Origin: Roseburia sp.
GTDB taxonomy: Bacteria; Bacillota; Clostridia; Lachnospirales; Lachnospiraceae
Assembly: GCA_017937095.1 (NCBI GenBank)
Contig: JAGBEG010000013.1
Coordinates: 62,001 to 126,000 of the forward strand
Direction of reading: 5' to 3'
Length of the DNA: 64,000 nt
Positions 1 to 64,000 of this stretch are shown piece after piece (the stretch's first letter is position 1; every line of letters begins with the position of its first letter). The notes under the pieces were generated by a model, which made no database searches, was not told where the DNA came from, and was given only the letters and a program-made list of their open reading frames with translations. The position numbers were made by a program, and so were the translations under genes.

Positions 1-137
1 TTCTTTGCGCTGCGCTCCTCATCCTGCAGATCATAGAAAAACACAAGATAGCCCATCCGCTCAAACTGCTCTGCCATCCGGTGTGCAAAATACGCAAGCG
101 TTTCCACACCGCCCTCAAACATTACGATACGTTTCAT
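1..137 (-). CDS. Unidentified protein, N-terminal fragment (runs off left edge)
   Basis: Only the first 45 codons lie in the window; the gene continues beyond position 1. It starts with ATG at 137 on the minus strand, preceded by purine-rich GGAAGTGGGAAA. The protein opens MKRIVMFEGGVETLAYF, followed by an amphipathic helix and a second beta strand (YLVFFYD), which is how a Rossmann-like fold begins. It recalls the N-termini of DUF3880/CgeB-type glycosyltransferases, but 45 residues are too few to assign it. It lies 83 nt downstream of the exporter permease gene on the same strand and could be cotranscribed with it. Confidence 0.55.
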   Translation of the reverse strand, partial: MKRIVMFEGGVETLAYFAHRMAEQFERMGYLVFFYDLQDEERSAK

Positions 138-220
138 ATAGTTTCCCACTTCCATCGTCCTGCTTTTGCCATCATTCGCTCTTGCGGTCGTTTCTTACCG
201 TCTTTCAGCAATCCCGCACG

Positions 221-1474
221 CTATTCATGCCGCAGCGCGTCAATCGGATTAAGGTTCGCCGCCTTATACGATGGGAACACGCCAAAGACAATTCCAATCA
301 CCATGGAGAACGCCACCGCGCCGACCGCCGCCGGAGCGCTGATCGCCACCGGGGTCGTCGTGACGTAGGAAATGATCTGCGCCAGAATAATGCCGACAAT
401 GACACCGATCAATCCGCCAAGGCTTGTGAGCACCGCCGCCTCCGTCAGAAACTGTCCCAGAATACGCGACTTTCTCGCGCCGATTGCTTTCTTAAGACCG
501 ATTTCCTGCGTGCGCTCGGTCACTGATACCAGCATGATATTCATAACGCCGATACCGCCGACAATCAGGGAAATTCCGGCAATCCAGATAAGCATCGTAT
601 TCGTCGAACTGCTCAGTTCCTGAATCTGCTGCGCCTGCTCCATCAGATCCTTCGCCTTGTACGCAATCGTTTCATCCGTCGGAGAAAGATAATCATTTAA
701 AATATCGGCGCACGCCTTGCCCGCGCTTGTCATGTAATCGGTGCTCTCCACACGCAGTACGACGTTCTGCGGCTCGTCATACTGATAGACGATCGGCCAT
801 GTGGTATCGGGAATATACACCGAGCCCGCCGAATCCTGCGCGTATGTATAATAATCCTCAATCGAGTTGATAACGGGTTCAAATGTTTTCGCTTTTGTCA
901 CGATTCCTACCACGACATACGGCTCCTGCTGAATCTCAATCGTATTGCCGACCGCCTCTTCACCCTGAAACAGTGCGTCCGCAGAATCCGTATCGAGAAT
1001 CGCTACCTTGCGGTACTGCGTGAAATCGTCCTCGGTAAAGCCCCTGCCCTCCTTCATGATAAAGTTGCAGGTATCAAAATAGGAAGCGTCAATCCCCTTG
1101 ACATAGCCGCCGGAAAGTCCGGTATTCAGATGATAGACGCCGTTATAATCCTGTCTGCTCAGATAGCGGGATACATTTTCCACATGCGGGATTTCTCTGA
1201 TCTGTTGGGCAACCTCGTCTGTGACTAACGGCACTCCCGCAGGAATCCCGTTATAGGACATTTCATACTCCCATTCGCCCTGAAAAAGCGATACCTCCAC
1301 GGTATTCTCACCGGAGCCGACCAGATTCTGCTTGATCTGCTCATTTGTTCCCTTAATTGTAGATACAATCGCAATAATTGCAGCAATTCCAATGATGATA
1401 CCGAGCATCGTTAAGAAGGAACGCATCTTATGAGACCAGATTCCCTGAAAAGATAATCTTATATTTTCAAACAT
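221..1474 (-). CDS. ABC transporter permease, MacB/FtsX family
   Basis: A 417-residue membrane subunit of a MacB-type (type VII) ABC system. One N-terminal membrane helix (about residues 19-40) is followed by a long extracytoplasmic MacB periplasmic-core-like domain (about 45-285). The C-terminal FtsX domain has three further helices (about 293-320, 345-370 and 380-402). The cytoplasmic loop TERTQEIGLKKAIGAR and the end YKAANLNPIDALR are typical of the family. It is the last gene of a four-gene operon, 11 nt after the second adaptor gene. In this family the ATPase drives conformational coupling to export peptides, antibiotics or lipoproteins; the substrate here is unknown. Confidence 0.9.
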   Translation of the reverse strand: MFENIRLSFQGIWSHKMRSFLTMLGIIIGIAAIIAIVSTIKGTNEQIKQNLVGSGENTVEVSLFQGEWEYEMSYNGIPAGVPLVTDEVAQQIREIPHVENVSRYLSRQDYNGVYHLNTGLSGGYVKGIDASYFDTCNFIMKEGRGFTEDDFTQYRKVAILDTDSADALFQGEEAVGNTIEIQQEPYVVVGIVTKAKTFEPVINSIEDYYTYAQDSAGSVYIPDTTWPIVYQYDEPQNVVLRVESTDYMTSAGKACADILNDYLSPTDETIAYKAKDLMEQAQQIQELSSSTNTMLIWIAGISLIVGGIGVMNIMLVSVTERTQEIGLKKAIGARKSRILGQFLTEAAVLTSLGGLIGVIVGIILAQIISYVTTTPVAISAPAAVGAVAFSMVIGIVFGVFPSYKAANLNPIDALRHE

Positions 1475-1485
1475 ACGTCTCCCTC

Positions 1486-3192
1486 CTAGTAATTGATGTT
1501 AGACGACTCTGTTACCGCCGCCCCCTCCACTGCATTTTTCCCATACGGAAATGCAATGCGGTCCTCCTCGGTAAGTCCTGATTTGATCTCGATTGCCTGA
1601 CCGTACACAGTCCTTCCTGTCACAACGTACTGCTTTTTTAAGCGGTCATTCTCGTCTGCGATCATACAGTAGGATTTGCCATCCTCCTCGCGCACATAAG
1701 CCTTTTCTATGAAAAGTCCGCCCGTCTCCGACTGATTGGTGGAAATCGCCAGATCCACATACTCACCGTTGCGCAGCGCCGAGCTGTCCTCGATATAAGC
1801 CGTGTAAGAATAATAGGAAACGTTCGGATTGCCGTCTCCCCACGAATTACCGGAAACCGGGTAATCGGATATCTCCGTGATCGTCGCCTCAAAGGTCATT
1901 CCGCTCTCCCACGAGTTCGCCGTGACGACCGTTCCGACCTTGATCTGGTCGAGCAAAAGCTCGCTGATCGTACCGCTCACATAGAGCCCTTCATCCCCCG
2001 TCACGACAAGAAACGCCGTTCCCGGCTCCTGCGCCTCATCCGGATCGCCGACCGTCTTTACCACGCCAGCGACCTCGGCGTATACCATTCCATCAGACGC
2101 GCTTTTTTGCATGGATTCCAACTGAAGTTCCTCCTGCCGTCTCTGGATATCCAGCGATTTCAGATTGCTCTCCACATCGGCGATTTCCTTGACCAGTTCC
2201 TCCTGCGTATAGCCCTTCGGCTCCTTCCAGTCCATCATGTACTCGTCAAATCCCTGTATGTACTGCTCCGCATAGGAAAGCGGCGGTACATATTCCTTCC
2301 CGCCAAACACATACCACATGCGATCTTCCTCATATTCCGCCGGGAAAAGATTGCCGTTCAACTCTGCAGTATTCTGCGCCACGGTGTCGTCCACGACAGG
2401 TATTTCCGTAATCTTAATCTCTCCCGATTCAAGCGTCTCAGTCTTCTGCTCCGTCACCATCCTGCCGTCTGCATCCTTCTTGCACACAATGAACTTCACA
2501 TACTTTCCGGGCGTGCCGTCTTCCTGCGGGCGGATATAATTATAAAAACTGCCGTATGCATACGCGTTCTGATTGCAATAATAGATATAAGGATCATCCT
2601 CTGTCCCCGCCGGATACTTAAGCTCTCCAGTCGCCGCATCCCGCGTGACATTATACGGAATCGCCCCCGCCGTCAGATAATTATAGATTCTGTCATCGTT
2701 CTTGTCCGTCTCCGTCAGCGCCTCCGCCGCCCAAAGACGCTCAAGATGCGCGACCTGTTCTTCGTCAATCGTAGGCATTTCCCTGATGATCGGGATTTCC
2801 TTCTTCAATATGCCAAGCTTATAATTTTCTCTCTGAATGTTATTCTCAATCGTGCTGATATCCAGCTTTTTGCGCTCAATATCTATCTGGAGTTCGGCGG
2901 TATCATATGCCATCAGAGGATCACCCTCCTCGACGACGTCGCCCTCCTCCACGAAAATTTCCCGGATTGTCTTGGAGTCCTCGAGATAGATTTCCTGTGA
3001 GGAATCGTTCGTCACCATGCCGTAGCTTGTCTCCGTATCTCCCCAGTAGCCCCAGTTGATATAAGAGACAGGCTGTACCTCCGCCACGAGATTCTTATCC
3101 TGATAGGATTTGTAGCCGTAGACGCCGCCTGCGGCTGCTCCGAGGACGACCGCAATACCGACAATCACCGCAATGACTTTCTTTATCTTCAT
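1486..3192 (-). CDS. Efflux adaptor (HlyD/MacA-like membrane fusion protein), second of two
   Basis: A 568-residue protein with an N-terminal membrane anchor (about residues 6-27) and an extracytoplasmic part. A biotinyl-lipoyl-like beta segment (VVEEGDPLMAYDTAELQ) leads into a helical hairpin with predicted coiled coil (about 105-130 and 340-370) that brackets an insertion of about 200 residues. Beta-barrel and membrane-proximal domains follow. The start codon overlaps the end of the ATPase gene by 4 nt. MacA/YknX-type adaptors in Gram-positives assist a MacB-like permease. The large insertion and the presence of a second adaptor in the same operon are unusual. Confidence 0.82.
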   Translation of the reverse strand: MKIKKVIAVIVGIAVVLGAAAGGVYGYKSYQDKNLVAEVQPVSYINWGYWGDTETSYGMVTNDSSQEIYLEDSKTIREIFVEEGDVVEEGDPLMAYDTAELQIDIERKKLDISTIENNIQRENYKLGILKKEIPIIREMPTIDEEQVAHLERLWAAEALTETDKNDDRIYNYLTAGAIPYNVTRDAATGELKYPAGTEDDPYIYYCNQNAYAYGSFYNYIRPQEDGTPGKYVKFIVCKKDADGRMVTEQKTETLESGEIKITEIPVVDDTVAQNTAELNGNLFPAEYEEDRMWYVFGGKEYVPPLSYAEQYIQGFDEYMMDWKEPKGYTQEELVKEIADVESNLKSLDIQRRQEELQLESMQKSASDGMVYAEVAGVVKTVGDPDEAQEPGTAFLVVTGDEGLYVSGTISELLLDQIKVGTVVTANSWESGMTFEATITEISDYPVSGNSWGDGNPNVSYYSYTAYIEDSSALRNGEYVDLAISTNQSETGGLFIEKAYVREEDGKSYCMIADENDRLKKQYVVTGRTVYGQAIEIKSGLTEEDRIAFPYGKNAVEGAAVTESSNINY

Positions 3193-3878
3193 GCTCCCGC
3201 TTTGTCCTCCTCTCCCTCAAAAATCTCGCCGTCAATGATCCGCACGATCCGCTTTGCATTCGCCGCGATCTTAGGATCGTGGGTAATCATGACAATCGTG
3301 ACCCCCTCCTCGTTGAGCTTGCCAAAAAGCTCCATGATCTGCTCGCCCGACTTGGAGTCAAGCGCTCCTGTCGGCTCATCCGCCAGAAGGATCTTCGGAT
3401 TGTTCACCATCGCCCTCGCGATTGCCACGCGCTGTTTCTGACCACCGGAGAGCTGGGTCGGCTTGAAATTTACGCGATCGCCCAGTCCCACACGCTCCAA
3501 TGCCTTTGTCGCGCGAAGCTTCCGCTCCTTCTTGCGCACGCCCGCATAACTGAGCGGCAGCGCTACATTTTCCGCAGCGCTCTCGCGCGGCATCAGATGA
3601 AAGCTCTGAAACACGAAGCCAATGCTCTTAAGCCGGAGATCGGACAACTCCCTGTCCTTTAACTTTGATACGTTTTCTCCTGCCAGTTCATACATGCCGC
3701 TCGTCGGCTTATCCAGACAGCCGATAATATTCATCAGCGTCGTTTTCCCGGAACCGGACGGTCCCATGATCGCAACATACTCGCCCTCTTCCACAGTGAG
3801 GCAGACATCCTTTAACACCGGAACCACCAGTTTATCCTGCTGGTAATCCTTATAAATATTCTGCAGATTCAGTATCAT
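3189..3878 (-). CDS. ABC transporter ATP-binding protein (MacB/LolD type)
   Basis: A 229-residue ATPase with every motif in place: Walker A GPSGSGKTT (39-47), Q-loop around Q91, signature LSGGQKQR (143-150), Walker B ILLADEPTGALD (163-174) and switch histidine H200. The DEPTGALD form is characteristic of the lipoprotein/macrolide exporter family. It overlaps the upstream adaptor gene and the downstream adaptor gene by 4 nt each, so translation is probably coupled. It should energise the permease encoded at 221-1474 from the cytoplasmic face. Confidence 0.95.
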   Translation of the reverse strand: MILNLQNIYKDYQQDKLVVPVLKDVCLTVEEGEYVAIMGPSGSGKTTLMNIIGCLDKPTSGMYELAGENVSKLKDRELSDLRLKSIGFVFQSFHLMPRESAAENVALPLSYAGVRKKERKLRATKALERVGLGDRVNFKPTQLSGGQKQRVAIARAMVNNPKILLADEPTGALDSKSGEQIMELFGKLNEEGVTIVMITHDPKIAANAKRIVRIIDGEIFEGEEDKAGA

Positions 3879-5359
3879 TCGACCACCTCCGCCTCCGTGT
3901 CATCCGCTGCGGGCATCGTCTCCGCGCCGTCCTCAGTGAGCATCATCTCCGTGCCGTCTTCCGGGATAAATTCCGTGCCGTCCTCCATATACAGCGCTTC
4001 GCCGTCCATGGCATTATATTCGTCGATTCCCATCATGCCGTCCATGCTCTCCGTGCCGTACACGGATTCATCCTCCACCGGCTGATTATAAAGCGGTGAA
4101 CTATAATCCACCTCCATCTCATCTGTCACGCAGGTCACACCCTCATAAAGCCCTGCCATCGGCCATGTGATGTAGTCGTCCGCGGAAAGCCCCGACAGAA
4201 TCTCGTACTCATCCATATCCGCATCATACTGACCCAGTTCCACATAGCGTTTCTCCAGACGGTTCTTTTCATTTGCCACCCAGACATAGGGACCCTCTTC
4301 CGCCTGCACATCCGACTCCGCTTCTGTTCCCGGTTCTATGCCGTTCCAGACGCCGTCTGCCTGTACAATATAGGAGCCGTACAGCCAGAGTCCTTCCTTC
4401 GTCTCTTCCTGCCCCTGATCCAACTCTATGTATACATGCTGTCCCAGAATCAAACCGTCCGCCGAATCCAGCTCGATATAAAACGGATATTTTGACGCCA
4501 TCTGCGTATCTCCGTCCGCTGACGATACATAGTAACCGTTATTGTTCCCCTGGCTCGGGTTCTCCGTATCAATTTCAGCGATTGCACCCGTCCATGTCTT
4601 CTCACTGTCCACACGCGAACGCACGACGACCTCCTGTCCCTCGGAGAGCGTCCAGATATTCTGCTCGTCAATGCTTCCCTTCACACGATACTGACCCGTC
4701 TGTAAAATTGTCATGAACGGCGCTGTATTTCCGTTGCTGTCCATTCCCTTCTCGTTAATCTCCTTGACAATACCGCCGGACTTGCTCGTAACCGATGAAT
4801 TATCCACCTGCTTCTGGAATTTGGAAATTTCAAGCTGCTTGCTCTCCAGATCGAACTTCTTCTGCGCAATCTGGTTCTGGATATTCTGAATCTGCGTCGT
4901 ATAGGTAAAACGGTCTTCCTCCGCCACCGTCTCGCTTTCCTTCATCAGAGTCTCAATCTGCTTATTGTAGTTATCAATATCATTGTTGATGCTCTCTACC
5001 TCCAGATTCGCCTGCGCGATCTGCATCTTAAGGTCGCTCGTATCATAAGTCACCAGCGTCTGCCCCTCTTCCACGACCTCGCCGACCTCGACCTTGATCT
5101 CCTCAATCGTTCGGGACGAATCCACATGCACCTCATAAGAGTCCTGCGACTCCACTGTTCCGTTATAGCGGTTGGAAATACCGGAATACTGGTTCATGAT
5201 CTTAGAGACCTTCTCCACATATACTTTGTCCTCTGCGCTCCCATCCTGAAAAAAAGGCAGCGCCCCCGTAATAGCATCCCTGAAATAAAAGCCTGCTCCG
5301 CCCAGCGCCACTGCCGCCACGACGACCCCAATCAATATTCCGATCTTTTTCTTACTCAT
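3875..5359 (-). CDS. Efflux adaptor (HlyD/MacA-like membrane fusion protein), first of two
   Basis: A 494-residue protein. I chose ATG 5359 (MSKKKIGILIG) rather than the longer reading frame because AGGGAGG lies 6 nt upstream. A membrane anchor (about residues 7-27) is followed by a lipoyl-like segment (VGEVVEEGQTLVTYDTSDLK), a coiled-coil hairpin (about 110-180), a second lipoyl half and beta-barrel domains. The last roughly 90 residues are rich in Asp, Glu, Met and Tyr and look disordered. It is the first gene of the exporter operon and overlaps the ATPase gene by 4 nt. Confidence 0.85.
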   Translation of the reverse strand: MSKKKIGILIGVVVAAVALGGAGFYFRDAITGALPFFQDGSAEDKVYVEKVSKIMNQYSGISNRYNGTVESQDSYEVHVDSSRTIEEIKVEVGEVVEEGQTLVTYDTSDLKMQIAQANLEVESINNDIDNYNKQIETLMKESETVAEEDRFTYTTQIQNIQNQIAQKKFDLESKQLEISKFQKQVDNSSVTSKSGGIVKEINEKGMDSNGNTAPFMTILQTGQYRVKGSIDEQNIWTLSEGQEVVVRSRVDSEKTWTGAIAEIDTENPSQGNNNGYYVSSADGDTQMASKYPFYIELDSADGLILGQHVYIELDQGQEETKEGLWLYGSYIVQADGVWNGIEPGTEAESDVQAEEGPYVWVANEKNRLEKRYVELGQYDADMDEYEILSGLSADDYITWPMAGLYEGVTCVTDEMEVDYSSPLYNQPVEDESVYGTESMDGMMGIDEYNAMDGEALYMEDGTEFIPEDGTEMMLTEDGAETMPAADDTEAEVVE

Positions 5360-5475
5360 ACCAATCCTCCCTGTTTTCCTCCCACCGAAAAGGTAACTAC
5401 TGCTACTTCTATTGTAGCATCTTTGCACCCCAATATATAGTGTTTTATTCTTAATTCTTTTTAAATACAGGCACT

Positions 5476-5512
5476 AAAAAAGCAGCGGAAGCCTTTCAAA
5501 TGCTTCCGCTGC
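5476..5512 (-). terminator. Rho-independent terminator of glyA
   Basis: On the minus strand an 11-bp perfect stem GCAGCGGAAGC/GCTTCCGCTGC with a 9-nt loop is followed by TTTTTT. It starts 16 nt past the glyA stop codon. Confidence 0.92.
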
Positions 5513-5527
5513 CGCTGTTCATTTCTC

Positions 5528-6766
5528 TTACTTTAACGGGTACTTCTCTGTGAGGGATTTTACAATCGCTCTTGCATTCTCTGCTGCCGGCTCACCCTCT
5601 TTGATCATCATTGCAATCGCCTCTGCGATCTGATCCATATCTGCGGTATTCAGTCCTCTGGAGGTTACCGCCGGTGTACCAAGGCGCACGCCGCTCGTCA
5701 CGAACGGAGACTTCGGATCGTTCGGAATCGTGTTCTTGTTACAGGTGATATTCACGGAATCGAGCAGCTTCTCGACTGCCTTTCCGGTCTGGTCGAAGTT
5801 CGTCAGATCCACGAGCATCAGGTGATTGTCCGTACCGCCGGATACGATCTTGATACCGCGGTTCATAAGACCCGCGCAAAGCGCCTGCGCATTGTCGATA
5901 ACGCCCTGCTGGTATACCTTGAACTCCGGCTGCAATGCCTCCTTAAAGCAGACCGCCTTCGCTGCAATCACGTGCATCAGAGGACCGCCCTGGATTCCCG
6001 GGAAAATCGCCTTGTTGAAGTTATACTTATCCGCCGCTTCCTGATTGCAGAGAATCATACCGCCGCGCGGTCCGCGCAGCGTCTTGTGGGTCGTAGTCGT
6101 CACAACATCTGCGTATGGGATCGGGCTTGGATGCAGTCCTGCGGCTACAAGCCCCGCGATATGCGCCATATCCACCATCAGCACCGCACCGCATGCATCT
6201 GCGATCTCGCGGAACTTCTTAAAGTCGATCGTGCGCGCGTAAGCGCTCGCCCCTGCAATGATCATCTTCGGCTTGCACTCCATGGCAATCTCCATGACCT
6301 TATCATAATCGATGAATCCCTCGTCATTGACGCCGTAAGGTACGATATGAAAATATGTACCGGAGAAATTGACCGGTGAACCGTGTGTCAGATGTCCGCC
6401 GTGATCTAAGTTCATCCCCATCACCGTATCGCCCGGCTTTAAGATGGCGAACTGTACCGCCATATTTGCCTGTGCGCCGGAATGCGGCTGTACATTGACA
6501 TAATCGCAGCCGAACAGTTCCTTCGCGCGTTCTCTTGCAAGCTCCTCAACGACGTCCACACACTCGCAACCGCCATAGTAACGCTTTGTGGGATATCCCT
6601 CCGCGTATTTATTTGTCAGGACACTGCCCATTGCTGACATCACTGCGGGACTTACCCAGTTCTCCGAAGCAATCAGCTCAATATGGCTGCTCTGTCTGGC
6701 GAACTCATCCTTTATCGCCTGTGCAATCTCCACGTCGACCGCTTCGATATCTTCCATTGTATACAT
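5528..6766 (-). CDS. glyA: Serine hydroxymethyltransferase
   Basis: A 412-residue PLP enzyme interconverting serine plus tetrahydrofolate with glycine plus 5,10-methylene-THF, the main source of one-carbon units. The length is normal for bacterial GlyA. Visible motifs are [15 protein letters not shown] near the N-terminus, the PLP-lysine segment [15 protein letters not shown] (Lys near 225) and [15 protein letters not shown] near the C-terminus. The ATG at 6766 has GGGAG 9 nt upstream. The gene is monocistronic, with its own sigmaA promoter, a structured leader and a terminator. Confidence 0.98.
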
Positions 6767-6805
6767 GGTGTATATTCTCCCTTCCTGATTCGGTTTGCTG
6801 TCTTT

Positions 6806-6833
6806 CTGTGAAAAACATCTGTCTTTTTCACAG
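6806..6833 (-). promoter_or_regulatory. Hairpin in the glyA leader
   Basis: A 10-bp stem CTGTGAAAAA/TTTTTCACAG with an 8-nt loop sits between the glyA promoter and its ribosome-binding site. It is not followed by a U-run, so it is not a simple terminator, and it shows no glycine-riboswitch features. It could be an RNA element or a DNA operator. Confidence 0.45.
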
Positions 6834-6844
6834 CTATAGTTATC

Positions 6845-6873
6845 ATTATATATGACTTTCCTTCTTTTCGCAA
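6845..6873 (-). promoter_or_regulatory. sigmaA promoter of glyA
   Basis: On the minus strand, -35 TTGCGA, a 17-nt spacer and -10 TATAAT. Transcription would begin about 70-75 nt before the glyA ATG. Confidence 0.8.
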
Positions 6874-6904
6874 TTATAAAAGCACCACTTCCTATAACAT
6901 TTTA

Positions 6905-7177
6905 TTATAGAAAATATAAGCGCATCCCATAAATGGCAAGCGCCGTCTGACAGAGCAGAATGAGAGGCATCCCGACCACAAAATACCAATGCCTTGTTTT
7001 GTGCCGGAACAGATACATTCCCGCCCATGTGCCGATGCTGCCCCCGAGCAGGCTGCATCCGAAAAGCACCTTTTCCGGTACGCGCCACATACGATTTTTC
7101 GCCCGCCGCTTATCCGTCCACATCAGATATACGCCGAGCAGGTTCATCACCGCAAGATACAGCGCCATCCACTTCAT
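6905..7177 (-). CDS. DUF1294 family small membrane protein
   Basis: A 90-residue protein if started at ATG 7177 (MKWMALYLAVMN), chosen because the conserved family region begins there and GGACGGTGG precedes it. It shows the DUF1294 signature: DKRRAKNRMWRVPEKVL, then LLGGSIGTWAGMYLFRHKT, then a hydrophobic C-terminal helix. About three membrane segments are expected. Function is unknown; the domain is sometimes fused to cold-shock domains in other bacteria, but not here. It lies between the glyA promoter and the secDF terminator and seems to stand alone. Confidence 0.88.
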   Translation of the reverse strand: MKWMALYLAVMNLLGVYLMWTDKRRAKNRMWRVPEKVLFGCSLLGGSIGTWAGMYLFRHKTRHWYFVVGMPLILLCQTALAIYGMRLYFL

Positions 7178-7202
7178 CAAAACCACCGTCCTTTCCGCCT
7201 CA

Positions 7203-7244
7203 AAAACAAACGCGGCGCATTCCAAAAACAGAATACGCCGCGTT
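7203..7244 (-). terminator. Rho-independent terminator of the SCIFF-secDF operon
   Basis: On the minus strand the stem AACGCGGCG (extended by ATTC) pairs with GAAT-CGCCGCGTT around a T-rich loop and is followed by TGTTTTTG. It lies 55 nt past the secDF stop codon. Confidence 0.85.
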
Positions 7245-7299
7245 CCTCTCCCGTCTCAACGCCCCAGCGGTCAGCCGCAAGGCATCTTCCAAAATGCAT

Positions 7300-9462
7300 T
7301 TACTTATCCGAAACCTTATTTTTTCCAAGATGCACTTTCATGACATACCACAGCTCTGTTGCAATACAGATCGATGAATAAGCGCCGCAGATCAGACCCG
7401 CCATCAGCGGAAGCGCAAATTCACGGATGCTTGCAACACCGAGGATAAAGAGCATGAATACCATAATAAATGTCGTGATCGAGGTATTGATGCTTCGTGA
7501 AAGCGTCTGTGTGAGGCTTCGGTTCGCGACCTCCGCCAGTGTCTCCGGCGTCTGGCGCGCAGCCGTCTTGCCGAGATTCTCACGGATACGGTCAAAGATG
7601 ACGATCGTATCGTTGACAGAATATCCGATAATCGTCAGCATACATGCAATAAACGTATTGCCGACAGAAATACGAAGCAGTGCGTAAACCGCGAGCACAA
7701 CGAGCACATCATGGAGCAGCGCAGCAATCGCGCTGGCGCCAAAGCGGATATCCTTAAAGCGGAACCAGATGTAAATCAGCATACAGATTGTAGAGACAAG
7801 CACTGCGACCACAGCATCGGAACGCATTTCCCCGCTGACCGTAGAGCTGATGCTCTGCGAGGTAATTGTAGACTCATCCACGTCAAAATTCTCCGCAAGC
7901 GCCGTATTTAACTGCTCCCGCTCCTCCAGGGAAAGCGTGCGCGTCTTGATCGTAATCTGGGTGGTTCCCTCCACCTTGTTCGCCATGATATCTTTTTCGC
8001 CGATAATATCTGCAACCACCGGGACGATCTCGTTCTCGATGTCCTCAATCGTGTATTCCTTGCCGAAATCAGCCGTCGTGGAAGTACCTCCGACGAAGTC
8101 AAGACCATAGTTGAGCGCATTGCCGCCGTTCGCCGCATGAACTGCCATTCCGATAAAGCCCGCCGCGATCACAATTCCGGAAAACGCAAAAAATACTGCT
8201 TTTTTGCCAAGGAAATTGACCGTTTTTCTCTCCTTTGCACGACCGTAGAACTTCTCGTCCTTAAAGCCTAACGCATAGAAAGAGTAGAGAATCCATCTTG
8301 TCACAACAAGCGCCGTGAACATGGATAATATAATACCGATCATCAACGTATATGCAAAGCCCTTTACCGTACCCGAGCCGAGCGCCATCAGCACGATTGC
8401 CGCGAGCATGGTCGTGATATTTCCGTCAAGAATGGCGGACATCGCCTTCTTAAAACCGATTTTCATGGAAGAATGAACGGTCTTTCCCGTCGCGATCTCC
8501 TCACGGATACGCGCAAAAATAATGACATTCGCGTCTACCGCCATACCGATACCCAGAATGATACCTGCAATACCCGGCAGGGTCAGCGTAATTTCAAACA
8601 GATATAAGGTCGCAATGACAAGCCCTGTGTAGATAGCAAGCGCAATCGACGCTGCAACACCCGGAACTGCATACATCACGATCATAAATACCATAACGAT
8701 GACGAGTCCGATTGCCGCCGCCTTAAGGCTGGAAGAAATCGCCTGGCTTCCAAGCTGCGCCCCTACGACGCTGGACTCCAATTCCTGAAGCTCTAAGGAC
8801 AGGGAACCGATACGGATCTGTGTTGCGAGGGTTTCCGCCTCCTCATATGTCTTCATACCGGAAATCTGCGCCGTACCGCCTGTAATCGCCTGCTTTACCT
8901 GCGGATAACTGATAATCTCACCGTCGTATACGATCGGGAGATACCCGCCGACGTTGTTTGAGGTCGCCTCTGCAAATACCTCCGCCCCCTCATCCGTCAG
9001 GGTAAGGGAAACGACATACTCGTTGCTGCCATATTCATTCTGAATGGTTCCCGCCTGTGCATCCGCCACCTGGTCACCGGTCATATATACGGTTCCGTCC
9101 GAATACTGGAACTCGAGAGAACCCGGATTTCCAAGTTCCTCCAAAATAGCGTTCGCATCCGATACACCCGGAATCTCAACCGTGATACGGTCGTCTCCTA
9201 CCTGATAGACCGACGCCTCCGTGCTGTATCCCTCGACACGCTTCTGCAGCTTGTAGATTGTGTCGCTCATATCCTCTGCACTCGGATTCTCGTCCATGAC
9301 CTGATAGGTGATGGACACACCGCCGGAAAGATCAAGACCGAGCGGAATGCTCATCGTCTCTCCGATACCTGTCGACGAAAGAATAATGGATGCATAGTAG
9401 GCAAGTCCTGCCAGCGCAGCAAGAATTACAATCAAAATGACTGCCGCTTTACTCTTCTTCAT
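7300..9462 (-). CDS. secDF: Protein translocase subunit SecDF (fused)
   Basis: A 720-residue fusion of SecD and SecF, the proton-driven accessory unit that helps pull proteins through SecYEG. The SecD half (about 1-405) has a first membrane helix, the family segment PLGLDLSGGVSITYQV, the P1 extracytoplasmic domain and five further helices. The SecF half (about 410-720) carries GLDFVGGTSTTADFG, its own extracytoplasmic domain and the segment GYSVNDTIVIFDRIREN. Fused SecDF is common in Firmicutes. It is 34 nt downstream of the SCIFF maturase gene, the conserved clostridial arrangement, and is the last gene of the operon. Confidence 0.97.
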   Translation of the reverse strand: MKKSKAAVILIVILAALAGLAYYASIILSSTGIGETMSIPLGLDLSGGVSITYQVMDENPSAEDMSDTIYKLQKRVEGYSTEASVYQVGDDRITVEIPGVSDANAILEELGNPGSLEFQYSDGTVYMTGDQVADAQAGTIQNEYGSNEYVVSLTLTDEGAEVFAEATSNNVGGYLPIVYDGEIISYPQVKQAITGGTAQISGMKTYEEAETLATQIRIGSLSLELQELESSVVGAQLGSQAISSSLKAAAIGLVIVMVFMIVMYAVPGVAASIALAIYTGLVIATLYLFEITLTLPGIAGIILGIGMAVDANVIIFARIREEIATGKTVHSSMKIGFKKAMSAILDGNITTMLAAIVLMALGSGTVKGFAYTLMIGIILSMFTALVVTRWILYSFYALGFKDEKFYGRAKERKTVNFLGKKAVFFAFSGIVIAAGFIGMAVHAANGGNALNYGLDFVGGTSTTADFGKEYTIEDIENEIVPVVADIIGEKDIMANKVEGTTQITIKTRTLSLEEREQLNTALAENFDVDESTITSQSISSTVSGEMRSDAVVAVLVSTICMLIYIWFRFKDIRFGASAIAALLHDVLVVLAVYALLRISVGNTFIACMLTIIGYSVNDTIVIFDRIRENLGKTAARQTPETLAEVANRSLTQTLSRSINTSITTFIMVFMLFILGVASIREFALPLMAGLICGAYSSICIATELWYVMKVHLGKNKVSDK

Positions 9463-9496
9463 GTTCTTTTCCTCTCTCTCTGAACCAAACGCGCCT

Positions 9497-10849
9497 TTAT
9501 TCGCATTCGGCTGCCTTTATCATAATTGCACATTCGATACGCTTTTTCTGAAGCTCGCAGCCGATATCGTACGCACCGCAGATATCTCCCGTGAAATTGT
9601 ACGCGTTCGCCGCACAGCCGCCGCTGCAGTAAAATCTTGCAAAACACTCACGGCACTTTTCCTTCGCGTATACGTTGCAGCATTTGAACTCGTCGCAAAT
9701 GTCAGTATTCGTGATTCCCTCGTCCACATTTCCCAGAAGGAACTTCTCATTGCCGACGAACTGGTGACACGGATAGAAATCTCCCCACGGCGTCACCGCC
9801 AGATATTCCGTTCCCGAGCCGCATCCCGATAAACGCTTCGCCACGCAGGGACCGCCCTCTAAGTCTATCATAAAGTGGAAGAAATTAAAGTCATCCCCCC
9901 GCTTATGCCGCTCTATCATCTCCACCGCCAGCTTGTCGTATTCCTCAAACAGCTTCGGCAGATCCTCCTCACGGATTGCATACGGCTCTTTGGGCTCCGC
10001 CACGACCGGTTCCACCGAAATCTGCTTAAATCCAAGGTCCGCCAGATGCAGGACATCCTCGGAAAAGTCCGTATTATAATGTGTGTAGGTTCCGCGCACA
10101 TAATACTTCTCCTGTCCCCTGCTCTTTGCGAACTTCTGGAACTTCGGAACGATCAGATCATAGCTTCCCGCTCCCTTGCGGAACGGACGCATTTTATCAT
10201 GTACTTCCTTCCGTCCGTCAATGCTTAAAACGACATTTGCCATTTCCCTGTTGCAGAACTCCATAACCTCGTCGTCAAGCAGGACACCGTTCGTCGTCAG
10301 CGTAAAGCGGAACTTCTTATCATGAAGCTTCTCCTGCTCCCTGCCGTAAGCCACCAGATCCTTTACTACCTGCCAGTTCATAAGCGGCTCTCCCCCGAAG
10401 AAATCCACCTCAAGATTTCTGCGGCTGCCGGAATTGGCAATCAGAAAATCCAGCGCCTTTTTGCCGACCTCAAAGGACATCAGCGCCCTTCTTCCGTGAT
10501 ATTCGCCTTCCTCCGCAAAGCAGTACTGACAGGCAAGATTGCAGTCGTGCGCAATATGCAGGCAGAGCGCCTTCACCACCGTCGGACGCTTCTTAAAGTC
10601 CATGATATAATTCTCATAACCGTCCTTTGTAAAAAGCTCCTCTTTCTCCACCAGCGTCTGCACCTCGTCATACGCTTCTTCGATCTCTTCCTTCGGGTAC
10701 TGTCCCGCCAAAGAGGATATGATCTCTTCCTTCGTGTGCTTCTCATACAGGGCAATGACGTCATATGTCACATCATCCACTACATGAATCGCCCCGCTGT
10801 TTACATCCAGAACAATATCATAGCCGTTGTTCTTATACTGATGAACCAC
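9497..10849 (-). CDS. scfB: Thioether cross-link-forming SCIFF peptide maturase (radical SAM/SPASM)
   Basis: A 450-residue radical SAM enzyme. The N-terminal about 90 residues form a RiPP-recognition-like domain. The radical SAM cluster motif CNLACQYC (C103, C107, C110) and GGEP (152-155) follow, and a Cys-rich SPASM region fills the last about 120 residues (CGSG, CHQF, CRECFARFYCSGGC, CELQ). Family knowledge (TIGR03974): it installs thioether bonds from SCIFF cysteines to other residues. The start is GTG at 10849, with GAGG about 10 nt upstream; homologues begin at the same place (MVHQYKNNGYDIVLDVNSG). Its substrate is encoded immediately upstream. Confidence 0.96.
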   Translation of the reverse strand: MVHQYKNNGYDIVLDVNSGAIHVVDDVTYDVIALYEKHTKEEIISSLAGQYPKEEIEEAYDEVQTLVEKEELFTKDGYENYIMDFKKRPTVVKALCLHIAHDCNLACQYCFAEEGEYHGRRALMSFEVGKKALDFLIANSGSRRNLEVDFFGGEPLMNWQVVKDLVAYGREQEKLHDKKFRFTLTTNGVLLDDEVMEFCNREMANVVLSIDGRKEVHDKMRPFRKGAGSYDLIVPKFQKFAKSRGQEKYYVRGTYTHYNTDFSEDVLHLADLGFKQISVEPVVAEPKEPYAIREEDLPKLFEEYDKLAVEMIERHKRGDDFNFFHFMIDLEGGPCVAKRLSGCGSGTEYLAVTPWGDFYPCHQFVGNEKFLLGNVDEGITNTDICDEFKCCNVYAKEKCRECFARFYCSGGCAANAYNFTGDICGAYDIGCELQKKRIECAIMIKAAECE

Positions 10850-10864
10850 TATAATATTTCCTCT

Positions 10865-10893
10865 CTTTCTAATTTCAATTCGTTTTATCTGTC
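10865..10893 (-). promoter_or_regulatory. Possible internal promoter before scfB
   Basis: On the minus strand a perfect -35 TTGACA, a 17-nt spacer and a weak -10 TTAGAA. Just upstream lies a 5-bp hairpin followed by eight T residues, so part of the SCIFF transcript may end there and this promoter may supply scfB-secDF. Confidence 0.45.
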
Positions 10894-10945
10894 AATAATT
10901 CTTTTACAAAAAAAATGTCCGGCAGCTTATTCTTGCCGATATAAC

Positions 10946-10984
10946 GTACAAATGACCGCACGCTTGGCGAACGGTCGTTTGTCG
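10946..10984 (-). repeat. Imperfect hairpin, one copy of a 17-bp repeat flanking scfA
   Basis: GTACAAATGACCGCACG is followed after a 5-nt loop by its imperfect inverse CGAACGGTCGTTTGTCG. A near-identical copy (GTACGAAATGACCGCACG, one extra base) lies at 11205-11222 in the scfA leader, in the same orientation. The hairpin falls between the SCIFF peptide and maturase genes. Confidence 0.6.
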
Positions 10985-11026
10985 ATTGCATTATTCACTT
11001 CATGCACAAAGCCCGAAACCAGCAGA

Positions 11027-11167
11027 TTATCTGTTCTCGCAGCTCTGATTTCCTACGGTGCAGGATGTCTTGCATGCGGACTGGCAGGATGTCTGGCACT
11101 CGCCGCAGCCGCCCTTCTTGATCGTATTCTGTAACTTTCTGGTATTTAACGTCTTAACGTGCTTCAT
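11027..11167 (-). CDS. scfA: SCIFF ribosomal peptide precursor (six cysteines in forty-five)
   Basis: A 46-residue peptide found by translating the gap upstream of scfB. It starts MKHVKTLNTRKLQNTIKKG and ends VGNQSCENR. Six cysteines at 21, 24, 28, 32, 36 and 43 match the SCIFF family (TIGR03973), and AAAGGAGAG lies 8 nt upstream of the ATG. It is the substrate of ScfB, which links several cysteines to neighbouring residues; in related ranthipeptides the links go to beta or gamma carbons. The Lys/Arg-rich leader is retained. It is near-universal in Clostridia, but its biological role remains poorly defined. Confidence 0.96.
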   Translation of the reverse strand: MKHVKTLNTRKLQNTIKKGGCGECQTSCQSACKTSCTVGNQSCENR

Positions 11168-11204
11168 GATACTCTCTCCTTTAACTCAATTCCGCGCGCC
11201 TTAT

Positions 11205-11222
11205 GTACGAAATGACCGCACG
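11205..11222 (-). repeat. Second copy of the repeat flanking scfA (in its 5' leader)
   Basis: GTACGAAATGACCGCACG, matching 10946-10962 except for one inserted base. It lies between the scfA promoter and start codon, so both copies would be in the same transcript. It could be a protein-binding site or pair with the left arm of the downstream hairpin. Confidence 0.5.
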
Positions 11223-11244
11223 GTAAAATTCTATTAACCCATAT

Positions 11245-11273
11245 AGTATACCACAACCCGTTTTATATGGGAA
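11245..11273 (-). promoter_or_regulatory. Probable sigmaA promoter of scfA
   Basis: On the minus strand, -35 TTCCCA, a 17-nt spacer and -10 TATACT, giving a leader of about 70 nt. The rest of the 312-nt gap between scfA and the gene at 11480 is AT-rich and shows nothing else that I can identify, apart from the repeat at 11205. Confidence 0.55.
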
Positions 11274-11479
11274 GTATTTTTTTATTTCACACAAGCTTCT
11301 CACTCCAAGAAGACTTTATAAAAATTTTATTTGTTCATTTAGAATACTTATGATATCATAATCTAAATTTCCTGTTCTCTTGCAGGAAGTATTATTCCAT
11401 ATTCCAACATTCTATCGGGCTTATCTTTCGGCGGTTCGCCAATTTATTCCGGTAAATTTTTACATCAGGGAGGGTTTCT

Positions 11480-12475
11480 ATGCCAAAAAAATCATCTGTA
11501 TTGCCCCGTGCTCCTTTTCATGAGTCGGAAGTCATCCGCCGTCTTGCGGATTTTCCCGAAGCCTATTCTGTCTTCTTGTCGCTTTCTTCGAACAACCAAC
11601 GTGAATTTCTCGACTTCTGCTGCGGGCGGACCGGTCTTTATCTCTGCTACGATACCTTTTTTAAGAAGATTTTTGATCCGTTTCTCCATGCGAAGCGCCT
11701 GGAAAAATTTATTTCTGCTCTTCTCGGACAGGATATCACCATCATCGACATTATTCCAAATGAAGGTTTCCGACTCTCCGACCGTGGTTCCTTTGTCGTC
11801 GCAGACATTGTAGTCCGGCTTGCCGATTCCTCTATCCTTAACATCGAAATGCAGAAAAACGGCTATGATTTTTCCGGGAAACGCTTCGACTGCTACAATG
11901 CTGACCTGATCATGCGGGAATACAACCGTCTCCGCGAAGTACACGGCAAAAGCTTCACCTACCGGAAAATGCCGCCCATTCTTTCCATTGCTCTGATGGA
12001 AACAAGCCCTGGAGAATTTCACAGATTCCCTTCTATCTACATACACAATCTCTCAATGAAGTCCGACACCGGAATCCGACTTGAAAACCTGACGAGACAA
12101 CTCTACGTATCGCTTGACATTTTCCACGCATTCATGCAAAATAAACCCATAGAGACACCGTTAGAGGCATGGCTCATGCTGCTCACTACACGTGATCTCT
12201 GTCGCATTGAAGAATTGATTTGCAAGTTTCCGGACTTTTCCGACATCTACAAGGAAGTCTTCGAACTTCGCACCAGACCAGAGGAGCTGATTCATATGTA
12301 TTCGAACGTATTCTTAGAAGCCGACCGCAATACGGAGCGCTTTATGGTGGATGAATTGAAGAAAAAAGTAGCAATGAAAGATGCTGAGATTTCCGAAAAG
12401 AATGCTGCTCTCTCCGAAAAAGATACTCTTATCGCCGAATTGCAGAAAAAACTCGCAGATGCCAATCTGTTATAA
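11480..12475 (+). CDS. Rpn-family (PD-(D/E)XK) nuclease/transposase-like protein
   Basis: A 331-residue protein of the Rpn recombination-promoting nuclease / PDDEXK_2 family. The catalytic region is visible around residues 90-130: the acidic strand in SFVVADIVVRL and NIEMQKNGYDF, which supplies the E-x-Q element, followed by RFDCYNADLI. The C-terminal 50 residues are a predicted coiled coil (EKNAALSEKDTLIAELQKK). Family members are nucleases encoded in many dispersed copies and thought to be mobile. GGGAGGG lies 6 nt before the ATG. It is on the opposite strand to all neighbours and splits the usual TIGR04086-scfA pairing. Confidence 0.88.
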   Translation: MPKKSSVLPRAPFHESEVIRRLADFPEAYSVFLSLSSNNQREFLDFCCGRTGLYLCYDTFFKKIFDPFLHAKRLEKFISALLGQDITIIDIIPNEGFRLSDRGSFVVADIVVRLADSSILNIEMQKNGYDFSGKRFDCYNADLIMREYNRLREVHGKSFTYRKMPPILSIALMETSPGEFHRFPSIYIHNLSMKSDTGIRLENLTRQLYVSLDIFHAFMQNKPIETPLEAWLMLLTTRDLCRIEELICKFPDFSDIYKEVFELRTRPEELIHMYSNVFLEADRNTERFMVDELKKKVAMKDAEISEKNAALSEKDTLIAELQKKLADANLL

Positions 12476-12528
12476 ACATTTTACGAATTATTCATACCGG
12501 ATTGGAATACGCTTCCAAAACCAAACGG

Positions 12529-12575
12529 CACAAAGGCAATTCTGACCGCATTCTGTGGTCAGAATTGCCTTTGTG
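12529..12575. terminator. Bidirectional terminator hairpin between convergent genes
   Basis: A perfect 19-bp stem (CACAAAGGCAATTCTGACC and its inverse) with a 9-nt loop lies between the convergent genes ending at 12475 and 12591. T-rich stretches follow on both strands, though neither is a long run. Confidence 0.75.
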
Positions 12576-12590
12576 TTTCATTTACATCAT

Positions 12591-12983
12591 TTAGCTTATC
12601 ATACCTCCCGCCATCCCGGACGCCCCGCATAAAACCAGCGCCGTGAGTGCACGCGCCGGTTCCACATCGAATCCGCCCTTCACGAGCACCGACACGAGAA
12701 ACAGCAGAGCGAAATAAATGACTCCCGCCGCAAGCCCCCACAGAAACTTCCGCTCGCGCATGATCTTCCCCATCAGAAACCCGCCCAAGAGCCCTGCAAT
12801 CACATAGATGACAACGATCCCGATTTTAATTACCGACTCTCCCGGCTCCATTTTATATAGAAGCAACGCTAATAGCAGAAGCAGCAGCCCGCTTATAATA
12901 AACATTGCAAACACCGCCGCAATGATTGCTGTAAGCGGATTGTTCTTTGCATCCCTCGGTTTGATTTTGTGTTCAAGATTCAT
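12591..12983 (-). CDS. TIGR04086 family membrane protein
   Basis: A 130-residue protein with four predicted membrane helices (about 19-43, 54-71, 81-100 and 108-128), matching the TIGR04086 family in length and in the pattern GLLGGFLMGKIMRERKFLWGLAAG. Function is unknown. In Clostridia it sits directly upstream of scfA, scfB and secD/F, often after yajC. Here the same order holds on the minus strand except that the Rpn-type gene separates it from scfA. CAGGCAGG precedes the ATG. Confidence 0.85.
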   Translation of the reverse strand: MNLEHKIKPRDAKNNPLTAIIAAVFAMFIISGLLLLLLALLLYKMEPGESVIKIGIVVIYVIAGLLGGFLMGKIMRERKFLWGLAAGVIYFALLFLVSVLVKGGFDVEPARALTALVLCGASGMAGGMIS

Positions 12984-13047
12984 AGCTAAGACCTGCCTGA
13001 TAGATTATACCTATCTATATGCAGGAAATGGCCCGGCTATTCATAGT

Positions 13048-13926
13048 TTACATAAATTCCATGCTGTAGGACGCCATAAACGCCCCGCCCGGCGCCAGTG
13101 CATTCTCATACGCGCGCTCGGCAAGGCTTCCCTCAAAATCCACCGCATCGCATCTTCCGTACCACGGCTCAATGCAGACAAACGGCGCATCCTTGCCCTC
13201 CGGCGACCACACGGCAAACAGCGGCGTATCGAAACGGACGGTCACATACGGCTCGCCTTCACGATCGAGCAAAGAGACCTTTCCTGTCTGCGCGCCCTCC
13301 ACCATATAGGTGCACTTGTCAAAAAAGCCCGGTGTAAACGTGACTGCTCCGTCGGTAAGCGCCAGAACCTCATCCTCCATAACTGCCATACCGTCGGGCG
13401 TATTGCCATGATGATGCAGTTCGTCGGTAAGTCCTCCGAATTTCAGCCCATACCCAAGCTTGTCACTCTCTCCATGAATCGGACAGCGGAATGCCGGATG
13501 CGCGCCGATTGCAAAGTATATCGGCTTGCCGTCCGTATTTTCCACCTTCCAGAGAACCCGCACCTCATTTTTCTCCAATGCATAACCGATATGCAGCTTA
13601 AAATGAAACGGATACTTCGCGTAAGTCTCCTCCGTGGACGCGAGCACGAACCAGATACGCCCCCGCTCGTTCGTCTCCAGTTCAAACTCCATATCGCGCG
13701 CGAAGCCGTGCTGTCCCATCGCATAGGTCTTCCCCTCATAGCGGTATTCCTTATTCTTCGGCGCTCCGACAAACGGAAAGAGCACCGGGGATGTGCGCCC
13801 CCAGTATTTCGGATCGCCGCACCACATGTACTCTCTGCCGTCCTCCTTCCGCTTCACGGACTTTATCTCCGCCCCTAAGGAGTCAATTTCCACTTTCAAT
13901 GTATCATTTTCTAACGTATATCTCAT
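13048..13926 (-). CDS. Aldose 1-epimerase family protein
   Basis: A 292-residue cytoplasmic protein of the galactose-mutarotase-like beta-sandwich family (YphB/LacX-like group). ATG 13926 (MRYTLENDTLKVEIDSLGAE) was chosen because AAGGAGG lies 9 nt upstream; the frame remains open 60 codons further without homology. Recognisable segments are PVLFPFVGAPKN, GQHGFARDMEFE with the family's catalytic-type histidine, GAHPAFRCP and CIEPWYGR. The substrate is probably a hexose or sugar phosphate, which sequence alone does not settle. It is likely monocistronic. Confidence 0.9.
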   Translation of the reverse strand: MRYTLENDTLKVEIDSLGAEIKSVKRKEDGREYMWCGDPKYWGRTSPVLFPFVGAPKNKEYRYEGKTYAMGQHGFARDMEFELETNERGRIWFVLASTEETYAKYPFHFKLHIGYALEKNEVRVLWKVENTDGKPIYFAIGAHPAFRCPIHGESDKLGYGLKFGGLTDELHHHGNTPDGMAVMEDEVLALTDGAVTFTPGFFDKCTYMVEGAQTGKVSLLDREGEPYVTVRFDTPLFAVWSPEGKDAPFVCIEPWYGRCDAVDFEGSLAERAYENALAPGGAFMASYSMEFM

Positions 13927-14095
13927 CTTATGCATCCTCCTTGCCTGACTTTGCAAAACATGCCGGAGAAAACGCTCCGGTCTTTCTTCATTATAGCAAG
14001 CTATTCTCCCAAATACCAGAGCTATCATTTGTCGGCTTAAAACAGATGCGTGTCGGCTTAAAACCGACTGTCCGTCAGCGAAAGATGTATGCTTC

Positions 14096-14746
14096 CTACA
14101 GGACATACTGATACATGAAAATAAAGTGACAGATACTTCCCGCCATCACAAAGAGATGGAAAATCTCGTGACTTCCGAAATACGCATGTCTTGCATTAAA
14201 AACCGGAAGCTTTAACGCGTAAATCACGCCTCCCGCCGTATAAATGACGCCTCCCGCAAAGAGCCACGCGAATGCCTGTGCGGACAGCGTATCCAAAAGC
14301 TGACCGAACACAAAGACGCACACCCAGCCCATTGCGATATAAATAACGGAAGAAAACCACTTCGGGCAGCCGATCCACAGCGCCTTTATGAGCATTCCCG
14401 CCGCCGCGATTCCCCAGACCGCCGCAAGCAGCGTATAACCTTCCTTTCCGCCGAGGACGATCATACACACCGGCGTATAAGACCCCGCGATCAGCACGAA
14501 AATCATCATGTGATCGAGTTTGCGGAATATCTTAAGGATGCGGTCGGGAACGACCACAGAATGATAGAGCGCACTCGCGCCATACAGAAGCACCATACTT
14601 CCCATGAAAATCATCATCGCCCGCACAGCGGTCGCACTTCCCGACAGCCCCGCCTTCGCCAAAAGCGGCATCGCCGCAACCACTGCCATCATCATGCCAA
14701 TAAAATGCGTGATTGCACTTCCCGGTTCCCTGATTGTAATCTGCAT
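14096..14746 (-). CDS. Hemolysin III family (PAQR-like) membrane protein
   Basis: A 216-residue protein with seven predicted membrane helices, matching the YqfA/HlyIII family. I chose ATG 14746 (MQITIREPGSAITHFIG) because GGAGG lies 8 nt upstream; upstream in-frame ATGs have poor spacing. Conserved features are ALYHS near residue 57, FRKLDHMMIFVLIAGSYTP and HEIFHLFVMAGSICHF; these His/Asp/Ser residues form the metal site in PAQR proteins. Hemolytic activity should not be assumed from the name. Confidence 0.9.
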   Translation of the reverse strand: MQITIREPGSAITHFIGMMMAVVAAMPLLAKAGLSGSATAVRAMMIFMGSMVLLYGASALYHSVVVPDRILKIFRKLDHMMIFVLIAGSYTPVCMIVLGGKEGYTLLAAVWGIAAAGMLIKALWIGCPKWFSSVIYIAMGWVCVFVFGQLLDTLSAQAFAWLFAGGVIYTAGGVIYALKLPVFNARHAYFGSHEIFHLFVMAGSICHFIFMYQYVL

Positions 14747-14974
14747 CGTCATATCCTCCGTTTCTGAAATCATGCTCTCTCCTGCCGCGCTGCTCACAGC
14801 GCACCAGAAATAGGATTTCTAAATATCTGCATTTCCTTTATAAATCATCTTGCCCCATGTAGCGGTTTTTATTTCTTCTACATATAGTTTTAAATACTAC
14901 TTGATATAGCTATACTACCCTTAGTGTATGGAAATGTCAATGAGGATATTCTTAATTTTATATAAAAAACATCC

Positions 14975-15031
14975 ATAAAAAATACCTCCAAAGCAGATTT
15001 TGTTATTTATCACATCTGCTTTGGAGGTATT
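14975..15031 (-). terminator. Rho-independent terminator of asnS
   Basis: On the minus strand an 18-bp perfect stem (AATACCTCCAAAGCAGAT and its inverse) with a 15-nt loop is followed by TTTTTT. It starts 47 nt past the asnS stop. The remaining 228 nt up to the hemolysin III gene are AT-rich and show no gene. Confidence 0.88.
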
Positions 15032-15078
15032 CGATCGAAACCTGTCTTTCTTTACCTGTCGCTTTTACACTGCGGCTT

Positions 15079-16470
15079 TTACAGTTCGCAGTTATTCACC
15101 GTTCTCGGGAACGGGATAACGTCGCGGATATTGGACATTCCGGTGAGGTACATCACGCAGCGCTCGAAGCCCAGTCCGAAGCCCGCATGTCTCGCAGAAC
15201 CGTATTTGCGGAGGTCAAGGTAGAACCCGTAATCCTCCTCGCGCAGGCCAAGCTCGTTGATTCTCGCAAGAAGCTTCTCGTAATCGTCCTCTCTCTGGCT
15301 TCCGCCGATAATCTCGCCGATTCCCGGAACCAGACAGTCCACAGCGGCAACCGTCTTGCCGTCGTCGTTTAGCTTCATATAGAACGCCTTGATCTCCTTC
15401 GGATAGTCCGTCACGAATACCGGACGCTTGTACACTTCCTCGGTGAGATAGCGCTCGTGCTCGGTCTGTAAGTCCGCGCCCCACGACACCTTATACTCGA
15501 ACTTGTCGTTGTGCTTCTGCAAAATCTCGATTGCCTCTGTGTAGGTCACACGCGCGAAATCGGAATTTACCACATTATTCAGACGCTCAAGCAGCCCCTT
15601 GTCGATAAAGTTGTTGAAGAACGCCATTTCCTCCGGCGCATTTTCAAGCACATAGCGGATGATATACTTTAACATGCTCTCTGCAAGCATCATATCGTCG
15701 TCAAGGTCGGCAAATGCAATCTCCGGCTCGATCATCCAGAACTCCGCCGCATGTCTTGTCGTGTTGGAGTTCTCCGCGCGGAAGGTCGGTCCGAAAGTAT
15801 AGATATTCTTGAATGCCATCGCGTAGGTCTCGCCGTTCAACTGTCCGCTGACCGTAAGATTCGTCGGCTTGTTGAAGAAATCCTTCGAGAAATCCACCGT
15901 GCCGTCCTCATTCTTCGGCAGATTGTTAAGGTCGAGCGTCGTCACCTGGAACATCTCGCCCGCACCCTCACAGTCGCTTCCGGTAATGAGCGGCGTATGC
16001 ACATAGACAAAATCGCGCTCCTGGAAAAACTTATGGATTGCATAGGCAATCAGGGAACGCACGCGGAACACCGCCTCAAACGTATTCGTACGCGGTCTCA
16101 GATGAGAAATCGTTCTTAAATACTCAAAGCTGTGCTTCTTCTTCTGCAGCGGATAATCCGGCGTGGAAGCGCCCTCGACCTCAATCCGCTCCGCCTGAAT
16201 CTCAAACGGCTGCTTCATCTCCGGCGTCGCGACCAGCTTTCCGGTCACAATAATCGCCGCTCCCACATTTAACTTCTCCACCTCTGCGAAGTTCGAAAGC
16301 ACATCCGAAAATACGACCTGCACCGGCTCAAAAAATGTTCCGTCATTTACAACGATAAATCCAAAGTTCTTGGAATTGCGGAGACTTCTGACCCAGCCGC
16401 CAATCGTCACGGTCTGGTCGATGAACTCCTCCTGTCTGCGAAATAAATCCCTTATATTTACCAAATCCAT
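15079..16470 (-). CDS. asnS: Asparagine--tRNA ligase
   Basis: A 463-residue class IIb aminoacyl-tRNA synthetase charging tRNA-Asn. The N-terminal OB-fold anticodon-binding domain (about 1-120, [20 protein letters not shown]) is followed by the catalytic domain. Motif 2 is seen in [20 protein letters not shown] and motif 3 in [16 protein letters not shown] near the C-terminus. [11 protein letters not shown] is the usual AsnRS ending. Its length is standard. It is transcribed alone, with a strong terminator. Confidence 0.98.
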
Positions 16471-16600
16471 AGTGCCTCCATCCGCCGCCTGTCACAGAAT
16501 GCACAACGCCCATCCCCGGGCCGCCGCTCTCCGTGACCTCCTGCAGCTATATATACATCATTATATATATCTTATCCACATTCGCGGAAAAAATCAATGC

Positions 16601-17893
16601 CTATTCCTCTTCCGTGGATTCTACTTCCTCTGTGCCGTCTGTGGCATCCCCGTTATCCGCCGCTTCTGTATCCGCGGCATCCTCGAGCGCAGCAGGCGCC
16701 TCGACCGTTACCGTAACATTCTCTACGATTTTATCAAGCGCAAGATCATACAGATAAAGATCCCTGAAGTAACGCTCGCCGTATGCGGTATCGCCATAGC
16801 CGTAAATGTTATACATTGCCTCTGCGGACTCATACCCGTTCTGCGTCACTAACTGCTGTGTATATGCCGAAAGCTCTTCCTCATCCACTTCGATGCCAAG
16901 CTCCTCCGCGATTGCATCCATGGCAAGTTCTAAGCGGATGCTCTTCTCCATGCCCTCGTTCCAGTACGCTTCCATTTCCTCTACCGTCTTGCCGTAGTAA
17001 TTCGTCAGATAATCTGCAAGCTGGCTCTCATCACCGCCGCAGTTCTGCTCGATGAACTGTCTCTTATAGTCGGCAACCCGCGCCGCGAGGTAATCCTCCG
17101 GCACATCCACCTCACAGTTGTCCACCAGATAATCCTGTACCGCAAGATATGTGTCGCGCTGCTTGTTGTACTCTGCGCTCTGCTCCATATAAGTGCGGAT
17201 CTGCTCATACATCTCATCGACCGTATCGACATCAAACTGCTCTTTTGCAAAATTGTCATCCACGTCCGCAAGACTCATCTCTTTCTGGATGGAATTGACC
17301 GTAAATGTGAATACGACCGCCTTTCCTGCCAGATCCGTGTTGCCGTAATTCTCCGGGAAGGTCACGTCACAGTCGATGACGTCCCCGACGGAAGCGCCCT
17401 TTAAGCCATCCGTAAATCCTTCAATGTAAGTCGTTCCATTCGGTGATGCGTTCGCATATACATCGATGAGCTGATCCTCCGCCGTACCGCCGTCAAACGC
17501 AACGCCGTCCAGCTTTCCGACATAGTCTACATTTACAACGTCGCCTTCCTCAATGGTCTTCTTCTCCGTATCTTCCATGTAGAACGGACCGTAGGACTCG
17601 AACATGCTCTTAAAATATTCCTGCACCGCCGCATCGTCCACATCGTAATCTCCGGTGATCGTCACGCTGATCGCATTGTAATCACAGAGCTTTACATAAT
17701 CGCTTCCCTTTAAATCAAAGGCTCCGCTTGCACTTGTGACTTCCGTATCTGCCGTATCGTCTGCTCCTGCTGCCTCTGTGGACTCCACAGCCTCTGTACC
17801 GCCGTCTGCGGTTCCGTCCGCAGCCGATCCGCAGCCTGCGGCGCCAAGCGCCATCATCACACTAAGCATCAGTGCTACTGTTTTCTTTTTCAT
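16601..17893 (-). CDS. Lipoprotein peptidyl-prolyl isomerase resembling trigger factor
   Basis: A 430-residue exported lipoprotein: signal peptide with lipobox LGAAGC (Cys21), then an acidic Thr/Ala/Glu linker (22-60). An FKBP-type PPIase domain (about 115-210) carries VNVDYVGKLDGVAFDGG and YIEGFTDGLKGASVGD. A helical region (about 210-400) resembles the C-terminal chaperone arms of trigger factor (SVMEYWN-like EEMEAYWNEGMEKSIRLE). The ribosome-binding domain of cytoplasmic Tig is absent. It probably folds secreted proteins on the outer face of the membrane. AAAGG precedes the ATG. Confidence 0.88.
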   Translation of the reverse strand: MKKKTVALMLSVMMALGAAGCGSAADGTADGGTEAVESTEAAGADDTADTEVTSASGAFDLKGSDYVKLCDYNAISVTITGDYDVDDAAVQEYFKSMFESYGPFYMEDTEKKTIEEGDVVNVDYVGKLDGVAFDGGTAEDQLIDVYANASPNGTTYIEGFTDGLKGASVGDVIDCDVTFPENYGNTDLAGKAVVFTFTVNSIQKEMSLADVDDNFAKEQFDVDTVDEMYEQIRTYMEQSAEYNKQRDTYLAVQDYLVDNCEVDVPEDYLAARVADYKRQFIEQNCGGDESQLADYLTNYYGKTVEEMEAYWNEGMEKSIRLELAMDAIAEELGIEVDEEELSAYTQQLVTQNGYESAEAMYNIYGYGDTAYGERYFRDLYLYDLALDKIVENVTVTVEAPAALEDAADTEAADNGDATDGTEEVESTEEE

Positions 17894-18013
17894 AGCTTTT
17901 TACCTTTCTTTCCCTCTCATGCCAAATGACTGTCTAACTTTTGTATCGTATCACACTTTGTCTCAAAAAGGAAGCGCGCACACCAAACTTTCACAAATGT
18001 TTCAAATACAAGA

Positions 18014-18042
18014 TTGCTTTTTTGACAAATCAATGCTACAAT
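18014..18042 (+). promoter_or_regulatory. sigmaA promoter of the gene at 18077
   Basis: -35 TTGCTT, a 17-nt spacer and -10 TACAAT, about 28 nt before the start codon. It lies in the divergent region with the lipoprotein PPIase gene. Confidence 0.65.
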
Positions 18043-18076
18043 TAAATGCGAGTTTGATTTAGGGAGGATTCTGAAT

Positions 18077-18589
18077 ATGAGCACTGTTACTATCGTGTTA
18101 TTGGTTATTTTAGCCGTATTGATCGTCGGCTTGATCGTATTATATTTTCTTGGCAAAAAGGCGCAGAAGAAGAAGGAAGAGCAGGACGCACAGCTCGCCG
18201 CGAACGCACAGACCGTTCCCATGCTGATTATTGACAAGAAGCGCATGAGGCTTAAAGATTCCGGTCTTCCGCAGGCTGTCATCGACCAGACGCCGAAGAT
18301 GATGCGCCGTTCCAAGCTTCCGATCGTCAAGGCAAAGGTTGGTCCGAAGGTGATGTCTCTGATCGCAGACGAGGCTGTTTTTGATCTGATTCCGCTCAAG
18401 AAGGAAGTAAAAGCAACGGTGAGCGGTATCTATATCACAAAGGTTACAGGAGTGCGCGGACCTCTCGAGAAGCCGGAGGGCAAGAAGAGCTGGCGGACAA
18501 GACTTCAGGAAAAGTCAAAGAAGGCGAGCGCAGAGCTTGAGAAGGAAAAGGCAGAGCTTGCCAAAGAAAAGAGCAAGAAGAAGAAATAA
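18077..18589 (+). CDS. Conserved hypothetical protein, single membrane anchor
   Basis: A 170-residue protein not assigned to a named family. An N-terminal membrane helix (about 4-26, rich in Val/Leu/Ile) is followed by a basic charged stretch. A compact middle region (about 45-135) contains TVPMLIIDKKRMRLKDSG, LPIVKAKVGPKVMSL and VSGIYITKVTG. The tail is a Lys/Glu-rich helix ending KSKKKK. N-out or N-in topology cannot be decided; a cytoplasmic globular domain seems likely. GGGAGG lies 9 nt upstream. It has its own promoter and a terminator shared with the convergent DUF1934 gene. Confidence 0.8.
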   Translation: MSTVTIVLLVILAVLIVGLIVLYFLGKKAQKKKEEQDAQLAANAQTVPMLIIDKKRMRLKDSGLPQAVIDQTPKMMRRSKLPIVKAKVGPKVMSLIADEAVFDLIPLKKEVKATVSGIYITKVTGVRGPLEKPEGKKSWRTRLQEKSKKASAELEKEKAELAKEKSKKKK

Positions 18590-18601
18590 ACGCTTCTACA
18601 T

Positions 18602-18644
18602 AAAATGCAGGAGATTTCAGATTTTGAAATCCCCTGCATTTTTT
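18602..18644. terminator. Terminator hairpin between convergent genes
   Basis: Stem AAAATGCAGG-GATTTC paired with GAAATC-CCTGCATTTT (one mismatch), followed by TTTTTT on the plus strand. The stop codon of the minus-strand DUF1934 gene (18617) lies inside the hairpin. Confidence 0.85.
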
Positions 18645-19060
18645 GATTTTACATTCATTGTAATCGTACAGTCTGCCATATGCTCATAATTGATTTCCAG
18701 CGCATAGTCCACCGTAACGCTAAGGTCGTGCTCCTGCTCCTCCACGAGGACCTTTGTCGCGTCGATTCCGATGAGCAGGCTTCCATACGGCGTGTAATAG
18801 TAGGTGACATTCTTTTTATTTTTCTCGAACATCATATGTACGTTCATCTCGCCGCGCTTTGTGATGTCCATAAGCTCATCGCCAAGCTTGATGATATTCT
18901 TCGTCGTCTGACAGGTTCCCTCTGTCACCTCGTCATACAGGATATAATGCTTCCCGTTTTTCTTATAATAAACGCCGGAGGTAATGATCTCGACCGGATC
19001 GTTATCCGCTTCCTCCGCAAATTGCAGTCCGCTGATTGTTATCAATACGTCTTTTGTCAT
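18617..19060 (-). CDS. DUF1934 family protein
   Basis: A 147-residue protein matching DUF1934: VLITISGLQF at the start, EIITSGVYYKKNGKHYILYDE, then YYTPYGSLLIGIDATKV and DYALEINYEHMADCTITMNV at the end. The pattern is an antiparallel beta barrel of calycin type. Its function is not established. No signal peptide is seen, so it is probably cytoplasmic. Its stop codon lies within a shared terminator. Confidence 0.88.
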   Translation of the reverse strand: MTKDVLITISGLQFAEEADNDPVEIITSGVYYKKNGKHYILYDEVTEGTCQTTKNIIKLGDELMDITKRGEMNVHMMFEKNKKNVTYYYTPYGSLLIGIDATKVLVEEQEHDLSVTVDYALEINYEHMADCTITMNVKSKNAGDFKI

Positions 19061-19212
19061 TTATTCTATTTCCCCATTTCTGTCCTCATGAATACTCATG
19101 AATACTTTGCAGATTCTTTGACCCATTACCACATATTAAACGCTTTTTTCTGATTGTTCAAGTCTTTTCTGCCTGGAAACCGGGCTGCCGTTGCACAGTC
19201 GCCCTATGTCTG

Positions 19213-19830
19213 CTACTCCCGCAGGAACGATAAGCATTTCAGCCGCACCTCATAATCCCCGGAGGAAAGCACATCCTCATATTCCTCCTCGGACAGCACC
19301 TCGCGCAGCTTCTCCCCTGCCTCCTCATCGACGACCTCATAAACGCTCCCGGAAAAGCACATATTCGGGTACATCACGCACCACCAGTTATGCCCCTCTC
19401 CCGCTCCGATCACAACGCGAAGCGCCTCATACTTCCCCGCCGGAAATGTGTAGTCCCCGTAGGTCTTTACCGGGAAATCGACCTCCTCGAGCGTCGCTTC
19501 CACCGTATAATCATACCCCCATTCCGCCACGACGCGCTCCGCCGCCGCCGTAATCCGGTCAAGATTCGCATTGATAAGCTTCTCACACGACGCGCGGTCC
19601 GCCGCCCCGGCAAGCGTCTCTGACATCTCCGCGCCCACAGCGTCGCGCACCGCGAGCTTTAGCGCCTGATCCTCCTTCGAATCGCTGTTTGCCAGCACGT
19701 GAAAACGCAGCACCTTTTCTGCAATATTCTCCTGCATCCGCAGGTTTCTCCCATACTGCAGTCCAAGCAGCAAAAGCAATACCAGATTCATTCCGACTAA
19801 TATGTACCATACGATCTTTCCTTTTCGCAT
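19213..19830 (-). CDS. spoIIR: Stage II sporulation protein R
   Basis: A 205-residue SpoIIR, the forespore-made secreted signal that activates SpoIIGA and hence sigmaE processing in the mother cell. An N-terminal membrane/signal helix (about 8-24) is followed by the diagnostic RFHVLANSDSKEDQALK and by GAGEGHNWWCVMYPNMCF, with conserved Trp/Cys. It is shorter than the B. subtilis protein but typical for Clostridia. A sigmaF-type promoter lies 56 nt upstream. Its presence is direct evidence that the organism is, or recently was, a spore-former. Confidence 0.95.
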   Translation of the reverse strand: MRKGKIVWYILVGMNLVLLLLLGLQYGRNLRMQENIAEKVLRFHVLANSDSKEDQALKLAVRDAVGAEMSETLAGAADRASCEKLINANLDRITAAAERVVAEWGYDYTVEATLEEVDFPVKTYGDYTFPAGKYEALRVVIGAGEGHNWWCVMYPNMCFSGSVYEVVDEEAGEKLREVLSEEEYEDVLSSGDYEVRLKCLSFLRE

Positions 19831-19852
19831 CCGTCTTCCACCTTTTCTTTCT

Positions 19853-19875
19853 GCGGCGGGAAGGCTTCCCGCCGC
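19853..19875 (-). other. GC-rich hairpin in the spoIIR leader
   Basis: Perfect inverted repeat GCGGCGGGAA/TTCCCGCCGC with a 3-nt loop, between the sigmaF-like promoter and the start codon, 22 nt before the ATG. There is no U-run on the minus strand. Confidence 0.6.
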
Positions 19876-19885
19876 TTCTTAGAAA

Positions 19886-19914
19886 ACTATTCCCATATCA
19901 GACAAAACTTATAC
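19886..19914 (-). promoter_or_regulatory. sigmaF-type promoter of spoIIR
   Basis: On the minus strand, -35 GTATA, a 15-nt spacer and -10 GGGAATAGT, which fits the Firmicute sigmaF consensus (GYATA and GGnnAnAnT). spoIIR belongs to the sigmaF regulon in Bacillus and Clostridia. Confidence 0.7.
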
Positions 19915-19992
19915 AGGCAAAATGAATATTTTGCGGCTGCCCAGAAAACTTCTCAAATAACACTTCAGCCAGAGGGCTATACTGTTACATCC

Positions 19993-22086
19993 TCACAGAT
20001 TTACCCAGTCGATGTCCACCTCGTAGACAATGCGCATATCCCCCTCGTACCGCGCGCTCTTCTTCTGATATTCCTGATACCAGCCGCGCGCTGCCCCGCC
20101 GAGCCTGCGGTAGCTTCCGGACAGATCAATGCCCTGTTCGCTTAATGTCTGTCCTGCCAGCGTATTCATATAGGATGCGACCGCCTGTTCAATTCTTGCG
20201 TGTTCCTGCGCAATCTGCTCCTGCCCCGCCGTATTTCTGCGGTTTGACGCCGCATTTTGCTGCGTGCCGAACAGTTCGCCGCTGCAATGCACCTGCACCA
20301 CAATTTCTCTTTGTCCTGCCCGTTCGCGAAACGCGATCTCATTGTGGGGTGAGGACAACGACACCTGCGTACCGTCTGAGAGAGAAAGCTGGTATTCCTC
20401 CATCCGGTTATCCGTGAAAAATGCCAGAACCGCCGCATCGCCCCCGACTGTCCCCGCCGGTTCACCGCGCTTTAAGACATAGTACTGCCTGACGACGGGC
20501 TTGCCGTCCTCGTCATCGACATAAGGAATATATAAAGTCTCCGTCTGATTGATACGCTCCTGATACAGCGTTCCAAGCGTCGGGTACGCCTGCTTTTTGA
20601 TCTGCGACACATTTTCGAACTGCTCTTCCAGATAATTCCCGACAGACTCGCCAAGCCCGTCGGAAAGAGCCAGAATTTTCTCCGGGTCGTCTGCTGCCAC
20701 GATATACGTGTTGCGCGGCAGCTCGCGTTTCTCCTCCAGCAGATCAAGAAGCTTTTGCATCGCCTCCTTATTTTCCACAATATCGCGGTGAATCACCATG
20801 ACCTTCAGATGGCTGTAATCCAGCACACGGTTTCCATCTCCCTCCGCCTCTCCAAACGCTGTGCCAATCGCATCCGTATTCTCCACCGCAAGTTCTATCG
20901 GAAAATTGCGGTCCTCAAGCTCCGCCGTGGCGCAGCCCGCGCAGACCAGACACGGCGCCGCCAGACAAAGCGCAAGCGCCAGCACGCGTTTTTGTCTCCT
21001 GCCAATCGCCAGAATCAGCGGAACAATTACGACAAACGGCGTTGCTATGTGCCATAGAAACCACTCATACCACACGAAGCACGCGCGGCTCTTATAAAAG
21101 CAGCATGAGACGGCGAACACCGCCACAAGCACCGCCCCCATCGCCCACCGCTTTCTTGCTTTTTCCTCCGTTTTTGGCATGACGCCTCCCAAAATCCCCG
21201 AAAGCAGGCTGCTCCCATAGAAACAGCAGCTATTTAAAAGCGCGTACAGGGTAAAAAACCAGATTCCGAACATGAACGCATCCGTCCTCTTTAAAAATCC
21301 TCCCGTGATCTGTACCGTGCTCATGAGCGTTACCGCCGGATAATCCATCGTTCCGAGCGCATCCGCGCCGAAGCTTCCGAGCAAAATCAAATACAGCACA
21401 GCATGAATTCCTCCCACCAGAAGCAGTGCACCGGAAGCCGCCCGAAAGATGCTTTCCTTTTTCTCCACATATTCGCCCAGAAAAAGCGACAGGAATATCA
21501 CTGACAGGCACAGAAACACATAATAGCTTCCTTCTGCGATTCCCGCGAAATCCGCAGAAAATACCGGCGTCCAGTAATCTGTCTGCACGCCGTCAACCGC
21601 CGAGAAAAGCATGAGAAACAGCGGAATCAAAAGGAACCAGAACAGCATTTCATAAATCCTTGCGCGCCCTTCAATGCCGCCCCACAGTCCATACGCCGCA
21701 AGGAGCAGAAGGATAAGAAGCACCAGATAAAACGATTCTTCCCGCAGAAGCTCCTGCAGCACGACGTCCGCAAACAGATAGGCTGTGTAGCCTGCGAGCA
21801 GCACAAAATACAGCAGATACCCTGTTTGTATCAGCGCACCTCCCGCTTTTCCAAGCCTCTGCTCCAGATACTGCGCATAGGAGCCGCCCATCCCCGGCGC
21901 AAGCGACTTTAACACCTTTAAATAAAGCCATGCTGCCCCCACGCCGATTGCAATCGCAAAGATTCCGTCCCTTGCTGCCGTCCGCCCGAGCACCGTCGGC
22001 ACTAAGAGCGTACTAAGCCCCAGCAGATCGTATGTGAGCAGACGGAATGTCTGCCTGCCTGAAATTTTATTATTTTCTGAGAACAT
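19993..22086 (-). CDS. Germination receptor B-C fusion (GerAB permease fused to GerAC lipoprotein domain)
   Basis: A 697-residue protein joining two normally separate subunits. Residues 1-365 are a GerAB-type APC-superfamily permease with about ten membrane helices (ISGRQTFRLLTYDLLGLSTL at the start). Residues 370-697 are a GerAC-type Ger(x)C domain. The C part still begins with a lipoprotein-like signal, CLAAPCLVCAGC, then ATAELEDRNFPIELAVE, so the membrane segment probably tethers GerAC outside the membrane. It follows gerAA in the same operon. AGAAGGACG precedes the ATG. Confidence 0.87.
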   Translation of the reverse strand: MFSENNKISGRQTFRLLTYDLLGLSTLLVPTVLGRTAARDGIFAIAIGVGAAWLYLKVLKSLAPGMGGSYAQYLEQRLGKAGGALIQTGYLLYFVLLAGYTAYLFADVVLQELLREESFYLVLLILLLLAAYGLWGGIEGRARIYEMLFWFLLIPLFLMLFSAVDGVQTDYWTPVFSADFAGIAEGSYYVFLCLSVIFLSLFLGEYVEKKESIFRAASGALLLVGGIHAVLYLILLGSFGADALGTMDYPAVTLMSTVQITGGFLKRTDAFMFGIWFFTLYALLNSCCFYGSSLLSGILGGVMPKTEEKARKRWAMGAVLVAVFAVSCCFYKSRACFVWYEWFLWHIATPFVVIVPLILAIGRRQKRVLALALCLAAPCLVCAGCATAELEDRNFPIELAVENTDAIGTAFGEAEGDGNRVLDYSHLKVMVIHRDIVENKEAMQKLLDLLEEKRELPRNTYIVAADDPEKILALSDGLGESVGNYLEEQFENVSQIKKQAYPTLGTLYQERINQTETLYIPYVDDEDGKPVVRQYYVLKRGEPAGTVGGDAAVLAFFTDNRMEEYQLSLSDGTQVSLSSPHNEIAFRERAGQREIVVQVHCSGELFGTQQNAASNRRNTAGQEQIAQEHARIEQAVASYMNTLAGQTLSEQGIDLSGSYRRLGGAARGWYQEYQKKSARYEGDMRIVYEVDIDWVNL

Positions 22087-22130
22087 CGTCCTTCTCTCTC
22101 CTCGCCCTGATATTTTGTCACTCTTCCGTT

Positions 22131-22201
22131 CGCTCTGCGCGCCGCCGCTTCTTTTCTTCCCGCTCTGCGCGCCGCTGCTTCTTTTCCGCTCGCTCTGCGC
22201 G
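22131..22201 (-). repeat. 30-bp tandem repeat at the 3' end of gerAA, possible out-of-frame tail
   Basis: Two full copies and a partial copy of a 30-bp unit beginning CGCTCTGCGCG (plus strand). On the minus strand, in a frame shifted from gerAA, they encode a highly charged tail, KRAERAEKKQRRAEREE and on to a TGA at 22118. This frame is open back into gerAA but has no start or ribosome-binding site of its own. Spore GerA proteins often end in such basic tails, so this may be the original C-terminus lost by a frameshift. Confidence 0.6.
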
Positions 22202-22202
22202 T

Positions 22203-23684
22203 TTACCGCTTGATCCGCAATTTTCTCCGGTTATTCTTTCTGGCGAAAATCGGGCGCTTCCACAACAGGCGCAGAGGCTGCCGCCACAGAAAATCGCGCT
22301 CATCCTCATAGTCGTTTAAGTCCGCCGCCACGAACGGCATCAGATACGGAACACCAAAGCTCTTAAGATGCGACAAGTGGATCAGCACAAGGAGAAGTCC
22401 CACGAGAAAGCCGAAGAACCCCAGCCACGCGCAGATTCCGATAAAGAAAAACTTTAGCAGCCGGAATGCCGTCGCAAATTCCTCGTTCGGTATTGCAAAC
22501 GAGCACAGCGCGGTAAACGAAATGACGATAACTACAATCGGGCTGACCAGATTTGCCTCCACCGCCGCCTGCCCGATGATAAGCCCTCCCACGATTCCGA
22601 TGGTATTTGCCATTGCTCCCGGCAGCCGCACGCCTGCCTCCCGCAGAAGTTCGAACGACAATTCCATAATCAACACCTCAATCACCGCAGGAAACGGCAC
22701 CCCGCTTCTCGCATCTGCAAAGGACATCAGAAGCGTCGTCGGCAGAATCTGCGTGTGAAAATTCGTCACCGCAAGATAGATTCCCGGCAGCGTCATCGCA
22801 AAAAAAGAAGCTGCATACCGAAGAATCCGCTCAAAGCTTGCAATCTCCCAACGGTTATAATAGTCATCGCTTGTCTTGATAAAGGAATCATAGTCCGTCG
22901 GCAGAATCAGCGCGACCGGAGAATTGTCCGACAGCAGAATGACGCGCCCCTCCAGAATCGACATTGCCGCGCGGTCCGGGCGCTCCGTTGTCTGGAACTG
23001 CGGAAACGGAGAATACCATTTTTCTTCCGACAACTGTTCGATCACACCGCTGTCAAGTACGCCGTCAATCTCAAAGCCGTCGAGCCGCTTCTCAATTTCT
23101 TTCAGCAGTCCCGGATATGCCAGCCCCTCCATATAAACGAGGTAGACATTTGTCTTCGAACGCACGCCAAGCTTTCTCTCCCTGACCTTCACCTGCGGCG
23201 AACGGACGCGCTTTCGAATCAGCGCGGCATTCTGCTTCACAGAATCGGTAAATCCCTCGTTAGAACCGCGCACGACCTTTTCCGAATCCGCTTCGTTCAC
23301 TCCCATATTGGGATAGCCGTCATCCGGTATCTTGACCGCCTGGTCGAAACCGTCCACAAAGAGAATCGCCTCCCCAGTCAAAAGCCCGTCGCCCGCCTCC
23401 TCGATTGTCGTAAAATACGTTGCATCAGAAATCGCAAGCGCGTTCGATGAAAGCGCCTCATAAATTTCTTCCCGGCTAAGTCCCCGCAGATACTTAAGCA
23501 GCTCAAGAAGCGCGGAATTTCCCATATCGACCGCCACCTCGATAAAGGTGAGATAACACGCCACATCGCCGTCTTTTCCGATGTTCATCTGCTTCTTCTT
23601 AATATCGTCACAGGTATGGAACAGTTCTTCCATATGCGCAATATTCTCACTTAGATTTTTGCTGATCGCAGTTTTCTTTGCCAT
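22203..23684 (-). CDS. gerAA: Spore germination receptor subunit A
   Basis: A 493-residue GerA-family protein, the largest subunit of the nutrient germinant receptor in the spore inner membrane. A soluble N-terminal domain (about 1-280) contains GDVACYLTFIEVAVDMGN-type and LYVDGF-like segments and VYLVYMEGLAYPGLLKEIEK; four to five membrane helices (about 290-450) follow. The frame ends RRKLRIKR just before a tandem repeat that encodes a basic tail in another frame. GGAGGAGAGGG precedes the ATG. It is the first gene of the operon, with the B-C fusion downstream. Confidence 0.95.
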   Translation of the reverse strand: MAKKTAISKNLSENIAHMEELFHTCDDIKKKQMNIGKDGDVACYLTFIEVAVDMGNSALLELLKYLRGLSREEIYEALSSNALAISDATYFTTIEEAGDGLLTGEAILFVDGFDQAVKIPDDGYPNMGVNEADSEKVVRGSNEGFTDSVKQNAALIRKRVRSPQVKVRERKLGVRSKTNVYLVYMEGLAYPGLLKEIEKRLDGFEIDGVLDSGVIEQLSEEKWYSPFPQFQTTERPDRAAMSILEGRVILLSDNSPVALILPTDYDSFIKTSDDYYNRWEIASFERILRYAASFFAMTLPGIYLAVTNFHTQILPTTLLMSFADARSGVPFPAVIEVLIMELSFELLREAGVRLPGAMANTIGIVGGLIIGQAAVEANLVSPIVVIVISFTALCSFAIPNEEFATAFRLLKFFFIGICAWLGFFGFLVGLLLVLIHLSHLKSFGVPYLMPFVAADLNDYEDERDFLWRQPLRLLWKRPIFARKNNRRKLRIKR

Positions 23685-23760
23685 CCCTCTCCTCCTTACC
23701 GGTTCCTTTCATTTCAAAAACCAAACGTGCGCTTTACAGGACGCAATTTCCTGTTGTACC

Positions 23761-23793
23761 AAAAACAGGGACCGGCATCAGCCAGTCCCTGTT
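23761..23793 (-). terminator. Rho-independent terminator after the GntR-family gene
   Basis: On the minus strand AACAGGGACTGGC pairs with GCCGGTCCCTGTT (one G-U pair) around a TGAT loop, followed by TTTGG. It is 28 nt past the stop codon. Confidence 0.82.
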
Positions 23794-23820
23794 ATTTTGT
23801 TCCATTCTGCAGCATCCTAT

Positions 23821-24498
23821 TCACTTTTCCTGTTCGCGTATCATCTCTTTTACCGCCGTTGCCTGATTTCTGACATGCTTATGCATTGCCGCTGTCACCA
23901 TTTCCATATCCTTTGCCGCCAGCCCTTCGACAATCTGGCTGTGCTCCTTGATGAGCACCGGATAATTCTTCTCGTCCTTTATATATTCCACGCGGTAACG
24001 GTACATCTGCTCCCGGAGATTACTTAACATATTCTCAAGCTTCGGATTGCGCGTCGCACGGTAAATGATATCGTGGAACTTTACGTCTTCCTCTGCAATC
24101 CGCTTGACGTCCCCGGTCTTTGTGGACTCCTCGAACTCATGCATCGTATGCCGCAGCTCCTCCAGCTCCTCCTTTGTAATCTGCTCGCAGGCGATCGACG
24201 CCGCAAGTTCATCCAGCGCATCGCGAATCTGCAATACGTCCTCCATGTCCTTCTCCGTCATCCGGGCGACCTCCGCCCCTTTCCGCGGAATCGTGACTGC
24301 AAGCCCTTCCTGCTCCAGCATACGGATTGCCTCACGGATCGGCGTCCGGCTCACGCCCAGCTTCGCCGCAAGCTGCAGCTCCATCAGCCGCTCTCCCGGC
24401 TTTAGTTCTCCCTTTAAGATTGCCTCCCGCAGGGTGTTGAAAACAACATCCCGCAGTGGAAGGTATGCATTCATATTCAACGTCAGATCTTCTGTCAT
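23821..24498 (-). CDS. GntR family transcriptional regulator (FCD subfamily)
   Basis: A 225-residue regulator. The N-terminal winged helix-turn-helix (about 10-75) contains LKPGERLMELQLAAKLGVSR and TPIREAIRMLEQEGL. The all-helical FCD effector domain (about 90-220) carries the metal-binding histidines of FadR-type proteins (D..H in DVKFHDIIY, H in IKEHSQIVEGL, H in AMHKHVRNQA). ATG 24498 (MTEDLTLNMNAYLPLRD) is preferred; an in-frame ATG four codons upstream is possible. It lies 37 nt downstream of ispE and is probably cotranscribed. Its targets and effector are unknown. Confidence 0.92.
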   Translation of the reverse strand: MTEDLTLNMNAYLPLRDVVFNTLREAILKGELKPGERLMELQLAAKLGVSRTPIREAIRMLEQEGLAVTIPRKGAEVARMTEKDMEDVLQIRDALDELAASIACEQITKEELEELRHTMHEFEESTKTGDVKRIAEEDVKFHDIIYRATRNPKLENMLSNLREQMYRYRVEYIKDEKNYPVLIKEHSQIVEGLAAKDMEMVTAAMHKHVRNQATAVKEMIREQEK

Positions 24499-24535
24499 AA
24501 AAATAACCATGCCTTTCTATGGATTATTACACTGC

Positions 24536-25408
24536 CTACCTTGCGTTGTTATAGATACTCGTCAGGTAGACCTGTCTCGCAAGATTCGACTCACGCATCG
24601 CCTCATAAGCAGCAGCCGCCGTATTCTCGTCCTCAAACAGCCCGAATACCGTCGGGCCGCTTCCGCTCATCATTGCATTTAACGCCCCATGCTCCATCAT
24701 ATGTTCCTTGATTTCTGCAATAACCGGATAATTGGGAATCGTCACCGTCTCAAGAACATTTCCCATACCGGAAGCAATCGCGCGCAAATCCTTTGCCCGG
24801 ATATCTGCGACGAGCTTATCAATATCCGGGTGGACAGTCTTCTCATTCAGCTTCAGATTCTCATAGACAAACTTCGTGGAAACACTGATCTGCGGCTTTG
24901 CAATGAGCACCGGGCATTTGACCATCGGCGGCAGAGCGGTAAGCTCTTCCCCGATTCCTTCCGCCAGCGCTGTTCCACGCATCACACAATAAGGAACGTC
25001 CGCCCCCAGTTTCACGCCGCGCTCCATCAACTGCTCCCGCGAGAGCCCCAGCCCGAAAATCCGGTTCATCCCGTATAACACGGCTGCTGCATCCGTGCTT
25101 CCGCCAGCCATCCCCGCCGCTACCGGGATATGCTTGTGCAGCTTTACATCAATGCCGTCCTTAATCTGAAATTCCTCCTTCAGAAGGGCGGCTGCCTTAT
25201 AGACAAGATTATTCTCGTTCGTCGGCAAAAACGGAAGGTTCACAGACATCGTAATCCGCCCCGACGGATTCCTTGTGATTTCAAGGCGGTCAAACAGATG
25301 GATCGTCTGCATGACCATGCGCACCTCATGATAACCGTCGGCTCTTTTCCTTACAACATCCAGTCCCAGATTAATTTTTGCCAGTGCTTTCACGGAAATT
25401 TCTTTCAT
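24536..25408 (-). CDS. ispE: 4-diphosphocytidyl-2-C-methyl-D-erythritol kinase
   Basis: A 290-residue GHMP kinase of the MEP isoprenoid pathway, phosphorylating CDP-methylerythritol at the 2-hydroxyl. ATG 25408 (MKEISVKALAKINLGLDV) was chosen because GGGGG lies 7-11 nt upstream and homologues start there. The ATP-binding motif HIPVAAGMAGGSTDAAAVL and the C-terminal MMSGSGPTVFGLF are plain. It is likely in an operon with the GntR regulator downstream. Confidence 0.96.
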   Translation of the reverse strand: MKEISVKALAKINLGLDVVRKRADGYHEVRMVMQTIHLFDRLEITRNPSGRITMSVNLPFLPTNENNLVYKAAALLKEEFQIKDGIDVKLHKHIPVAAGMAGGSTDAAAVLYGMNRIFGLGLSREQLMERGVKLGADVPYCVMRGTALAEGIGEELTALPPMVKCPVLIAKPQISVSTKFVYENLKLNEKTVHPDIDKLVADIRAKDLRAIASGMGNVLETVTIPNYPVIAEIKEHMMEHGALNAMMSGSGPTVFGLFEDENTAAAAYEAMRESNLARQVYLTSIYNNAR

Positions 25409-25524
25409 ACGTTTCCCCCGTGTTTTTTCAATGTATTTTGTATACAATAGTTATCTTACCATTTCTTTTCGAAAAGTGCAATTCCCTCCGTACCATTTCC
25501 CCTAATAAAATTTCTCAATTATCC

Positions 25525-25552
25525 TAAATTATCCGGTACTTTCTGCCGATAT
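25525..25552 (+). promoter_or_regulatory. sigmaD (FliA/SigD) promoter of the gene at 25633
   Basis: -35 TAAA, a 16-nt spacer and -10 GCCGATAT, a perfect match to the Firmicute flagellar sigmaD consensus. It lies about 80 nt before the start codon, in a gap with no other features. Confidence 0.82.
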
Positions 25553-25632
25553 AAAAGATAACAAAATAGACGGCATGGATGCGGTCTATCCGGATATACA
25601 GTAAAGCAATCCAAGGAATGGAGGAATGAATC

Positions 25633-26250
25633 ATGGCAATTAATTCTGTAACCAGCACAACAACCACTCAGCAGACAACTGCTTATACCGCTCCCAAGGC
25701 GGAAGATACCGCTTCTAAGACTACCGACACCGCCGCGAAGAAGAACGAGACCGGCGTTGTATATGAGAAGGATTCCAGAACTTCCGACACTGTTACCAAG
25801 AAGACAGACTACGCGCTCGTAAATAAGTTAAAGGAAGACGCAGAGCAACGCACCGCACAGCTCCGCAGCCTTGTCGAGAAGATTATGACCAAGCAGGGCG
25901 CGGCGATCGGAACGGCTGATTCCATGTGGAGTTTCCTTGCAAAGGGCGACTTCGAGGTTGACGCGGCTACCAAGGCACAGGCGGAGAAGGATATCGCAGA
26001 GGACGGTTACTGGGGTGTTGAGCAGACATCTGACCGTATTCTCGATTTTGCAAAGGCTCTCTCCGGCAACGATCCTGAGAAGGCGGATCTCCTGTTAGAC
26101 GCTTTCAAGAAGGGCTTTTCCGAGGCTACAAAGTCCTGGGGCGACGAGCTTCCGGATATCTCCCAGCGCACCTATGACGCTGTTGTTGAGAAGTTCGAGA
26201 ACTGGAAGAACGGCACAAAGACAGCCGAGACAGCACAGACAGAGGCCTAA
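25633..26250 (+). CDS. Hypothetical protein under a sigmaD promoter, probable motility-regulon member
   Basis: A 205-residue protein I do not recognise. Residues 1-60 are low-complexity, rich in Thr/Ala/Lys (AINSVTSTTTTQQTTAYTA), with no signal peptide. Residues 60-195 are predicted helical, with DYALVNKLKEDAEQR, IGTADSMWSFLAKG and DGYWGVEQTSDRILDFAKAL. Such a disordered Thr/Ser-rich N-terminus occurs in type III-exported flagellar proteins, but this is only suggestive. The perfect sigmaD promoter places it in the motility/chemotaxis regulon. GGAATGGAGG precedes the ATG, and a strong terminator follows. Confidence 0.85.
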   Translation: MAINSVTSTTTTQQTTAYTAPKAEDTASKTTDTAAKKNETGVVYEKDSRTSDTVTKKTDYALVNKLKEDAEQRTAQLRSLVEKIMTKQGAAIGTADSMWSFLAKGDFEVDAATKAQAEKDIAEDGYWGVEQTSDRILDFAKALSGNDPEKADLLLDAFKKGFSEATKSWGDELPDISQRTYDAVVEKFENWKNGTKTAETAQTEA

Positions 26251-26270
26251 GCGCATAACATTCAGACATA

Positions 26271-26301
26271 AAAAGGGAAGCCGGTTGACGGCTTCCCTTT
26301 T
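26271..26301. terminator. Bidirectional terminator
   Basis: Perfect 13-bp stem AAAAGGGAAGCCG/CGGCTTCCCTTTT with a 5-nt loop between convergent genes ending at 26250 and 26303. The stem's own A/T ends supply U-runs on both strands. Confidence 0.9.
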
Positions 26302-26302
26302 G

Positions 26303-26953
26303 TTATCTCATATATCCATTTCCCGGATATCCATTCCCTATCGTCCCATTATAATAAGTATTTGCATTCATCTGCCCGCTTAAACGCTTTTTGTTGCTGC
26401 TTCGCACCATGCAATAGGCAACAATGGCTATCATCACGTCAATGCACCCTATGCAATGCAGAATGGCAAAAACAACCGCCAATGCTTTGTTCAACGTGCC
26501 TTCCTTTGCCGCACGAATGCAGCCGCACACTCCATAGAAACAGGGCGGAATAAAGAATACCAGCATGATAAGCGCCATCGCGATAACCATTGCAATTCCA
26601 CCCACTAAAAATGTTGCAAAGCCTGCCAGCATTGCAAGAAATGCAAAAAAGAAAACCGGTATATAGCACAGCTTAATCAACATATTCCAAAACAGCAGTT
26701 TCTGTGCCGACATTCCCGACGCCGTCTGATAAATCAGCCAGATTACGTTTATCAGAACTATTACAATATAAATAACAGGCACCATACGAAACGCCTTATC
26801 ATAAATGTCGACCATGCCGGCATCCAGAGTATATGTTCCGTCTCCCGGCAGTTCTGTCTCTGAGAGCATTCCGGCTACCCCCAGCCATACCATAAGCAGA
26901 TACGGCAATGCCAGCAGTAAAACTGCCGGTATTGCGCGGATTATTTTCTTCAT
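26303..26953 (-). CDS. Hypothetical multi-pass membrane protein
   Basis: A 216-residue protein with five predicted membrane helices (about 7-29, 57-77, 87-108, 114-140 and 160-183) and a Gly/Asn/Tyr-rich C-terminus (ANTYYNGTIGNGYPGNGYMR). A short extracytoplasmic loop (about 30-55) lies between the first two helices. I cannot place it in a characterised family. It begins 8 nt after the aminotransferase stop codon and is probably cotranscribed with it. Confidence 0.8.
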   Translation of the reverse strand: MKKIIRAIPAVLLLALPYLLMVWLGVAGMLSETELPGDGTYTLDAGMVDIYDKAFRMVPVIYIVIVLINVIWLIYQTASGMSAQKLLFWNMLIKLCYIPVFFFAFLAMLAGFATFLVGGIAMVIAMALIMLVFFIPPCFYGVCGCIRAAKEGTLNKALAVVFAILHCIGCIDVMIAIVAYCMVRSSNKKRLSGQMNANTYYNGTIGNGYPGNGYMR

Positions 26954-26961
26954 CGTATGCC

Positions 26962-28248
26962 CTATTTCTCTCCCAGAATCTTCTCAAGGCTTGCGAGCTT
27001 CACACAGACTACGAAAATCTGTGTCGCTGTCGTAAGATCCTCCAGAGAAGGATAGGACGGGGAGATACGGATGACAGAATCCTTCGGGTCCTTGCCGTAT
27101 GGGAACGGCGCTCCCGCCGGAGTCATCACAACGCCTGCCTTCTTCGCCTTATCCACGACAGCCTTCGCACATCCCTCAAGCGTCTCATAGGTAATGAAAT
27201 AACCGCCCTTCGGGCTGTACCAGCTTCCGACGCCAAGTCCGTCAAGCTCCTGCGAAAATGTATCAAGAATCATCTCGAACTTCGGGCGCAGGGACGCCGC
27301 ATGTTTTCTCATGTGCTCTGTGATACCGTGTACATCCTTAAAAAATCTCACGTGACGGAGCTGGTTTACCTTATCGTGACCGATGGTCTGAATCTTAAGC
27401 TGCTTCTTGATGTCCTCAAGGTTGTTCGCTGAGGTCGCGATCGCCGCCACACCGGAACCCGGGAAACTGATCTTGCTGGTAGAACAGAATTTGTATACCA
27501 TATCCGGGTTGCCCGCTCTCTTACACTCTGCCAGAATCTCGATCAGATGATCCTGATCCATGTCGTACAGGTGATGTACGCAGTATGCATTGTCCCAGTA
27601 AATACGGAAATCCTTTGCCGCCGGCTTTAATCTTGCAAAGCGGCGCACCGTCTCATCCGAGTAGGTAATGCCCTGCGGATTGGAATACTTCGGCACACAC
27701 CAGATGCCCTTGATCGCATCATCCTTGCTGACTAATTCCTCGACCATATCCATATCCGGACCCGTCGGAAGCATCGGCACGTTGATCATCTCAATGCCGA
27801 AATATTCCGTAATCGCAAAATGTCTGTCATATCCCGGAACCGGACATAAGAACTTCACCTTGTCAAGCTTGCACCACGGCGTATTTCCCATGACTCCGTG
27901 GGTCATGGAGCGGGAAATCGTATCGTACATGATGTTAAGGCTGGAATTTCCATAGATAATGATGTTTTCCGGGTTACACTCGATCATATCCCCGATCAGC
28001 ACCTTCGCCTCTGCGATTCCGTCTAACACGCCATAATTGCGGCAGTCTGTGCCATCCTCACAGGCGAGATCGGAGTAAGAAGAGAGAACATCCATCATCC
28101 CCATCGACAGATCAAGCTGCTCCTGCGAAGGCTTACCTCTTGACATGTCAAGCTTTAACCCTCTCTGCTGGAACTTTTTGTACTCCGCCTCGAGCGCTTC
28201 CTTCTCCTTTAACAATTCTTCCTTGCTCATTTCCTGATATGACTGCAT
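26962..28248 (-). CDS. PLP-dependent aminotransferase, aspartate aminotransferase type (PF12897 group)
   Basis: A 428-residue fold-type I enzyme of the group once called MocR-like aminotransferases, shown in other bacteria to include aspartate aminotransferases (subgroup Ic). It has MSRGKPSQEQLDLSMGM near the start, YGNSSLNIMYD, VPKYSNPQG and YWDNAYCVHHL, and the PLP-lysine motif STSKISFPGSG. The closing arginine segment is SVIRISPSYPS. There is no GntR DNA-binding domain. GGAGGAATGAACA precedes the ATG. The probable role is glutamate/aspartate interconversion; substrate specificity is inferred. Confidence 0.88.
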   Translation of the reverse strand: MQSYQEMSKEELLKEKEALEAEYKKFQQRGLKLDMSRGKPSQEQLDLSMGMMDVLSSYSDLACEDGTDCRNYGVLDGIAEAKVLIGDMIECNPENIIIYGNSSLNIMYDTISRSMTHGVMGNTPWCKLDKVKFLCPVPGYDRHFAITEYFGIEMINVPMLPTGPDMDMVEELVSKDDAIKGIWCVPKYSNPQGITYSDETVRRFARLKPAAKDFRIYWDNAYCVHHLYDMDQDHLIEILAECKRAGNPDMVYKFCSTSKISFPGSGVAAIATSANNLEDIKKQLKIQTIGHDKVNQLRHVRFFKDVHGITEHMRKHAASLRPKFEMILDTFSQELDGLGVGSWYSPKGGYFITYETLEGCAKAVVDKAKKAGVVMTPAGAPFPYGKDPKDSVIRISPSYPSLEDLTTATQIFVVCVKLASLEKILGEK

Positions 28249-28329
28249 TGTTCATTCCTCCTGATTGCTTGTATATACATTTATTTTACACACCATCTGC
28301 TGCGGGCTTCTGCTTCTTATGGGCGCGTT

Positions 28330-29667
28330 CTAAAAATCCTCCCCACACTCCTGCCCTTTTATCTTCCGGAAATACTCGCGGATGTTCTTCTCGTAACCGT
28401 TTTCGCCGGGCCGGTAAAATTTCCGGTCAGTCAGACCGTCCGGCAGATATTGCTGATCGACATAGTGATTCGGGTAATCGTGCGCATATTTGTAACCGAC
28501 GCCGTGCCCGAGCTTGTGGGACGACTTGTAGTGTGCGTCCTGCAAATGCACCGGTATCGGGGCTGTCATCGTGTCCCGCACCGCCTCCATCGCGTTGCTG
28601 ATTGCACAGACCGCCGAATTGCTCTTGGGCGCGCTCGCCACATAAGTGACTGCCTGCGCCAAGATAATCTGCGCTTCCGGCATGCCGATGCGCTCCACCG
28701 CCTGTGCCGCCGATGTCGCGACCACGAGCGCCATCGGATCTGCATTGCTGACGTCCTCCGCCGCACAGATCATGATTCTCCTCGCGATGAACTTGATATC
28801 CTCGCCCGCATAGAGCATCCGCGCAAGATAATAGACCGCCGCATCGGGATCAGAACCGCGCATACTCTTGATAAATGCAGAGATTGTATCGTAGTGGTTG
28901 TCGCCCGACTTGTCGTAGCGCACCACGCGCTTCTGGATGCACTCGCTCGCAACGGCGAGCGTGATATGTATCTTCCCGTCCCCGCTCCGGTCGGTCGTTA
29001 AAATACCAAGCTCGATTGCGGTAAGCGCCGCCCTTGCATCCCCGTTCGAAACGTCCGCCAGAAACTCCAGCGCGTCGTCGTCGATGACAGCGTCGTAGGC
29101 TCCCATCCCCTTTTCCCTGTCATTCACCGCGCGCAGAATCAGCGTTCGTATATCGTCCTTCGACAGATTCTTAAGCTCGAAGATAATCGACCGGGAAAGC
29201 AACGCCCCATTGACCTCGAAATAAGGGTTCTCCGTCGTCGCACCGATGAGTACGACCGTGCCGTCCTCCACGAACGGAAGCAGATAGTCCTGCTGCCCCT
29301 TGTTGAAACGGTGAATCTCATCGATGAAAAGGATGGTCTTTCTGCCGTACATGCCCTGATTGTTCTTCGCCTGTGCGATGACCTCCTCCATGTCCTTCTT
29401 CCCGGCGGATGTGGCATTGATCTGCAAGAACTCTGCGCTTGTCGTATTTGCAATGACCTTCGCAAGCGTCGTCTTGCCCGTGCCCGGCGGTCCATAGAGA
29501 ATGATGGAGCTTAGCTTGTCGGCTTTGATCGCGCGGTAAAGAAGCTTATCCTTTCCTATAATATGCTGCTGACCTACCATTTCGTCTAACGTCGTAGGCC
29601 TTAACCTCGATGCAAGCGGCGATTCCGTCTCCTTATTCTGTTCTCTCATATACTCGAATAAATCCAT
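28330..29667 (-). CDS. rarA: Replication-associated recombination protein A
   Basis: A 445-residue AAA+ ATPase (RarA/MgsA/WRNIP1 family) acting at stalled replication forks and tetramerising like clamp loaders. Walker A is GPPGTGKTT (about 60), Walker B ILFIDEIHRF, sensor 1 LIGATTENP and sensor 2 NGDARAALTAIE. The C-terminal MgsA domain has SLRGSDPDAAVYYLARML-like residues and GHGVGYKYAHDYPNHYV. Length is standard. The 290 nt upstream, to the next gene, are AT-rich and hold nothing I can identify. Confidence 0.96.
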   Translation of the reverse strand: MDLFEYMREQNKETESPLASRLRPTTLDEMVGQQHIIGKDKLLYRAIKADKLSSIILYGPPGTGKTTLAKVIANTTSAEFLQINATSAGKKDMEEVIAQAKNNQGMYGRKTILFIDEIHRFNKGQQDYLLPFVEDGTVVLIGATTENPYFEVNGALLSRSIIFELKNLSKDDIRTLILRAVNDREKGMGAYDAVIDDDALEFLADVSNGDARAALTAIELGILTTDRSGDGKIHITLAVASECIQKRVVRYDKSGDNHYDTISAFIKSMRGSDPDAAVYYLARMLYAGEDIKFIARRIMICAAEDVSNADPMALVVATSAAQAVERIGMPEAQIILAQAVTYVASAPKSNSAVCAISNAMEAVRDTMTAPIPVHLQDAHYKSSHKLGHGVGYKYAHDYPNHYVDQQYLPDGLTDRKFYRPGENGYEKNIREYFRKIKGQECGEDF

Positions 29668-29957
29668 CCAAAAAACCTGCCTTTCAGCCGTCTTTTTGTC
29701 CGCGTGACGCGCACATTTGGCTGTTTTGAATTTTTCTTACAGCAAACTTGCATTTTCTCTCTGCGTTTCGCAGATTATTGTCGCTTTTTCCTGCAAATAT
29801 GACAGATTCTTCTCGTAAAATTTCATTCCATCTCTTACCATACATGAAATAGACGCTTTTTACAAGTAAGAATATGCAATTTCTCCATTGTGCATGATTT
29901 TACCGGAAAATCATTTCTTCTACTGTAACAAATTGATAAGAAAGTTATTTCATCTTA

Positions 29958-30989
29958 TCACTGAATACCGTCCAAGTCCATATTACTGTTGCCGTTATCA
30001 CTCGCCGGGAAATCAAATTCAGACAAAGAAAACCTGTCTACTGCCTCCTGCTCATTTATATCAAGAGAATAGGTAATGACCTCATTGTCCGGATAGCCGT
30101 ATATACGCCTTAAATATTCGTCATACGACGCGTTACTGTAAGAATTATTCGAAGTACCGGAGCTTGAGCGCTTCACTTCCTCCACCGTTACTTCGATCGG
30201 AGCCATAGCCTGAATACCGTTTGCATCCGTAACATAGTATGCCGCCCAATAACTGCCCGGCACAGACGTATCGACTCCCGAGGAATCACATGTCACACTC
30301 GCTGTAATATCATTTCCAAAACAATCGGATGCAGTGATTCCTTCCATGTAATCTATATCCGTCCCCTTCTTTACCGTCATATTTTCAATTCCGCCGAACA
30401 CCGGTATCGTACATACCTTCACCCGAAACGGACAAGCAACACTATTTCCCGCTGCGTCTGAGATTATAAGTTCATTATCGTATTCCCCGATATTGGGATA
30501 GACGAATGCCGGGTTATTACACGTTACTCCACCAATTTCAAACGTTGTCTCCTCTACTCCTTCTCCCACATAAGCATTATCCCGAACCTCTATCGTTACA
30601 TTCCCTGATATTTCTGTAACACTTTGCACGATATTCTGTATATAATTGGGTTCTTGCGCCATAACTACAATCGTTTGTGCAACCGTTACGTCGGGCGGCG
30701 TCGTATCGCATACCTCGACCGAAAACGGAAACCGCTGATCCTCATCATACACAAGATATCCGTTATACTCACCCACTGTCGTTGTATCAATTTCAGACAA
30801 ATCCAAGGTCGTCTTTTTCAATTCCCGCTCTGTAAAATCAACCAAGTCCGTAATTTCAATGTCAGCGCTGCTTCCAAGTTCCACCTGAACGCTCTCCTCT
30901 TTAAATACTACCTCCTTTTTTCCACACCCCGCAAAGCTTACCGTCAAAAAAGCTGCAGTAAACAGCAGACATAACATTTTCTTTTTCAT
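29958..30989 (-). CDS. Lipoprotein with bacterial Ig-like/HYR-type repeats
   Basis: A 343-residue exported lipoprotein. ATG 30989 (MKKKMLCLLFTAAFL) is preferred because GGGAGGAG lies 6 nt upstream. The signal peptide ends at lipobox VSFAGC (Cys21). Three or four beta-sandwich repeats follow: a first one around 28-95 (VQVELGSSADIEITDLVDF), then VCDTTPPDVTV, DNELIISDAAGNSV and a repeat beginning VKKGTDIDYMEGITASDCFG. They resemble DUF5011/HYR-like domains. The C-terminal 70 residues are Ser/Asn-rich and acidic. It is probably displayed at the cell surface; its partner is unknown. Confidence 0.85.
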   Translation of the reverse strand: MKKKMLCLLFTAAFLTVSFAGCGKKEVVFKEESVQVELGSSADIEITDLVDFTERELKKTTLDLSEIDTTTVGEYNGYLVYDEDQRFPFSVEVCDTTPPDVTVAQTIVVMAQEPNYIQNIVQSVTEISGNVTIEVRDNAYVGEGVEETTFEIGGVTCNNPAFVYPNIGEYDNELIISDAAGNSVACPFRVKVCTIPVFGGIENMTVKKGTDIDYMEGITASDCFGNDITASVTCDSSGVDTSVPGSYWAAYYVTDANGIQAMAPIEVTVEEVKRSSSGTSNNSYSNASYDEYLRRIYGYPDNEVITYSLDINEQEAVDRFSLSEFDFPASDNGNSNMDLDGIQ

Positions 30990-31110
30990 CTGTACTCCTC
31001 CCATGTTTCTATGCACGATTGTTCTCACAAATGCTATTTTAACAGCTTTGTCGAATAAAAAATAGTACCTAAATCATCAAATCTTCGTTGATGTTTCGGC
31101 ATCTTAACGC

Positions 31111-31140
31111 CAAAAACCCCGCACACTTTTCGTGTGCGGG
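31111..31140 (-). terminator. Rho-independent terminator of fliC
   Basis: On the minus strand a 10-bp GC-rich stem CCCCGCACAC/GTGTGCGGGG with loop GAAAA is followed by TTTTTGG. It starts 31 nt past the flagellin stop. Confidence 0.93.
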
Positions 31141-31171
31141 GAAAGAGCCAAAAAGCTGCTGCACTTTTCCA

Positions 31172-32542
31172 TTACTGCAGGAGTGAAAGAACGCCCTGTG
31201 TGGACTGGTTCGCCTGTGCAAGCATAGACTGTCCTGCCTGTGCAAGGATGTTGTTCTTGGAGTACTCCACCATCTCTTCCGCCATATCGGTATCACGGAT
31301 GCGGGACTCTGCTGCGGTGGTATTCTCAACAACGTTGTCGAGGTTTGCGATCGTGTGCTCTAAGCGGTTCTGAACTGCGCCGAGTGCGGAACGCTGCGCA
31401 GATACGGTCGCAACTGCGTCTGCAATGGCGTCAATCGCATAGGTCGCCGCCGTGCCGTTCGTATCTGTTACATTGATTCCCTCGATGCCGAGCCCTGCCG
31501 CGCTCATAGCGTCGATATCCACCGTGATCTTATTAGTGGAATCCGCGTCTGCACCGACATGCAGGTTGAAGGATAAGGTATCCTTTACCGTTGCATAGCC
31601 TTTTTTAATCGTAAATTCAACATTTCCATCCGTATCGGCTGTTCCTGCGGTAACGGTAGGCTTTCCGTCGGTTGTTCCGATTGAGTTCGCCGCTGTCAGC
31701 TCTGCCGTGATCTTCGTAATGGCTTCTGCCTGATTAATCGAAGTCGACTTTGTAGTGTCCACGGCTGTTACTGCCGCATCCGGATCATCAGGAGTAAGAT
31801 TTACCTTGCTTCCCGCCTTAATCTTCGCAGCAATGGTTTCTGCCAGAAGTTCATTCGTAGCCTCATCTACGTCAGCCGCATCATCCTTTACCGCATATCT
31901 CACGCCGTCAACTTCCACTTCATCATCTTCTGCCAATCCCTTCACTGCAGTCTGAAGGTCTCCGACGCCGCTGCCATCTGCATAAACATCATAATTTACG
32001 CCGCCAATCTTAATTGTAGAACCTGCCTTTACATTTGTGGTAAACGTAGCTTCCGTATCGCCGTCTACGAGTGTTCCGTCAAATCCGGCGTCATGCGCAG
32101 CCATATACTTGTCTGTCGTTCCTGTCTGTCCCTTGAGCAGATAGATCTCGTTGAACTTGGTCGTCTCGGAAACACGGTCGATCTCAGTTACCAACTGGTC
32201 TACCTCATCCTGGATCGCCTGACGGTCAGCCTCGGAGTTGGTTCCGTTGGAAGCCTGAACTGCCAGCTCGTTCATACGCTGTAACATGGAATGAACTTCT
32301 GTCAATGCACCCTCTGCGGTCTGTACTGCGGAAACGCCGTCCTGTGCGTTCGTGGAAGCCTGATCCAGACCCTTGATCTGTTTTCTCATCTTCTCGGAAA
32401 TCGTAAGACCTGCCGCGTCATCCGCCGCGCGGTTGATCCGGTAACCGGATGATAACTTCTCAGAGGACTTTGCCTGCTGTCCTGTCGTGATGCCTAACAT
32501 TCTGTTCGCGTTCATCGCTGTTAAATTGTGCTGTACTACCAT
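31172..32542 (-). CDS. fliC: Flagellin
   Basis: A 456-residue flagellin, the filament subunit exported by the flagellar type III apparatus. The conserved N-terminal D0/D1 (1-140: VVQHNLTAMNANRMLG, SGYRINRAADDAAGL) and C-terminal D1/D0 (370-456: GAVQNRLEHTIANLDN, ESRIRDTDMAEEMVEY, ANQSTQGVLSLLQ) are intact. Residues 140-370 form a variable, acidic, Thr/Asp-rich D2/D3 region with low similarity expected between strains. SD GGAGG lies 9 nt upstream within a leader rich in GGA motifs. csrA is immediately upstream. I see no clear sigmaA or sigmaD promoter in the present 103-nt leader. Confidence 0.97.
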   Translation of the reverse strand: MVVQHNLTAMNANRMLGITTGQQAKSSEKLSSGYRINRAADDAAGLTISEKMRKQIKGLDQASTNAQDGVSAVQTAEGALTEVHSMLQRMNELAVQASNGTNSEADRQAIQDEVDQLVTEIDRVSETTKFNEIYLLKGQTGTTDKYMAAHDAGFDGTLVDGDTEATFTTNVKAGSTIKIGGVNYDVYADGSGVGDLQTAVKGLAEDDEVEVDGVRYAVKDDAADVDEATNELLAETIAAKIKAGSKVNLTPDDPDAAVTAVDTTKSTSINQAEAITKITAELTAANSIGTTDGKPTVTAGTADTDGNVEFTIKKGYATVKDTLSFNLHVGADADSTNKITVDIDAMSAAGLGIEGINVTDTNGTAATYAIDAIADAVATVSAQRSALGAVQNRLEHTIANLDNVVENTTAAESRIRDTDMAEEMVEYSKNNILAQAGQSMLAQANQSTQGVLSLLQ

Positions 32543-32550
32543 AAATTTTT

Positions 32551-32608
32551 ACCTCCGTGTGATAAATGTTTTTCCGCTTATGCGGTGTATTCCGGGAATC
32601 CGTTCCCG
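32551..32608 (-). promoter_or_regulatory. Predicted CsrA-binding leader of fliC
   Basis: On the minus strand the leader has a 5-bp hairpin GGGAA-CGGA-TTCCC (32594-32607) that shows GGA in its loop. Further GGA motifs follow, one of them next to a second hairpin CCGC-ATAA-GCGG. The last GGA overlaps the Shine-Dalgarno sequence ACGGAGG (32551-32558). The layout parallels B. subtilis hag, where CsrA binds an upstream hairpin and the SD to block translation. Confidence 0.6.
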
Positions 32609-32645
32609 TTATAATAAACCGAGCCCCTAGGTTAGCCCGGTATTA

Positions 32646-32906
32646 TTACCGTGTGTTGCCTTCTGCGCCTCTTCTCTCCCTTCGCAGAATTTCCCTGATC
32701 TCCTGCTTTGCTTCCTCGGAAATCCCCTGCTCCTTATAATAAGGAGACGGCGCCTTTTTCTCTCCGGCGGAGCTCCTGGCGATATTCAGCTCTCTGGGCG
32801 CATCCACGAGAAGATGAATGTTGTTTGCCGATCCTCCCGAAAAAATGACGCGGATGTTTTTGCCAATGTCGATGTACTCCCCCGGTTTCAATGTCAGTTT
32901 CAGCAT
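32646..32906 (-). CDS. csrA: Carbon storage regulator CsrA-like translational repressor
   Basis: An 86-residue CsrA-family RNA-binding protein. ATG 32906 (MLKLTLKPGEYIDIGKNIRV) follows GGGAGG by 5 nt. The beta-strand core matches the family through DAPRELNIARS, including the key Arg. It is divergent: the usual LTR at the start is LTL, and the conserved acidic residues after the Arg are missing. It also has an added 30-residue charged helix (SEEAKQEIREILRRERR). In Firmicutes CsrA represses flagellin translation and is antagonised by FliW; no fliW is seen in this window. Confidence 0.87.
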   Translation of the reverse strand: MLKLTLKPGEYIDIGKNIRVIFSGGSANNIHLLVDAPRELNIARSSAGEKKAPSPYYKEQGISEEAKQEIREILRRERRGAEGNTR

Positions 32907-32987
32907 AAGAACCTCCCTGTTTCGTCTGTATTTTTCCATAAATAATGTGTATACTTATCTGTATACCCGTCAGCCGGAATATAAGAT

Positions 32988-33021
32988 GCGGGGTAACACA
33001 ATGTATATTGTGTTACCCCGC
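32988..33021. repeat. Putative recombination site R1 (left end of invertible segment)
   Basis: A 34-bp palindrome-like site: 13-bp arm GCGGGGTAACACA, 8-bp centre ATGTATAT, 13-bp inverted arm. The inner 9-bp arm GGTAACACA is shared with R2 (33801-33834). Read in the opposite orientation, R2's centre is ATGTATAC, one mismatch from R1's. No T-run follows on either strand, so it is a poor terminator. It lies 82 nt upstream of csrA. Confidence 0.7.
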
Positions 33022-33084
33022 TGTGTAATGAGCGCGTCACATCTCAAATATGGATTTTCCTATGCCAATCCCGCTTTTTTATTT

Positions 33085-33672
33085 TTACAAACATAGGTTT
33101 TTGAACACCTCGTCGCGGTCGTCCTGCTCGATTCCGAGATAGCGCTGTGTGACTGCAAACGAAGAGTGATGATAGATTTCCATGAGAAGTGCGGGCGGCG
33201 TTCCCTGCTTCCATGCATAATAGCCGAATGTCTTGCGCAGGGAATGAGGACTTATGACTCCGGTCAGCTCGCAGCTTTCCGCCGCCTTTCGGATGATGCG
33301 GTACGCCTGCACTCTGGAAATCGGCGCGCCGGAATGTCCCGCGAACAGAAATGCTTCGCCGCATATCCGCCCTGTGCACTCTTTTAGCGCTTTCCGGTAT
33401 GCCTGCAGGGCATCCCGTATGCTTTGGTTCATGAAAATGCAGGATGCTTTCCCGGTCTTTGACTCCACAAGGGAAATGTGCCCGCGGAATTTTCCCTTTC
33501 CCTTGTCGTACACATTTTCCCAACGCAAAGCCAGCAGGTCGGAGATGCGAAGCGCGGTATTTAATCCCATTATTATAAGAAGCTGATTGCGCGGATTTTT
33601 CTCTGTATCTTTGTAATAATCCGTAAATCGTTCCAAATCCTGTTTGTTTCTGATCGGTTGTGCTGTGTTCAT
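33085..33672 (-). CDS. Small tyrosine recombinase (FimB/FimE-like size)
   Basis: A 195-residue catalytic-domain recombinase without the usual N-terminal SAM-like core-binding domain, as in the FimB/FimE inversion recombinases. All catalytic residues are visible: R42 (ALRISD), K72 (SKTGK), H143-x-x-R146 (HSLR), H169 (YHHSS) and nucleophile Y178 (QRYLG). AAGGAGG lies 8 nt upstream of the ATG. It is the only gene between the 34-bp sites R1 and R2. Together they form a probable self-contained DNA inversion module beside csrA-fliC. Confidence 0.92.
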   Translation of the reverse strand: MNTAQPIRNKQDLERFTDYYKDTEKNPRNQLLIIMGLNTALRISDLLALRWENVYDKGKGKFRGHISLVESKTGKASCIFMNQSIRDALQAYRKALKECTGRICGEAFLFAGHSGAPISRVQAYRIIRKAAESCELTGVISPHSLRKTFGYYAWKQGTPPALLMEIYHHSSFAVTQRYLGIEQDDRDEVFKNLCL

Positions 33673-33762
33673 ACAAATTCCTCCTTGAATCGACTGTTTC
33701 CTCGTTCAAAACAAACTGCGAAACAATTTTTTAAATAAATTTAATAAATAATTATAAAGGGG

Positions 33763-33789
33763 TAAAGTATTTCCAGGTTCAACCGATAT
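33763..33789 (+). promoter_or_regulatory. sigmaD-like outward promoter inside the invertible segment
   Basis: -35 TAAA, a 15-nt spacer and -10 ACCGATAT, one mismatch from the sigmaD consensus GCCGATAT. It reads rightward toward R2, 11 nt beyond. In the present orientation it faces no plus-strand gene and meets the R2 hairpin with its T-run. If the segment inverted, it would lie just inside R1 and read into csrA-fliC. Confidence 0.6.
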
Positions 33790-33800
33790 ATAAAATGTAA

Positions 33801-33834
33801 AAGAGGTAACACAGTATACATTGTGTTACCTCTT
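33801..33834. repeat. Putative recombination site R2 (right end of invertible segment)
   Basis: A 34-bp site: 13-bp arm AAGAGGTAACACA, 8-bp centre GTATACAT, 13-bp inverted arm. The 26-bp core (33805-33830) matches the inverse of the R1 core (32992-33017) at 25 of 26 positions. On the plus strand it is followed by TTTGCTT and would act as an intrinsic terminator for the outward promoter at 33763. Confidence 0.7.
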
Positions 33835-33902
33835 TTTGCTTACATATTTAAGTTGTTTCATTTTCGATTTCTGATATTCTCTATTCCTGATATCTTCTGT
33901 CT

Positions 33903-34364
33903 CTAATTCCGCCGCCCTTCCCCGCTATAGGAAACATCCTCCCGGACGTCATAATCCGTATTGTCCACAAAGATTTCCGTTTTGCGGCATTTCGCTTCTT
34001 TCTCTAACATTTCAATCCGGCGCTTCATGCCCCTGCACAACGCATCCGTCCTTCTGTCATCTACGAACAGGGAATCCAACGTTTCCACATTGCGGATGAC
34101 GCCAAAATTATTCTGATGGCGGTCTTCATTTACAATCAGATAATCAAGCACCAGCATTTGATCGACCGCTTCTTTCCTTCCACAGATTCCCAGGCACTTC
34201 ATAATACGGCTTGCAATCACTTCATTATAAGGTTCCTGACACACTGCGCCGCTTCCGCCATGTGACTTCAAACTCCGCCTGTCTGACCCAATATTGGTCG
34301 GAAAGACTAATTCTGGAATTCCCTGATGCGCAAATACACCTACCGGAAGATGGCGTTCCTGCAT
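33903..34364 (-). pseudogene. Decayed HipA-like kinase gene
   Basis: An open frame of 153 residues that looks like a shrunken HipA-type serine/threonine kinase. It keeps the N-terminal IGSDRRSLKSHGGSG and EPYNEVIASRIMKCLGI. It then jumps to the catalytic-loop-like VLDYLIVNEDRHQNNFGVI and a C-terminal RRIEMLEKEAK. The stretch between (nucleotide-binding part) and the DFG-equivalent region after NVETLDSL seem deleted, so kinase activity is unlikely. It starts 4 nt after the stop of the preceding gene. Whether an antitoxin partner once existed is unknown. Confidence 0.6.
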
Positions 34365-34368
34365 CGGT

Positions 34369-34863
34369 TCACTTTCCTTCCCTTGACTGACCTGTCTTTT
34401 GCAAGTACTGTTTGGCATCTTCATATGCCTGAATAAAACTTTCCTGTATCAAGGCAACATCATCTGTACTAATATGTTTCACGCTATACTGTTCGCTTGC
34501 CGTATCCTTTTCCACTCCATATGATCCATCCGGCAGTCTGGGTTCATTTCTTACTATAAACGTATGATCGTTTATTTTGTAGTCTACTTCTATACAAATA
34601 TGCTTTTTAGAAAACTGTTTAAACCCTTTATTACCGCATAATTGCTTCATCACATCCGTTTCTGTGTTCTCAGTTTGAGGTTGCATGGCAATTTCTCTGA
34701 TCATATCAACAATATATTCTGATACATTATCCCACTTGGCATTCCCAATTTTTTTATAGGGCTCTACCGCTAATGCGTACCCAAATTTACACTCCTTATA
34801 TGGAACCAATATCATGTCTTTATTTTTATCTATATAAATCTGCATCATAAGGTAATTTCCCAT
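34369..34863 (-). CDS. Hypothetical protein preceding the decayed kinase gene
   Basis: A 164-residue soluble protein of unknown family with alternating strand/helix pattern. It opens MGNYLMMQIYIDKNKDMILV and later has FSKKHICIEVDYKINDHTF and a helical C-terminus (IQESFIQAYEDAKQYLQ). AGGAG lies 9 nt before the ATG. Its stop is 4 nt before the HipA-like frame, suggesting a former two-gene operon. Its base composition is clearly more AT-rich than the surrounding core genes. Confidence 0.7.
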   Translation of the reverse strand: MGNYLMMQIYIDKNKDMILVPYKECKFGYALAVEPYKKIGNAKWDNVSEYIVDMIREIAMQPQTENTETDVMKQLCGNKGFKQFSKKHICIEVDYKINDHTFIVRNEPRLPDGSYGVEKDTASEQYSVKHISTDDVALIQESFIQAYEDAKQYLQKTGQSREGK

Positions 34864-34984
34864 AAAAGCGATCTCCTAATCCACCTATCCTTTGTTCCCC
34901 AGCCTTTACATTACGTTCAAACAATATCTCACAATCACCATTCATATCCCTTAACTTGTCTTCCTTCCATCAGCCATCGAGGAA

Positions 34985-35236
34985 TCACTTTTCAACGGAA
35001 GTAACATCCGGAAATTGTCCATTATTTCTAAACATTATTTTTATTATTTGTTCAGATGCCCAGTTTTCATATGCCTGATTTGAGATTCCCGGATCATTGA
35101 CTTGATGTAAAATGTTAAAAATTCTTTTTTCTTTGTCAAACTCAATTTCTCCCATCTGTTCTTCATCAGGTCCAAATTGATATACCACTCTCTTCTCATC
35201 CTCAAACTTTTTTATCATTTTCACATATACTGCCAT
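34985..35236 (-). CDS. Small protein, immunity-like, coupled to the ankyrin gene
   Basis: An 83-residue protein opening MAVYVKMIKKFEDEKRVVYQ, with a beta-rich N-terminal half and a helical end (NQAYENWASEQIIKIMF) closing in FPDVTSVEK. Small soluble proteins of this type are common among immunity genes for polymorphic toxins, but I cannot assign a named family. Its ATG overlaps the stop codon of the upstream ankyrin-type gene (TGATG), implying translational coupling. AT-rich. Confidence 0.72.
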   Translation of the reverse strand: MAVYVKMIKKFEDEKRVVYQFGPDEEQMGEIEFDKEKRIFNILHQVNDPGISNQAYENWASEQIIKIMFRNNGQFPDVTSVEK

Positions 35237-36129
35237 CAGGTGTATTCCTTCACTATATTTATTATATTCTCATTTTTCGTTCTTTTGGCAATATCCAAAA
35301 TACTACAGTCTCTTACATATTCGTTTGAATAAGTTACGATCAGATTTCTGCAGTTTTTCATAAGCTCCTCCACGAGAAAATCATTCGAAAAACGAATGGC
35401 ACTGACCAAGGGATTCTCTTTCATCTCCCTGCCATGGGTGACAATGCCTTTCTCTATTAAAGTTTTGGCAATTACGTTGCTGTTGTTCCTTATCGCTGTC
35501 ATAAGCTCCAACCCGTCAAACGCATTCATATCTATACCATTTTCAATTAACCAAAGCGCTTCCTTTTCTTTTCCTTCTATAATCGCATAATTAAGCAACG
35601 AACCCCTGGGCGTAACTATGTTTATCATATTATTATCCAGAATATAATCTTGAAACCCTTCAAAGTCTTCTAATAAATCCAATGCTTTCACTATTTTTTC
35701 AAAATCTTCTTTCGTCTCTCCCCAAAAGTTTTTTTCGGAATAATTTAAATAAAACTCCTGATATTCTTCAGAAGCAAATGTCGGTCCTGTTAAAACTGCC
35801 TCGATAAATTCTGTCGGCGGTATGTATTTTCCATCCAGTATGTCGTCTATAATCATATTGGGCGCTGCATATCGTATTTTGTTTTTCTTATCGATAATGC
35901 GTATTTCCCCAAATCCTTTGACATACTTTTTTCCGTCGATCTCTATTGTATGACATTTGCCGTTCAAATCCCTATTTAACGGATTCTCACAATATGCAGT
36001 CAGTTTCTCTATAAATGTCGGGTTAAATCTCTCTTCGCTTCCCACAATACGATCGGGGTTTGTATTCCACCCAATATTATAAGCATTTTCAAAATGTTGA
36101 TAACAATATTTCGTCATATCAGAATCCAT
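35236..36129 (-). CDS. Ankyrin-repeat-like protein
   Basis: A 297-residue soluble protein. The first about 160 residues match nothing I recognise (MDSDMTKYCYQHFENAYNIG). Residues 170-297 show ankyrin-like units: GSLLNYAIIEGKEKEALWLI, then ENGIDMNAFDGLELMTAIRN, NSNVIAKTLIEKGIVTHG, NPLVSAIRFSNDFLVEELM and CSILDIAKRTKNENIINIVK. No signal peptide. The gene is strongly AT-rich and flanked by other AT-rich small genes, so horizontal acquisition is likely. Ankyrin proteins occur among immunity proteins, but that role here is inference. Confidence 0.75.
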   Translation of the reverse strand: MDSDMTKYCYQHFENAYNIGWNTNPDRIVGSEERFNPTFIEKLTAYCENPLNRDLNGKCHTIEIDGKKYVKGFGEIRIIDKKNKIRYAAPNMIIDDILDGKYIPPTEFIEAVLTGPTFASEEYQEFYLNYSEKNFWGETKEDFEKIVKALDLLEDFEGFQDYILDNNMINIVTPRGSLLNYAIIEGKEKEALWLIENGIDMNAFDGLELMTAIRNNSNVIAKTLIEKGIVTHGREMKENPLVSAIRFSNDFLVEELMKNCRNLIVTYSNEYVRDCSILDIAKRTKNENIINIVKEYT

Positions 36130-36161
36130 GATTTTCTCTCCACATCCGTAGATATCTAAAT

Positions 36162-36500
36162 TTAAAAATCCGAATACTCAACATACTCAATATCGTCTTC
36201 TGTAAGCCCATCAGGCTGATTATTCGCTGGATAATCACTCTCTACTACTTGCAAAAACCAGTTAATGGTATCTTCCAACGCTTCTTCTATGCTTTTCCCA
36301 TATCCTACTCCGCCTTCAAATTCTCCGTCAATTTTTCTTCTGACGCGCACATCCGTAATCCCCGTGTATGTTCTATCCTGATCTTCATATATCTTTATTC
36401 TTAATTTCCCATATGGCAAAACTGTATGCATCCATATTTGATATTCTGCTACACATTTTTCTATCTTCTCAACTTTAGAAATTTTTAATTCATGCCACAT
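36162..36500 (-). CDS. Small hypothetical protein in the immunity-like cluster
   Basis: A 112-residue soluble protein of unknown family. A beta-rich middle (VLPYGKLRIKIYEDQDRTYT) leads to a conserved-looking GGVGYGKSIEEALEDTINWF, and the C-terminus is acidic (TEDDIEYVEYSDF). CAGGAGA lies 7 nt before the ATG. The gene is AT-rich like its neighbours and is probably the first gene of this minus-strand run. Confidence 0.7.
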   Translation of the reverse strand: MWHELKISKVEKIEKCVAEYQIWMHTVLPYGKLRIKIYEDQDRTYTGITDVRVRRKIDGEFEGGVGYGKSIEEALEDTINWFLQVVESDYPANNQPDGLTEDDIEYVEYSDF

Positions 36501-36664
36501 ACACTATCTCCTGCTATTGCTTTCCTCAAATAAAACCCCTTCTCTAATAATTCGGTTGCAAATACTCCATTGCCGTCTGCATTGAAACAGCGGTCATCTA
36601 TCTATAGAAAAAGTATACGCAATCCTTCCGGTAAATTCAATCATTTTCAGTATAGCATAGATAT

Positions 36665-37402
36665 TCAATCAAACAATATCTCATCCACCGTCACAAACGT
36701 ATACCCCTGTGCCTTCAACTCATCAATAATCGTAAACGCCGCATTCACCGAAGACTCCGACGCGTCGTGAAGCAGAATGATATCGTTCTCCTCGACCTTA
36801 TCCACGACGCGTTTTGCAATGACGGCGGAGTTGCTCGTCGCCCAGTCCTTCGGGTCCACATCCCAGAGCACTTCGATCATACTCGTCTCATAGTCGAGAT
36901 TCGCTTTCCAGCAGCCGAACGGCGGCCTGATGTATTCCGGGTACTCCCCTGTAATCTCATGAATCGCCGCATTCGTCTTATCCACCTGCTCAATGGCTGC
37001 CGCGTCGGACAGATTGCTTAAATTCACATGGTCGTAGGAATGCGTTCCGATCAGATGACCGCCGTCCTGGATTTCCTTTACGATTTCCGGGTGCTTTTCC
37101 ACTTCCTTTCCCAACAGAAAGAACGTGGCACTCACGCCACGTTCCTCTAGGCCCTTTAGCAGGGCTTCCGTATAGTCCGCATTCGGACCGTCGTCAAATG
37201 TAATTGCAACTCGTTTCGGCGCTTCTTCTGTCCTCATGGATTCCTCCGCCATATCCCTCGCATAATTTCCGAATGCCGCCATGCACACTAAGACGGCAAG
37301 CATCAGGATGCCTTTGTACTGTTTTTTATGTAAAATACTACGCTCCGGTATCTGCAACTTCTTCCCGCTCCGTTTTCCTGTGTCATTAAAAGTATATGCC
37401 AC
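36665..37402 (-). CDS. Polysaccharide deacetylase (NodB domain), membrane-anchored
   Basis: A 245-residue carbohydrate esterase family 4 protein. A short cytoplasmic N-terminus and one membrane anchor (about 31-48) precede an extracellular NodB domain. Motif 1 is ITFDDGPN (D70, D71), the metal-binding histidines H121 and H125 are in THSYDHVN, motif 3 is RPPFGCW, and the catalytic-base histidine region is ILLHDA. It probably removes N-acetyl groups from peptidoglycan or an exopolysaccharide. The start is a GTG at 37402 with no clear Shine-Dalgarno sequence, so the true start is uncertain. Confidence 0.9.
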   Translation of the reverse strand: MAYTFNDTGKRSGKKLQIPERSILHKKQYKGILMLAVLVCMAAFGNYARDMAEESMRTEEAPKRVAITFDDGPNADYTEALLKGLEERGVSATFFLLGKEVEKHPEIVKEIQDGGHLIGTHSYDHVNLSNLSDAAAIEQVDKTNAAIHEITGEYPEYIRPPFGCWKANLDYETSMIEVLWDVDPKDWATSNSAVIAKRVVDKVEENDIILLHDASESSVNAAFTIIDELKAQGYTFVTVDEILFD

Positions 37403-37420
37403 AGTCCGGAAAAGATAGCA

Positions 37421-39913
37421 TCAACTTACCGAGAAAAATTTTAAGCCTGCCTCCAGCTCGTCCGCCATTTCCTTCAAACGCCCGGATGCACTCACCAGAT
37501 GCTCAATCGTTCCGTTCAACTCTGTCATGGATGCCGTCGTCTCCTCGGTAGACGCCGCATTCTGCTCAGAGATTGCAGACAGGCTCATGATGACCGTCTC
37601 CACCTTGCCCCTCGCCTCGTCGCAGACCTCTGTCTCCTTCTTAATATGCGCCGTCTCGCTGGTCGAAGTCCGAATCCCTTCCTCTAATGAAACGAAATGC
37701 TCCTGTGTCTGCGTCAGCTTCTCCTGCTGTGCCTCCACAATTTCTTTTACCTCGTCCACAATCTGCACCGTAAGCTCCGCCTGCGTCACAAGCTCCCCGA
37801 TGATTCGTTTGATAATGTCTGCGGAATCACTGGACTGCTCCGCGAGCTTCTGTATCTCTGTCGCCACCACGGCAAAACCCCGTCCCGCTTCCCCTGCTCT
37901 CGCCGCCTCAATGCTCGCGTTCAAAGACAACAGATTCGTCTGGCTCGCAATCGAGGTGATCAGCTCCGTCGCCTCCCTGATTTTCTGCACGGACTCACTG
38001 GTCGTGTGGGTCTGCTGCGCCACCTGTGAGAACGCCTCCACCGTCTTTTCATTTGCCGCACTAAGTTCTCTCATGAACTGCGCCGCCTCTGTGCTGACCT
38101 GATGCATCTCATCCGCCATATTTCCCAGCTTGTCCACACTTTGTACGATCATGCCGAAGGAACTTCCCATCTCCTCGATCTCATTTGCCGCCGACTCCGA
38201 TTCCTGCGCCTGCGTTGTCGCGCCATTTGCAATCTCCTCGACCGCCATTCCGATTTCCGCAGAAGTCGCCCTGCTGTTCTCCGCCATGCCGTCCAGATTC
38301 ACGCCGGAATGTTTTACCTCCTCAGAAATGTCCTGTGCCGTGCGGATCACATCCGACAGACGGTCAAGAAATTCATTGATATATTTGCCAAATACGGAAA
38401 ACTCGTCCCTGCTCTTGATCTGTGCGCGGACAGCGAGATCTCCCGCCGTCATTTTGGACAGCGTATTTTTAAACACCGTAATGCTGCGGTTCATCGATCT
38501 GCCGATATAACCTGTCAGCAAGAGCAGCAGGGCGGCGCTTACCAGAAGAATCACCGCCATCGTCATAATCAGACTGGTCTGTGAACGGTCTGTATCTGCC
38601 TCGACGCGCTCCCTCACATCCGCTGTCAGTTCCGTAAGCTGGGCGGACAGCGCAATATTTTCCTGCTTTGTCGCAAGGACTGTCACATCCTTTTTTGCCA
38701 TCTCCTCAAACTGCTCCTGCTTAATGCCAACCATCTCCGCAAGCCGGGCGCGCTGTGTCTCATCACTCACATAAGCAGACAGATTTTCCGTAATGGACGA
38801 AAACTGTTCCCGGATTGCCTCCGCTTCCCCGGACACCTCGCCGCCCTCGACGACGTGCTTGCTGTACTGTGCAAAATCGCTGTTCAGCGTTTCAAGCGCG
38901 CCGGCAAAATCGAATTTATCGGAAATCGCAAACGCCGCCGTAAGCTTTCCGAACTGCCCGGACTCCAGATAAAGTTCATAACTAATGCTGTCGTAGTTTT
39001 CGATTGCCGCGCCATTTAACGGAATCCTCATAGAAGTCTCCAGCCAACTGCTGTCGGAAGCGTCAAACACTGCATCAATCGATATACTGTCCTCACCGTT
39101 AAAGTTCACAATATCGTAGCCCTCGAGCGCGTCCCCATAAGAATTTGCCAGATCGTCTGCTGTCAGTTCTGCAAGATCAATGACCTCTTCCTGTTCGCCT
39201 GCATGAAGCGTAATCCGGTTCACACACATATTTCCCGTGTATACAATTCCGTTTCCGCCGATTCTGACAAGAAGCTGATCTCTTCTGCCCATCTTCGGCA
39301 TCTCGCAGGTATATGTAAAATGTACGTAGGTTCTGCCATTCTCCGTCACAATCTCCCCGTCAGGTACGATATCCTCCCATGTTCCGTCCACCCACGATTT
39401 ATCGTCCGCGACCGCCGTAAATTCCTCCTCTAACGTCTCATCCTGCGCCGTAAACTCCTGATAGAGCCCCGCGTCGGACGAATAGCCGCGTTCACTGCTT
39501 AAGTCGCGGATCGCCGCGTAATTTTCTTCGCACGCTGCGATATTTTCCTTCATGGCTTCAATATCGCTGCGAAACTTTGCATCCGCTGAATCTTTCGCCT
39601 GATCAGCGCTCTCCTCCATAGACGCAAGATTCGTCACGATACTTTCCAGATAAGAATCTTCCAGAAAATACAAATACGAGGTTTCGAGGCTCTGATTCTG
39701 ATACTGGTACTGGTTGATGCGGTTCATTTCCGTCAGGACTTCATTATTCCTGCTGCTTCTGTTGAGCGCGATCACGCCTGCTGCACCCAGAATACAGGAT
39801 GCAAGAATCGCCGTTCCGCCCATCAAAAGAATTTTCCCCCTGATACTCTGTAAAAATCCGCCCGTCTGTGCTGTCTTCTTTGCTTCCCCTTTCACTCTTT
39901 TCTTCTGTCCCAT
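37421..39913 (-). CDS. Methyl-accepting chemotaxis protein
   Basis: An 830-residue chemoreceptor. A basic N-terminus and first membrane helix (about 28-50) are followed by a large extracytoplasmic sensor region (about 50-450) with helical ends and a beta-rich insert containing [20 protein letters not shown]. The second helix (about 453-474), HAMP (about 476-530) and the cytoplasmic signalling hairpin follow. The tip region carries [20 protein letters not shown]. The sensor is larger than in usual receptors, and its ligand is unknown. The upstream 60 nt contain two copies of an AT-rich 14-bp repeat. Confidence 0.95.
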
Positions 39914-39925
39914 CGCTTCTCCTCT

Positions 39926-39958
39926 ACTTAATTTTAACTTATTTTACTTAATTTTAAT
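39926..39958. repeat. AT-rich direct repeat upstream of the chemoreceptor gene
   Basis: TACTTAATTTTAA occurs twice, 19 nt apart, directly upstream of the start codon and its ribosome-binding site. It could be a regulator-binding site or chance in AT-rich DNA. Confidence 0.4.
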
Positions 39959-40026
39959 ATATCATTTAGTTTTATATTTTTCAATACTTTAGCTAATTTT
40001 TCTTTATTTTTTATGTATCCGGGAAC

Positions 40027-40071
40027 AAAAAAGGAAATGGAAATAAATCTGACAAATTTACTTCCATTTCC
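40027..40071 (-). terminator. Rho-independent terminator of the DUF4190-type gene
   Basis: On the minus strand GGAAATGGAA pairs with TTCCATTTCC, with further inner pairing, and TTTTTT follows. Confidence 0.85.
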
Positions 40072-40105
40072 TCTATCTGATCCTTTTTCCCAATTCACAA
40101 CAGGA

Positions 40106-40588
40106 TTAATATTTCAAAAATTCCTGCCCGCCTTCCTCATAATCATAATAGCCGTCGTAATCATCGTAATAGCCATCGTAGTAATCATAATAGCTGTCGT
40201 AATCATCGTAGTACCCGTCATAATCGTCATTGAAATAATCATCATAAAAATCATCATAGTAGCTATCATAATCGTCATAATAGTCATCATAATAACCGTC
40301 ATAATAGCTATCATAAAAATCATCATACGAAAGTCCTTCACGCGCCATTCCGACCGCAAATCCCGCATAGAGCAATATTGCGAACAGAATGGACAGCACT
40401 GCTGTGACAATCCCCGTAACGGCAAAGCCCTTCGCGCTCTTTCTGGTGAGCTGGATAATGCCGAAAATAATCGCAAGAATCCCGGTAATCCAGTTAATAC
40501 AGGTACAGAACAGCAAAAGCGAGATGATTCCGAGTATCATCGAAGCAATTCCAAAACCCTCTGTAGATTTGTTCTCATTCTCCATCAT
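40106..40588 (-). CDS. DUF4190-type membrane protein with Asp/Tyr repeat tail
   Basis: A 160-residue protein. Residues 9-80 form two or three membrane helices with the DUF4190-like FGIASMILGIISLLLFC and GFAVTGIVTAVLSILFA. From about residue 87 to the end the protein is almost entirely Asp and Tyr with Gly, Ser and Phe (DDFYDSYYDGYYDDYYDDYD repeated). Such a tail is intrinsically disordered, very acidic and may bind metal or phase-separate. The coding DNA is a set of short imperfect repeats. It is adjacent to another DUF4190-type gene. Confidence 0.82.
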   Translation of the reverse strand: MMENENKSTEGFGIASMILGIISLLLFCTCINWITGILAIIFGIIQLTRKSAKGFAVTGIVTAVLSILFAILLYAGFAVGMAREGLSYDDFYDSYYDGYYDDYYDDYDSYYDDFYDDYFNDDYDGYYDDYDSYYDYYDGYYDDYDGYYDYEEGGQEFLKY

Positions 40589-40632
40589 ACTATCATTTCC
40601 ATTTCTCTTCTACTTCACATGATTTCGCTGCA

Positions 40633-41403
40633 TCAAAGTAAATACATAGCGTCTAAAACTATGAGCAGTACCATTAGAAGCGCCAGTGCAATCGCCACGC
40701 TGCTGCACGCAATCCCCGCAACCGACATTCCGCTCTTTCCGCCCTTCGCCCGGTACACGCATCCCAGAATCAAACCGATGATAGCGCACGGAAGCGATAC
40801 ATAGAACCAGATACATATCATAATCGAGATGATTCCAAGCACCATAGAGGCAACCGCAAGTCCGTCGGAGACGCCCTGCCTTTGATTTGGATAGCCATAC
40901 GCCGGCATTCCGTATTCCGGATTCACCTGCGGCGGTATTCCATTCCCCGGATTCATCTGTGGCGGCATCCCCTGCCCATAACCCGGCTGCGGCGGTATCT
41001 GCGGCGACCGTCCCTGTCCATAGTCAGGCGATTGCGATGGCATCTGCGGCGGCATCTGCGGCGACTGACCGTTCCACGCATTCATCTGCGGCGGTATCTG
41101 CGGCGACTGACCCTGTCCATAGTCAGGCGGTTGCGGCATCCCCCATTCCACATTCATCTGCGGCGACTGTCCCTGTCCATAGTCAGGCGGTTGCGGCATC
41201 CCCCATTCCACATTCATCTGCGGCGGTATCTGCGGCGCCCGACCCTGTCCATAGTCAGACGGTCGCGGCATCCCCTGTGACGGCGCATCCGCATTTCCCT
41301 GCGGTACGGGCTGCTCCAACGTTCCCGCATTTTCCTGCGGTACAGGCTGCTCAAATGCCCCCGCATTTTCCTGTGTCTGCTGTACGCTCTTCTGTTCTTC
41401 CAT
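40633..41403 (-). CDS. DUF4190-type membrane protein with Pro/Gln/Met repeat N-terminus
   Basis: A 256-residue protein. Residues 1-175 are low-complexity Pro/Gln/Gly/Met/Tyr, with repeats of the form GMPQPPDYGQGQSPQ and IPPQMN. Residues 180-256 carry the membrane part with DGLAVASMVLGIISIMICIW and MSVAGIACSSVAIALALLM. The N-terminal part is likely cytoplasmic and disordered. The neighbouring gene at 40106 has the same membrane module with a different low-complexity tail, suggesting a duplicated pair. GAGG precedes the ATG. Confidence 0.85.
   Translation of the reverse strand: MEEQKSVQQTQENAGAFEQPVPQENAGTLEQPVPQGNADAPSQGMPRPSDYGQGRAPQIPPQMNVEWGMPQPPDYGQGQSPQMNVEWGMPQPPDYGQGQSPQIPPQMNAWNGQSPQMPPQMPSQSPDYGQGRSPQIPPQPGYGQGMPPQMNPGNGIPPQVNPEYGMPAYGYPNQRQGVSDGLAVASMVLGIISIMICIWFYVSLPCAIIGLILGCVYRAKGGKSGMSVAGIACSSVAIALALLMVLLIVLDAMYLL
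41101..41220. repeat. Two 60-bp tandem repeats inside the Pro/Gln-rich gene
   Basis: Positions 41101-41160 and 41161-41220 are identical except at one base (41110 versus 41170). The unit encodes 20 residues in frame, so copy number can change without breaking the protein. Confidence 0.93.
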
Positions 41404-41526
41404 ATAATTCCTCTTCTCTTTCCCCTATCTTCCCTGTACCCTTATGTACTTCCTTAAATTCTAACAAAGCCCGAATACTTTGACAAGCAAAGAATTGTAT
41501 TTGTAGAGCACAAAACAGCCACGGTA

Positions 41527-41982
41527 CTATTTTGTAACCGGATGCTCCTCAATATAATGCTCAAGAATCTCCGCAGCACACCCGACAAGTTCCCTGCAGG
41601 GACGCTTCTTATAATATTCTTTTGTCCGCTCCTGCGGAACCGGGGACTCGCGCTTTACGGAAAGCCCAAGCAGCTCCCTGCATACGATCGAGCCGTTCTG
41701 CTGTTCGAACAGTCCCGCAAGCTCCTGAATCCGCGCATAGTGCTCCGCTTTCGCCTCCCTGTCCTTCGGGTCGTCATATCCATACAGCACGCCCACCGTC
41801 ATAAACATTCCGGAAACCGAACCGCAGACCTCACGCAGTCTTCCCATTCCTCCGCCAAATGAGGAACTTAACGCCGCCGCTGTCTTCCTGTCTATTCCGT
41901 GCAGGTCCTCAAACGCCAGAAACACCGCCTGCGCACAATTATATCCCTCTTCAAACAAAGCCATTGCCTTTTCTTTTCTCAT
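41527..41982 (-). CDS. C_GCAxxG_C_C family protein
   Basis: A 151-residue protein of the family named for its cysteine pattern. YNCAQAV supplies the first Cys, and FGGGMGRLREVCGSVSGMFM carries the glycine-rich motif and second Cys. Two further cysteines lie in IVCRELLG and in the PCRELVGCAAEIL end. I prefer ATG 41982 (MRKEKAMALFEEG), with GAGG 7 nt upstream, over a GTG four codons earlier. It is thought to bind a metal or redox cofactor; its function is unproven. Monocistronic. Confidence 0.9.
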   Translation of the reverse strand: MRKEKAMALFEEGYNCAQAVFLAFEDLHGIDRKTAAALSSSFGGGMGRLREVCGSVSGMFMTVGVLYGYDDPKDREAKAEHYARIQELAGLFEQQNGSIVCRELLGLSVKRESPVPQERTKEYYKKRPCRELVGCAAEILEHYIEEHPVTK

Positions 41983-42052
41983 CTCGCACCTCACATACCA
42001 TTACTATATAACTTTTCTTGTATTTTCACAACGCTTTTGGTATTTTATATGG

Positions 42053-42074
42053 TATAATGTCGTCAGACATTATA
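42053..42074 (+). promoter_or_regulatory. pncB promoter -10 overlapped by an inverted-repeat operator
   Basis: An extended -10 TGG-TATAAT (42050-42058) lies at the left end of a 9-bp inverted repeat, TATAATGTC-gtca-GACATTATA. A repressor here would block transcription. NiaR controls pncB-type niacin salvage genes in many Firmicutes and is a candidate, but I have not matched its motif. Confidence 0.55.
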
Positions 42075-42168
42075 CGCGCCGAAGTGCGCATCGGTCGCCC
42101 ACGCGACAGCATGTGCGGAGCACATGGTATACTTATGCATAACAACTGACGAAAGGAGCGGAACAGCA

Positions 42169-42189
42169 ATGTTTCCGAATAGTATATGA
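42169..42189 (+). CDS. Six-codon leader mini-ORF overlapping the pncB start
   Basis: ATG with a strong Shine-Dalgarno AAAGGAG upstream encodes MFPNSI and stops at a TGA that overlaps the pncB ATG (ATGA). pncB itself has no Shine-Dalgarno sequence at normal distance, so its translation may depend on re-initiation after this mini-ORF. A 7-bp hairpin (CATGTGC-gga-GCACATG) lies 44 nt upstream of it. Confidence 0.5.
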   Translation: MFPNSI

Positions 42190-43637
42190 GTACTTTAAAT
42201 CTGACCCTGCTCACCGATCTCTATGAGCTCACCATGATGCAGGGATATTTCAAGAATCACAATGAGGACGTCGTCGTCTTCGACGCCTTTTACCGCAGCA
42301 ACCCATGCGACGGCGGCTACTCCGTCTGTGCCGGACTTGCACAGGTCATTGATTACATCGAGAATCTGCACTTTGACGAGGACGATATCGCCTATCTGCG
42401 CGGGCTTAAGATCTTCGATGAGGATTTCCTCGCGTATCTGAGCAATTTCAAATTTTCCGGCGATATTTACGCCGTGCCGGAGGGCAGTCTCATTTTTCCG
42501 AGGGAGCCTCTGGTAAAAGTCGTCGCACCGATCATGGAAGCGCAGTTGATCGAGACTGCCATCTTAAACATCATAAATCACCAGTCCCTGATTGCGACAA
42601 AGGCGGCACGCGTCTGTTACGCCGCCAAGGGGGACAACGTTATGGAATTTGGCCTGCGCCGCGCACAGGGACCGGATTCCGGCACCTACGGCGCGAGAGC
42701 GGCAATCATCGGCGGCTGCAACGGCACATCGAACGTACTCGCCGGGCAGATGTTTCACGTTCCGGTGCTTGGCACGCACGCGCACAGTTGGATCATGAGC
42801 TTTCCGGACGAATACACCGCATTCAAAAAATACGCCGAGCTTTACCCTTCCGCCTGCATCCTGCTCGTGGACACTTACGACACCTTGAAATCCGGTATTC
42901 CAAACGCGATCCGGGTATTTACCGAGATGCGCGAAGCGGGCATTCCGCTGACTTATTACGGCATCCGCATGGACAGTGGCGACCTCGCCTACCTCTCCAA
43001 GCAGGTGCGGAAAATGCTCGATGCCGCCGGATTTACAGACGCGGTAATCTCCGCCTCCAACGACCTCGACGAGTACCTCATCGAGAGCTTAAAGCTGCAG
43101 GGCGCTACGATTACCTCCTGGGGCGTCGGCACGAACCTCATTACAGCGAAGGATAACCCTGCTTTCGGCGGCGTATACAAGCTTGCCGCGATCCGGGACG
43201 CCAACGGCAATTTCCAGCCGAAGATCAAGCTCTCCGAAAACGTGGAAAAAGTGACGAACCCGGGCAACAAGACCTTCTACCGCATTTATGACAAGCAGAC
43301 CGGAAAGATCCGGGCGGACCTGATCTGTCTGTGCGACGAGGTGTTCGACGAGAACGAGGAACTAAAGCTCTTCGATCCGAACGCCCCCTGGAAGAAGACA
43401 AAGCTCTCCGGCGGCAGCTACACAATGCGTGAAATGCTCGTTCCCGTCATCAAAGGCGGCAAGACCATCTACGAATCGCCGAGCGTCATGGAGATCAGAG
43501 ACATCTGTAATAAAGAAAAAGATACGATCTGGGATGAGACGAAGCGTTTTGTGAACCCACAGGAAATCTACGTGGATCTGTCCCAGAAGCTGTACGATAT
43601 GAAAACAGCACTTTTTAATAAAATGAGCATGGAGTAA
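42186..43637 (+). CDS. pncB: Nicotinate phosphoribosyltransferase
   Basis: A 483-residue enzyme making nicotinate mononucleotide from nicotinate and PRPP, the salvage entry to NAD. Motifs are TLLTDLYELTMMQGYF at the start, FGLRRAQGPDSG with the conserved phosphoribosyl-binding Arg pair, GTHAHSWIMSF, and YYGIRMDSGDLAYLS with SNDLDEYLI. The length is that of the Firmicute PncB2 group. ATG 42186 begins at the conserved N-terminus. The gene has an apparent operator, a mini-ORF leader and its own terminator. Confidence 0.96.
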   Translation: MSTLNLTLLTDLYELTMMQGYFKNHNEDVVVFDAFYRSNPCDGGYSVCAGLAQVIDYIENLHFDEDDIAYLRGLKIFDEDFLAYLSNFKFSGDIYAVPEGSLIFPREPLVKVVAPIMEAQLIETAILNIINHQSLIATKAARVCYAAKGDNVMEFGLRRAQGPDSGTYGARAAIIGGCNGTSNVLAGQMFHVPVLGTHAHSWIMSFPDEYTAFKKYAELYPSACILLVDTYDTLKSGIPNAIRVFTEMREAGIPLTYYGIRMDSGDLAYLSKQVRKMLDAAGFTDAVISASNDLDEYLIESLKLQGATITSWGVGTNLITAKDNPAFGGVYKLAAIRDANGNFQPKIKLSENVEKVTNPGNKTFYRIYDKQTGKIRADLICLCDEVFDENEELKLFDPNAPWKKTKLSGGSYTMREMLVPVIKGGKTIYESPSVMEIRDICNKEKDTIWDETKRFVNPQEIYVDLSQKLYDMKTALFNKMSME

Positions 43638-43671
43638 GCCGTATGGCTCATTCCAGACGCGCCCGAGGCGC

Positions 43672-43719
43672 AAAAGAACCGCCCCTGCAGCTTTGACTTG
43701 CTGTAAGGGCGGTTCTTTT
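43672..43719 (+). terminator. Rho-independent terminator of pncB
   Basis: Stem AAAAGAACCGCCC/GGGCGGTTCTTTT with inner CTGCAGC-type pairing, T-rich end. It starts 34 nt past the stop codon. Confidence 0.85.
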
Positions 43720-43778
43720 CTATTTTCCATGATACTTTATTCCGCAAAGAGCGTCCGCGATACTTTATGCGGCGGCGA

Positions 43779-44792
43779 TCAATTAAATCCCACGACCTTC
43801 TGTGACAGCTTATACGCCGCCACAGAAATCTTTCTGCCGCCCCTGCCCGGCAGATTCATGGTGCTTCCCATAATGCCCGCGCGCAGATGATGGAACAGAC
43901 GGATATCCTTGTCCTTGATATACTTCCACAGTTCACGCTTTTTCTCAAGGTTCTCCTCCGTACCGGAGCGTATCAGCATGATTGTCGAGATGACCGTGAT
44001 GATTTCCAGATAATTGAACATATAGCGGCGCAGCCTGCGGTCCTGAATTTTCCAGAGATCGAACTCATCCACCATGATCTTGTTCACGCGGATCTGCTGG
44101 TCGATGCGCGAGATCATGACGCGCTCATTGACCGACTGGTCGTCTCTTCCGATAAAATAGCGGTAGAAATCCACATCCATGTAATAGAGTGTGCGCACCG
44201 ACGGAAGCGGCTTGTAGACATAAATGTTATCTACATAAAACGTGTGCTTCGGCAGCTCCAGTCCACATTCACGCAGAAGCTTTGTGCGGTAAATGACCGA
44301 ATGCATCAGGATATACTGTCCCTTGTGAAAATGTCCCGCTTCCTTCCATGTAAAGAGCTGATCCTTCGGCAGATTGGAACAGCGCATGACCTTCTTGTGC
44401 TTTGCGCCCTCCTTCTCGTATACATAGTTGGCAATGAACATATCAAGCGCCCGGTTTCCGCCGGAAAGTTCCTTTAACTTCGCAAGAATCTTCGCATACG
44501 CCTCACCGTCTACCCAGTCGTCGCTGTCGACCACCTTAAAAAATAATCCGGTCGCATTGCGGATTCCGGTATTGACCGCCTCCCCATGCCCGCCGTTTTC
44601 CTGATGGATGGCACGGATAATGGACGGATATTTCTTCTCATACGCATCCGCAATCTCGGCAGTGCGGTCCTTCGAACCGTCGTCAACAATCAAAATCTCC
44701 ACATCCTCACCGCCCGGAAGAAGGGATTCAATGCATTTTTCCATATAATTTTCCGAGTTATAACACGGAATTGCAAACGTCAACAATTTCAT
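43779..44792 (-). CDS. Glycosyltransferase family 2 protein
   Basis: A 337-residue GT-A enzyme. The N-terminal catalytic domain has FAIPCYNSENYMEKCIESLL, VDDGSKDRT for nucleotide binding, NGGHGEAVNTGI and the metal-binding VDSDDW. Residues 200-337 are helical and basic, without membrane spans. TAGGAGAG precedes the ATG. It follows glf by 86 nt on the same strand, so it may transfer galactofuranose or another sugar to a surface glycan; donor and acceptor are inferred from context only. Confidence 0.93.
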   Translation of the reverse strand: MKLLTFAIPCYNSENYMEKCIESLLPGGEDVEILIVDDGSKDRTAEIADAYEKKYPSIIRAIHQENGGHGEAVNTGIRNATGLFFKVVDSDDWVDGEAYAKILAKLKELSGGNRALDMFIANYVYEKEGAKHKKVMRCSNLPKDQLFTWKEAGHFHKGQYILMHSVIYRTKLLRECGLELPKHTFYVDNIYVYKPLPSVRTLYYMDVDFYRYFIGRDDQSVNERVMISRIDQQIRVNKIMVDEFDLWKIQDRRLRRYMFNYLEIITVISTIMLIRSGTEENLEKKRELWKYIKDKDIRLFHHLRAGIMGSTMNLPGRGGRKISVAAYKLSQKVVGFN

Positions 44793-44878
44793 AGCTTCTC
44801 TCCTATTTTGCAGCAGTTCCGCTTTCCGGCTGAACTGTTACGTTATTTTCTCCAAAAAGGGCTCTGCCCCGTCTTATC

Positions 44879-46021
44879 CTACAACTGCTCTGCAAGCTCC
44901 ATCGCCTTTTTCGTCATGGCGTCAATGTTATAATACTTATATTCTGCAAGCCTGCCCAGCAGATGAAAATTCTTCATCCCCGCCGTCAGCGCACGGTACT
45001 TCTCATACAACGCCTGATTCTCTTCGTTCAGAATCGCATAGTAGGGGATCTCCCCTTCCGCCCCCGTATAGGCAAACGGATACTCTTTTACAATCGTCGT
45101 ACCTTTTGCATCCCGCTGCCCGGTCAGAAACTTAAACTCGGTAATTCTCGTAAAATCCTCGCTGACCGTATAATTCACCACGCTGTGTCCCTGATAGGAT
45201 TCCTCATCGTAGTGCTCGAACTTAAAATCAAGGGAACGGTACGGCAGTCTGCCGAATCTGCAGTCGAAAAGCTCGTCTAACGCCCCGGTATAGATCACAT
45301 CGCCCGCAAACGGCTCTCCCTCAAAATAGATAACGTCTCCCTCAAGCTTAAGCAGTTCCTTACAATCCACCCCGCACTTCACCGTAATGCCCGGGTGCGC
45401 AAGCATTTTCCCGAACATCGGCGTAAAGCCGTCCTTCGGAACGCCCTGGTATTTATCCTGAAAATAGCGGTTGTCATAGGAAATGAGAACCGGCACGCGC
45501 CCCGTGACCTCCGGGCTGATCTCCTCCGGCTTCTGTCCCCACTGCTTCATCGTGTAGCGCAGAAAAACATTCTCATAGACATACTGTGCGATCTCCCGGA
45601 TATCCGGGTCTTCATTTTCGCGCAGCTTCATGATCGGAACCCTGCTGCCCTCGCCGTACGCCGCAATAAGCTTTTTCTCTAAGCGGTCCGCCTTCTCCTT
45701 ATCGTATACCATATGTAGGGTGTTCAGATTGAACGGTACCGGAATCAACTGACCGCCGACCTTTGCGACCACCTCATGTCCGAACAGATACCATTCCGTA
45801 AAGCGGGAGAGATAAGAAAAGACCTCTTCCATTCCCGTGTGAAATATATGCGGTCCGTAATTATGAATCAGCACGCCGCTTTCGTCCTTCTCATCATAGC
45901 AATTGCCGCCGATATGATTTCTCCGCTCAATGACAAGAACCTTCTTCCCCTTTTCCTCTGCAAGCTTCCTCGCAGCCACAGCCCCGGCAATTCCGGCGCC
46001 TATGACAATACTGTCGTACAT
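44879..46021 (-). CDS. glf: UDP-galactopyranose mutase
   Basis: A 380-residue flavoenzyme converting UDP-galactopyranose to UDP-galactofuranose for cell-surface glycans. The FAD dinucleotide motif VIGAGIAGAVAARKLAE opens the protein, followed by RRNHIGGNCYDEKDE, HIFHT, and the substrate-binding YRSLDFKFEHYDEESYQG and LAEYKYYNIDAMTKKAM. Length is standard. TGGAGGAG precedes the ATG, and a strong sigmaA promoter lies 80-110 nt upstream. A glycosyltransferase gene follows. Confidence 0.97.
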   Translation of the reverse strand: MYDSIVIGAGIAGAVAARKLAEEKGKKVLVIERRNHIGGNCYDEKDESGVLIHNYGPHIFHTGMEEVFSYLSRFTEWYLFGHEVVAKVGGQLIPVPFNLNTLHMVYDKEKADRLEKKLIAAYGEGSRVPIMKLRENEDPDIREIAQYVYENVFLRYTMKQWGQKPEEISPEVTGRVPVLISYDNRYFQDKYQGVPKDGFTPMFGKMLAHPGITVKCGVDCKELLKLEGDVIYFEGEPFAGDVIYTGALDELFDCRFGRLPYRSLDFKFEHYDEESYQGHSVVNYTVSEDFTRITEFKFLTGQRDAKGTTIVKEYPFAYTGAEGEIPYYAILNEENQALYEKYRALTAGMKNFHLLGRLAEYKYYNIDAMTKKAMELAEQL

Positions 46022-46102
46022 CGCTCCTCCATTCTGTACCGTCGATAAAAACGTTATATGCGCCTTATGCAGACATGATACGCTACTGTACTAATCCGTT
46101 TC

Positions 46103-46131
46103 ATTATACACGCTTTGAGACGGTACGCCAA
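46103..46131 (-). promoter_or_regulatory. sigmaA promoter of glf
   Basis: On the minus strand, -35 TTGGCG, a 17-nt spacer and a perfect -10 TATAAT. Confidence 0.8.
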
Positions 46132-46448
46132 TTCATTTTTTCTTAGAAATTTCTGAATTTCACCAAAATTCGCTAAATTTCATGCTTTTTAAATTTTACG
46201 GTACTTTTGTTCATATTTTATTTACAAAAATCTAATAAACTTGGCATACGCTGGTCACAATTCCATTTTATATTATATTTAAATCAAAAGACAATCAGAT
46301 AAATTTTTCATAGAACTTTTTTCATTCCTGACAAGTGCTTGTCAGGTCACCTTGCTTAGTAATAAGCAAGGTTCCTCCCAGCAGATAGTGAGCAGGTTCA
46401 CATTGTGAATTTACTTCACTTCCAATACACACAATCTTTTTCATATGA
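46132..46448. other. Non-coding stretch with stacked hairpins
   Basis: A gene-free stretch between the glf promoter and the mutY terminator. Positions 46140-46320 are very AT-rich. Positions 46327-46420 carry two adjacent perfect hairpins, CTGACAAG-tg-CTTGTCAG and ACCTTGCTT-agtaat-AAGCAAGGT, then TTCACA-t-TGTGAA. On the minus strand GGGAGGA precedes them and six A residues follow. It could be a small RNA, a mobile-element remnant or a structured regulatory site; no known family is recognised. Confidence 0.45.
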
Positions 46449-46450
46449 AA

Positions 46451-46472
46451 AGCCGGTGCTTATGCACCGGCT
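46451..46472 (-). terminator. Probable terminator of mutY
   Basis: Perfect 9-bp stem AGCCGGTGC/GCACCGGCT with a 4-nt loop, 9 nt past the mutY stop. Only a short T-run follows. Confidence 0.65.
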
Positions 46473-46480
46473 CCCTCTTT

Positions 46481-47764
46481 TTAAAATCCGTCTTTTCCAA
46501 GCCGAAGCTTCATATACTCCGCATACGCCGCAAACGCGGAGGGAATTGCATAGCGTTCCCCTGCATCTTCTACATCCACGAAAAGTAGCTTCTCCTCAGA
46601 AGAAACGCCCTCCTCCTCTGCAAAGCCCGCCTCCTCCACCAGAATCGCATATCCCGTCATATGCCACTCAATATGGGAAAAAATATGCTTCGCGTCCGTA
46701 AGCTTCTCGACGCGCAGCGGCGCAAGTCCCTGTTCCTTGACAAAGGCGAGCGCTTCTTCCGGCGCGAGCTTCCCCAGTGCGTTCGGCAGCTCGTAAAGCC
46801 CCGCCAGAAGCCCCTTTGCAGGGCGCTTTCGGATTGCAACCTTATCGCCGTCCCGGATAATGAACACGGTGCGTTCCTCGATCTTACGCGCCTTTGCCTT
46901 GCTCTTTACCGGAAGCACGTCAATTTTATGCTCCTTTCTGGCAAGGCACAGATCGCGCCACGGACACTGTTCGCAGAGCGGCGCGCCGTTTGGCACACAG
47001 ACCGTAGCGCCAAGCTCCATGAGCGCCTGATTGAGCGCGCCGGGGAGATTTGCGCTGCGCCGCTTTCCCTCCGGCAGCGCGTCCTTTATCCGCCGGGAAA
47101 GCGCTTCCTCTTGTGCATTCGTGGCTTCAAGCCCATGCATCCGCCGGAGGAGCGCTTCCTCTTGTACATCCGCATCCTCAAGCCCGGGCATCCGCCGGAG
47201 GAGCGCTTCCTCCACCGCATCCGAAACCGTAAGTTCCTGCATCACCGCAAGAAGCCTCCGCTCCACCTCATTGCGGAAGGACTGCTTCATAATATCCGTA
47301 TCATCCGCCGCAGCGCGCGTTATGATGCGCAGCACATTGCCGTCCACTGCCGGAACGGAAATTCCATAGGCGATCGACGCGATCGCCCCCGCCGTATAGG
47401 AACCGATTCCCTTGAGCGAAAGCAGCTTCCCATAGTCGGCGGGAAGCACACCGCCGTGTTCCTCCATGACCGTGACCGCCGCCTTCTGCATGTTCCTAAC
47501 GCGGTTGTAATAACCAAGCCCTTCCCACAGCTTTAAAAGCTTATCCTCCGGGCACGCCGCCAATGCCGCCACATCCGGCAGTTCCGTGACAAACCGCTCA
47601 AAATAGGGCTTCACCGCTTCCACTCTGGTCTGCTGCAGCATGATTTCCGAGGCCCACACCCGGTAGGGCGTCGGCTCCTCGCGCCACGGAAGCACTCTTG
47701 CATGGTCGGCAAACCATGCAAGAAGCGGCTCTACAAGCTGTTCTAATTCAAAATCCTGTAACAT
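46481..47764 (-). CDS. mutY: A/G-specific adenine glycosylase
   Basis: A 427-residue base-excision enzyme removing adenine opposite 8-oxoguanine. The HhH-GPD domain has catalytic E40 (SEIMLQQTR), the LKGIGSYTAGAI hairpin (117-128) and D141 (VPAVDGNVLR). The Fe-S cysteines are C256, C264, C267 and C273. The C-terminal NUDIX_4-like domain (about 290-425) reads 8-oxoG. Residues 185-226 are an inserted tandem repeat (EEALLRRMPGLEDADVQ and a similar copy) absent from typical MutY, placed before the last helix of the catalytic domain. GGGAG precedes the ATG. Confidence 0.95.
   Translation of the reverse strand: MLQDFELEQLVEPLLAWFADHARVLPWREEPTPYRVWASEIMLQQTRVEAVKPYFERFVTELPDVAALAACPEDKLLKLWEGLGYYNRVRNMQKAAVTVMEEHGGVLPADYGKLLSLKGIGSYTAGAIASIAYGISVPAVDGNVLRIITRAAADDTDIMKQSFRNEVERRLLAVMQELTVSDAVEEALLRRMPGLEDADVQEEALLRRMHGLEATNAQEEALSRRIKDALPEGKRRSANLPGALNQALMELGATVCVPNGAPLCEQCPWRDLCLARKEHKIDVLPVKSKAKARKIEERTVFIIRDGDKVAIRKRPAKGLLAGLYELPNALGKLAPEEALAFVKEQGLAPLRVEKLTDAKHIFSHIEWHMTGYAILVEEAGFAEEEGVSSEEKLLFVDVEDAGERYAIPSAFAAYAEYMKLRLGKDGF
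47101..47212. repeat. 51-bp tandem repeat inside mutY
   Basis: Unit starts GCGCTTCCTC at 47101, 47152 and 47203, an exact period of 51 bp (17 codons) with 2.2 copies. The frame is preserved. Confidence 0.9.
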
Positions 47765-47844
47765 TCTGTTTCTCCCAAACCGAGTATCTTCTAATCCTTA
47801 ATGCTACCTTACCTGTTCCCATCAAGCATATCACACATCCCGCA

Positions 47845-49023
47845 TTACCTCAGCCCCAAGCCTGCGGTAAATGCACTGATTTTCTTTAGACATTCCTTTA
47901 TCACATCCTTGGAATAAGCGTAAGAGCAGCGGATATACCCCTCCCCGCAGTCGCCGAACGCATTTCCCGGAATCACCGCGACCTTCTGCTCCTTTAAGAG
48001 CCGTTCACAAAATTCCATCGAGGTAAGCCCCGTCTCCTTGACGGAAGGAAATACATAAAAAGCTCCCTCCGGCTCTGCGACAGAAAGCCCCATTGACCGA
48101 AAGCCCTCCACCATCAGATGGCGGCGCTCGTCATATTCTTTTCGCATCACTTCAATCTCCGCATCCCGCACCGGACTTGTCAGTGCCTCCAGCGCCGCAT
48201 ACTGCGAGGTCGTCCCCGCCGACATCGTCGTGAACTGATGAATCTTATTCATATGGAAAATCACATCCGCCGGTCCCGCCGCAATTCCCATACGCCAGCC
48301 CGTCATTGCGAACGCCTTGGAAAAGCCGTTTAGTACAACACAGCGCTCATACATATCCGGCAGGGACGCAATCGACACATGGCGTCTGCCGTAGGTCAGC
48401 TCCGCGTAGATTTCATCGGTAATCACAAAAATATCATGCTCGATAACTACCTCGCGTATCGCCTCTAAATCCTCCCGCTCCATGATCGCGCCCGTCGGAT
48501 TGTTCGGGAAAGAAATCAGAAGTACCTTTGTCTTTTCCGTAATCCGCTCCGACAGTTCCTGCGCCGTCAGACGGAAGTGATTCTTTGCCTGCAGCGGAAT
48601 AGAAACCGGCACGCCCCCGCACAGCTCGATGCAGGGAATATACGACACATAGGCAGGCTCTACGACCAATACCTCGTCCCCGGGATTTACCAGTGTACGG
48701 AGTGCAAGATCGATTCCTTCGCTCGCTCCCATCGTAATCAGAACCTCATCTGCCTTGTCGTAGTGCAGGTCGAACTTCTCTAAATATTCTGCCGCCGCCG
48801 CGCGAAGCTCAACCGTACCGCGGTTATCCGTGTATTTTGTCTCGGCGCGTCTTATAGACGCAATCGCCGCCTCCCTTACATGCTCCGGCGTCGTGAAATC
48901 CGGCTCGCCCACCCCGAGGGAAAGCGCGCCCTCCATCGTGTTGGCTATATCAAAGAAATCCTTGATTCCCGAATCAGGCATTTCCTTTACAATTTTAGAT
49001 ATATAGGATCGTTTTGTGCTCAT
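47845..49023 (-). CDS. Class I/II aminotransferase (PatA/AspC-like)
   Basis: A 392-residue PLP enzyme of fold type I, subgroup I-gamma. ATG 49023 (MSTKRSYISKIVKEMPDSG) is used because AAAGGAG lies 7 nt upstream. Conserved segments are LSLGVGEPDFTTPEHV, TDNRGTVELRAAAAEYL, MGASEGIDLALRTLV, SFPNNPTGA, ITDEIYAELTYG, the PLP-lysine motif NGFSKAFAMTGWRMG and the final YIRCSYAYS arginine. Aspartate or N-acetyl-LL-diaminopimelate aminotransferase are the likely roles; sequence alone does not separate them. Confidence 0.9.
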   Translation of the reverse strand: MSTKRSYISKIVKEMPDSGIKDFFDIANTMEGALSLGVGEPDFTTPEHVREAAIASIRRAETKYTDNRGTVELRAAAAEYLEKFDLHYDKADEVLITMGASEGIDLALRTLVNPGDEVLVVEPAYVSYIPCIELCGGVPVSIPLQAKNHFRLTAQELSERITEKTKVLLISFPNNPTGAIMEREDLEAIREVVIEHDIFVITDEIYAELTYGRRHVSIASLPDMYERCVVLNGFSKAFAMTGWRMGIAAGPADVIFHMNKIHQFTTMSAGTTSQYAALEALTSPVRDAEIEVMRKEYDERRHLMVEGFRSMGLSVAEPEGAFYVFPSVKETGLTSMEFCERLLKEQKVAVIPGNAFGDCGEGYIRCSYAYSKDVIKECLKKISAFTAGLGLR

Positions 49024-49122
49024 AACATTGCTCCTTTGTTCACGGGCTTTCGCCCTGATACTGCTCATTCCTTACGTGGACAGTATACCCCTTTTCTTAC
49101 AAAATGAAAATAGAGAAATCTA

Positions 49123-49151
49123 TTGACAAATTCCCCCAAAAGCAGTACTCT
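49123..49151 (+). promoter_or_regulatory. sigmaA promoter of crt
   Basis: Perfect -35 TTGACA, a 17-nt spacer and -10 TACTCT, about 53 nt before the start codon. Confidence 0.6.
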
Positions 49152-49204
49152 GATAATAAGGTTTTTGTTAATTTTTTATCAAACTATTCAGGAGGGTTTT
49201 AAGA

Positions 49205-50008
49205 ATGAGTGAATTTAACAACTTAAAATTGGAAGTCGCTGACGAGATCGCAGTTCTTACCATTTCAAGACCTGCTGCATTAAACGCATTGAACAGCGAG
49301 ACTTTAGACGAGCTGAATGTTGCTCTGACCGAGATCGAAGCAAGAGACGACGTTAAGGTTGTCATCTTAACAGGCGGTCCGGACAAGAAGGGCAACGAGT
49401 TCAAGTCCTTCGTTGCAGGCGCCGATATCGCTGAGATGGTGAACTTCACCGCAGCAGAGGCAAGAGCATTCGGTATGAAGGCTTCCGTTCCTTTCTTTAA
49501 GCTGATGAACATGCGTCAGGTTACCATCGCAGCAGTAAACGGCTTCGCACTTGGCGGCGGCTGTGAGATCTCCATGGCATGTGATATCCGTATCGCTTCC
49601 GACAACGCTGTATTCGGACAGCCTGAGTGCGGTCTTGGAATCATTCCTGGATTCGGCGGCACACAGAGACTTGCCCGTCTGGTTGGTATGGGACGCGCGA
49701 AGGAAATGATCTTCACCTGCGACAATATCGACGCGAACGAGGCATACCGCATCGGTCTTGTAAATAAAGTCGTTGCTCCGGAAGAGCTGATGTCCACAGC
49801 AAAGGCTATGGCTGCTAAGATCATCTCCAAGGGAAGCTACGCTGTATCCATCGCAAAGGCTGCCATCAACAACGGTTACGACATGGATATCAAGAACGCT
49901 GTTGAGATGGAAGCAAACCTTTTCGGTGTTACCTGCTCCACAAACGACAAGAAGGAAGGCATGAGCGCTTTCTTAGAGAGAAGAGCTGCAAACCTGACTG
50001 ACTTCTAA
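49205..50008 (+). CDS. crt: Short-chain enoyl-CoA hydratase (crotonase)
   Basis: A 267-residue crotonase hydrating crotonyl-CoA to 3-hydroxybutyryl-CoA; in Clostridia it acts in the butyrate pathway in the dehydrating direction. The oxyanion-hole segments are FVAGADIAEM and AVNGFALGGGCEISMACD, and the two catalytic Glu residues lie in GGGCEIS and QPECGLGIIPGFGGT. It lacks a stop-transfer or targeting signal. It stands alone here, whereas crt usually lies with bcd-etfBA-hbd-thl. Its codon choice looks like that of a highly expressed gene. GGAGGG precedes the ATG. Confidence 0.94.
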   Translation: MSEFNNLKLEVADEIAVLTISRPAALNALNSETLDELNVALTEIEARDDVKVVILTGGPDKKGNEFKSFVAGADIAEMVNFTAAEARAFGMKASVPFFKLMNMRQVTIAAVNGFALGGGCEISMACDIRIASDNAVFGQPECGLGIIPGFGGTQRLARLVGMGRAKEMIFTCDNIDANEAYRIGLVNKVVAPEELMSTAKAMAAKIISKGSYAVSIAKAAINNGYDMDIKNAVEMEANLFGVTCSTNDKKEGMSAFLERRAANLTDF

Positions 50009-50037
50009 GATTTTTCCAGCTATAATTAAGTAAAACC

Positions 50038-50090
50038 AAGTCCCCTGCAGGTCACTGAAATATATCATGACCCGCAGGGGACTTTTATTT
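50038..50090 (+). terminator. Rho-independent terminator of crt
   Basis: AAGTCCCCTGC-GGTCA pairs with TGACC-CGCAGGGGACTT (one bulge), followed by TTATTT. Confidence 0.88.
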
Positions 50091-50099
50091 AGGAATTTT

Positions 50100-50786
50100 C
50101 TACACCTCTTCCAGGTAATTTTTCAGTTCTTCCACGAGCAGATAAACCGTCGTTCCCGGATCATACTCAGATGGCTTTCTTTTTGTTCGATCAAATTCCG
50201 CCATTCTTCTTTTGGCATGCTTGATTGCGGTATTCACACCATCATAACGGTCTGCATTCGCAAAAATATCCGCATCATTCTTTTGATACATTCCATCTCC
50301 CAAATCATACTGTTGAAATATTTCATTGAGTTTTCTACTCCATTCATCCCGATGTAATGCGGAATCACTATAATAAAAATGTAGATATATCCAATACTCA
50401 AAGCACTGATTGCTCCATGCTACTTTGTATCCTCTTTTCTCAGCTTCTTCTATCGCCTGATCAAAGTCTTCAAAATCATCTTTATCAAAGACGACCCAGA
50501 TATTCTGATAAATAACTTTCGCCCGATTAACAAGCTCTTCTGTCTTCTCTATCAGCTTTCTGGTAGCTATTCCCTCGCCAAATATATCAGTCAAGGGTAT
50601 CTCCACTACATTGATTGTCCCGCCGATTCGCTCTTCGATAAGTTTTTGCATCCCTTTAAAGTACAACGGCTCTGTTTTCTTACCTTCTGTTACGATAAGG
50701 AACGAATTCGCCCTGGGCTGCTTAAAACCATAATCCCGCCGTTTTCTTTCCTCTCTGCGTTTTTTAAACAAATCATCCGTTCCCAC
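50100..50786 (-). CDS. RloB-family protein, probable defence effector (AbiL-like)
   Basis: A 228-residue RloB-like protein with a Toprim-type core. The conserved Glu strand is SFLIVTEGKKTEPLYFKG (about 28-45) and the acidic strand is IWVVFDKDDFEDF; WSNQCFEYWIYLHF and a C-terminal helix follow. It starts at GTG 50786, immediately after the stop of the ATPase gene, with AAGGTGAG overlapping that gene's end, so translation is coupled. RloB with a partner ATPase corresponds to lactococcal AbiL and related anti-phage systems; activity here is inferred. Confidence 0.85.
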   Translation of the reverse strand: MGTDDLFKKRREERKRRDYGFKQPRANSFLIVTEGKKTEPLYFKGMQKLIEERIGGTINVVEIPLTDIFGEGIATRKLIEKTEELVNRAKVIYQNIWVVFDKDDFEDFDQAIEEAEKRGYKVAWSNQCFEYWIYLHFYYSDSALHRDEWSRKLNEIFQQYDLGDGMYQKNDADIFANADRYDGVNTAIKHAKRRMAEFDRTKRKPSEYDPGTTVYLLVEELKNYLEEV

Positions 50787-51980
50787 CTACTCACCTTCTC
50801 TCATGTGAAATTCATGGATAAGTGGAATCCCCCCATATACTCCTGCAAGATAATCCTTTTCAAATGACGCATCCGATCTCACCTTAAAGTCGGATAAAGC
50901 ACTCAGTTCAGAATGCCCAGTCTCATCTTTTTGTACAAACCAGATCTGATCCCTCCGAAAGAACTTTTTGTCCAGCAGCGTTGTGTCATGCGTCGTATAA
51001 ATTAATTGTGCTTTTGATTTTCTGTCATAAAACAAATCAATAATAAATTTCAGCAGCAGTGGATGAAGCTTCACATTTAACTCGTCGGCAAATATAGACG
51101 CATCCCGCAAAAGCGCCACTCTTGCATAAATAAAGATAATGATACTCTTTATTGTGCCCTCTGATTCACTGTATAATGAAATTCTGTATTCATTTCCGTC
51201 TTTTCCAATATGGCTGGTATAGAAATCGATTTCCTTGCCGTTTCTTTCATAACCAATGTCTTTTATACCTGTGTCAATAGCAACCAGAAAATCAATCAGA
51301 CTTTGCTTTTCTCCGTCAATAATCTGGGGCAAAAAATTGTCTAAAACGCCATAATTTTCGTAGAAATCCGTATCAACTACCAGTGTTGCCATAATTCCAT
51401 TATAGAGTTCGGAAAAGACATCTGTTTTTAATTTCAGTTTATTAAAAAACGACAATGCCAGCGTTTCTGCCGGAATCTGGTCCTTATATACATCGCATTC
51501 TTTTCGAATGGATGCGCCAAGCGTCACATGCTCCGCTGTTCTCTCTAAGATAATAGAGGTTCTGTTCGACTTTATATTTTTCCGGTACATCCACTCACTT
51601 ACAATCTCCTGCGCATTAAACTCAAATCCATACTTATATTCATTCTCTCCGAGTATTTCAATAATCTGGAATTCAGAGTTTTCCTTATCTCCATCAAACA
51701 GAAATGGAGCATAGTATTTCTCGATCGCCGTCATTCCTTCTCCATCGACATTATTGAGAGATTCCACGATAATACGCTGAAAAGCCCGCATTGCCAGATA
51801 CAGATTCGATTTACCGCTCGCATTCGCGCCGTAAATGGCAGCAACCCGAAGGAACTTATCTTTTGTCCCAATATCTATCAAATTGTATTCATGTTCTTTA
51901 TATGCGTTAATTGCCGTCATATCCAACACCGTTTCATCTTTGAACGACAAAACATTTTTTAACATAAACTGTACCAGCAT
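50787..51980 (-). CDS. AAA15-type ATPase, RloA/AbiL-like
   Basis: A 397-residue ABC/SMC-like ATPase of the OLD/AAA15 group. Walker A GANASGKSN (about 50-58) follows FKDETVLDMTAI. The signature-like SESEGTIKSIIIF (about 290), Walker B in SIFADELNVKLHPLL and the switch histidine in LIYTTHDTTLLD are visible. TTAGGAGG lies 8 nt before the ATG. It forms a two-gene operon with the RloB-type gene downstream. In AbiL, PARIS and OLD-like systems such ATPases sense phage and license a Toprim effector. Confidence 0.9.
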   Translation of the reverse strand: MLVQFMLKNVLSFKDETVLDMTAINAYKEHEYNLIDIGTKDKFLRVAAIYGANASGKSNLYLAMRAFQRIIVESLNNVDGEGMTAIEKYYAPFLFDGDKENSEFQIIEILGENEYKYGFEFNAQEIVSEWMYRKNIKSNRTSIILERTAEHVTLGASIRKECDVYKDQIPAETLALSFFNKLKLKTDVFSELYNGIMATLVVDTDFYENYGVLDNFLPQIIDGEKQSLIDFLVAIDTGIKDIGYERNGKEIDFYTSHIGKDGNEYRISLYSESEGTIKSIIIFIYARVALLRDASIFADELNVKLHPLLLKFIIDLFYDRKSKAQLIYTTHDTTLLDKKFFRRDQIWFVQKDETGHSELSALSDFKVRSDASFEKDYLAGVYGGIPLIHEFHMREGE

Positions 51981-52003
51981 CGAAAATACCTCCTAACATT
52001 ATA

Positions 52004-52033
52004 TAATATATTTCTTTTAATATATTATGTCAA
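52004..52033 (-). promoter_or_regulatory. Promoter of the RloA/RloB operon with operator-like palindrome
   Basis: -35 TTGACA (52028-52033), a 17-nt spacer and -10 TATATT (52005-52010), with a perfect inverted repeat TAATATAT-N8-ATATATTA (52004-52027) covering the spacer and -10. A repressor could bind there; none is encoded alongside. Confidence 0.6.
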
Positions 52034-52237
52034 TGTTTTTGTGATTTTTTCACATTTTTGTTTGTCTAATATCCCGTATTCATTTTAATACGTTATCCAT
52101 TCAGCCATATCCCGTTATATTTCAATGAAATCATATTGACGTTTCCCCCAAAAAAGGCTACCATATTTCCTATAGAACAAAGAGCTGGTCGGTTATCAGA
52201 CATTTAGCTCTACTATAACGAAAGGTAAGGTTCTGTT

Positions 52238-53053
52238 ATGTTTGATAAAATTATCGGTTTTATCGGCGCCGGCAACATGGGAAGCGCCATGATCGGCGGT
52301 ATCTTAAACGCATCGCTCGCAACGACGGGTCAGCTCATCGCAAGCGCGCATTCTTCCGCGACATTAGACGCCATCCGGAGCAGATTCTCCATCGAGACGA
52401 CGCTCTCCAACGAGACAGTCGCCGAGCGCAGTGATATTCTGTTTCTTGCAGTCAAGCCGAATAAATTCGATGAAGTGATTCCGCAGATCGCGCCGCACTT
52501 AAAGAACGATTGTATCATCGTCTCGATTGCCGCCGGGAAAACGATTGCAGCCATCGAAGAAGCCTTTGGCAAAGAGATCAAGCTGGTGCGTGCAATGCCG
52601 AATACTCCGGCGCTGGTCGGGGAGGCCATGAGCGCTCTTTGCGCGAACGCTGCCGTCACAGCGGAGGAACTCTCACAGATTCAGGAGATTTTCAATTCCT
52701 TCGGCAAATCCGAGGTCGTACCGGAAAGCCTGATTGATGCTGTCGTCGGCGTCTCCGGCTCTTCCCCAGCTTACGTCTATCTGTTCATCGAGGCAATGGC
52801 GGACGCTGCCGTTGCGGATGGCATGCCGCGTGCACAGGCTTACAAATTTGCTGCACAGTCCGTATACGGCGCCGCAAAGATGGTACTGGAGACCGGAAAA
52901 CACCCGGGCGAGTTAAAGGATGCTGTCTGCTCACCGGGCGGCACAACGATCGAGGCGGTCGCTGCTCTTGAAAAAGGCGGTCTGCGCGATACCGTCATCA
53001 CCGCACAGCGCGCCTGTGCCAGAAAATCGCATGACATGAGTACGACAAAATAA
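52238..53053 (+). CDS. proC: Pyrroline-5-carboxylate reductase
   Basis: A 271-residue enzyme performing the last step of proline synthesis, NAD(P)H reduction of pyrroline-5-carboxylate. The Rossmann motif IGFIGAGNMGSAMIGGIL is at the N-terminus. The dimerisation domain carries VRAMPNTPALVGEAMSAL, GVSGSSPAYVYLFIEAMADA and the signature-like HPGELKDAVCSPGGTT. Length is standard. AAAGGTAAGG precedes the ATG. The GH13 gene begins 35 nt after the stop, so the two may be cotranscribed despite unrelated roles. Confidence 0.97.
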   Translation: MFDKIIGFIGAGNMGSAMIGGILNASLATTGQLIASAHSSATLDAIRSRFSIETTLSNETVAERSDILFLAVKPNKFDEVIPQIAPHLKNDCIIVSIAAGKTIAAIEEAFGKEIKLVRAMPNTPALVGEAMSALCANAAVTAEELSQIQEIFNSFGKSEVVPESLIDAVVGVSGSSPAYVYLFIEAMADAAVADGMPRAQAYKFAAQSVYGAAKMVLETGKHPGELKDAVCSPGGTTIEAVAALEKGGLRDTVITAQRACARKSHDMSTTK

Positions 53054-53088
53054 AGACCTAAACTTACGAAAACTTGGAGGACTATTAT

Positions 53089-54399
53089 ATGTGGGCATAT
53101 GAAAGTGTATTTTATCAGATTTATCCTTTGGGGTTCTGCGGCGCTCCCTACGAAAATGACGGAGTGCCCGAGCATCGCATTCTTAAAGTGAATGACTGGA
53201 TTCCTCATATCAGTAAGCTTGGTGCGAACGCCATCTACTTTTCCCCGATCTTTGAATCCGATACGCATGGCTACAACACCAGAGACTACACAAAGCTTGA
53301 TACAAGACTTGGCACGAACGAGGACTTTAAGCTTGTCTGCGATAAGCTTCACGAGGCTGGCATCCGCGTCGTCTTAGACGGCGTATTCAACCATGTCGGA
53401 CGCGGTTTCTGGGCGTTTCAGGATGTGCTTGAGAAGAAATGGGATTCACCTTACAAGGACTGGTTCCATCTGAATTTCGACGGCAACTCCAACTACAACG
53501 ACGGTCTGTGGTATGAGGGCTGGGAAGGCAACTACGATCTTGTGAAGTTAAATCTCCGCAACGAAGAGGTCATCGCGCATATTTTCTCCTGCATCAAGGG
53601 CTGGGTAGAGGAATTTGATATCGACGGACTGCGCCTCGACGTCGCTTACTGTCTGGACCATGATTTCATGCGCAGACTCCGCGCTCACTGCGACACCTTA
53701 AAACCGGACTTCTATCTGGTCGGCGAAGTCGTACACGGAGACTACAACCAGATCATGAACGATTCCATGCTGCACTCCGTGACAAATTACGAGTGCTACA
53801 AGGGGCTTTATTCCAGCTTCAATTCCATGAATATGTTTGAGATCAACCACTCTCTGCTGCGACAGTTCGGTCCGGAAAACTGGACGCTTTACAAGGGGGC
53901 GCATCTGCTCTCCTTCGTGGACAACCATGATGTGTCCCGCATTGCAAGCACCCTCACCAACGAAAAGCATCTTCCTCTGGTTTACGCGATGCTCTTCGGT
54001 ATGCCGGGCATTCCATGTGTCTACTACGGCAGCGAATGGGGCGCTAAGGCAAAGAAGGAAGACGGCGATCCGGCACTCCGCGCCTGCTTTGACGCGCCGG
54101 AGTGGACAGACCTCTGTGATTTCATCAGCAGGCTCGCCGCTGCAAAGAAGCATTCCAACGCCTTAAATTACGGTGATTTCCGCTCGGTACTGCTCACAAA
54201 TAAGCAGTGCATCTTCGAGCGCAAGACCGACACGGAGCGCGTGCTCGTCGCAATCAATGCCGACGGCGAAGCCTTTGACGCGCACTTCGACGCAGGCTGC
54301 GGCATGGCGGAGGACCTGCTCACCGGAGAAGCGCACGACTTCGGCGGCGGAAGCACGCTGCCGCCATATTCTGCGGCTTACTGGAAGATGGAGCGGTAG
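53089..54399 (+). CDS. Alpha-amylase family glycoside hydrolase (GH13)
   Basis: A 436-residue cytoplasmic GH13 enzyme with a (beta/alpha)8 barrel and no signal peptide. ATG 53089 (MWAYESVFYQIYPLGFCG) has TTGGAGG 8 nt upstream. Family regions are GVFNHVG, DGLRLDVAYCLD (nucleophile Asp), FYLVGEVVHGD (acid/base Glu) and LLSFVDNHDVSRI (third acid). A beta domain follows (about 360-436). It is close to maltodextrin-degrading or cyclomaltodextrinase-like intracellular enzymes; exact specificity cannot be told. Confidence 0.93.
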   Translation: MWAYESVFYQIYPLGFCGAPYENDGVPEHRILKVNDWIPHISKLGANAIYFSPIFESDTHGYNTRDYTKLDTRLGTNEDFKLVCDKLHEAGIRVVLDGVFNHVGRGFWAFQDVLEKKWDSPYKDWFHLNFDGNSNYNDGLWYEGWEGNYDLVKLNLRNEEVIAHIFSCIKGWVEEFDIDGLRLDVAYCLDHDFMRRLRAHCDTLKPDFYLVGEVVHGDYNQIMNDSMLHSVTNYECYKGLYSSFNSMNMFEINHSLLRQFGPENWTLYKGAHLLSFVDNHDVSRIASTLTNEKHLPLVYAMLFGMPGIPCVYYGSEWGAKAKKEDGDPALRACFDAPEWTDLCDFISRLAAAKKHSNALNYGDFRSVLLTNKQCIFERKTDTERVLVAINADGEAFDAHFDAGCGMAEDLLTGEAHDFGGGSTLPPYSAAYWKMER

Positions 54400-54423
54400 A
54401 AACCGAATAAAAAATAGAGAGTA

Positions 54424-54460
54424 AAAAACACCGCCTGGCATAATGCCAAGCGGTGTTTTT
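54424..54460. terminator. Bidirectional terminator
   Basis: AAAAACACCGC pairs with GCGGTGTTTTT around an inner GGCAT-ATGCC pair, between convergent genes. T-runs follow on both strands. Confidence 0.9.
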
Positions 54461-54547
54461 CTGTCATCCGCCGGAGCGTTATGACCGTCCGGCAGACAAC
54501 TGTGAATTTCTGTCAATCCTGTATTTCCTTTGCTTTGCTTTCCCTTC

Positions 54548-56017
54548 CTAGTTCTTCCTTCCAAGTGTAACCGAAACCGTCTGCTCAAGGTACTGTCCGT
54601 CAGAAGCTCTCTTAATTGTCACATCGACTGTCGTTCCTGCCTTATAGTACTGCAATCTCGACGAAAGCTCTGACATGGAAGATACCTCCTTGCCGTCGAA
54701 CGCTGTAATAATATCGCCTCTCTGGATGCCCGCCTGCGCGGCTGCAGACCCCTCTGTGACCTCAACGACTGAGATACCGGTCGGTATGTTATATGCTTCC
54801 GCTACATCTGCGGTGACGTCTACACCCTTGATGCCAAGAAATGCACTGTCCGCCTCATCGACTTTCTCCTTCGTAATCAGATCCTCGATAATCGGCATTG
54901 CCGTACTGATCGGAATCGCGTAGCCAATTCCCTCTACATCCGTATCGGAATACTTCACAGAATTAATACCGATTACCTCGCCTGCCGCATTTAAAAGCGC
55001 ACCGCCGCTGTTGCCCGGGTTGATTGCCGCATCCGTCTGGATCAGCTCCGCCGTATAGCTTGTGCCGCTGGAGGAATCTGACACAGATACCTGACGATTC
55101 AGCGCACTGATGCATCCGGTCGTTACCGACTGTCCATATCCGAGTGCATTTCCGATTGCGATGGACGCCTCTCCGACCTTCAGATTGTCGGAATTGCCGA
55201 GCGTCGCCACCTTAATATTGTTCATCGTGTCCTCCTCGATGCTGTCGAGAGCCACACGAATGACCGCCAGATCGGTAGAAGGATCGGTTCCCTTCACCTC
55301 AGCACTTACAGTTGTCTCATCATTGAATGTAACGGTAAGATTCTTCGCACCGTCTACCACATGGTTATTTGTTGCGATATAGAGGTAATCCGCATCCTGG
55401 CTTACGATAATGCCCGAACCGCAGCTCGTGCTCTCATAAGTTCCTCTTCCGCCGAAAATGCTCTGATACTCCGCCTGACTGACATTCGTGATCGAAACGA
55501 TCGAAGGCATGACCGCCTCGACAATATCTGAAACATCCGTTGCGACATAGGTTGAGGACGTCGCCGTCGTCTCCAGCTTTCCATCCGAATTTGCCTGCGT
55601 CAGCACACTGCCGGAGGACGCCTGCGTCTCGTTCGTCCCCAAAAGCTGTCCGGATGCCAGATGTACGCCCTCGAACACGGTGCCTGAGACAAGTCCGAAT
55701 ACAAGCGCCAAAGCTGCGCATTTTGCGAGCTTAACGCCAAAGCCGCCCTGCTTTTTCTCTCTGTGCTTCTTTTGCTTTTTGCCGCCCGCCGCACCATCCG
55801 GCTGCGTGCTGCCCTGACTCTGGTAGAAATGTTCCTGATACGCCCCGTTCTGGTAAGCATTTCCCTGCTGGGACGTATTCTGATAGCCGCCGTTCTGCTG
55901 GTAGCCGCTGCCCTGTGCCGTATTGCTGTTCTGGTAAGTCTGATTCTGATTCGCTCCGTGATTATATGAGTAGAAGGAATCGGAAGACTGTCCATTGTTG
56001 TACTGATGATTATCCAT
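54548..56017 (-). CDS. HtrA-like serine protease with PDZ domain
   Basis: A 489-residue membrane-anchored protease of the DegP/HtrA family acting on misfolded proteins outside the cell membrane. ATG 56017 (MDNHQYNNGQSSDSF) has AAAGGGG 9 nt upstream. The first 90 residues are Gln/Asn/Tyr/Gly-rich and cytoplasmic, then a basic patch and one membrane helix (about 103-122). The trypsin-like domain has the catalytic triad in ATNNHVVDGA, STDLAVIRV and NPGNSGGALLN. A PDZ domain (about 385-475) follows. The Q/N-rich N-terminus is longer than in B. subtilis HtrA. Confidence 0.95.
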   Translation of the reverse strand: MDNHQYNNGQSSDSFYSYNHGANQNQTYQNSNTAQGSGYQQNGGYQNTSQQGNAYQNGAYQEHFYQSQGSTQPDGAAGGKKQKKHREKKQGGFGVKLAKCAALALVFGLVSGTVFEGVHLASGQLLGTNETQASSGSVLTQANSDGKLETTATSSTYVATDVSDIVEAVMPSIVSITNVSQAEYQSIFGGRGTYESTSCGSGIIVSQDADYLYIATNNHVVDGAKNLTVTFNDETTVSAEVKGTDPSTDLAVIRVALDSIEEDTMNNIKVATLGNSDNLKVGEASIAIGNALGYGQSVTTGCISALNRQVSVSDSSSGTSYTAELIQTDAAINPGNSGGALLNAAGEVIGINSVKYSDTDVEGIGYAIPISTAMPIIEDLITKEKVDEADSAFLGIKGVDVTADVAEAYNIPTGISVVEVTEGSAAAQAGIQRGDIITAFDGKEVSSMSELSSRLQYYKAGTTVDVTIKRASDGQYLEQTVSVTLGRKN

Positions 56018-56180
56018 AATGTTTTCCCCTTTCCCTGATAAGAATCTCATCCTGTGTCTCTGTATATTTCCCGAGCCGTGAAGTTTTCTCTCCCTCACTC
56101 TCTATACAGGAGTTTAACGGGAAATTGTGTTGGAATTGTGACGGAACTATCAAAATTTTATGTTTTCTTTCCGTCTTCTA

Positions 56181-57635
56181 TCACACCCCATACAATGCAA
56201 CCGTCTGTGAAAGCATATTCCACACGCCCAGCGCCAGAAGTACACTGCACAAAACATTCCGTTTCTTTTTCTCGCTTATTCCAAAAAGCAGCGCCAAAAT
56301 AATGAACAGATACAATAAATCGGTCAGATAGAACACCCTTGCCCCCGACGCATACATCGTCGGCGAGAAAAACATGATCATCTCACTCGCGATTCCGGCA
56401 AGATATGCGAGAAGCAGCGTAATCTGGCAGCCCGATACCTTCCACACCCAGAGGAATGTAAATACCAGCGCCGCCGTCTGCCAGATCATCGCAAACCAGA
56501 CCTGTCCGGTCATCACCTCAGCCGTCGGCACCGGATCTACACACGCCGCCGTGTTGATATACTGCATTCCGAAATCCGACAGCACGGTGATTCCTGCATA
56601 TGGGAGAAGCGCCCCGATGGTAAATATGACGGCAAGTCCCGCAAATATCCAGTCTGATACCTTGCGCTCATGCTTCTGTGCAAGAAGCGCGAGCCCCACG
56701 ATCCAGATTCCGACAAGAAACAGCTTGTTTTCATTGGCAAATGAGGAAAGCAGCCAGTGCGCCGTAATGAACAGATGCTGTGCAAGCGGCATCGTCTCAT
56801 ATTCCGGCATCCAGTTCGTAATCTCACTCGCCACGCGCACAGCATTTCCCGGCGCTGCAAAAAGAATCGCAAACGCGATCACCGTAACGACCGTCTGCAC
56901 CAAAAGCATCACATTGATCTTCCGCCATTTCAAAATGCCGTAGAGCACCGCCAGAAGCTCAAACACTACAAGCACCGCTCCCATCTGCTCAATGGACATC
57001 GCCCCGACAATGGCGCACGGAATCGTATAAATAAACTGCCGGAAACCGGGCGCACCGCCCTTTTCCAGCCGAAGCTTCGTCCCCTTTAACGCCGCTTTCT
57101 CCCCGTCAAACACAAAATCCGCATAGGGCGTCAGCGCCCAGATCCCGCAGGTAAAGCTCCATGTATAGAAAATCGAGCCGTTCACCCACAGCGCCGCATA
57201 GCCGAGCGTTACAATACTCATCAGAAAATAGCCCGACACCGCCGCAATCTGCATACTAAGTCCCGTCTCCCAAAGTCTTCCCACAGGACATGCCGGCTGC
57301 CTGTCCTTCCAGGTCATAAGACTGCCCTCCGGAATACGCGCCGCCCTTGCCGCAAGGCGCAGAATCCCCATTGGCAGAAGCACAAGCATCAGCGCATTTG
57401 CCACACGCCAGAAATGAATATCCAGCGAGAATACCAGATAGACCAATGCCTCCGCCGCCATCCTGCCGACCCACGTCTCATACCGCCAGCCCAGATATTC
57501 GAAAAATCCCATGCTGTTTACATACTGATAAAAAAAGGCATCGTCGCCATCCGAATAACCGCTCTGGCTCACCGCCAGAAACGCCCCGATAAACACCAAT
57601 GCCACAAAGCCCCAAAACAAATGCTTCTTCTTCAT
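56181..57635 (-). CDS. Multi-pass membrane protein, DUF6056-like (GT-C glycosyltransferase-like)
   Basis: A 484-residue protein with about eleven membrane helices. ATG 57635 (MKKKHLFWGFVALVFIG) is used because GGAG lies 10 nt upstream, inside the end of the previous gene. The acidic loop after the first helix, SGYSDGDDAFFYQYV, is where GT-C enzymes place catalytic Asp residues. Its position 7 nt after a GtrB-like gene suggests it uses polyprenyl-phosphate-linked sugar to decorate a surface polymer, as Gtr proteins do; this is context inference. Confidence 0.8.
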   Translation of the reverse strand: MKKKHLFWGFVALVFIGAFLAVSQSGYSDGDDAFFYQYVNSMGFFEYLGWRYETWVGRMAAEALVYLVFSLDIHFWRVANALMLVLLPMGILRLAARAARIPEGSLMTWKDRQPACPVGRLWETGLSMQIAAVSGYFLMSIVTLGYAALWVNGSIFYTWSFTCGIWALTPYADFVFDGEKAALKGTKLRLEKGGAPGFRQFIYTIPCAIVGAMSIEQMGAVLVVFELLAVLYGILKWRKINVMLLVQTVVTVIAFAILFAAPGNAVRVASEITNWMPEYETMPLAQHLFITAHWLLSSFANENKLFLVGIWIVGLALLAQKHERKVSDWIFAGLAVIFTIGALLPYAGITVLSDFGMQYINTAACVDPVPTAEVMTGQVWFAMIWQTAALVFTFLWVWKVSGCQITLLLAYLAGIASEMIMFFSPTMYASGARVFYLTDLLYLFIILALLFGISEKKKRNVLCSVLLALGVWNMLSQTVALYGV

Positions 57636-57642
57636 AAAACGC

Positions 57643-58608
57643 TTACTCCACCTCATTGTCTTCCTGCAAAAGAACGGACTCAATGATGAACTTCGGACGC
57701 TCCTTTGTCTCCATATATGTCTTGCCAATATATTCGCCGATGATTCCGATTGCAAAAAGCTGCAGTCCTCCCAGCACCCAGATCGATATGATCACGCTTG
57801 TCCATCCCGGCTCGACATTTCCCGAGAAATAATCGATAAACGCTTTGATGAGCATGAGCAGGCTGACGACACAGACGAGCAGTCCTCCCACGGTAATCAT
57901 ACGGATCGGCTTGACCGAAAGCGACGTGATTCCCTCCAGTGCAAACGTTATCATCTTGCCAAGCGGGTATTTGCTCTTTCCCGCAAAGCGCTCTCCGCGC
58001 TCATAAGTGACCGTCGTGCTCCGGTAGCCTACCATAGGAACGATTCCGCGCAGAAACAGATTTACCTCGTCAAAGGAGAGCAGCGCCTCCGCTGCCCGTT
58101 TGCTAAGAAGCCGGTAGTCTGCGTGGTTATAGACGATCTCCGCTCCCAGAAGCTTCATCAGGCGGTAAAAAAGCTGTGCGGAATTTCTCTTAAAAAAGGA
58201 ATCCTTCTCTCTGGAGGAGCGCACGCCATAGACCACATCATTGCCCGCCTGATACGCCGCGATCATCTCGTCCATCGCATTGATATCGTCCTGCAGATCC
58301 GCATCCATGGAAACAATCATATCCGCATGAGGCGCCGCCGTGGCAATCCCGGCGAGCAGCGCATTCTGATGTCCCCTGTTTCTGGACAGATTCACTCCCG
58401 CATAAACCGGGCTCTGCTCACAGAGTTCTTCGATCAGACGCCATGTCGCATCCTTTGATCCGTCATTCACGAACAAAATCCGGCTCTTCCCGTCAATCTT
58501 CTGTTGTCCGCGCAATGCCATGACTTTAGCAAACAGCCGTTTGGAAGTCTCCGGCAATACCTCCTGTTCGTTGTAACAGGGAACCACGATATATAAAATA
58601 TCACTCAT
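57643..58608 (-). CDS. GtrB/DPM1-like polyprenyl-phosphate glycosyltransferase
   Basis: A 321-residue GT2 enzyme with an N-terminal catalytic domain (IVVPCYNEQEVLPETSKRLF, FVNDGSKDATW, SMDADLQDDINAM) and two C-terminal membrane helices (about 235-258 and 272-295). Such enzymes move a sugar from a nucleotide donor to undecaprenyl phosphate for use on the outer face. It sits between a GT2 gene and the GT-C-like gene in the surface-glycan cluster. The Shine-Dalgarno sequence is weak. Confidence 0.94.
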   Translation of the reverse strand: MSDILYIVVPCYNEQEVLPETSKRLFAKVMALRGQQKIDGKSRILFVNDGSKDATWRLIEELCEQSPVYAGVNLSRNRGHQNALLAGIATAAPHADMIVSMDADLQDDINAMDEMIAAYQAGNDVVYGVRSSREKDSFFKRNSAQLFYRLMKLLGAEIVYNHADYRLLSKRAAEALLSFDEVNLFLRGIVPMVGYRSTTVTYERGERFAGKSKYPLGKMITFALEGITSLSVKPIRMITVGGLLVCVVSLLMLIKAFIDYFSGNVEPGWTSVIISIWVLGGLQLFAIGIIGEYIGKTYMETKERPKFIIESVLLQEDNEVE

Positions 58609-58653
58609 TCTCTACTCAATCTCCATTTATCGGTGTACATTTCTGCGGAAAGC

Positions 58654-59637
58654 TCATTTCCCCCGGCTTTCATCCTGCGCCCAGAGCTTTTTCCAATAGT
58701 CAGGACTCATCGTGTACTTTAAGATGCGCCGCCTGCTAAGCTTCCTGTAGCGCTTTCCCAGATAGTAGCCCGCGTATTTGCCCACACACTGCCAGCCCAG
58801 ATTCCAGATCAGATAGGGCTTTCCTATGCGGCAAAGATATTTCATCGTACTCTTTACAAGACGCATTCCCTCCGCCTCAGAGCTTACCTGTTCAAAAATC
58901 TCCGGGTGGTCCGCCTGCGATACCGCAAGGTCGAAATTGCGGTGAAACTGCTGGCTCACGGAATAGTTATGTGAATGGACAACTCTCGCATCCGCCGCGT
59001 ATTCAACCAGATAGCCATGCTCCACCGCTTTCGCCGCAAAAAACATATCCTCATTGAATATCACGGGCGTCTCAAAGCCTCCTAGCTTCTCCCAGAGATC
59101 CCTCCGGTATGCCGCGCACACATCCGAGCAGAAAAAGGTCTTGATTCCAAGCTCCGGGATGTCCGCCCTGCCCTTTTTCCTCCCGCAATCCGGGTAATTG
59201 AACTGTCTCGTATAGCGTTCCACAATGCCGCAGTCTTCTCTGGGAAGCTGCCTTGCATATGCGACCGCCACAACCCCTTCCTCGTCCGCGTCCGTATCGA
59301 GCGATGCCGTCAGATGCTCCACAAGTCCGGCGTCCGCCGGTACGGCATCCTGTGTCATAAAAATCACTACATCCGCCGTGGAACTCTCTGCTCCGAGATT
59401 TCTCGTTCCGCCGTGATCGAACGCCTCTCTTGTCACATGCGTAAGCGTATACGGAAAAGGCAGCGCCGCAAGGCATTCCTCAATCGGATACTTCGCGCCT
59501 GCCTCCTTCCAGAGCCGTTCTTCCGTATTTAAAAGAATGAGCCTATGAACAACAAACGTCTGCTCCCGCAATTTTTGCAGGAGCAGACAGAAGGTATCAT
59601 TCGGCTTATACGTCGGTATGATAATATCTACTTTCAT
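58654..59637 (-). CDS. Glycosyltransferase family 2, rhamnosyltransferase-like
   Basis: A 327-residue GT2 enzyme. It begins MKVDIIIPTYKPNDTF, and the RfbN/rhamnosyltransferase-like FDHGGTRNLGAESSTADVVI and FMTQDAVP metal-site segments are present, with VIFNEDMFFAAKAVEHGY further on. No membrane helix. Its ATG overlaps the LCP gene stop (TGATG). It probably adds a deoxyhexose to the surface polymer; the exact sugar is not determined. Confidence 0.9.
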   Translation of the reverse strand: MKVDIIIPTYKPNDTFCLLLQKLREQTFVVHRLILLNTEERLWKEAGAKYPIEECLAALPFPYTLTHVTREAFDHGGTRNLGAESSTADVVIFMTQDAVPADAGLVEHLTASLDTDADEEGVVAVAYARQLPREDCGIVERYTRQFNYPDCGRKKGRADIPELGIKTFFCSDVCAAYRRDLWEKLGGFETPVIFNEDMFFAAKAVEHGYLVEYAADARVVHSHNYSVSQQFHRNFDLAVSQADHPEIFEQVSSEAEGMRLVKSTMKYLCRIGKPYLIWNLGWQCVGKYAGYYLGKRYRKLSRRRILKYTMSPDYWKKLWAQDESRGK

Positions 59638-60737
59638 CAATAACCATCTCCCTGATGGAAACCGGTGTCACTGATAATCTTTTCACTGTTTGACTTCACA
59701 GTATCCGTCGGCTCATAATCTTCGTCGTCATACAGAAATACGTGAAGCTGTGTTACATTTGTCTTCAGATCGCATGGTACGACCACACTTCCCTTGGAAC
59801 CGAGCGTTATGGTATTCTTCTCAAACGGGAATCCGGTCGTCTCGCCCAGACTGTAATTAAAGACCTGTGCTGCAAGCGCGATCAGATCTGCGTTGCTATA
59901 GCTTGTCTTGATATCGCCGAACACCTCGTCAATCAGACTGTTGATCGTCTTAAGGTCAGACTTCTGCGCCTTCTCGATCATTGCCGCAAGTACGATTCTC
60001 TGGCGCTCGGTACGCTTATAGTCATCGCCTGCTGTATAACGGATACGTGCATAAGCACATGCCTGCACACCGTCAAGCACATAGGTTCCGCCGCTCGGCA
60101 GATACTCGGATTTCTTCTTTGTAAGCTTGGAGATTTCATCCATGTAACCATACATCAGAATCGCTTCCTCGTCTGTGACAGTCAGCTCAACACCGCCCAG
60201 AAGATCGACGCACTCAACGACCGCATTGAAATCAACCGTCACATAGTCGGTAATATTCAGGTCAAGGTTCGTATTCAGCATGGAAATCGCCTGCTCCGGT
60301 CCTCCGTTTGCATATGCCGCATTACATTTCTGATACTTATTATTCCCAATATCAAGATAAGAATCACGGTATACCGACACAAGCTTCACATCATGCGTGT
60401 TGTTGTTGATGCTCGCTATCATGATAACGTCGCTGTTTCCCTTGGAGAGATTACCGTTGGAACGGTTATCCAGTCCGAACAGGGCAATCGTGGTATAATT
60501 CTCCATAATCTCCTGCGATTCCTGCGAAATACCCTCATTGATCTCGATATCATCAGCGTTGAACGAGTTATCCTTCTCGATCTTAGACAGCTTGACTACA
60601 ATGAACAATACTACCGCCAGCAGCAGCAATACCAGAATCTCAACTGCAACAAGTATGATTTTCCTCTGCCGTTTCTTCTTGCGAATCGCCTCCCTCTGCT
60701 TTTTCGTCATAGGTTTTTTTGCTTCTTCTCTGCTCAT
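59637..60737 (-). CDS. LytR-CpsA-Psr (LCP) family glycopolymer transferase
   Basis: A 366-residue LCP protein. A basic cytoplasmic N-terminus (TKKQREAIRKKKRQRK) and one membrane anchor (about 27-49) precede the extracellular LCP domain. Conserved parts are ALFGLDNRSNG, NSDVIMIASINNNTHDVKLVS, YRDSYLDI, VTVDFNAVVECVDLLGGVEL and CAYARIRYTAGDDYKRTERQR, the last carrying the Arg residues that bind polyprenyl pyrophosphate. LCP enzymes attach wall teichoic acid or capsule to peptidoglycan, which fits the surrounding cluster. Confidence 0.95.
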   Translation of the reverse strand: MSREEAKKPMTKKQREAIRKKKRQRKIILVAVEILVLLLLAVVLFIVVKLSKIEKDNSFNADDIEINEGISQESQEIMENYTTIALFGLDNRSNGNLSKGNSDVIMIASINNNTHDVKLVSVYRDSYLDIGNNKYQKCNAAYANGGPEQAISMLNTNLDLNITDYVTVDFNAVVECVDLLGGVELTVTDEEAILMYGYMDEISKLTKKKSEYLPSGGTYVLDGVQACAYARIRYTAGDDYKRTERQRIVLAAMIEKAQKSDLKTINSLIDEVFGDIKTSYSNADLIALAAQVFNYSLGETTGFPFEKNTITLGSKGSVVVPCDLKTNVTQLHVFLYDDEDYEPTDTVKSNSEKIISDTGFHQGDGY

Positions 60738-60748
60738 GAACTCTTCTC

Positions 60749-62167
60749 CTAATATGCATTTTTATTGATAAATCCCTTGAAAACTGTCAAAATAAGAATC
60801 TTTACATCCAGCCCCAGTGTCCAGTTTTCAATGTAATAAAGATCGTGCTCAATTCTCTTGCGGATCGAGGTGTCCCCACGGTATCCATTCACCTGTGCCC
60901 ATCCGGTCATGCCCGGCCGCACCTGATGCTTAATCATATATCTGGGGATTTCCTCCCGGAACTTCTCGACGTACTGCGGGCGCTCCGGTCTTGGTCCCAC
61001 AAGGCTCATATCCCCTTTTAACACATTAAAAAGCTGCGGAAACTCGTCTAAGCTTGTCTTCCGAAGAAAGCGCCCCACGCTGGTAACTCTCGGATCATCC
61101 TTCTTCGTCCAGCCCTTGTGCTCCTCTTCCTCTGTCTGCACATACATTGTGCGGAACTTATACATGTGGAACGGCTTATTGTGAAGCCCTACCCTCTCCT
61201 GTGCGAAGATCAGCGGTCCCTTCGAGGTCGCCTTTACCAGAATTGCCGACAGCAGCATCACCGGAGAAAAAATGATGATGCACACAATCGAGCCTATCAC
61301 ATCCATACAGCGCTTCGTGAACGCGTTGAATGTATTCGTAAGAGGTACATAGCGGATATTGATGACCGGAAGTCCTAACAGATCTTCCGTATACGGCTTC
61401 GTCGGAATAATATTGCCGTAATCCGGAATGAACTTCGTATGCACGCCGGACTTCTCACACTCCGCCACAATCTTCTCTAATTTGTAATATTCTTCCAGAC
61501 CAAGCGTGATCGCGATCTCATCCAGACTGTTCTGCGGCAGGATATAACTGAGGTTGCCGATACTTCCGATGACCTTGACCCCTTTGTAGGCGGTTCCCCG
61601 CGCAATGTTATCGTCCAACACGCCGCGGACGTTGTAGCCCCATTGCGGATTCTGCTGTATTCTGTCAATGTACTGCTCTGCTGCCCGCGAATATCCGACG
61701 AGCAGGATGTGTTTGAGATTATATCCCTTTCTGCGGATGCTCCGCAGGATGCGGCGTATCAGTAACCGTACGATCTCCTCCGCGATGATATTCACTGCAT
61801 AGAAGTAGAAAAACATCTCTCGCGAAAAGTTCTTGAACTGTGCATTGTAAGACTGCAGGGTAAAGAGTACCGCAAATGACAGCAGCAGTCCTACCGTATT
61901 CGCCATCACAATGTTGGAAAACTCCAGCCGTCTTCCCTGTACGCGCTTTGACGTATACAGGTTAAATGCATAATACAACAGCACATATCCCGGAACGATG
62001 ACGATAAGCGCTCTCATGTAGAACTCAAAAGAAAGCACGCCGACTTCATGATCCAGAATACCACTTAAGAACTTCAGCCACCATGCAAATACATACGATG
62101 CAATAATGACCAGCGCATCGATCAGTACATGCAGTTTGTTAAAATACTGCTGATTATCTTTTATCAT
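60749..62167 (-). CDS. Polyprenyl-phosphate sugar-1-phosphate transferase (WbaP/EpsL type)
   Basis: A 472-residue priming enzyme for polysaccharide synthesis. ATG 62167 (MIKDNQQYFNKLHVLIDAL) has AAAGGA 7 nt upstream. Four N-terminal membrane helices and a CoA-binding-like domain (about 140-260) precede a fifth membrane helix (about 287-310). The catalytic bacterial sugar transferase domain carries GPLIFAQERVGLHNKPFHMY, RKTSLDEFPQLFNVL and GDMSLVGPRPERPQYV. It starts glycan assembly on undecaprenyl phosphate at the inner membrane face. It has its own promoter. Confidence 0.95.
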   Translation of the reverse strand: MIKDNQQYFNKLHVLIDALVIIASYVFAWWLKFLSGILDHEVGVLSFEFYMRALIVIVPGYVLLYYAFNLYTSKRVQGRRLEFSNIVMANTVGLLLSFAVLFTLQSYNAQFKNFSREMFFYFYAVNIIAEEIVRLLIRRILRSIRRKGYNLKHILLVGYSRAAEQYIDRIQQNPQWGYNVRGVLDDNIARGTAYKGVKVIGSIGNLSYILPQNSLDEIAITLGLEEYYKLEKIVAECEKSGVHTKFIPDYGNIIPTKPYTEDLLGLPVINIRYVPLTNTFNAFTKRCMDVIGSIVCIIIFSPVMLLSAILVKATSKGPLIFAQERVGLHNKPFHMYKFRTMYVQTEEEEHKGWTKKDDPRVTSVGRFLRKTSLDEFPQLFNVLKGDMSLVGPRPERPQYVEKFREEIPRYMIKHQVRPGMTGWAQVNGYRGDTSIRKRIEHDLYYIENWTLGLDVKILILTVFKGFINKNAY

Positions 62168-62208
62168 AATGCTATCCTTTTGCAAATATTAACTACCATA
62201 TGATATTC

Positions 62209-62237
62209 ATGATACAATAATTTCCATAAAAGCACAA
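62209..62237 (-). promoter_or_regulatory. sigmaA promoter of the polysaccharide operon
   Basis: On the minus strand, -35 TTGTGC, a 17-nt spacer and -10 TATCAT, about 42 nt before the priming transferase ATG. The 148-nt gap before the next gene is otherwise AT-rich. Confidence 0.65.
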
Positions 62238-62315
62238 CTTCTTTTTCGCAAACATTTTGTAACAAATTCTTAATATTTTTTGTATATTTATTTGACAGTC
62301 AAACTATTTTCTTTT

Positions 62316-63281
62316 TCAGACAGAAAACAAAATCCGAAAAATATTGCCCCAAAGAGAAAACTGTATGTGCGCATAATGCCCCAGATTCCGCCACAAAAAG
62401 CGGACTTTCCGGCATTTTCTGCAAGTGCGGATTCCCTCGCCGATTCCATGCAGATATTCCCCCGCAAATCCTTTTTTTACAAAAAACAGCAGCTTTGTAA
62501 AAATTCCGAAAAGAATCAACGGCAGATTTAAGAGCATCTGTAACAAGGGCATATTCTTATAGATCAGATACATGGAATTGCGCGCCGCCAGAAACACCTT
62601 CTTCTCGTTATAACGCGTCCCTGTTGTCGCACTCCCCACATGATACACCTTCGCCTGCGGAATATACCAGTTCTCATATCCGAGGATGCGCGCACGGTAG
62701 CCCATGTCCACATCCTCGAGGTATGCGAAATGCTTCTCATCAAATTCACCGATCTCCCGCAGAAGCTTTGTGCGGTAAATCGCCGCCCCGCCGCAGCAGG
62801 AAAAGACCCTGCGCGCTTTCCCGTATGCCGAAACGGGCTTTCCCTTGCCTCTGGCAACCGCCCAGCCAAGCGCCGTATAGTAATCGCCCGCATTGTCGAT
62901 GCGCGTTCTGTCACGATAGTCAATCATCATTGCACCCGCGGAAAAGATACGCTCCGAACTGCGGATTCCCGCAAGCAGCTTCTCCACGAAGTCTGCTTCC
63001 GCCTCCGTGTCATTGTTGAGCAGAATGACATACGGCGTCCTTGTCTCCCGGATGCCGACATTGACCGCGCCGCAAAAACCGGTATTCTCCTGCAGCGCAA
63101 TGACGCGGAGCGCAAGCGTATCGGACGTAAGCTCTGCGCTTTTGTCCGTCGATCCATTGTCCACCACAAGTACCTCAAAGTCCCGGAAGGTCTGTTTTTC
63201 CAGTGTCGCTATGCAGTTTTCCAAAAGCTGTTTTCCGTTATAGTTCGGAATGATAATCGTTACTTCCGGTGCTCCCCCCAT
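62316..63281 (-). CDS. Glycosyltransferase family 2 protein
   Basis: A 321-residue GT2 enzyme. ATG 63281 (MGGAPEVTIIIPNYNGKQLL) has GGAGG 5 nt upstream; an ATG four codons earlier is possible. Catalytic-domain segments are VDNGSTDKSAEL, LNNDTEAEADFVEKLL and AYLEDVDMGYRARILGYE, the last of the rhamnosyltransferase-like group, followed by one C-terminal hydrophobic segment (LLNLPLILFGIFTKLLFFV). It begins 17 nt after the stop of the preceding GT2 gene. Confidence 0.93.
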   Translation of the reverse strand: MGGAPEVTIIIPNYNGKQLLENCIATLEKQTFRDFEVLVVDNGSTDKSAELTSDTLALRVIALQENTGFCGAVNVGIRETRTPYVILLNNDTEAEADFVEKLLAGIRSSERIFSAGAMMIDYRDRTRIDNAGDYYTALGWAVARGKGKPVSAYGKARRVFSCCGGAAIYRTKLLREIGEFDEKHFAYLEDVDMGYRARILGYENWYIPQAKVYHVGSATTGTRYNEKKVFLAARNSMYLIYKNMPLLQMLLNLPLILFGIFTKLLFFVKKGFAGEYLHGIGEGIRTCRKCRKVRFLWRNLGHYAHIQFSLWGNIFRILFSV

Positions 63282-63298
63282 CACTTCCTCCATCTCAT

Positions 63299-64000
63299 CT
63301 AACTGTTGTCCCGCAGGGAATAATTCGGATAAACCGACGATAAATTCGGGTTGTAATACGGATCTCCGTTTTTCAAAATGCCGATCCAGTGATTCCGCAT
63401 ATATTCAATTTCCCGCTGGAAGCGCGCCACCTTCTCCGGGGAATCCTCGCTTCCTCTGGATTTGGATTCATAATGATAAGCTTCCACGTTCGGACGGTAC
63501 ACCACGAGCAGCCCCGCCGCCCGCACTTTCAGACAGAAGTCCACGTCATTGAACGCGACCGCAAGCTTCTCCTCGAAGCCGCCGACCTGTTCGTAGACAC
63601 TTTTCTTTACCATCAAGCACGCCGCCGTCACCGCCGAATAATCCATCGTAAGCGACGCCTTGTGCAGATAGCCGCTGCGCTCTCTGGCAAGTCCCGTAAA
63701 CATATTCTGCCCGATGCCGCGTGCATTTCCTCCGATGCCGACCACGATTCCCGCGTGCTGCACCGTATTGTCCGGGTAATAAAGCTTTGCCCCGACAACG
63801 CCGACCTCTTTTCTCTGGCAGACGCCGAGCATGTCAGAAAGCCAGTCCGCGGAAATCATTTCTATATCGTTGTTCATCAGGACAATATATTCGCCGCGCG
63901 CAAAGGAGACGCCGAAATTGTTAAGCGCGGAATAATTAAATCCTTCCTTCCACACCGCCACGCAGATGCGCTGTCCGCCGCGAAGCACTCCATTGTAGCA
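63299..64000 (-). CDS. Glycosyltransferase family 2 protein, C-terminal part (runs off right edge)
   Basis: 234 codons of an open frame that enters from the right edge, so the N-terminus is missing. Recognisable GT2 parts are FNYSALNNFGVSFARGEYIV, LMNNDIEMISADWL with the metal-binding Asp, and FNDVDFCLKVRAAGLLVV. The C-terminus is rich in charged residues and Asn/Tyr (YNPNLSSVYPNYSLRDNS). The close spacing with the next GT2 gene indicates one operon. Length and donor cannot be judged from this fragment. Confidence 0.9.
   Translation of the reverse strand, partial: CYNGVLRGGQRICVAVWKEGFNYSALNNFGVSFARGEYIVLMNNDIEMISADWLSDMLGVCQRKEVGVVGAKLYYPDNTVQHAGIVVGIGGNARGIGQNMFTGLARERSGYLHKASLTMDYSAVTAACLMVKKSVYEQVGGFEEKLAVAFNDVDFCLKVRAAGLLVVYRPNVEAYHYESKSRGSEDSPEKVARFQREIEYMRNHWIGILKNGDPYYNPNLSSVYPNYSLRDNS

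Follow-up and report, generated by a model that had tools for sequence, protein, structure and literature searches.

A putative promoter-inverting cassette with its own tyrosine recombinase beside csrA–fliC in Roseburia

In one Roseburia genome, a flagellin gene and a csrA paralogue lie beside a segment in which two inverted repeats enclose a recombinase gene and a flagellar-type promoter, and this promoter points away from both genes. Whether the segment can turn over and thereby switch the flagellin was addressed in a window of 64,000 nucleotides (the whole stretch of DNA analysed, part of contig C10 in a genome of 3.9 Mb) and in related loci. By far the best reading of these sequences, and one we regard as very probable, is a phase-variation cassette, that is, a promoter-inverting switch for csrA–fliC with its own tyrosine recombinase. 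The features on which the argument turns are as follows.

31172..32542, minus strand: fliC, a flagellin of 456 aa (PF00669, PF00700), the presumed switched product
32646..32906, minus strand: csrA paralogue (PF02599), 86 aa from its conserved start (the ORF list begins it at 32939), the gene that transcription from the inverted promoter would reach first
32988..33021 (core 32992-33017), no strand: R1, the csrA-proximal recombination site, inverted relative to R2 by inverted-repeat comparison
33085..33672, minus strand: a 195-aa tyrosine recombinase consisting of the catalytic domain alone (Pfam PF00589 Phage_integrase, E 3.2e-22), the presumed invertase
33763..33790, plus strand: sigma28/sigmaD-type promoter TAAA-N16-CCGATATA, pointing away from csrA–fliC (OFF) and into R2
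33801..33834 (core 33805-33830), no strand: R2, the csrA-distal recombination site, probably also a terminator for the promoter in the present orientation

The R1 core (32992-33017, GGTAACACAATGTATATTGTGTTACC) and the R2 core (33805-33830) are inverted repeats equal at 25 of 26 bases and 787 nt apart, confirming that two inverted sites surround a single recombinase gene. When the core was searched genome-wide with its centre left free, R1 and R2 were the only matches with 0 mismatches, and the third place had 3 mismatches.

One scan of GTDB genomes returned 34 related recombinases, and at E ≤ 1e-35 a related recombinase was present in 30/397 genomes sampled from the family, 25/62 from the genus and 44/392 from the order. 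The 101 copies collected reduced to 90 distinct ones, 72 of which have csrA or a flagellin gene within 5 kb. The other 18 were set aside because neither gene occurred within 5 kb of the examined stretch; they include close copies (L016 with 60% and L129 with 74% identity to the second copy of the window genome), and four of them (L016, L075, L078 and L144) have site-like pairs. That second copy, 50% identical to the window recombinase, lies beside another csrA–fliC and has its own, different sites. Together with the copies near csrA or flagellin genes in relatives, it indicates a recurrent module and no coincidence of the window. The counts below refer to the 72 loci or to a tree of 71, from which L087, whose recombinase is broken, was left out; order-wide loci stand outside them. 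A mobile or phage integrase was rejected on the same proximity of 72/90 distinct copies to csrA or flagellin and because no relative occurred in viral_contigs. Downstream of the second cassette lies a very short ORF (L002:2460-2545) that, by eye, we take to resemble a type I holin-like toxin.

PF00589 was the only Pfam match of the window recombinase, and no serine recombinase domain of the Hin type was found in it. Tyrosine recombinases share the catalytic set R-K-H-R-H-Y, and the window protein has all six residues: R42, K72, H143, R146, H169 and Y178 were kept in 71, 70, 71, 71, 71 and 70 of 71 aligned rows, respectively. The family match and this conservation in relatives bear out the earlier assignment as a tyrosine recombinase with complete catalytic residues. 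The FimB/FimE-type NCBIfam models PRK09871 and PRK09870 gave 46.8 and 30.9 bits, under their curated cut-offs of 222 and 221. The enzyme would work like FimB/FimE-type invertases, yet it does not belong to these two models.

A site pair was present in 67 of the 72 loci, of which 60 were found automatically and seven later by wider or manual search (L041; L029, L064 and L135; L037, L125 and L127). No acceptable pair was found in L030, L038, L040, L083 and L152. The centres were compared in 59 of the 60 automatic pairs, with L024 (22-bp core) and the seven later pairs excluded. The central 6–7 bp were equal in inverted orientation in 57/59 pairs (20/21 and 37/38 in the two core-length classes); none was equal as a direct repeat (0/59), and none was palindromic. 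Reading of the cores traced the two failures to L023, which was mis-parsed, and L137. The classes contain 14 and 24 distinct centres, and when sites were re-paired among loci in 20,000 shuffles, at most 10/21 and 9/38 centres matched. Mismatches in the outer, central and inner parts numbered 44, 1 and 19 in the 21-bp class and 19, 5 and 14 in the 20-bp class, where all central mismatches came from one mis-parsed core. Because pairs were selected by inverted-repeat score, their overall identity is inflated, but its concentration in the centre is unaffected.

Tyrosine recombinases need an identical overlap and tolerate freedom outside it. Asymmetric centres that match only when inverted, as had been claimed for the window, hold across the family, and inverted repeats with such a centre enclose the promoter, as in a promoter inverton. 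The loxP/FRT-like 13-8-13 geometry given by the sequence-only reading had to be abandoned: the family-wide invariant centre is 6–7 bp, which makes the layout roughly 10-6-10 or 11-6-11, so that the single R1/R2 mismatch of the window falls in an arm. In layout, R1 and R2 are closer to dif than to loxP.

The promoter was found where it had been placed, just inside the far site and pointing outward, with a spacing of N16: TAAA at 33763-33766 and CCGATATA at 33783-33790 on the plus strand agree with the pattern at 10/10 scored positions. The motif TAAAGTNTTT-N8-10-CCGATA has two matches genome-wide, in the window cassette and in the second csrA–fliC cassette. The available text of PMC3720852 gives TAAA-N16-17-MCGATAa as the sigma28 consensus for the Roseburia group and lists taaa/ccgatat promoters with spacing 16 for three Roseburia flagellins. 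Among relatives, an outward sigma28-type promoter was present in 53/60 distal intergenic stretches, with 0.55 expected by shuffling; the other 7 had no match, and an opposite-direction promoter occurred in 0/60. A promoter toward csrA was seen in 2/43 proximal stretches, namely L133 and a weak match in L011. The distance from the -10 box to the distal core was 22 nt in the median (IQR 21–22, range 16–61, n = 55). The promoter is thus the constant payload across loci, while the strand and place of the recombinase vary. On contig C24 of the same genome a similar promoter lies 144 nt upstream of a flagellin gene, and no match to the window recombinase was found on that contig. The promoter of L143, from a genome that we take to be R. 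intestinalis, is degenerate (CCGAAATA, read by eye). For a 539-aa R. intestinalis flagellin, which may be the L143 gene, the study in PMC3720852 found no promoter.

The orientation of the cassette was then compared across loci. Of the 71 tree loci, 60 are OFF, a further 2 are OFF but have the recombinase outside the site pair, 2 (L133 and L041) are ON, 1 is a toggle and 6 have no assigned state, which gives 62 OFF among 65 state-assigned loci. L011 had been machine-flagged as ON because of a weak match lying at the stop codon of the recombinase gene; it was set OFF by hand, as were L029, L064, L135 and L143. Within the window clade the recombinase gene has the same direction as csrA, and in nearly all other loci the opposite one. 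In L133 and L041 the recombinase strand and the promoter are reversed together, and these are the sole loci with a readable switch whose recombinase strand runs against their own clade; the strand also deviates in L083, where the switch is unreadable.

L133, in the second clade, has the order site, recombinase (+), promoter, site, csrA. Compared with its OFF kin L084 and L136, its inner half-sites are swapped, with the outer half-sites and flanks in place. The two ends have exchanged their inner halves and the adjoining flanks (GAATGTT-GCATTTTTTATTTACAC, toward the promoter), and the junction falls within the 7-bp centre CTTATAA. On this reading of its sites, L133 is the natural product expected from the predicted inversion. 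L041, in the window clade, is a mirror image of its kin; the half-site swap is unreadable there because the two sites in L013, its relative, do not differ from each other, and an AAA-ATPase/PD-(D/E)XK gene is inserted within the segment (L041:1049-2566). Inside the segment of L029, a protein (L029:3873-4817) has a below-cut-off match to PD-(D/E)XK transposases (21.7 bits, cut-off 27.4). In L037 (2380-4572), one sigma28 promoter lies between two divergent flagellin genes within the site pair, an arrangement resembling a flagellin toggle, Hin-like in outcome. In L125 and L127 the sites surround the promoter and the recombinase lies outside. Both orientations were observed between species (L133 and L041 ON). 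No species showed both, the 11 near-duplicate copies appearing to be the same genomes, and the window copy was always seen as OFF.

The two sites also differ in their resemblance to terminators. Across the 55 loci called OFF by machine, the distal site together with its outer flank had a mean folding energy of -16.95 kcal/mol and a mean longest T-run of 4.87, compared with -9.39 kcal/mol and 1.75 for the proximal site as it would stand in the ON state. The distal site was at least as stable and had the longer T-run in 51/55 loci, and the reverse was seen in 0/55. A T-run of at least 4 occurred in 45 distal and 5 proximal sites of 55, and a run of at least 5 in 0/55 proximal sites; the distal run was shorter than 4 in 10/55, including L009 and L010, the nearest kin of the window. 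Arm mispairs, counted in 55 OFF loci of a slightly altered set (also used for promoter spacing, and differing in the hand-set loci and L087), were fewer in the distal site in 27 loci, equal in 25 and more in 3. In L133 the distal hairpin has -3.6 kcal/mol now and would have -18.2 kcal/mol if inverted back. In L125 an insertion, presumably a group II intron, lies directly behind the distal hairpin. Collectively, it is the distal site, and not the proximal one, that resembles a terminator, which suggests how a single site for recombination can also serve to terminate transcription, though on just one side.

For the window itself, the claim that the outward promoter meets a hairpin with a T-run stood in part. 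The R2 hairpin has -20.9 kcal/mol with T5 on its outer side; a consensus terminator scan flagged R1 and R2 on the minus strand and neither on the plus strand, R2 being missed there because most of its T's pair into its stem. The R1 hairpin has -26.9 kcal/mol in the present orientation and -14.1 kcal/mol after inversion, and as it stands it may also block recombinase transcripts from csrA in the OFF state. Within each site, the outer 4 bp of the arms pair as the segment now lies but would not do so after inversion, as the sequence-only reading had cautioned, and this hints at a long-lived OFF state.

We propose that the recombinase would bind the two inverted sites and recombine them within the asymmetric 6–7 bp centre, turning over the roughly 0.81 kb between them together with its own gene. 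In the OFF state the sigma28 promoter would fire outward and be stopped some 40 nt later, since the distal site and the outer T-run would form an intrinsic terminator. In the ON state it would continue past the proximal site, which forms a weaker hairpin and has no U-tract, into csrA–fliC. By arithmetic, the -10 box would then end approximately 126 nt before the conserved start codon of csrA (ATG at 32906), in agreement with the roughly 125 nt foreseen. Taken together, the centres, the promoter and the ON loci of relatives support a phase-variable flagellin driven by a cassette with its own recombinase and promoter.

Several loci lie at the edge of this family. In other families of the same order, L192/L213, L198, L201, L203, L209 and L210 have site pairs about 115–146 bp apart, located 5' of the recombinase. 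The neighbours of L198, L201, L209 and L213 include secreted or repeat proteins, those of L203 are housekeeping genes only, and in L210 the short pair precedes csrA–flagellin, with an outward promoter read by eye. These order-wide loci are perhaps a wider set of promoter switches. In L211 and L212 a flagellin-type sigma28 promoter lies about 1 kb away from the recombinase, and in L211 it points straight at the flagellin gene; no convincing site pair was found at either, and they are possibly a switch fixed ON.

Other explanations were weighed against this switch. That R1 and R2 are mere bidirectional terminators around a stray integrase gene, with an incidental promoter, would fit two hairpins that are both flagged on the minus strand; we give it almost no credence and reject plain terminators, since a shared asymmetric inverted centre (57/59) would be superfluous for terminators, proximal sites have no T-run of at least 5 (0/55), and ON copies exist. 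It is also most improbable that the present orientation is the working one and that sigma28 makes a hairpin RNA of about 40 nt from R2 that regulates in trans. The tight spacing from the -10 box to the site and the common OFF orientation agree with such an RNA, but it would be hardly more than the recombination site, and the promoters of L133, L041 and L037 face csrA or a flagellin gene. A decayed switch, locked OFF here and in most relatives with its outer arms co-adapted to one orientation, is unlikely on balance. The rarity of ON (62/65 loci OFF) means that many copies could be locked OFF, and the outer 4 bp that pair only as now and the broken recombinase of L087 point the same way. However, the window recombinase is an open frame with conserved catalytic residues, the centres remain matched, ON and toggle loci exist, and decay may instead look like L211 and L212, where a gene remains and no site pair was found.

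Finally, the switch may set a level, with another promoter driving csrA–fliC in the OFF state. In the available text of PMC3720852, the product of ROSEINA2194_00549 fits a culture band of about 43 kDa by its size and first ten residues, and a sigma43 promoter is predicted for the gene. The fliC of L011 (R. inulinivorans, assembled OFF), 389 aa from its MVVQHNMQAM start, fits ROSEINA2194_00549. This fit implies either that cultures contain ON cells or that OFF is not silent; a mixed culture accounts for the protein equally well. In the window, one sigma70-like match (9/12) points toward csrA out of R1, fewer than the 2.8 that shuffles of the region expect. A level-setting role thus has some chance of being correct, though we lean against it. 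The OFF assignment had been drawn from the lack of any other csrA–fliC promoter; the window's single match is at chance level, and the fit of the L011 flagellin to a culture band weakens the argument, so OFF need not mean silent.

The linked csrA and the fliC leader contribute further parts. The window csrA scored 58 bits with PF02599 (cut-off 27) and kept R44, as expected of CsrA, and it fell below the NCBIfam equivalog cut-off (23.8, cut-off 73). The genome has three CsrA genes, a canonical one at 90.7 bits and two switch-linked ones at 58.4 and 55.2. From 70 loci with a linked csrA, 48 proteins were recovered through a start pattern; R44 was kept in 48/48, as was L4, at which position the pattern permitted only L, I or V. 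An A-N-GGA motif lies within the fliC Shine-Dalgarno sequence in 63/64 leaders, and an ordinary GGAGG would also yield it. The fliC leader contains a further element.

32612..32648, minus strand: fliC-leader hairpin, its first 3 nt being the csrA stop codon, supported by covariation and a loop found in the genome only at two switch-linked flagellins

The hairpin with a CTAACCTAGGGG-type loop was aligned from 31 loci (alignment A1), whose rows were selected by the loop motif, so that the invariance of the loop is partly imposed. Compensatory change was found in 12/14 pairs, with the outer six pairs weak, and covariation was 0.497, compared with 0.181 for shuffled alignments and at most 0.162 when slid. 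The loop has exactly 2 matches genome-wide, both at switch-linked flagellins. A known RNA family was ruled out, as no Rfam match occurred in 31000-35500 at E up to 1. The hairpin is thus a candidate new RNA element and a possible target of the linked CsrA. L037 has it without an adjacent csrA, which counts against a strict CsrA partnership. It is conceivable, as a tentative proposal, that the cassette is half of a flagellin-identity module of independent origin from Hin/FljBA: the ON state would co-express a flagellin and a divergent CsrA, which would act through the leader hairpin (and the Shine-Dalgarno GGA) on translation of this flagellin or would repress others, and the two modules of this genome, having different sites, would be independent.

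Roseburia and its relatives are motile commensals prevalent in the gut, and their flagellins are pro-inflammatory, according to the available text of PMC3720852. If true, an ON/OFF flagellin switch would bear on the flagellin genes left without a promoter in that text and on the way flagellin abundance varies in the cultures it describes. The switch would be widespread, self-contained and dedicated to individual flagellins, mostly OFF in assemblies, and phase variation in the Roseburia group becomes directly testable by PCR. Among the literature matches listed, titles and abstract starts held no description of this system, with most subscription journals and the PhaseFinder and PhaVa catalogues outside the scope of the search. 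Both are inverton catalogues, according to the available text of PMC11868660.

Among known systems, the fimS element of E. coli is alike in that a small tyrosine recombinase (FimB/FimE) flips a promoter. It differs in being a 314-bp element (available text of PMC5903667). It serves fimbriae and uses two enzymes and host factors, whereas the window gene lies inside its segment. In L125, L127 and L210 the recombinase is outside the site pair, as in fim. For both the flg and the cwpV switch of C. difficile the recombinase is unlinked. The flg switch (RecV) shares with the window a tyrosine recombinase, flagella and the Firmicutes, but it is a 154-bp 5' UTR element without a functional promoter and with Rho-dependent OFF (available text of PMC7446863). 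In cwpV, as far as the available account goes, the promoter lies outside the inverted segment, unlike here. In Hin/fljBA of Salmonella, recombinase and flagellin promoter lie within the segment and the flagellin is co-transcribed with a regulator. The window cassette likewise combines a recombinase gene with a flagellin promoter in a presumably invertible segment, and the two segments are of similar size (966 bp for Hin; available text of PMC5903667). Hin, however, belongs to the serine recombinases and uses different sites together with an enhancer (in part from the available text of PMC11868660), in contrast to the tyrosine recombinase, the sigma28 promoter and the CsrA in place of FljA found here. 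By analogy, the cassette would be Hin/fljBA-like in its working, with another enzyme class. As a promoter inverton it is set apart by a site that appears to act as a terminator too, by a recombinase gene that can change its place, and by the CsrA paralogue linked to it.
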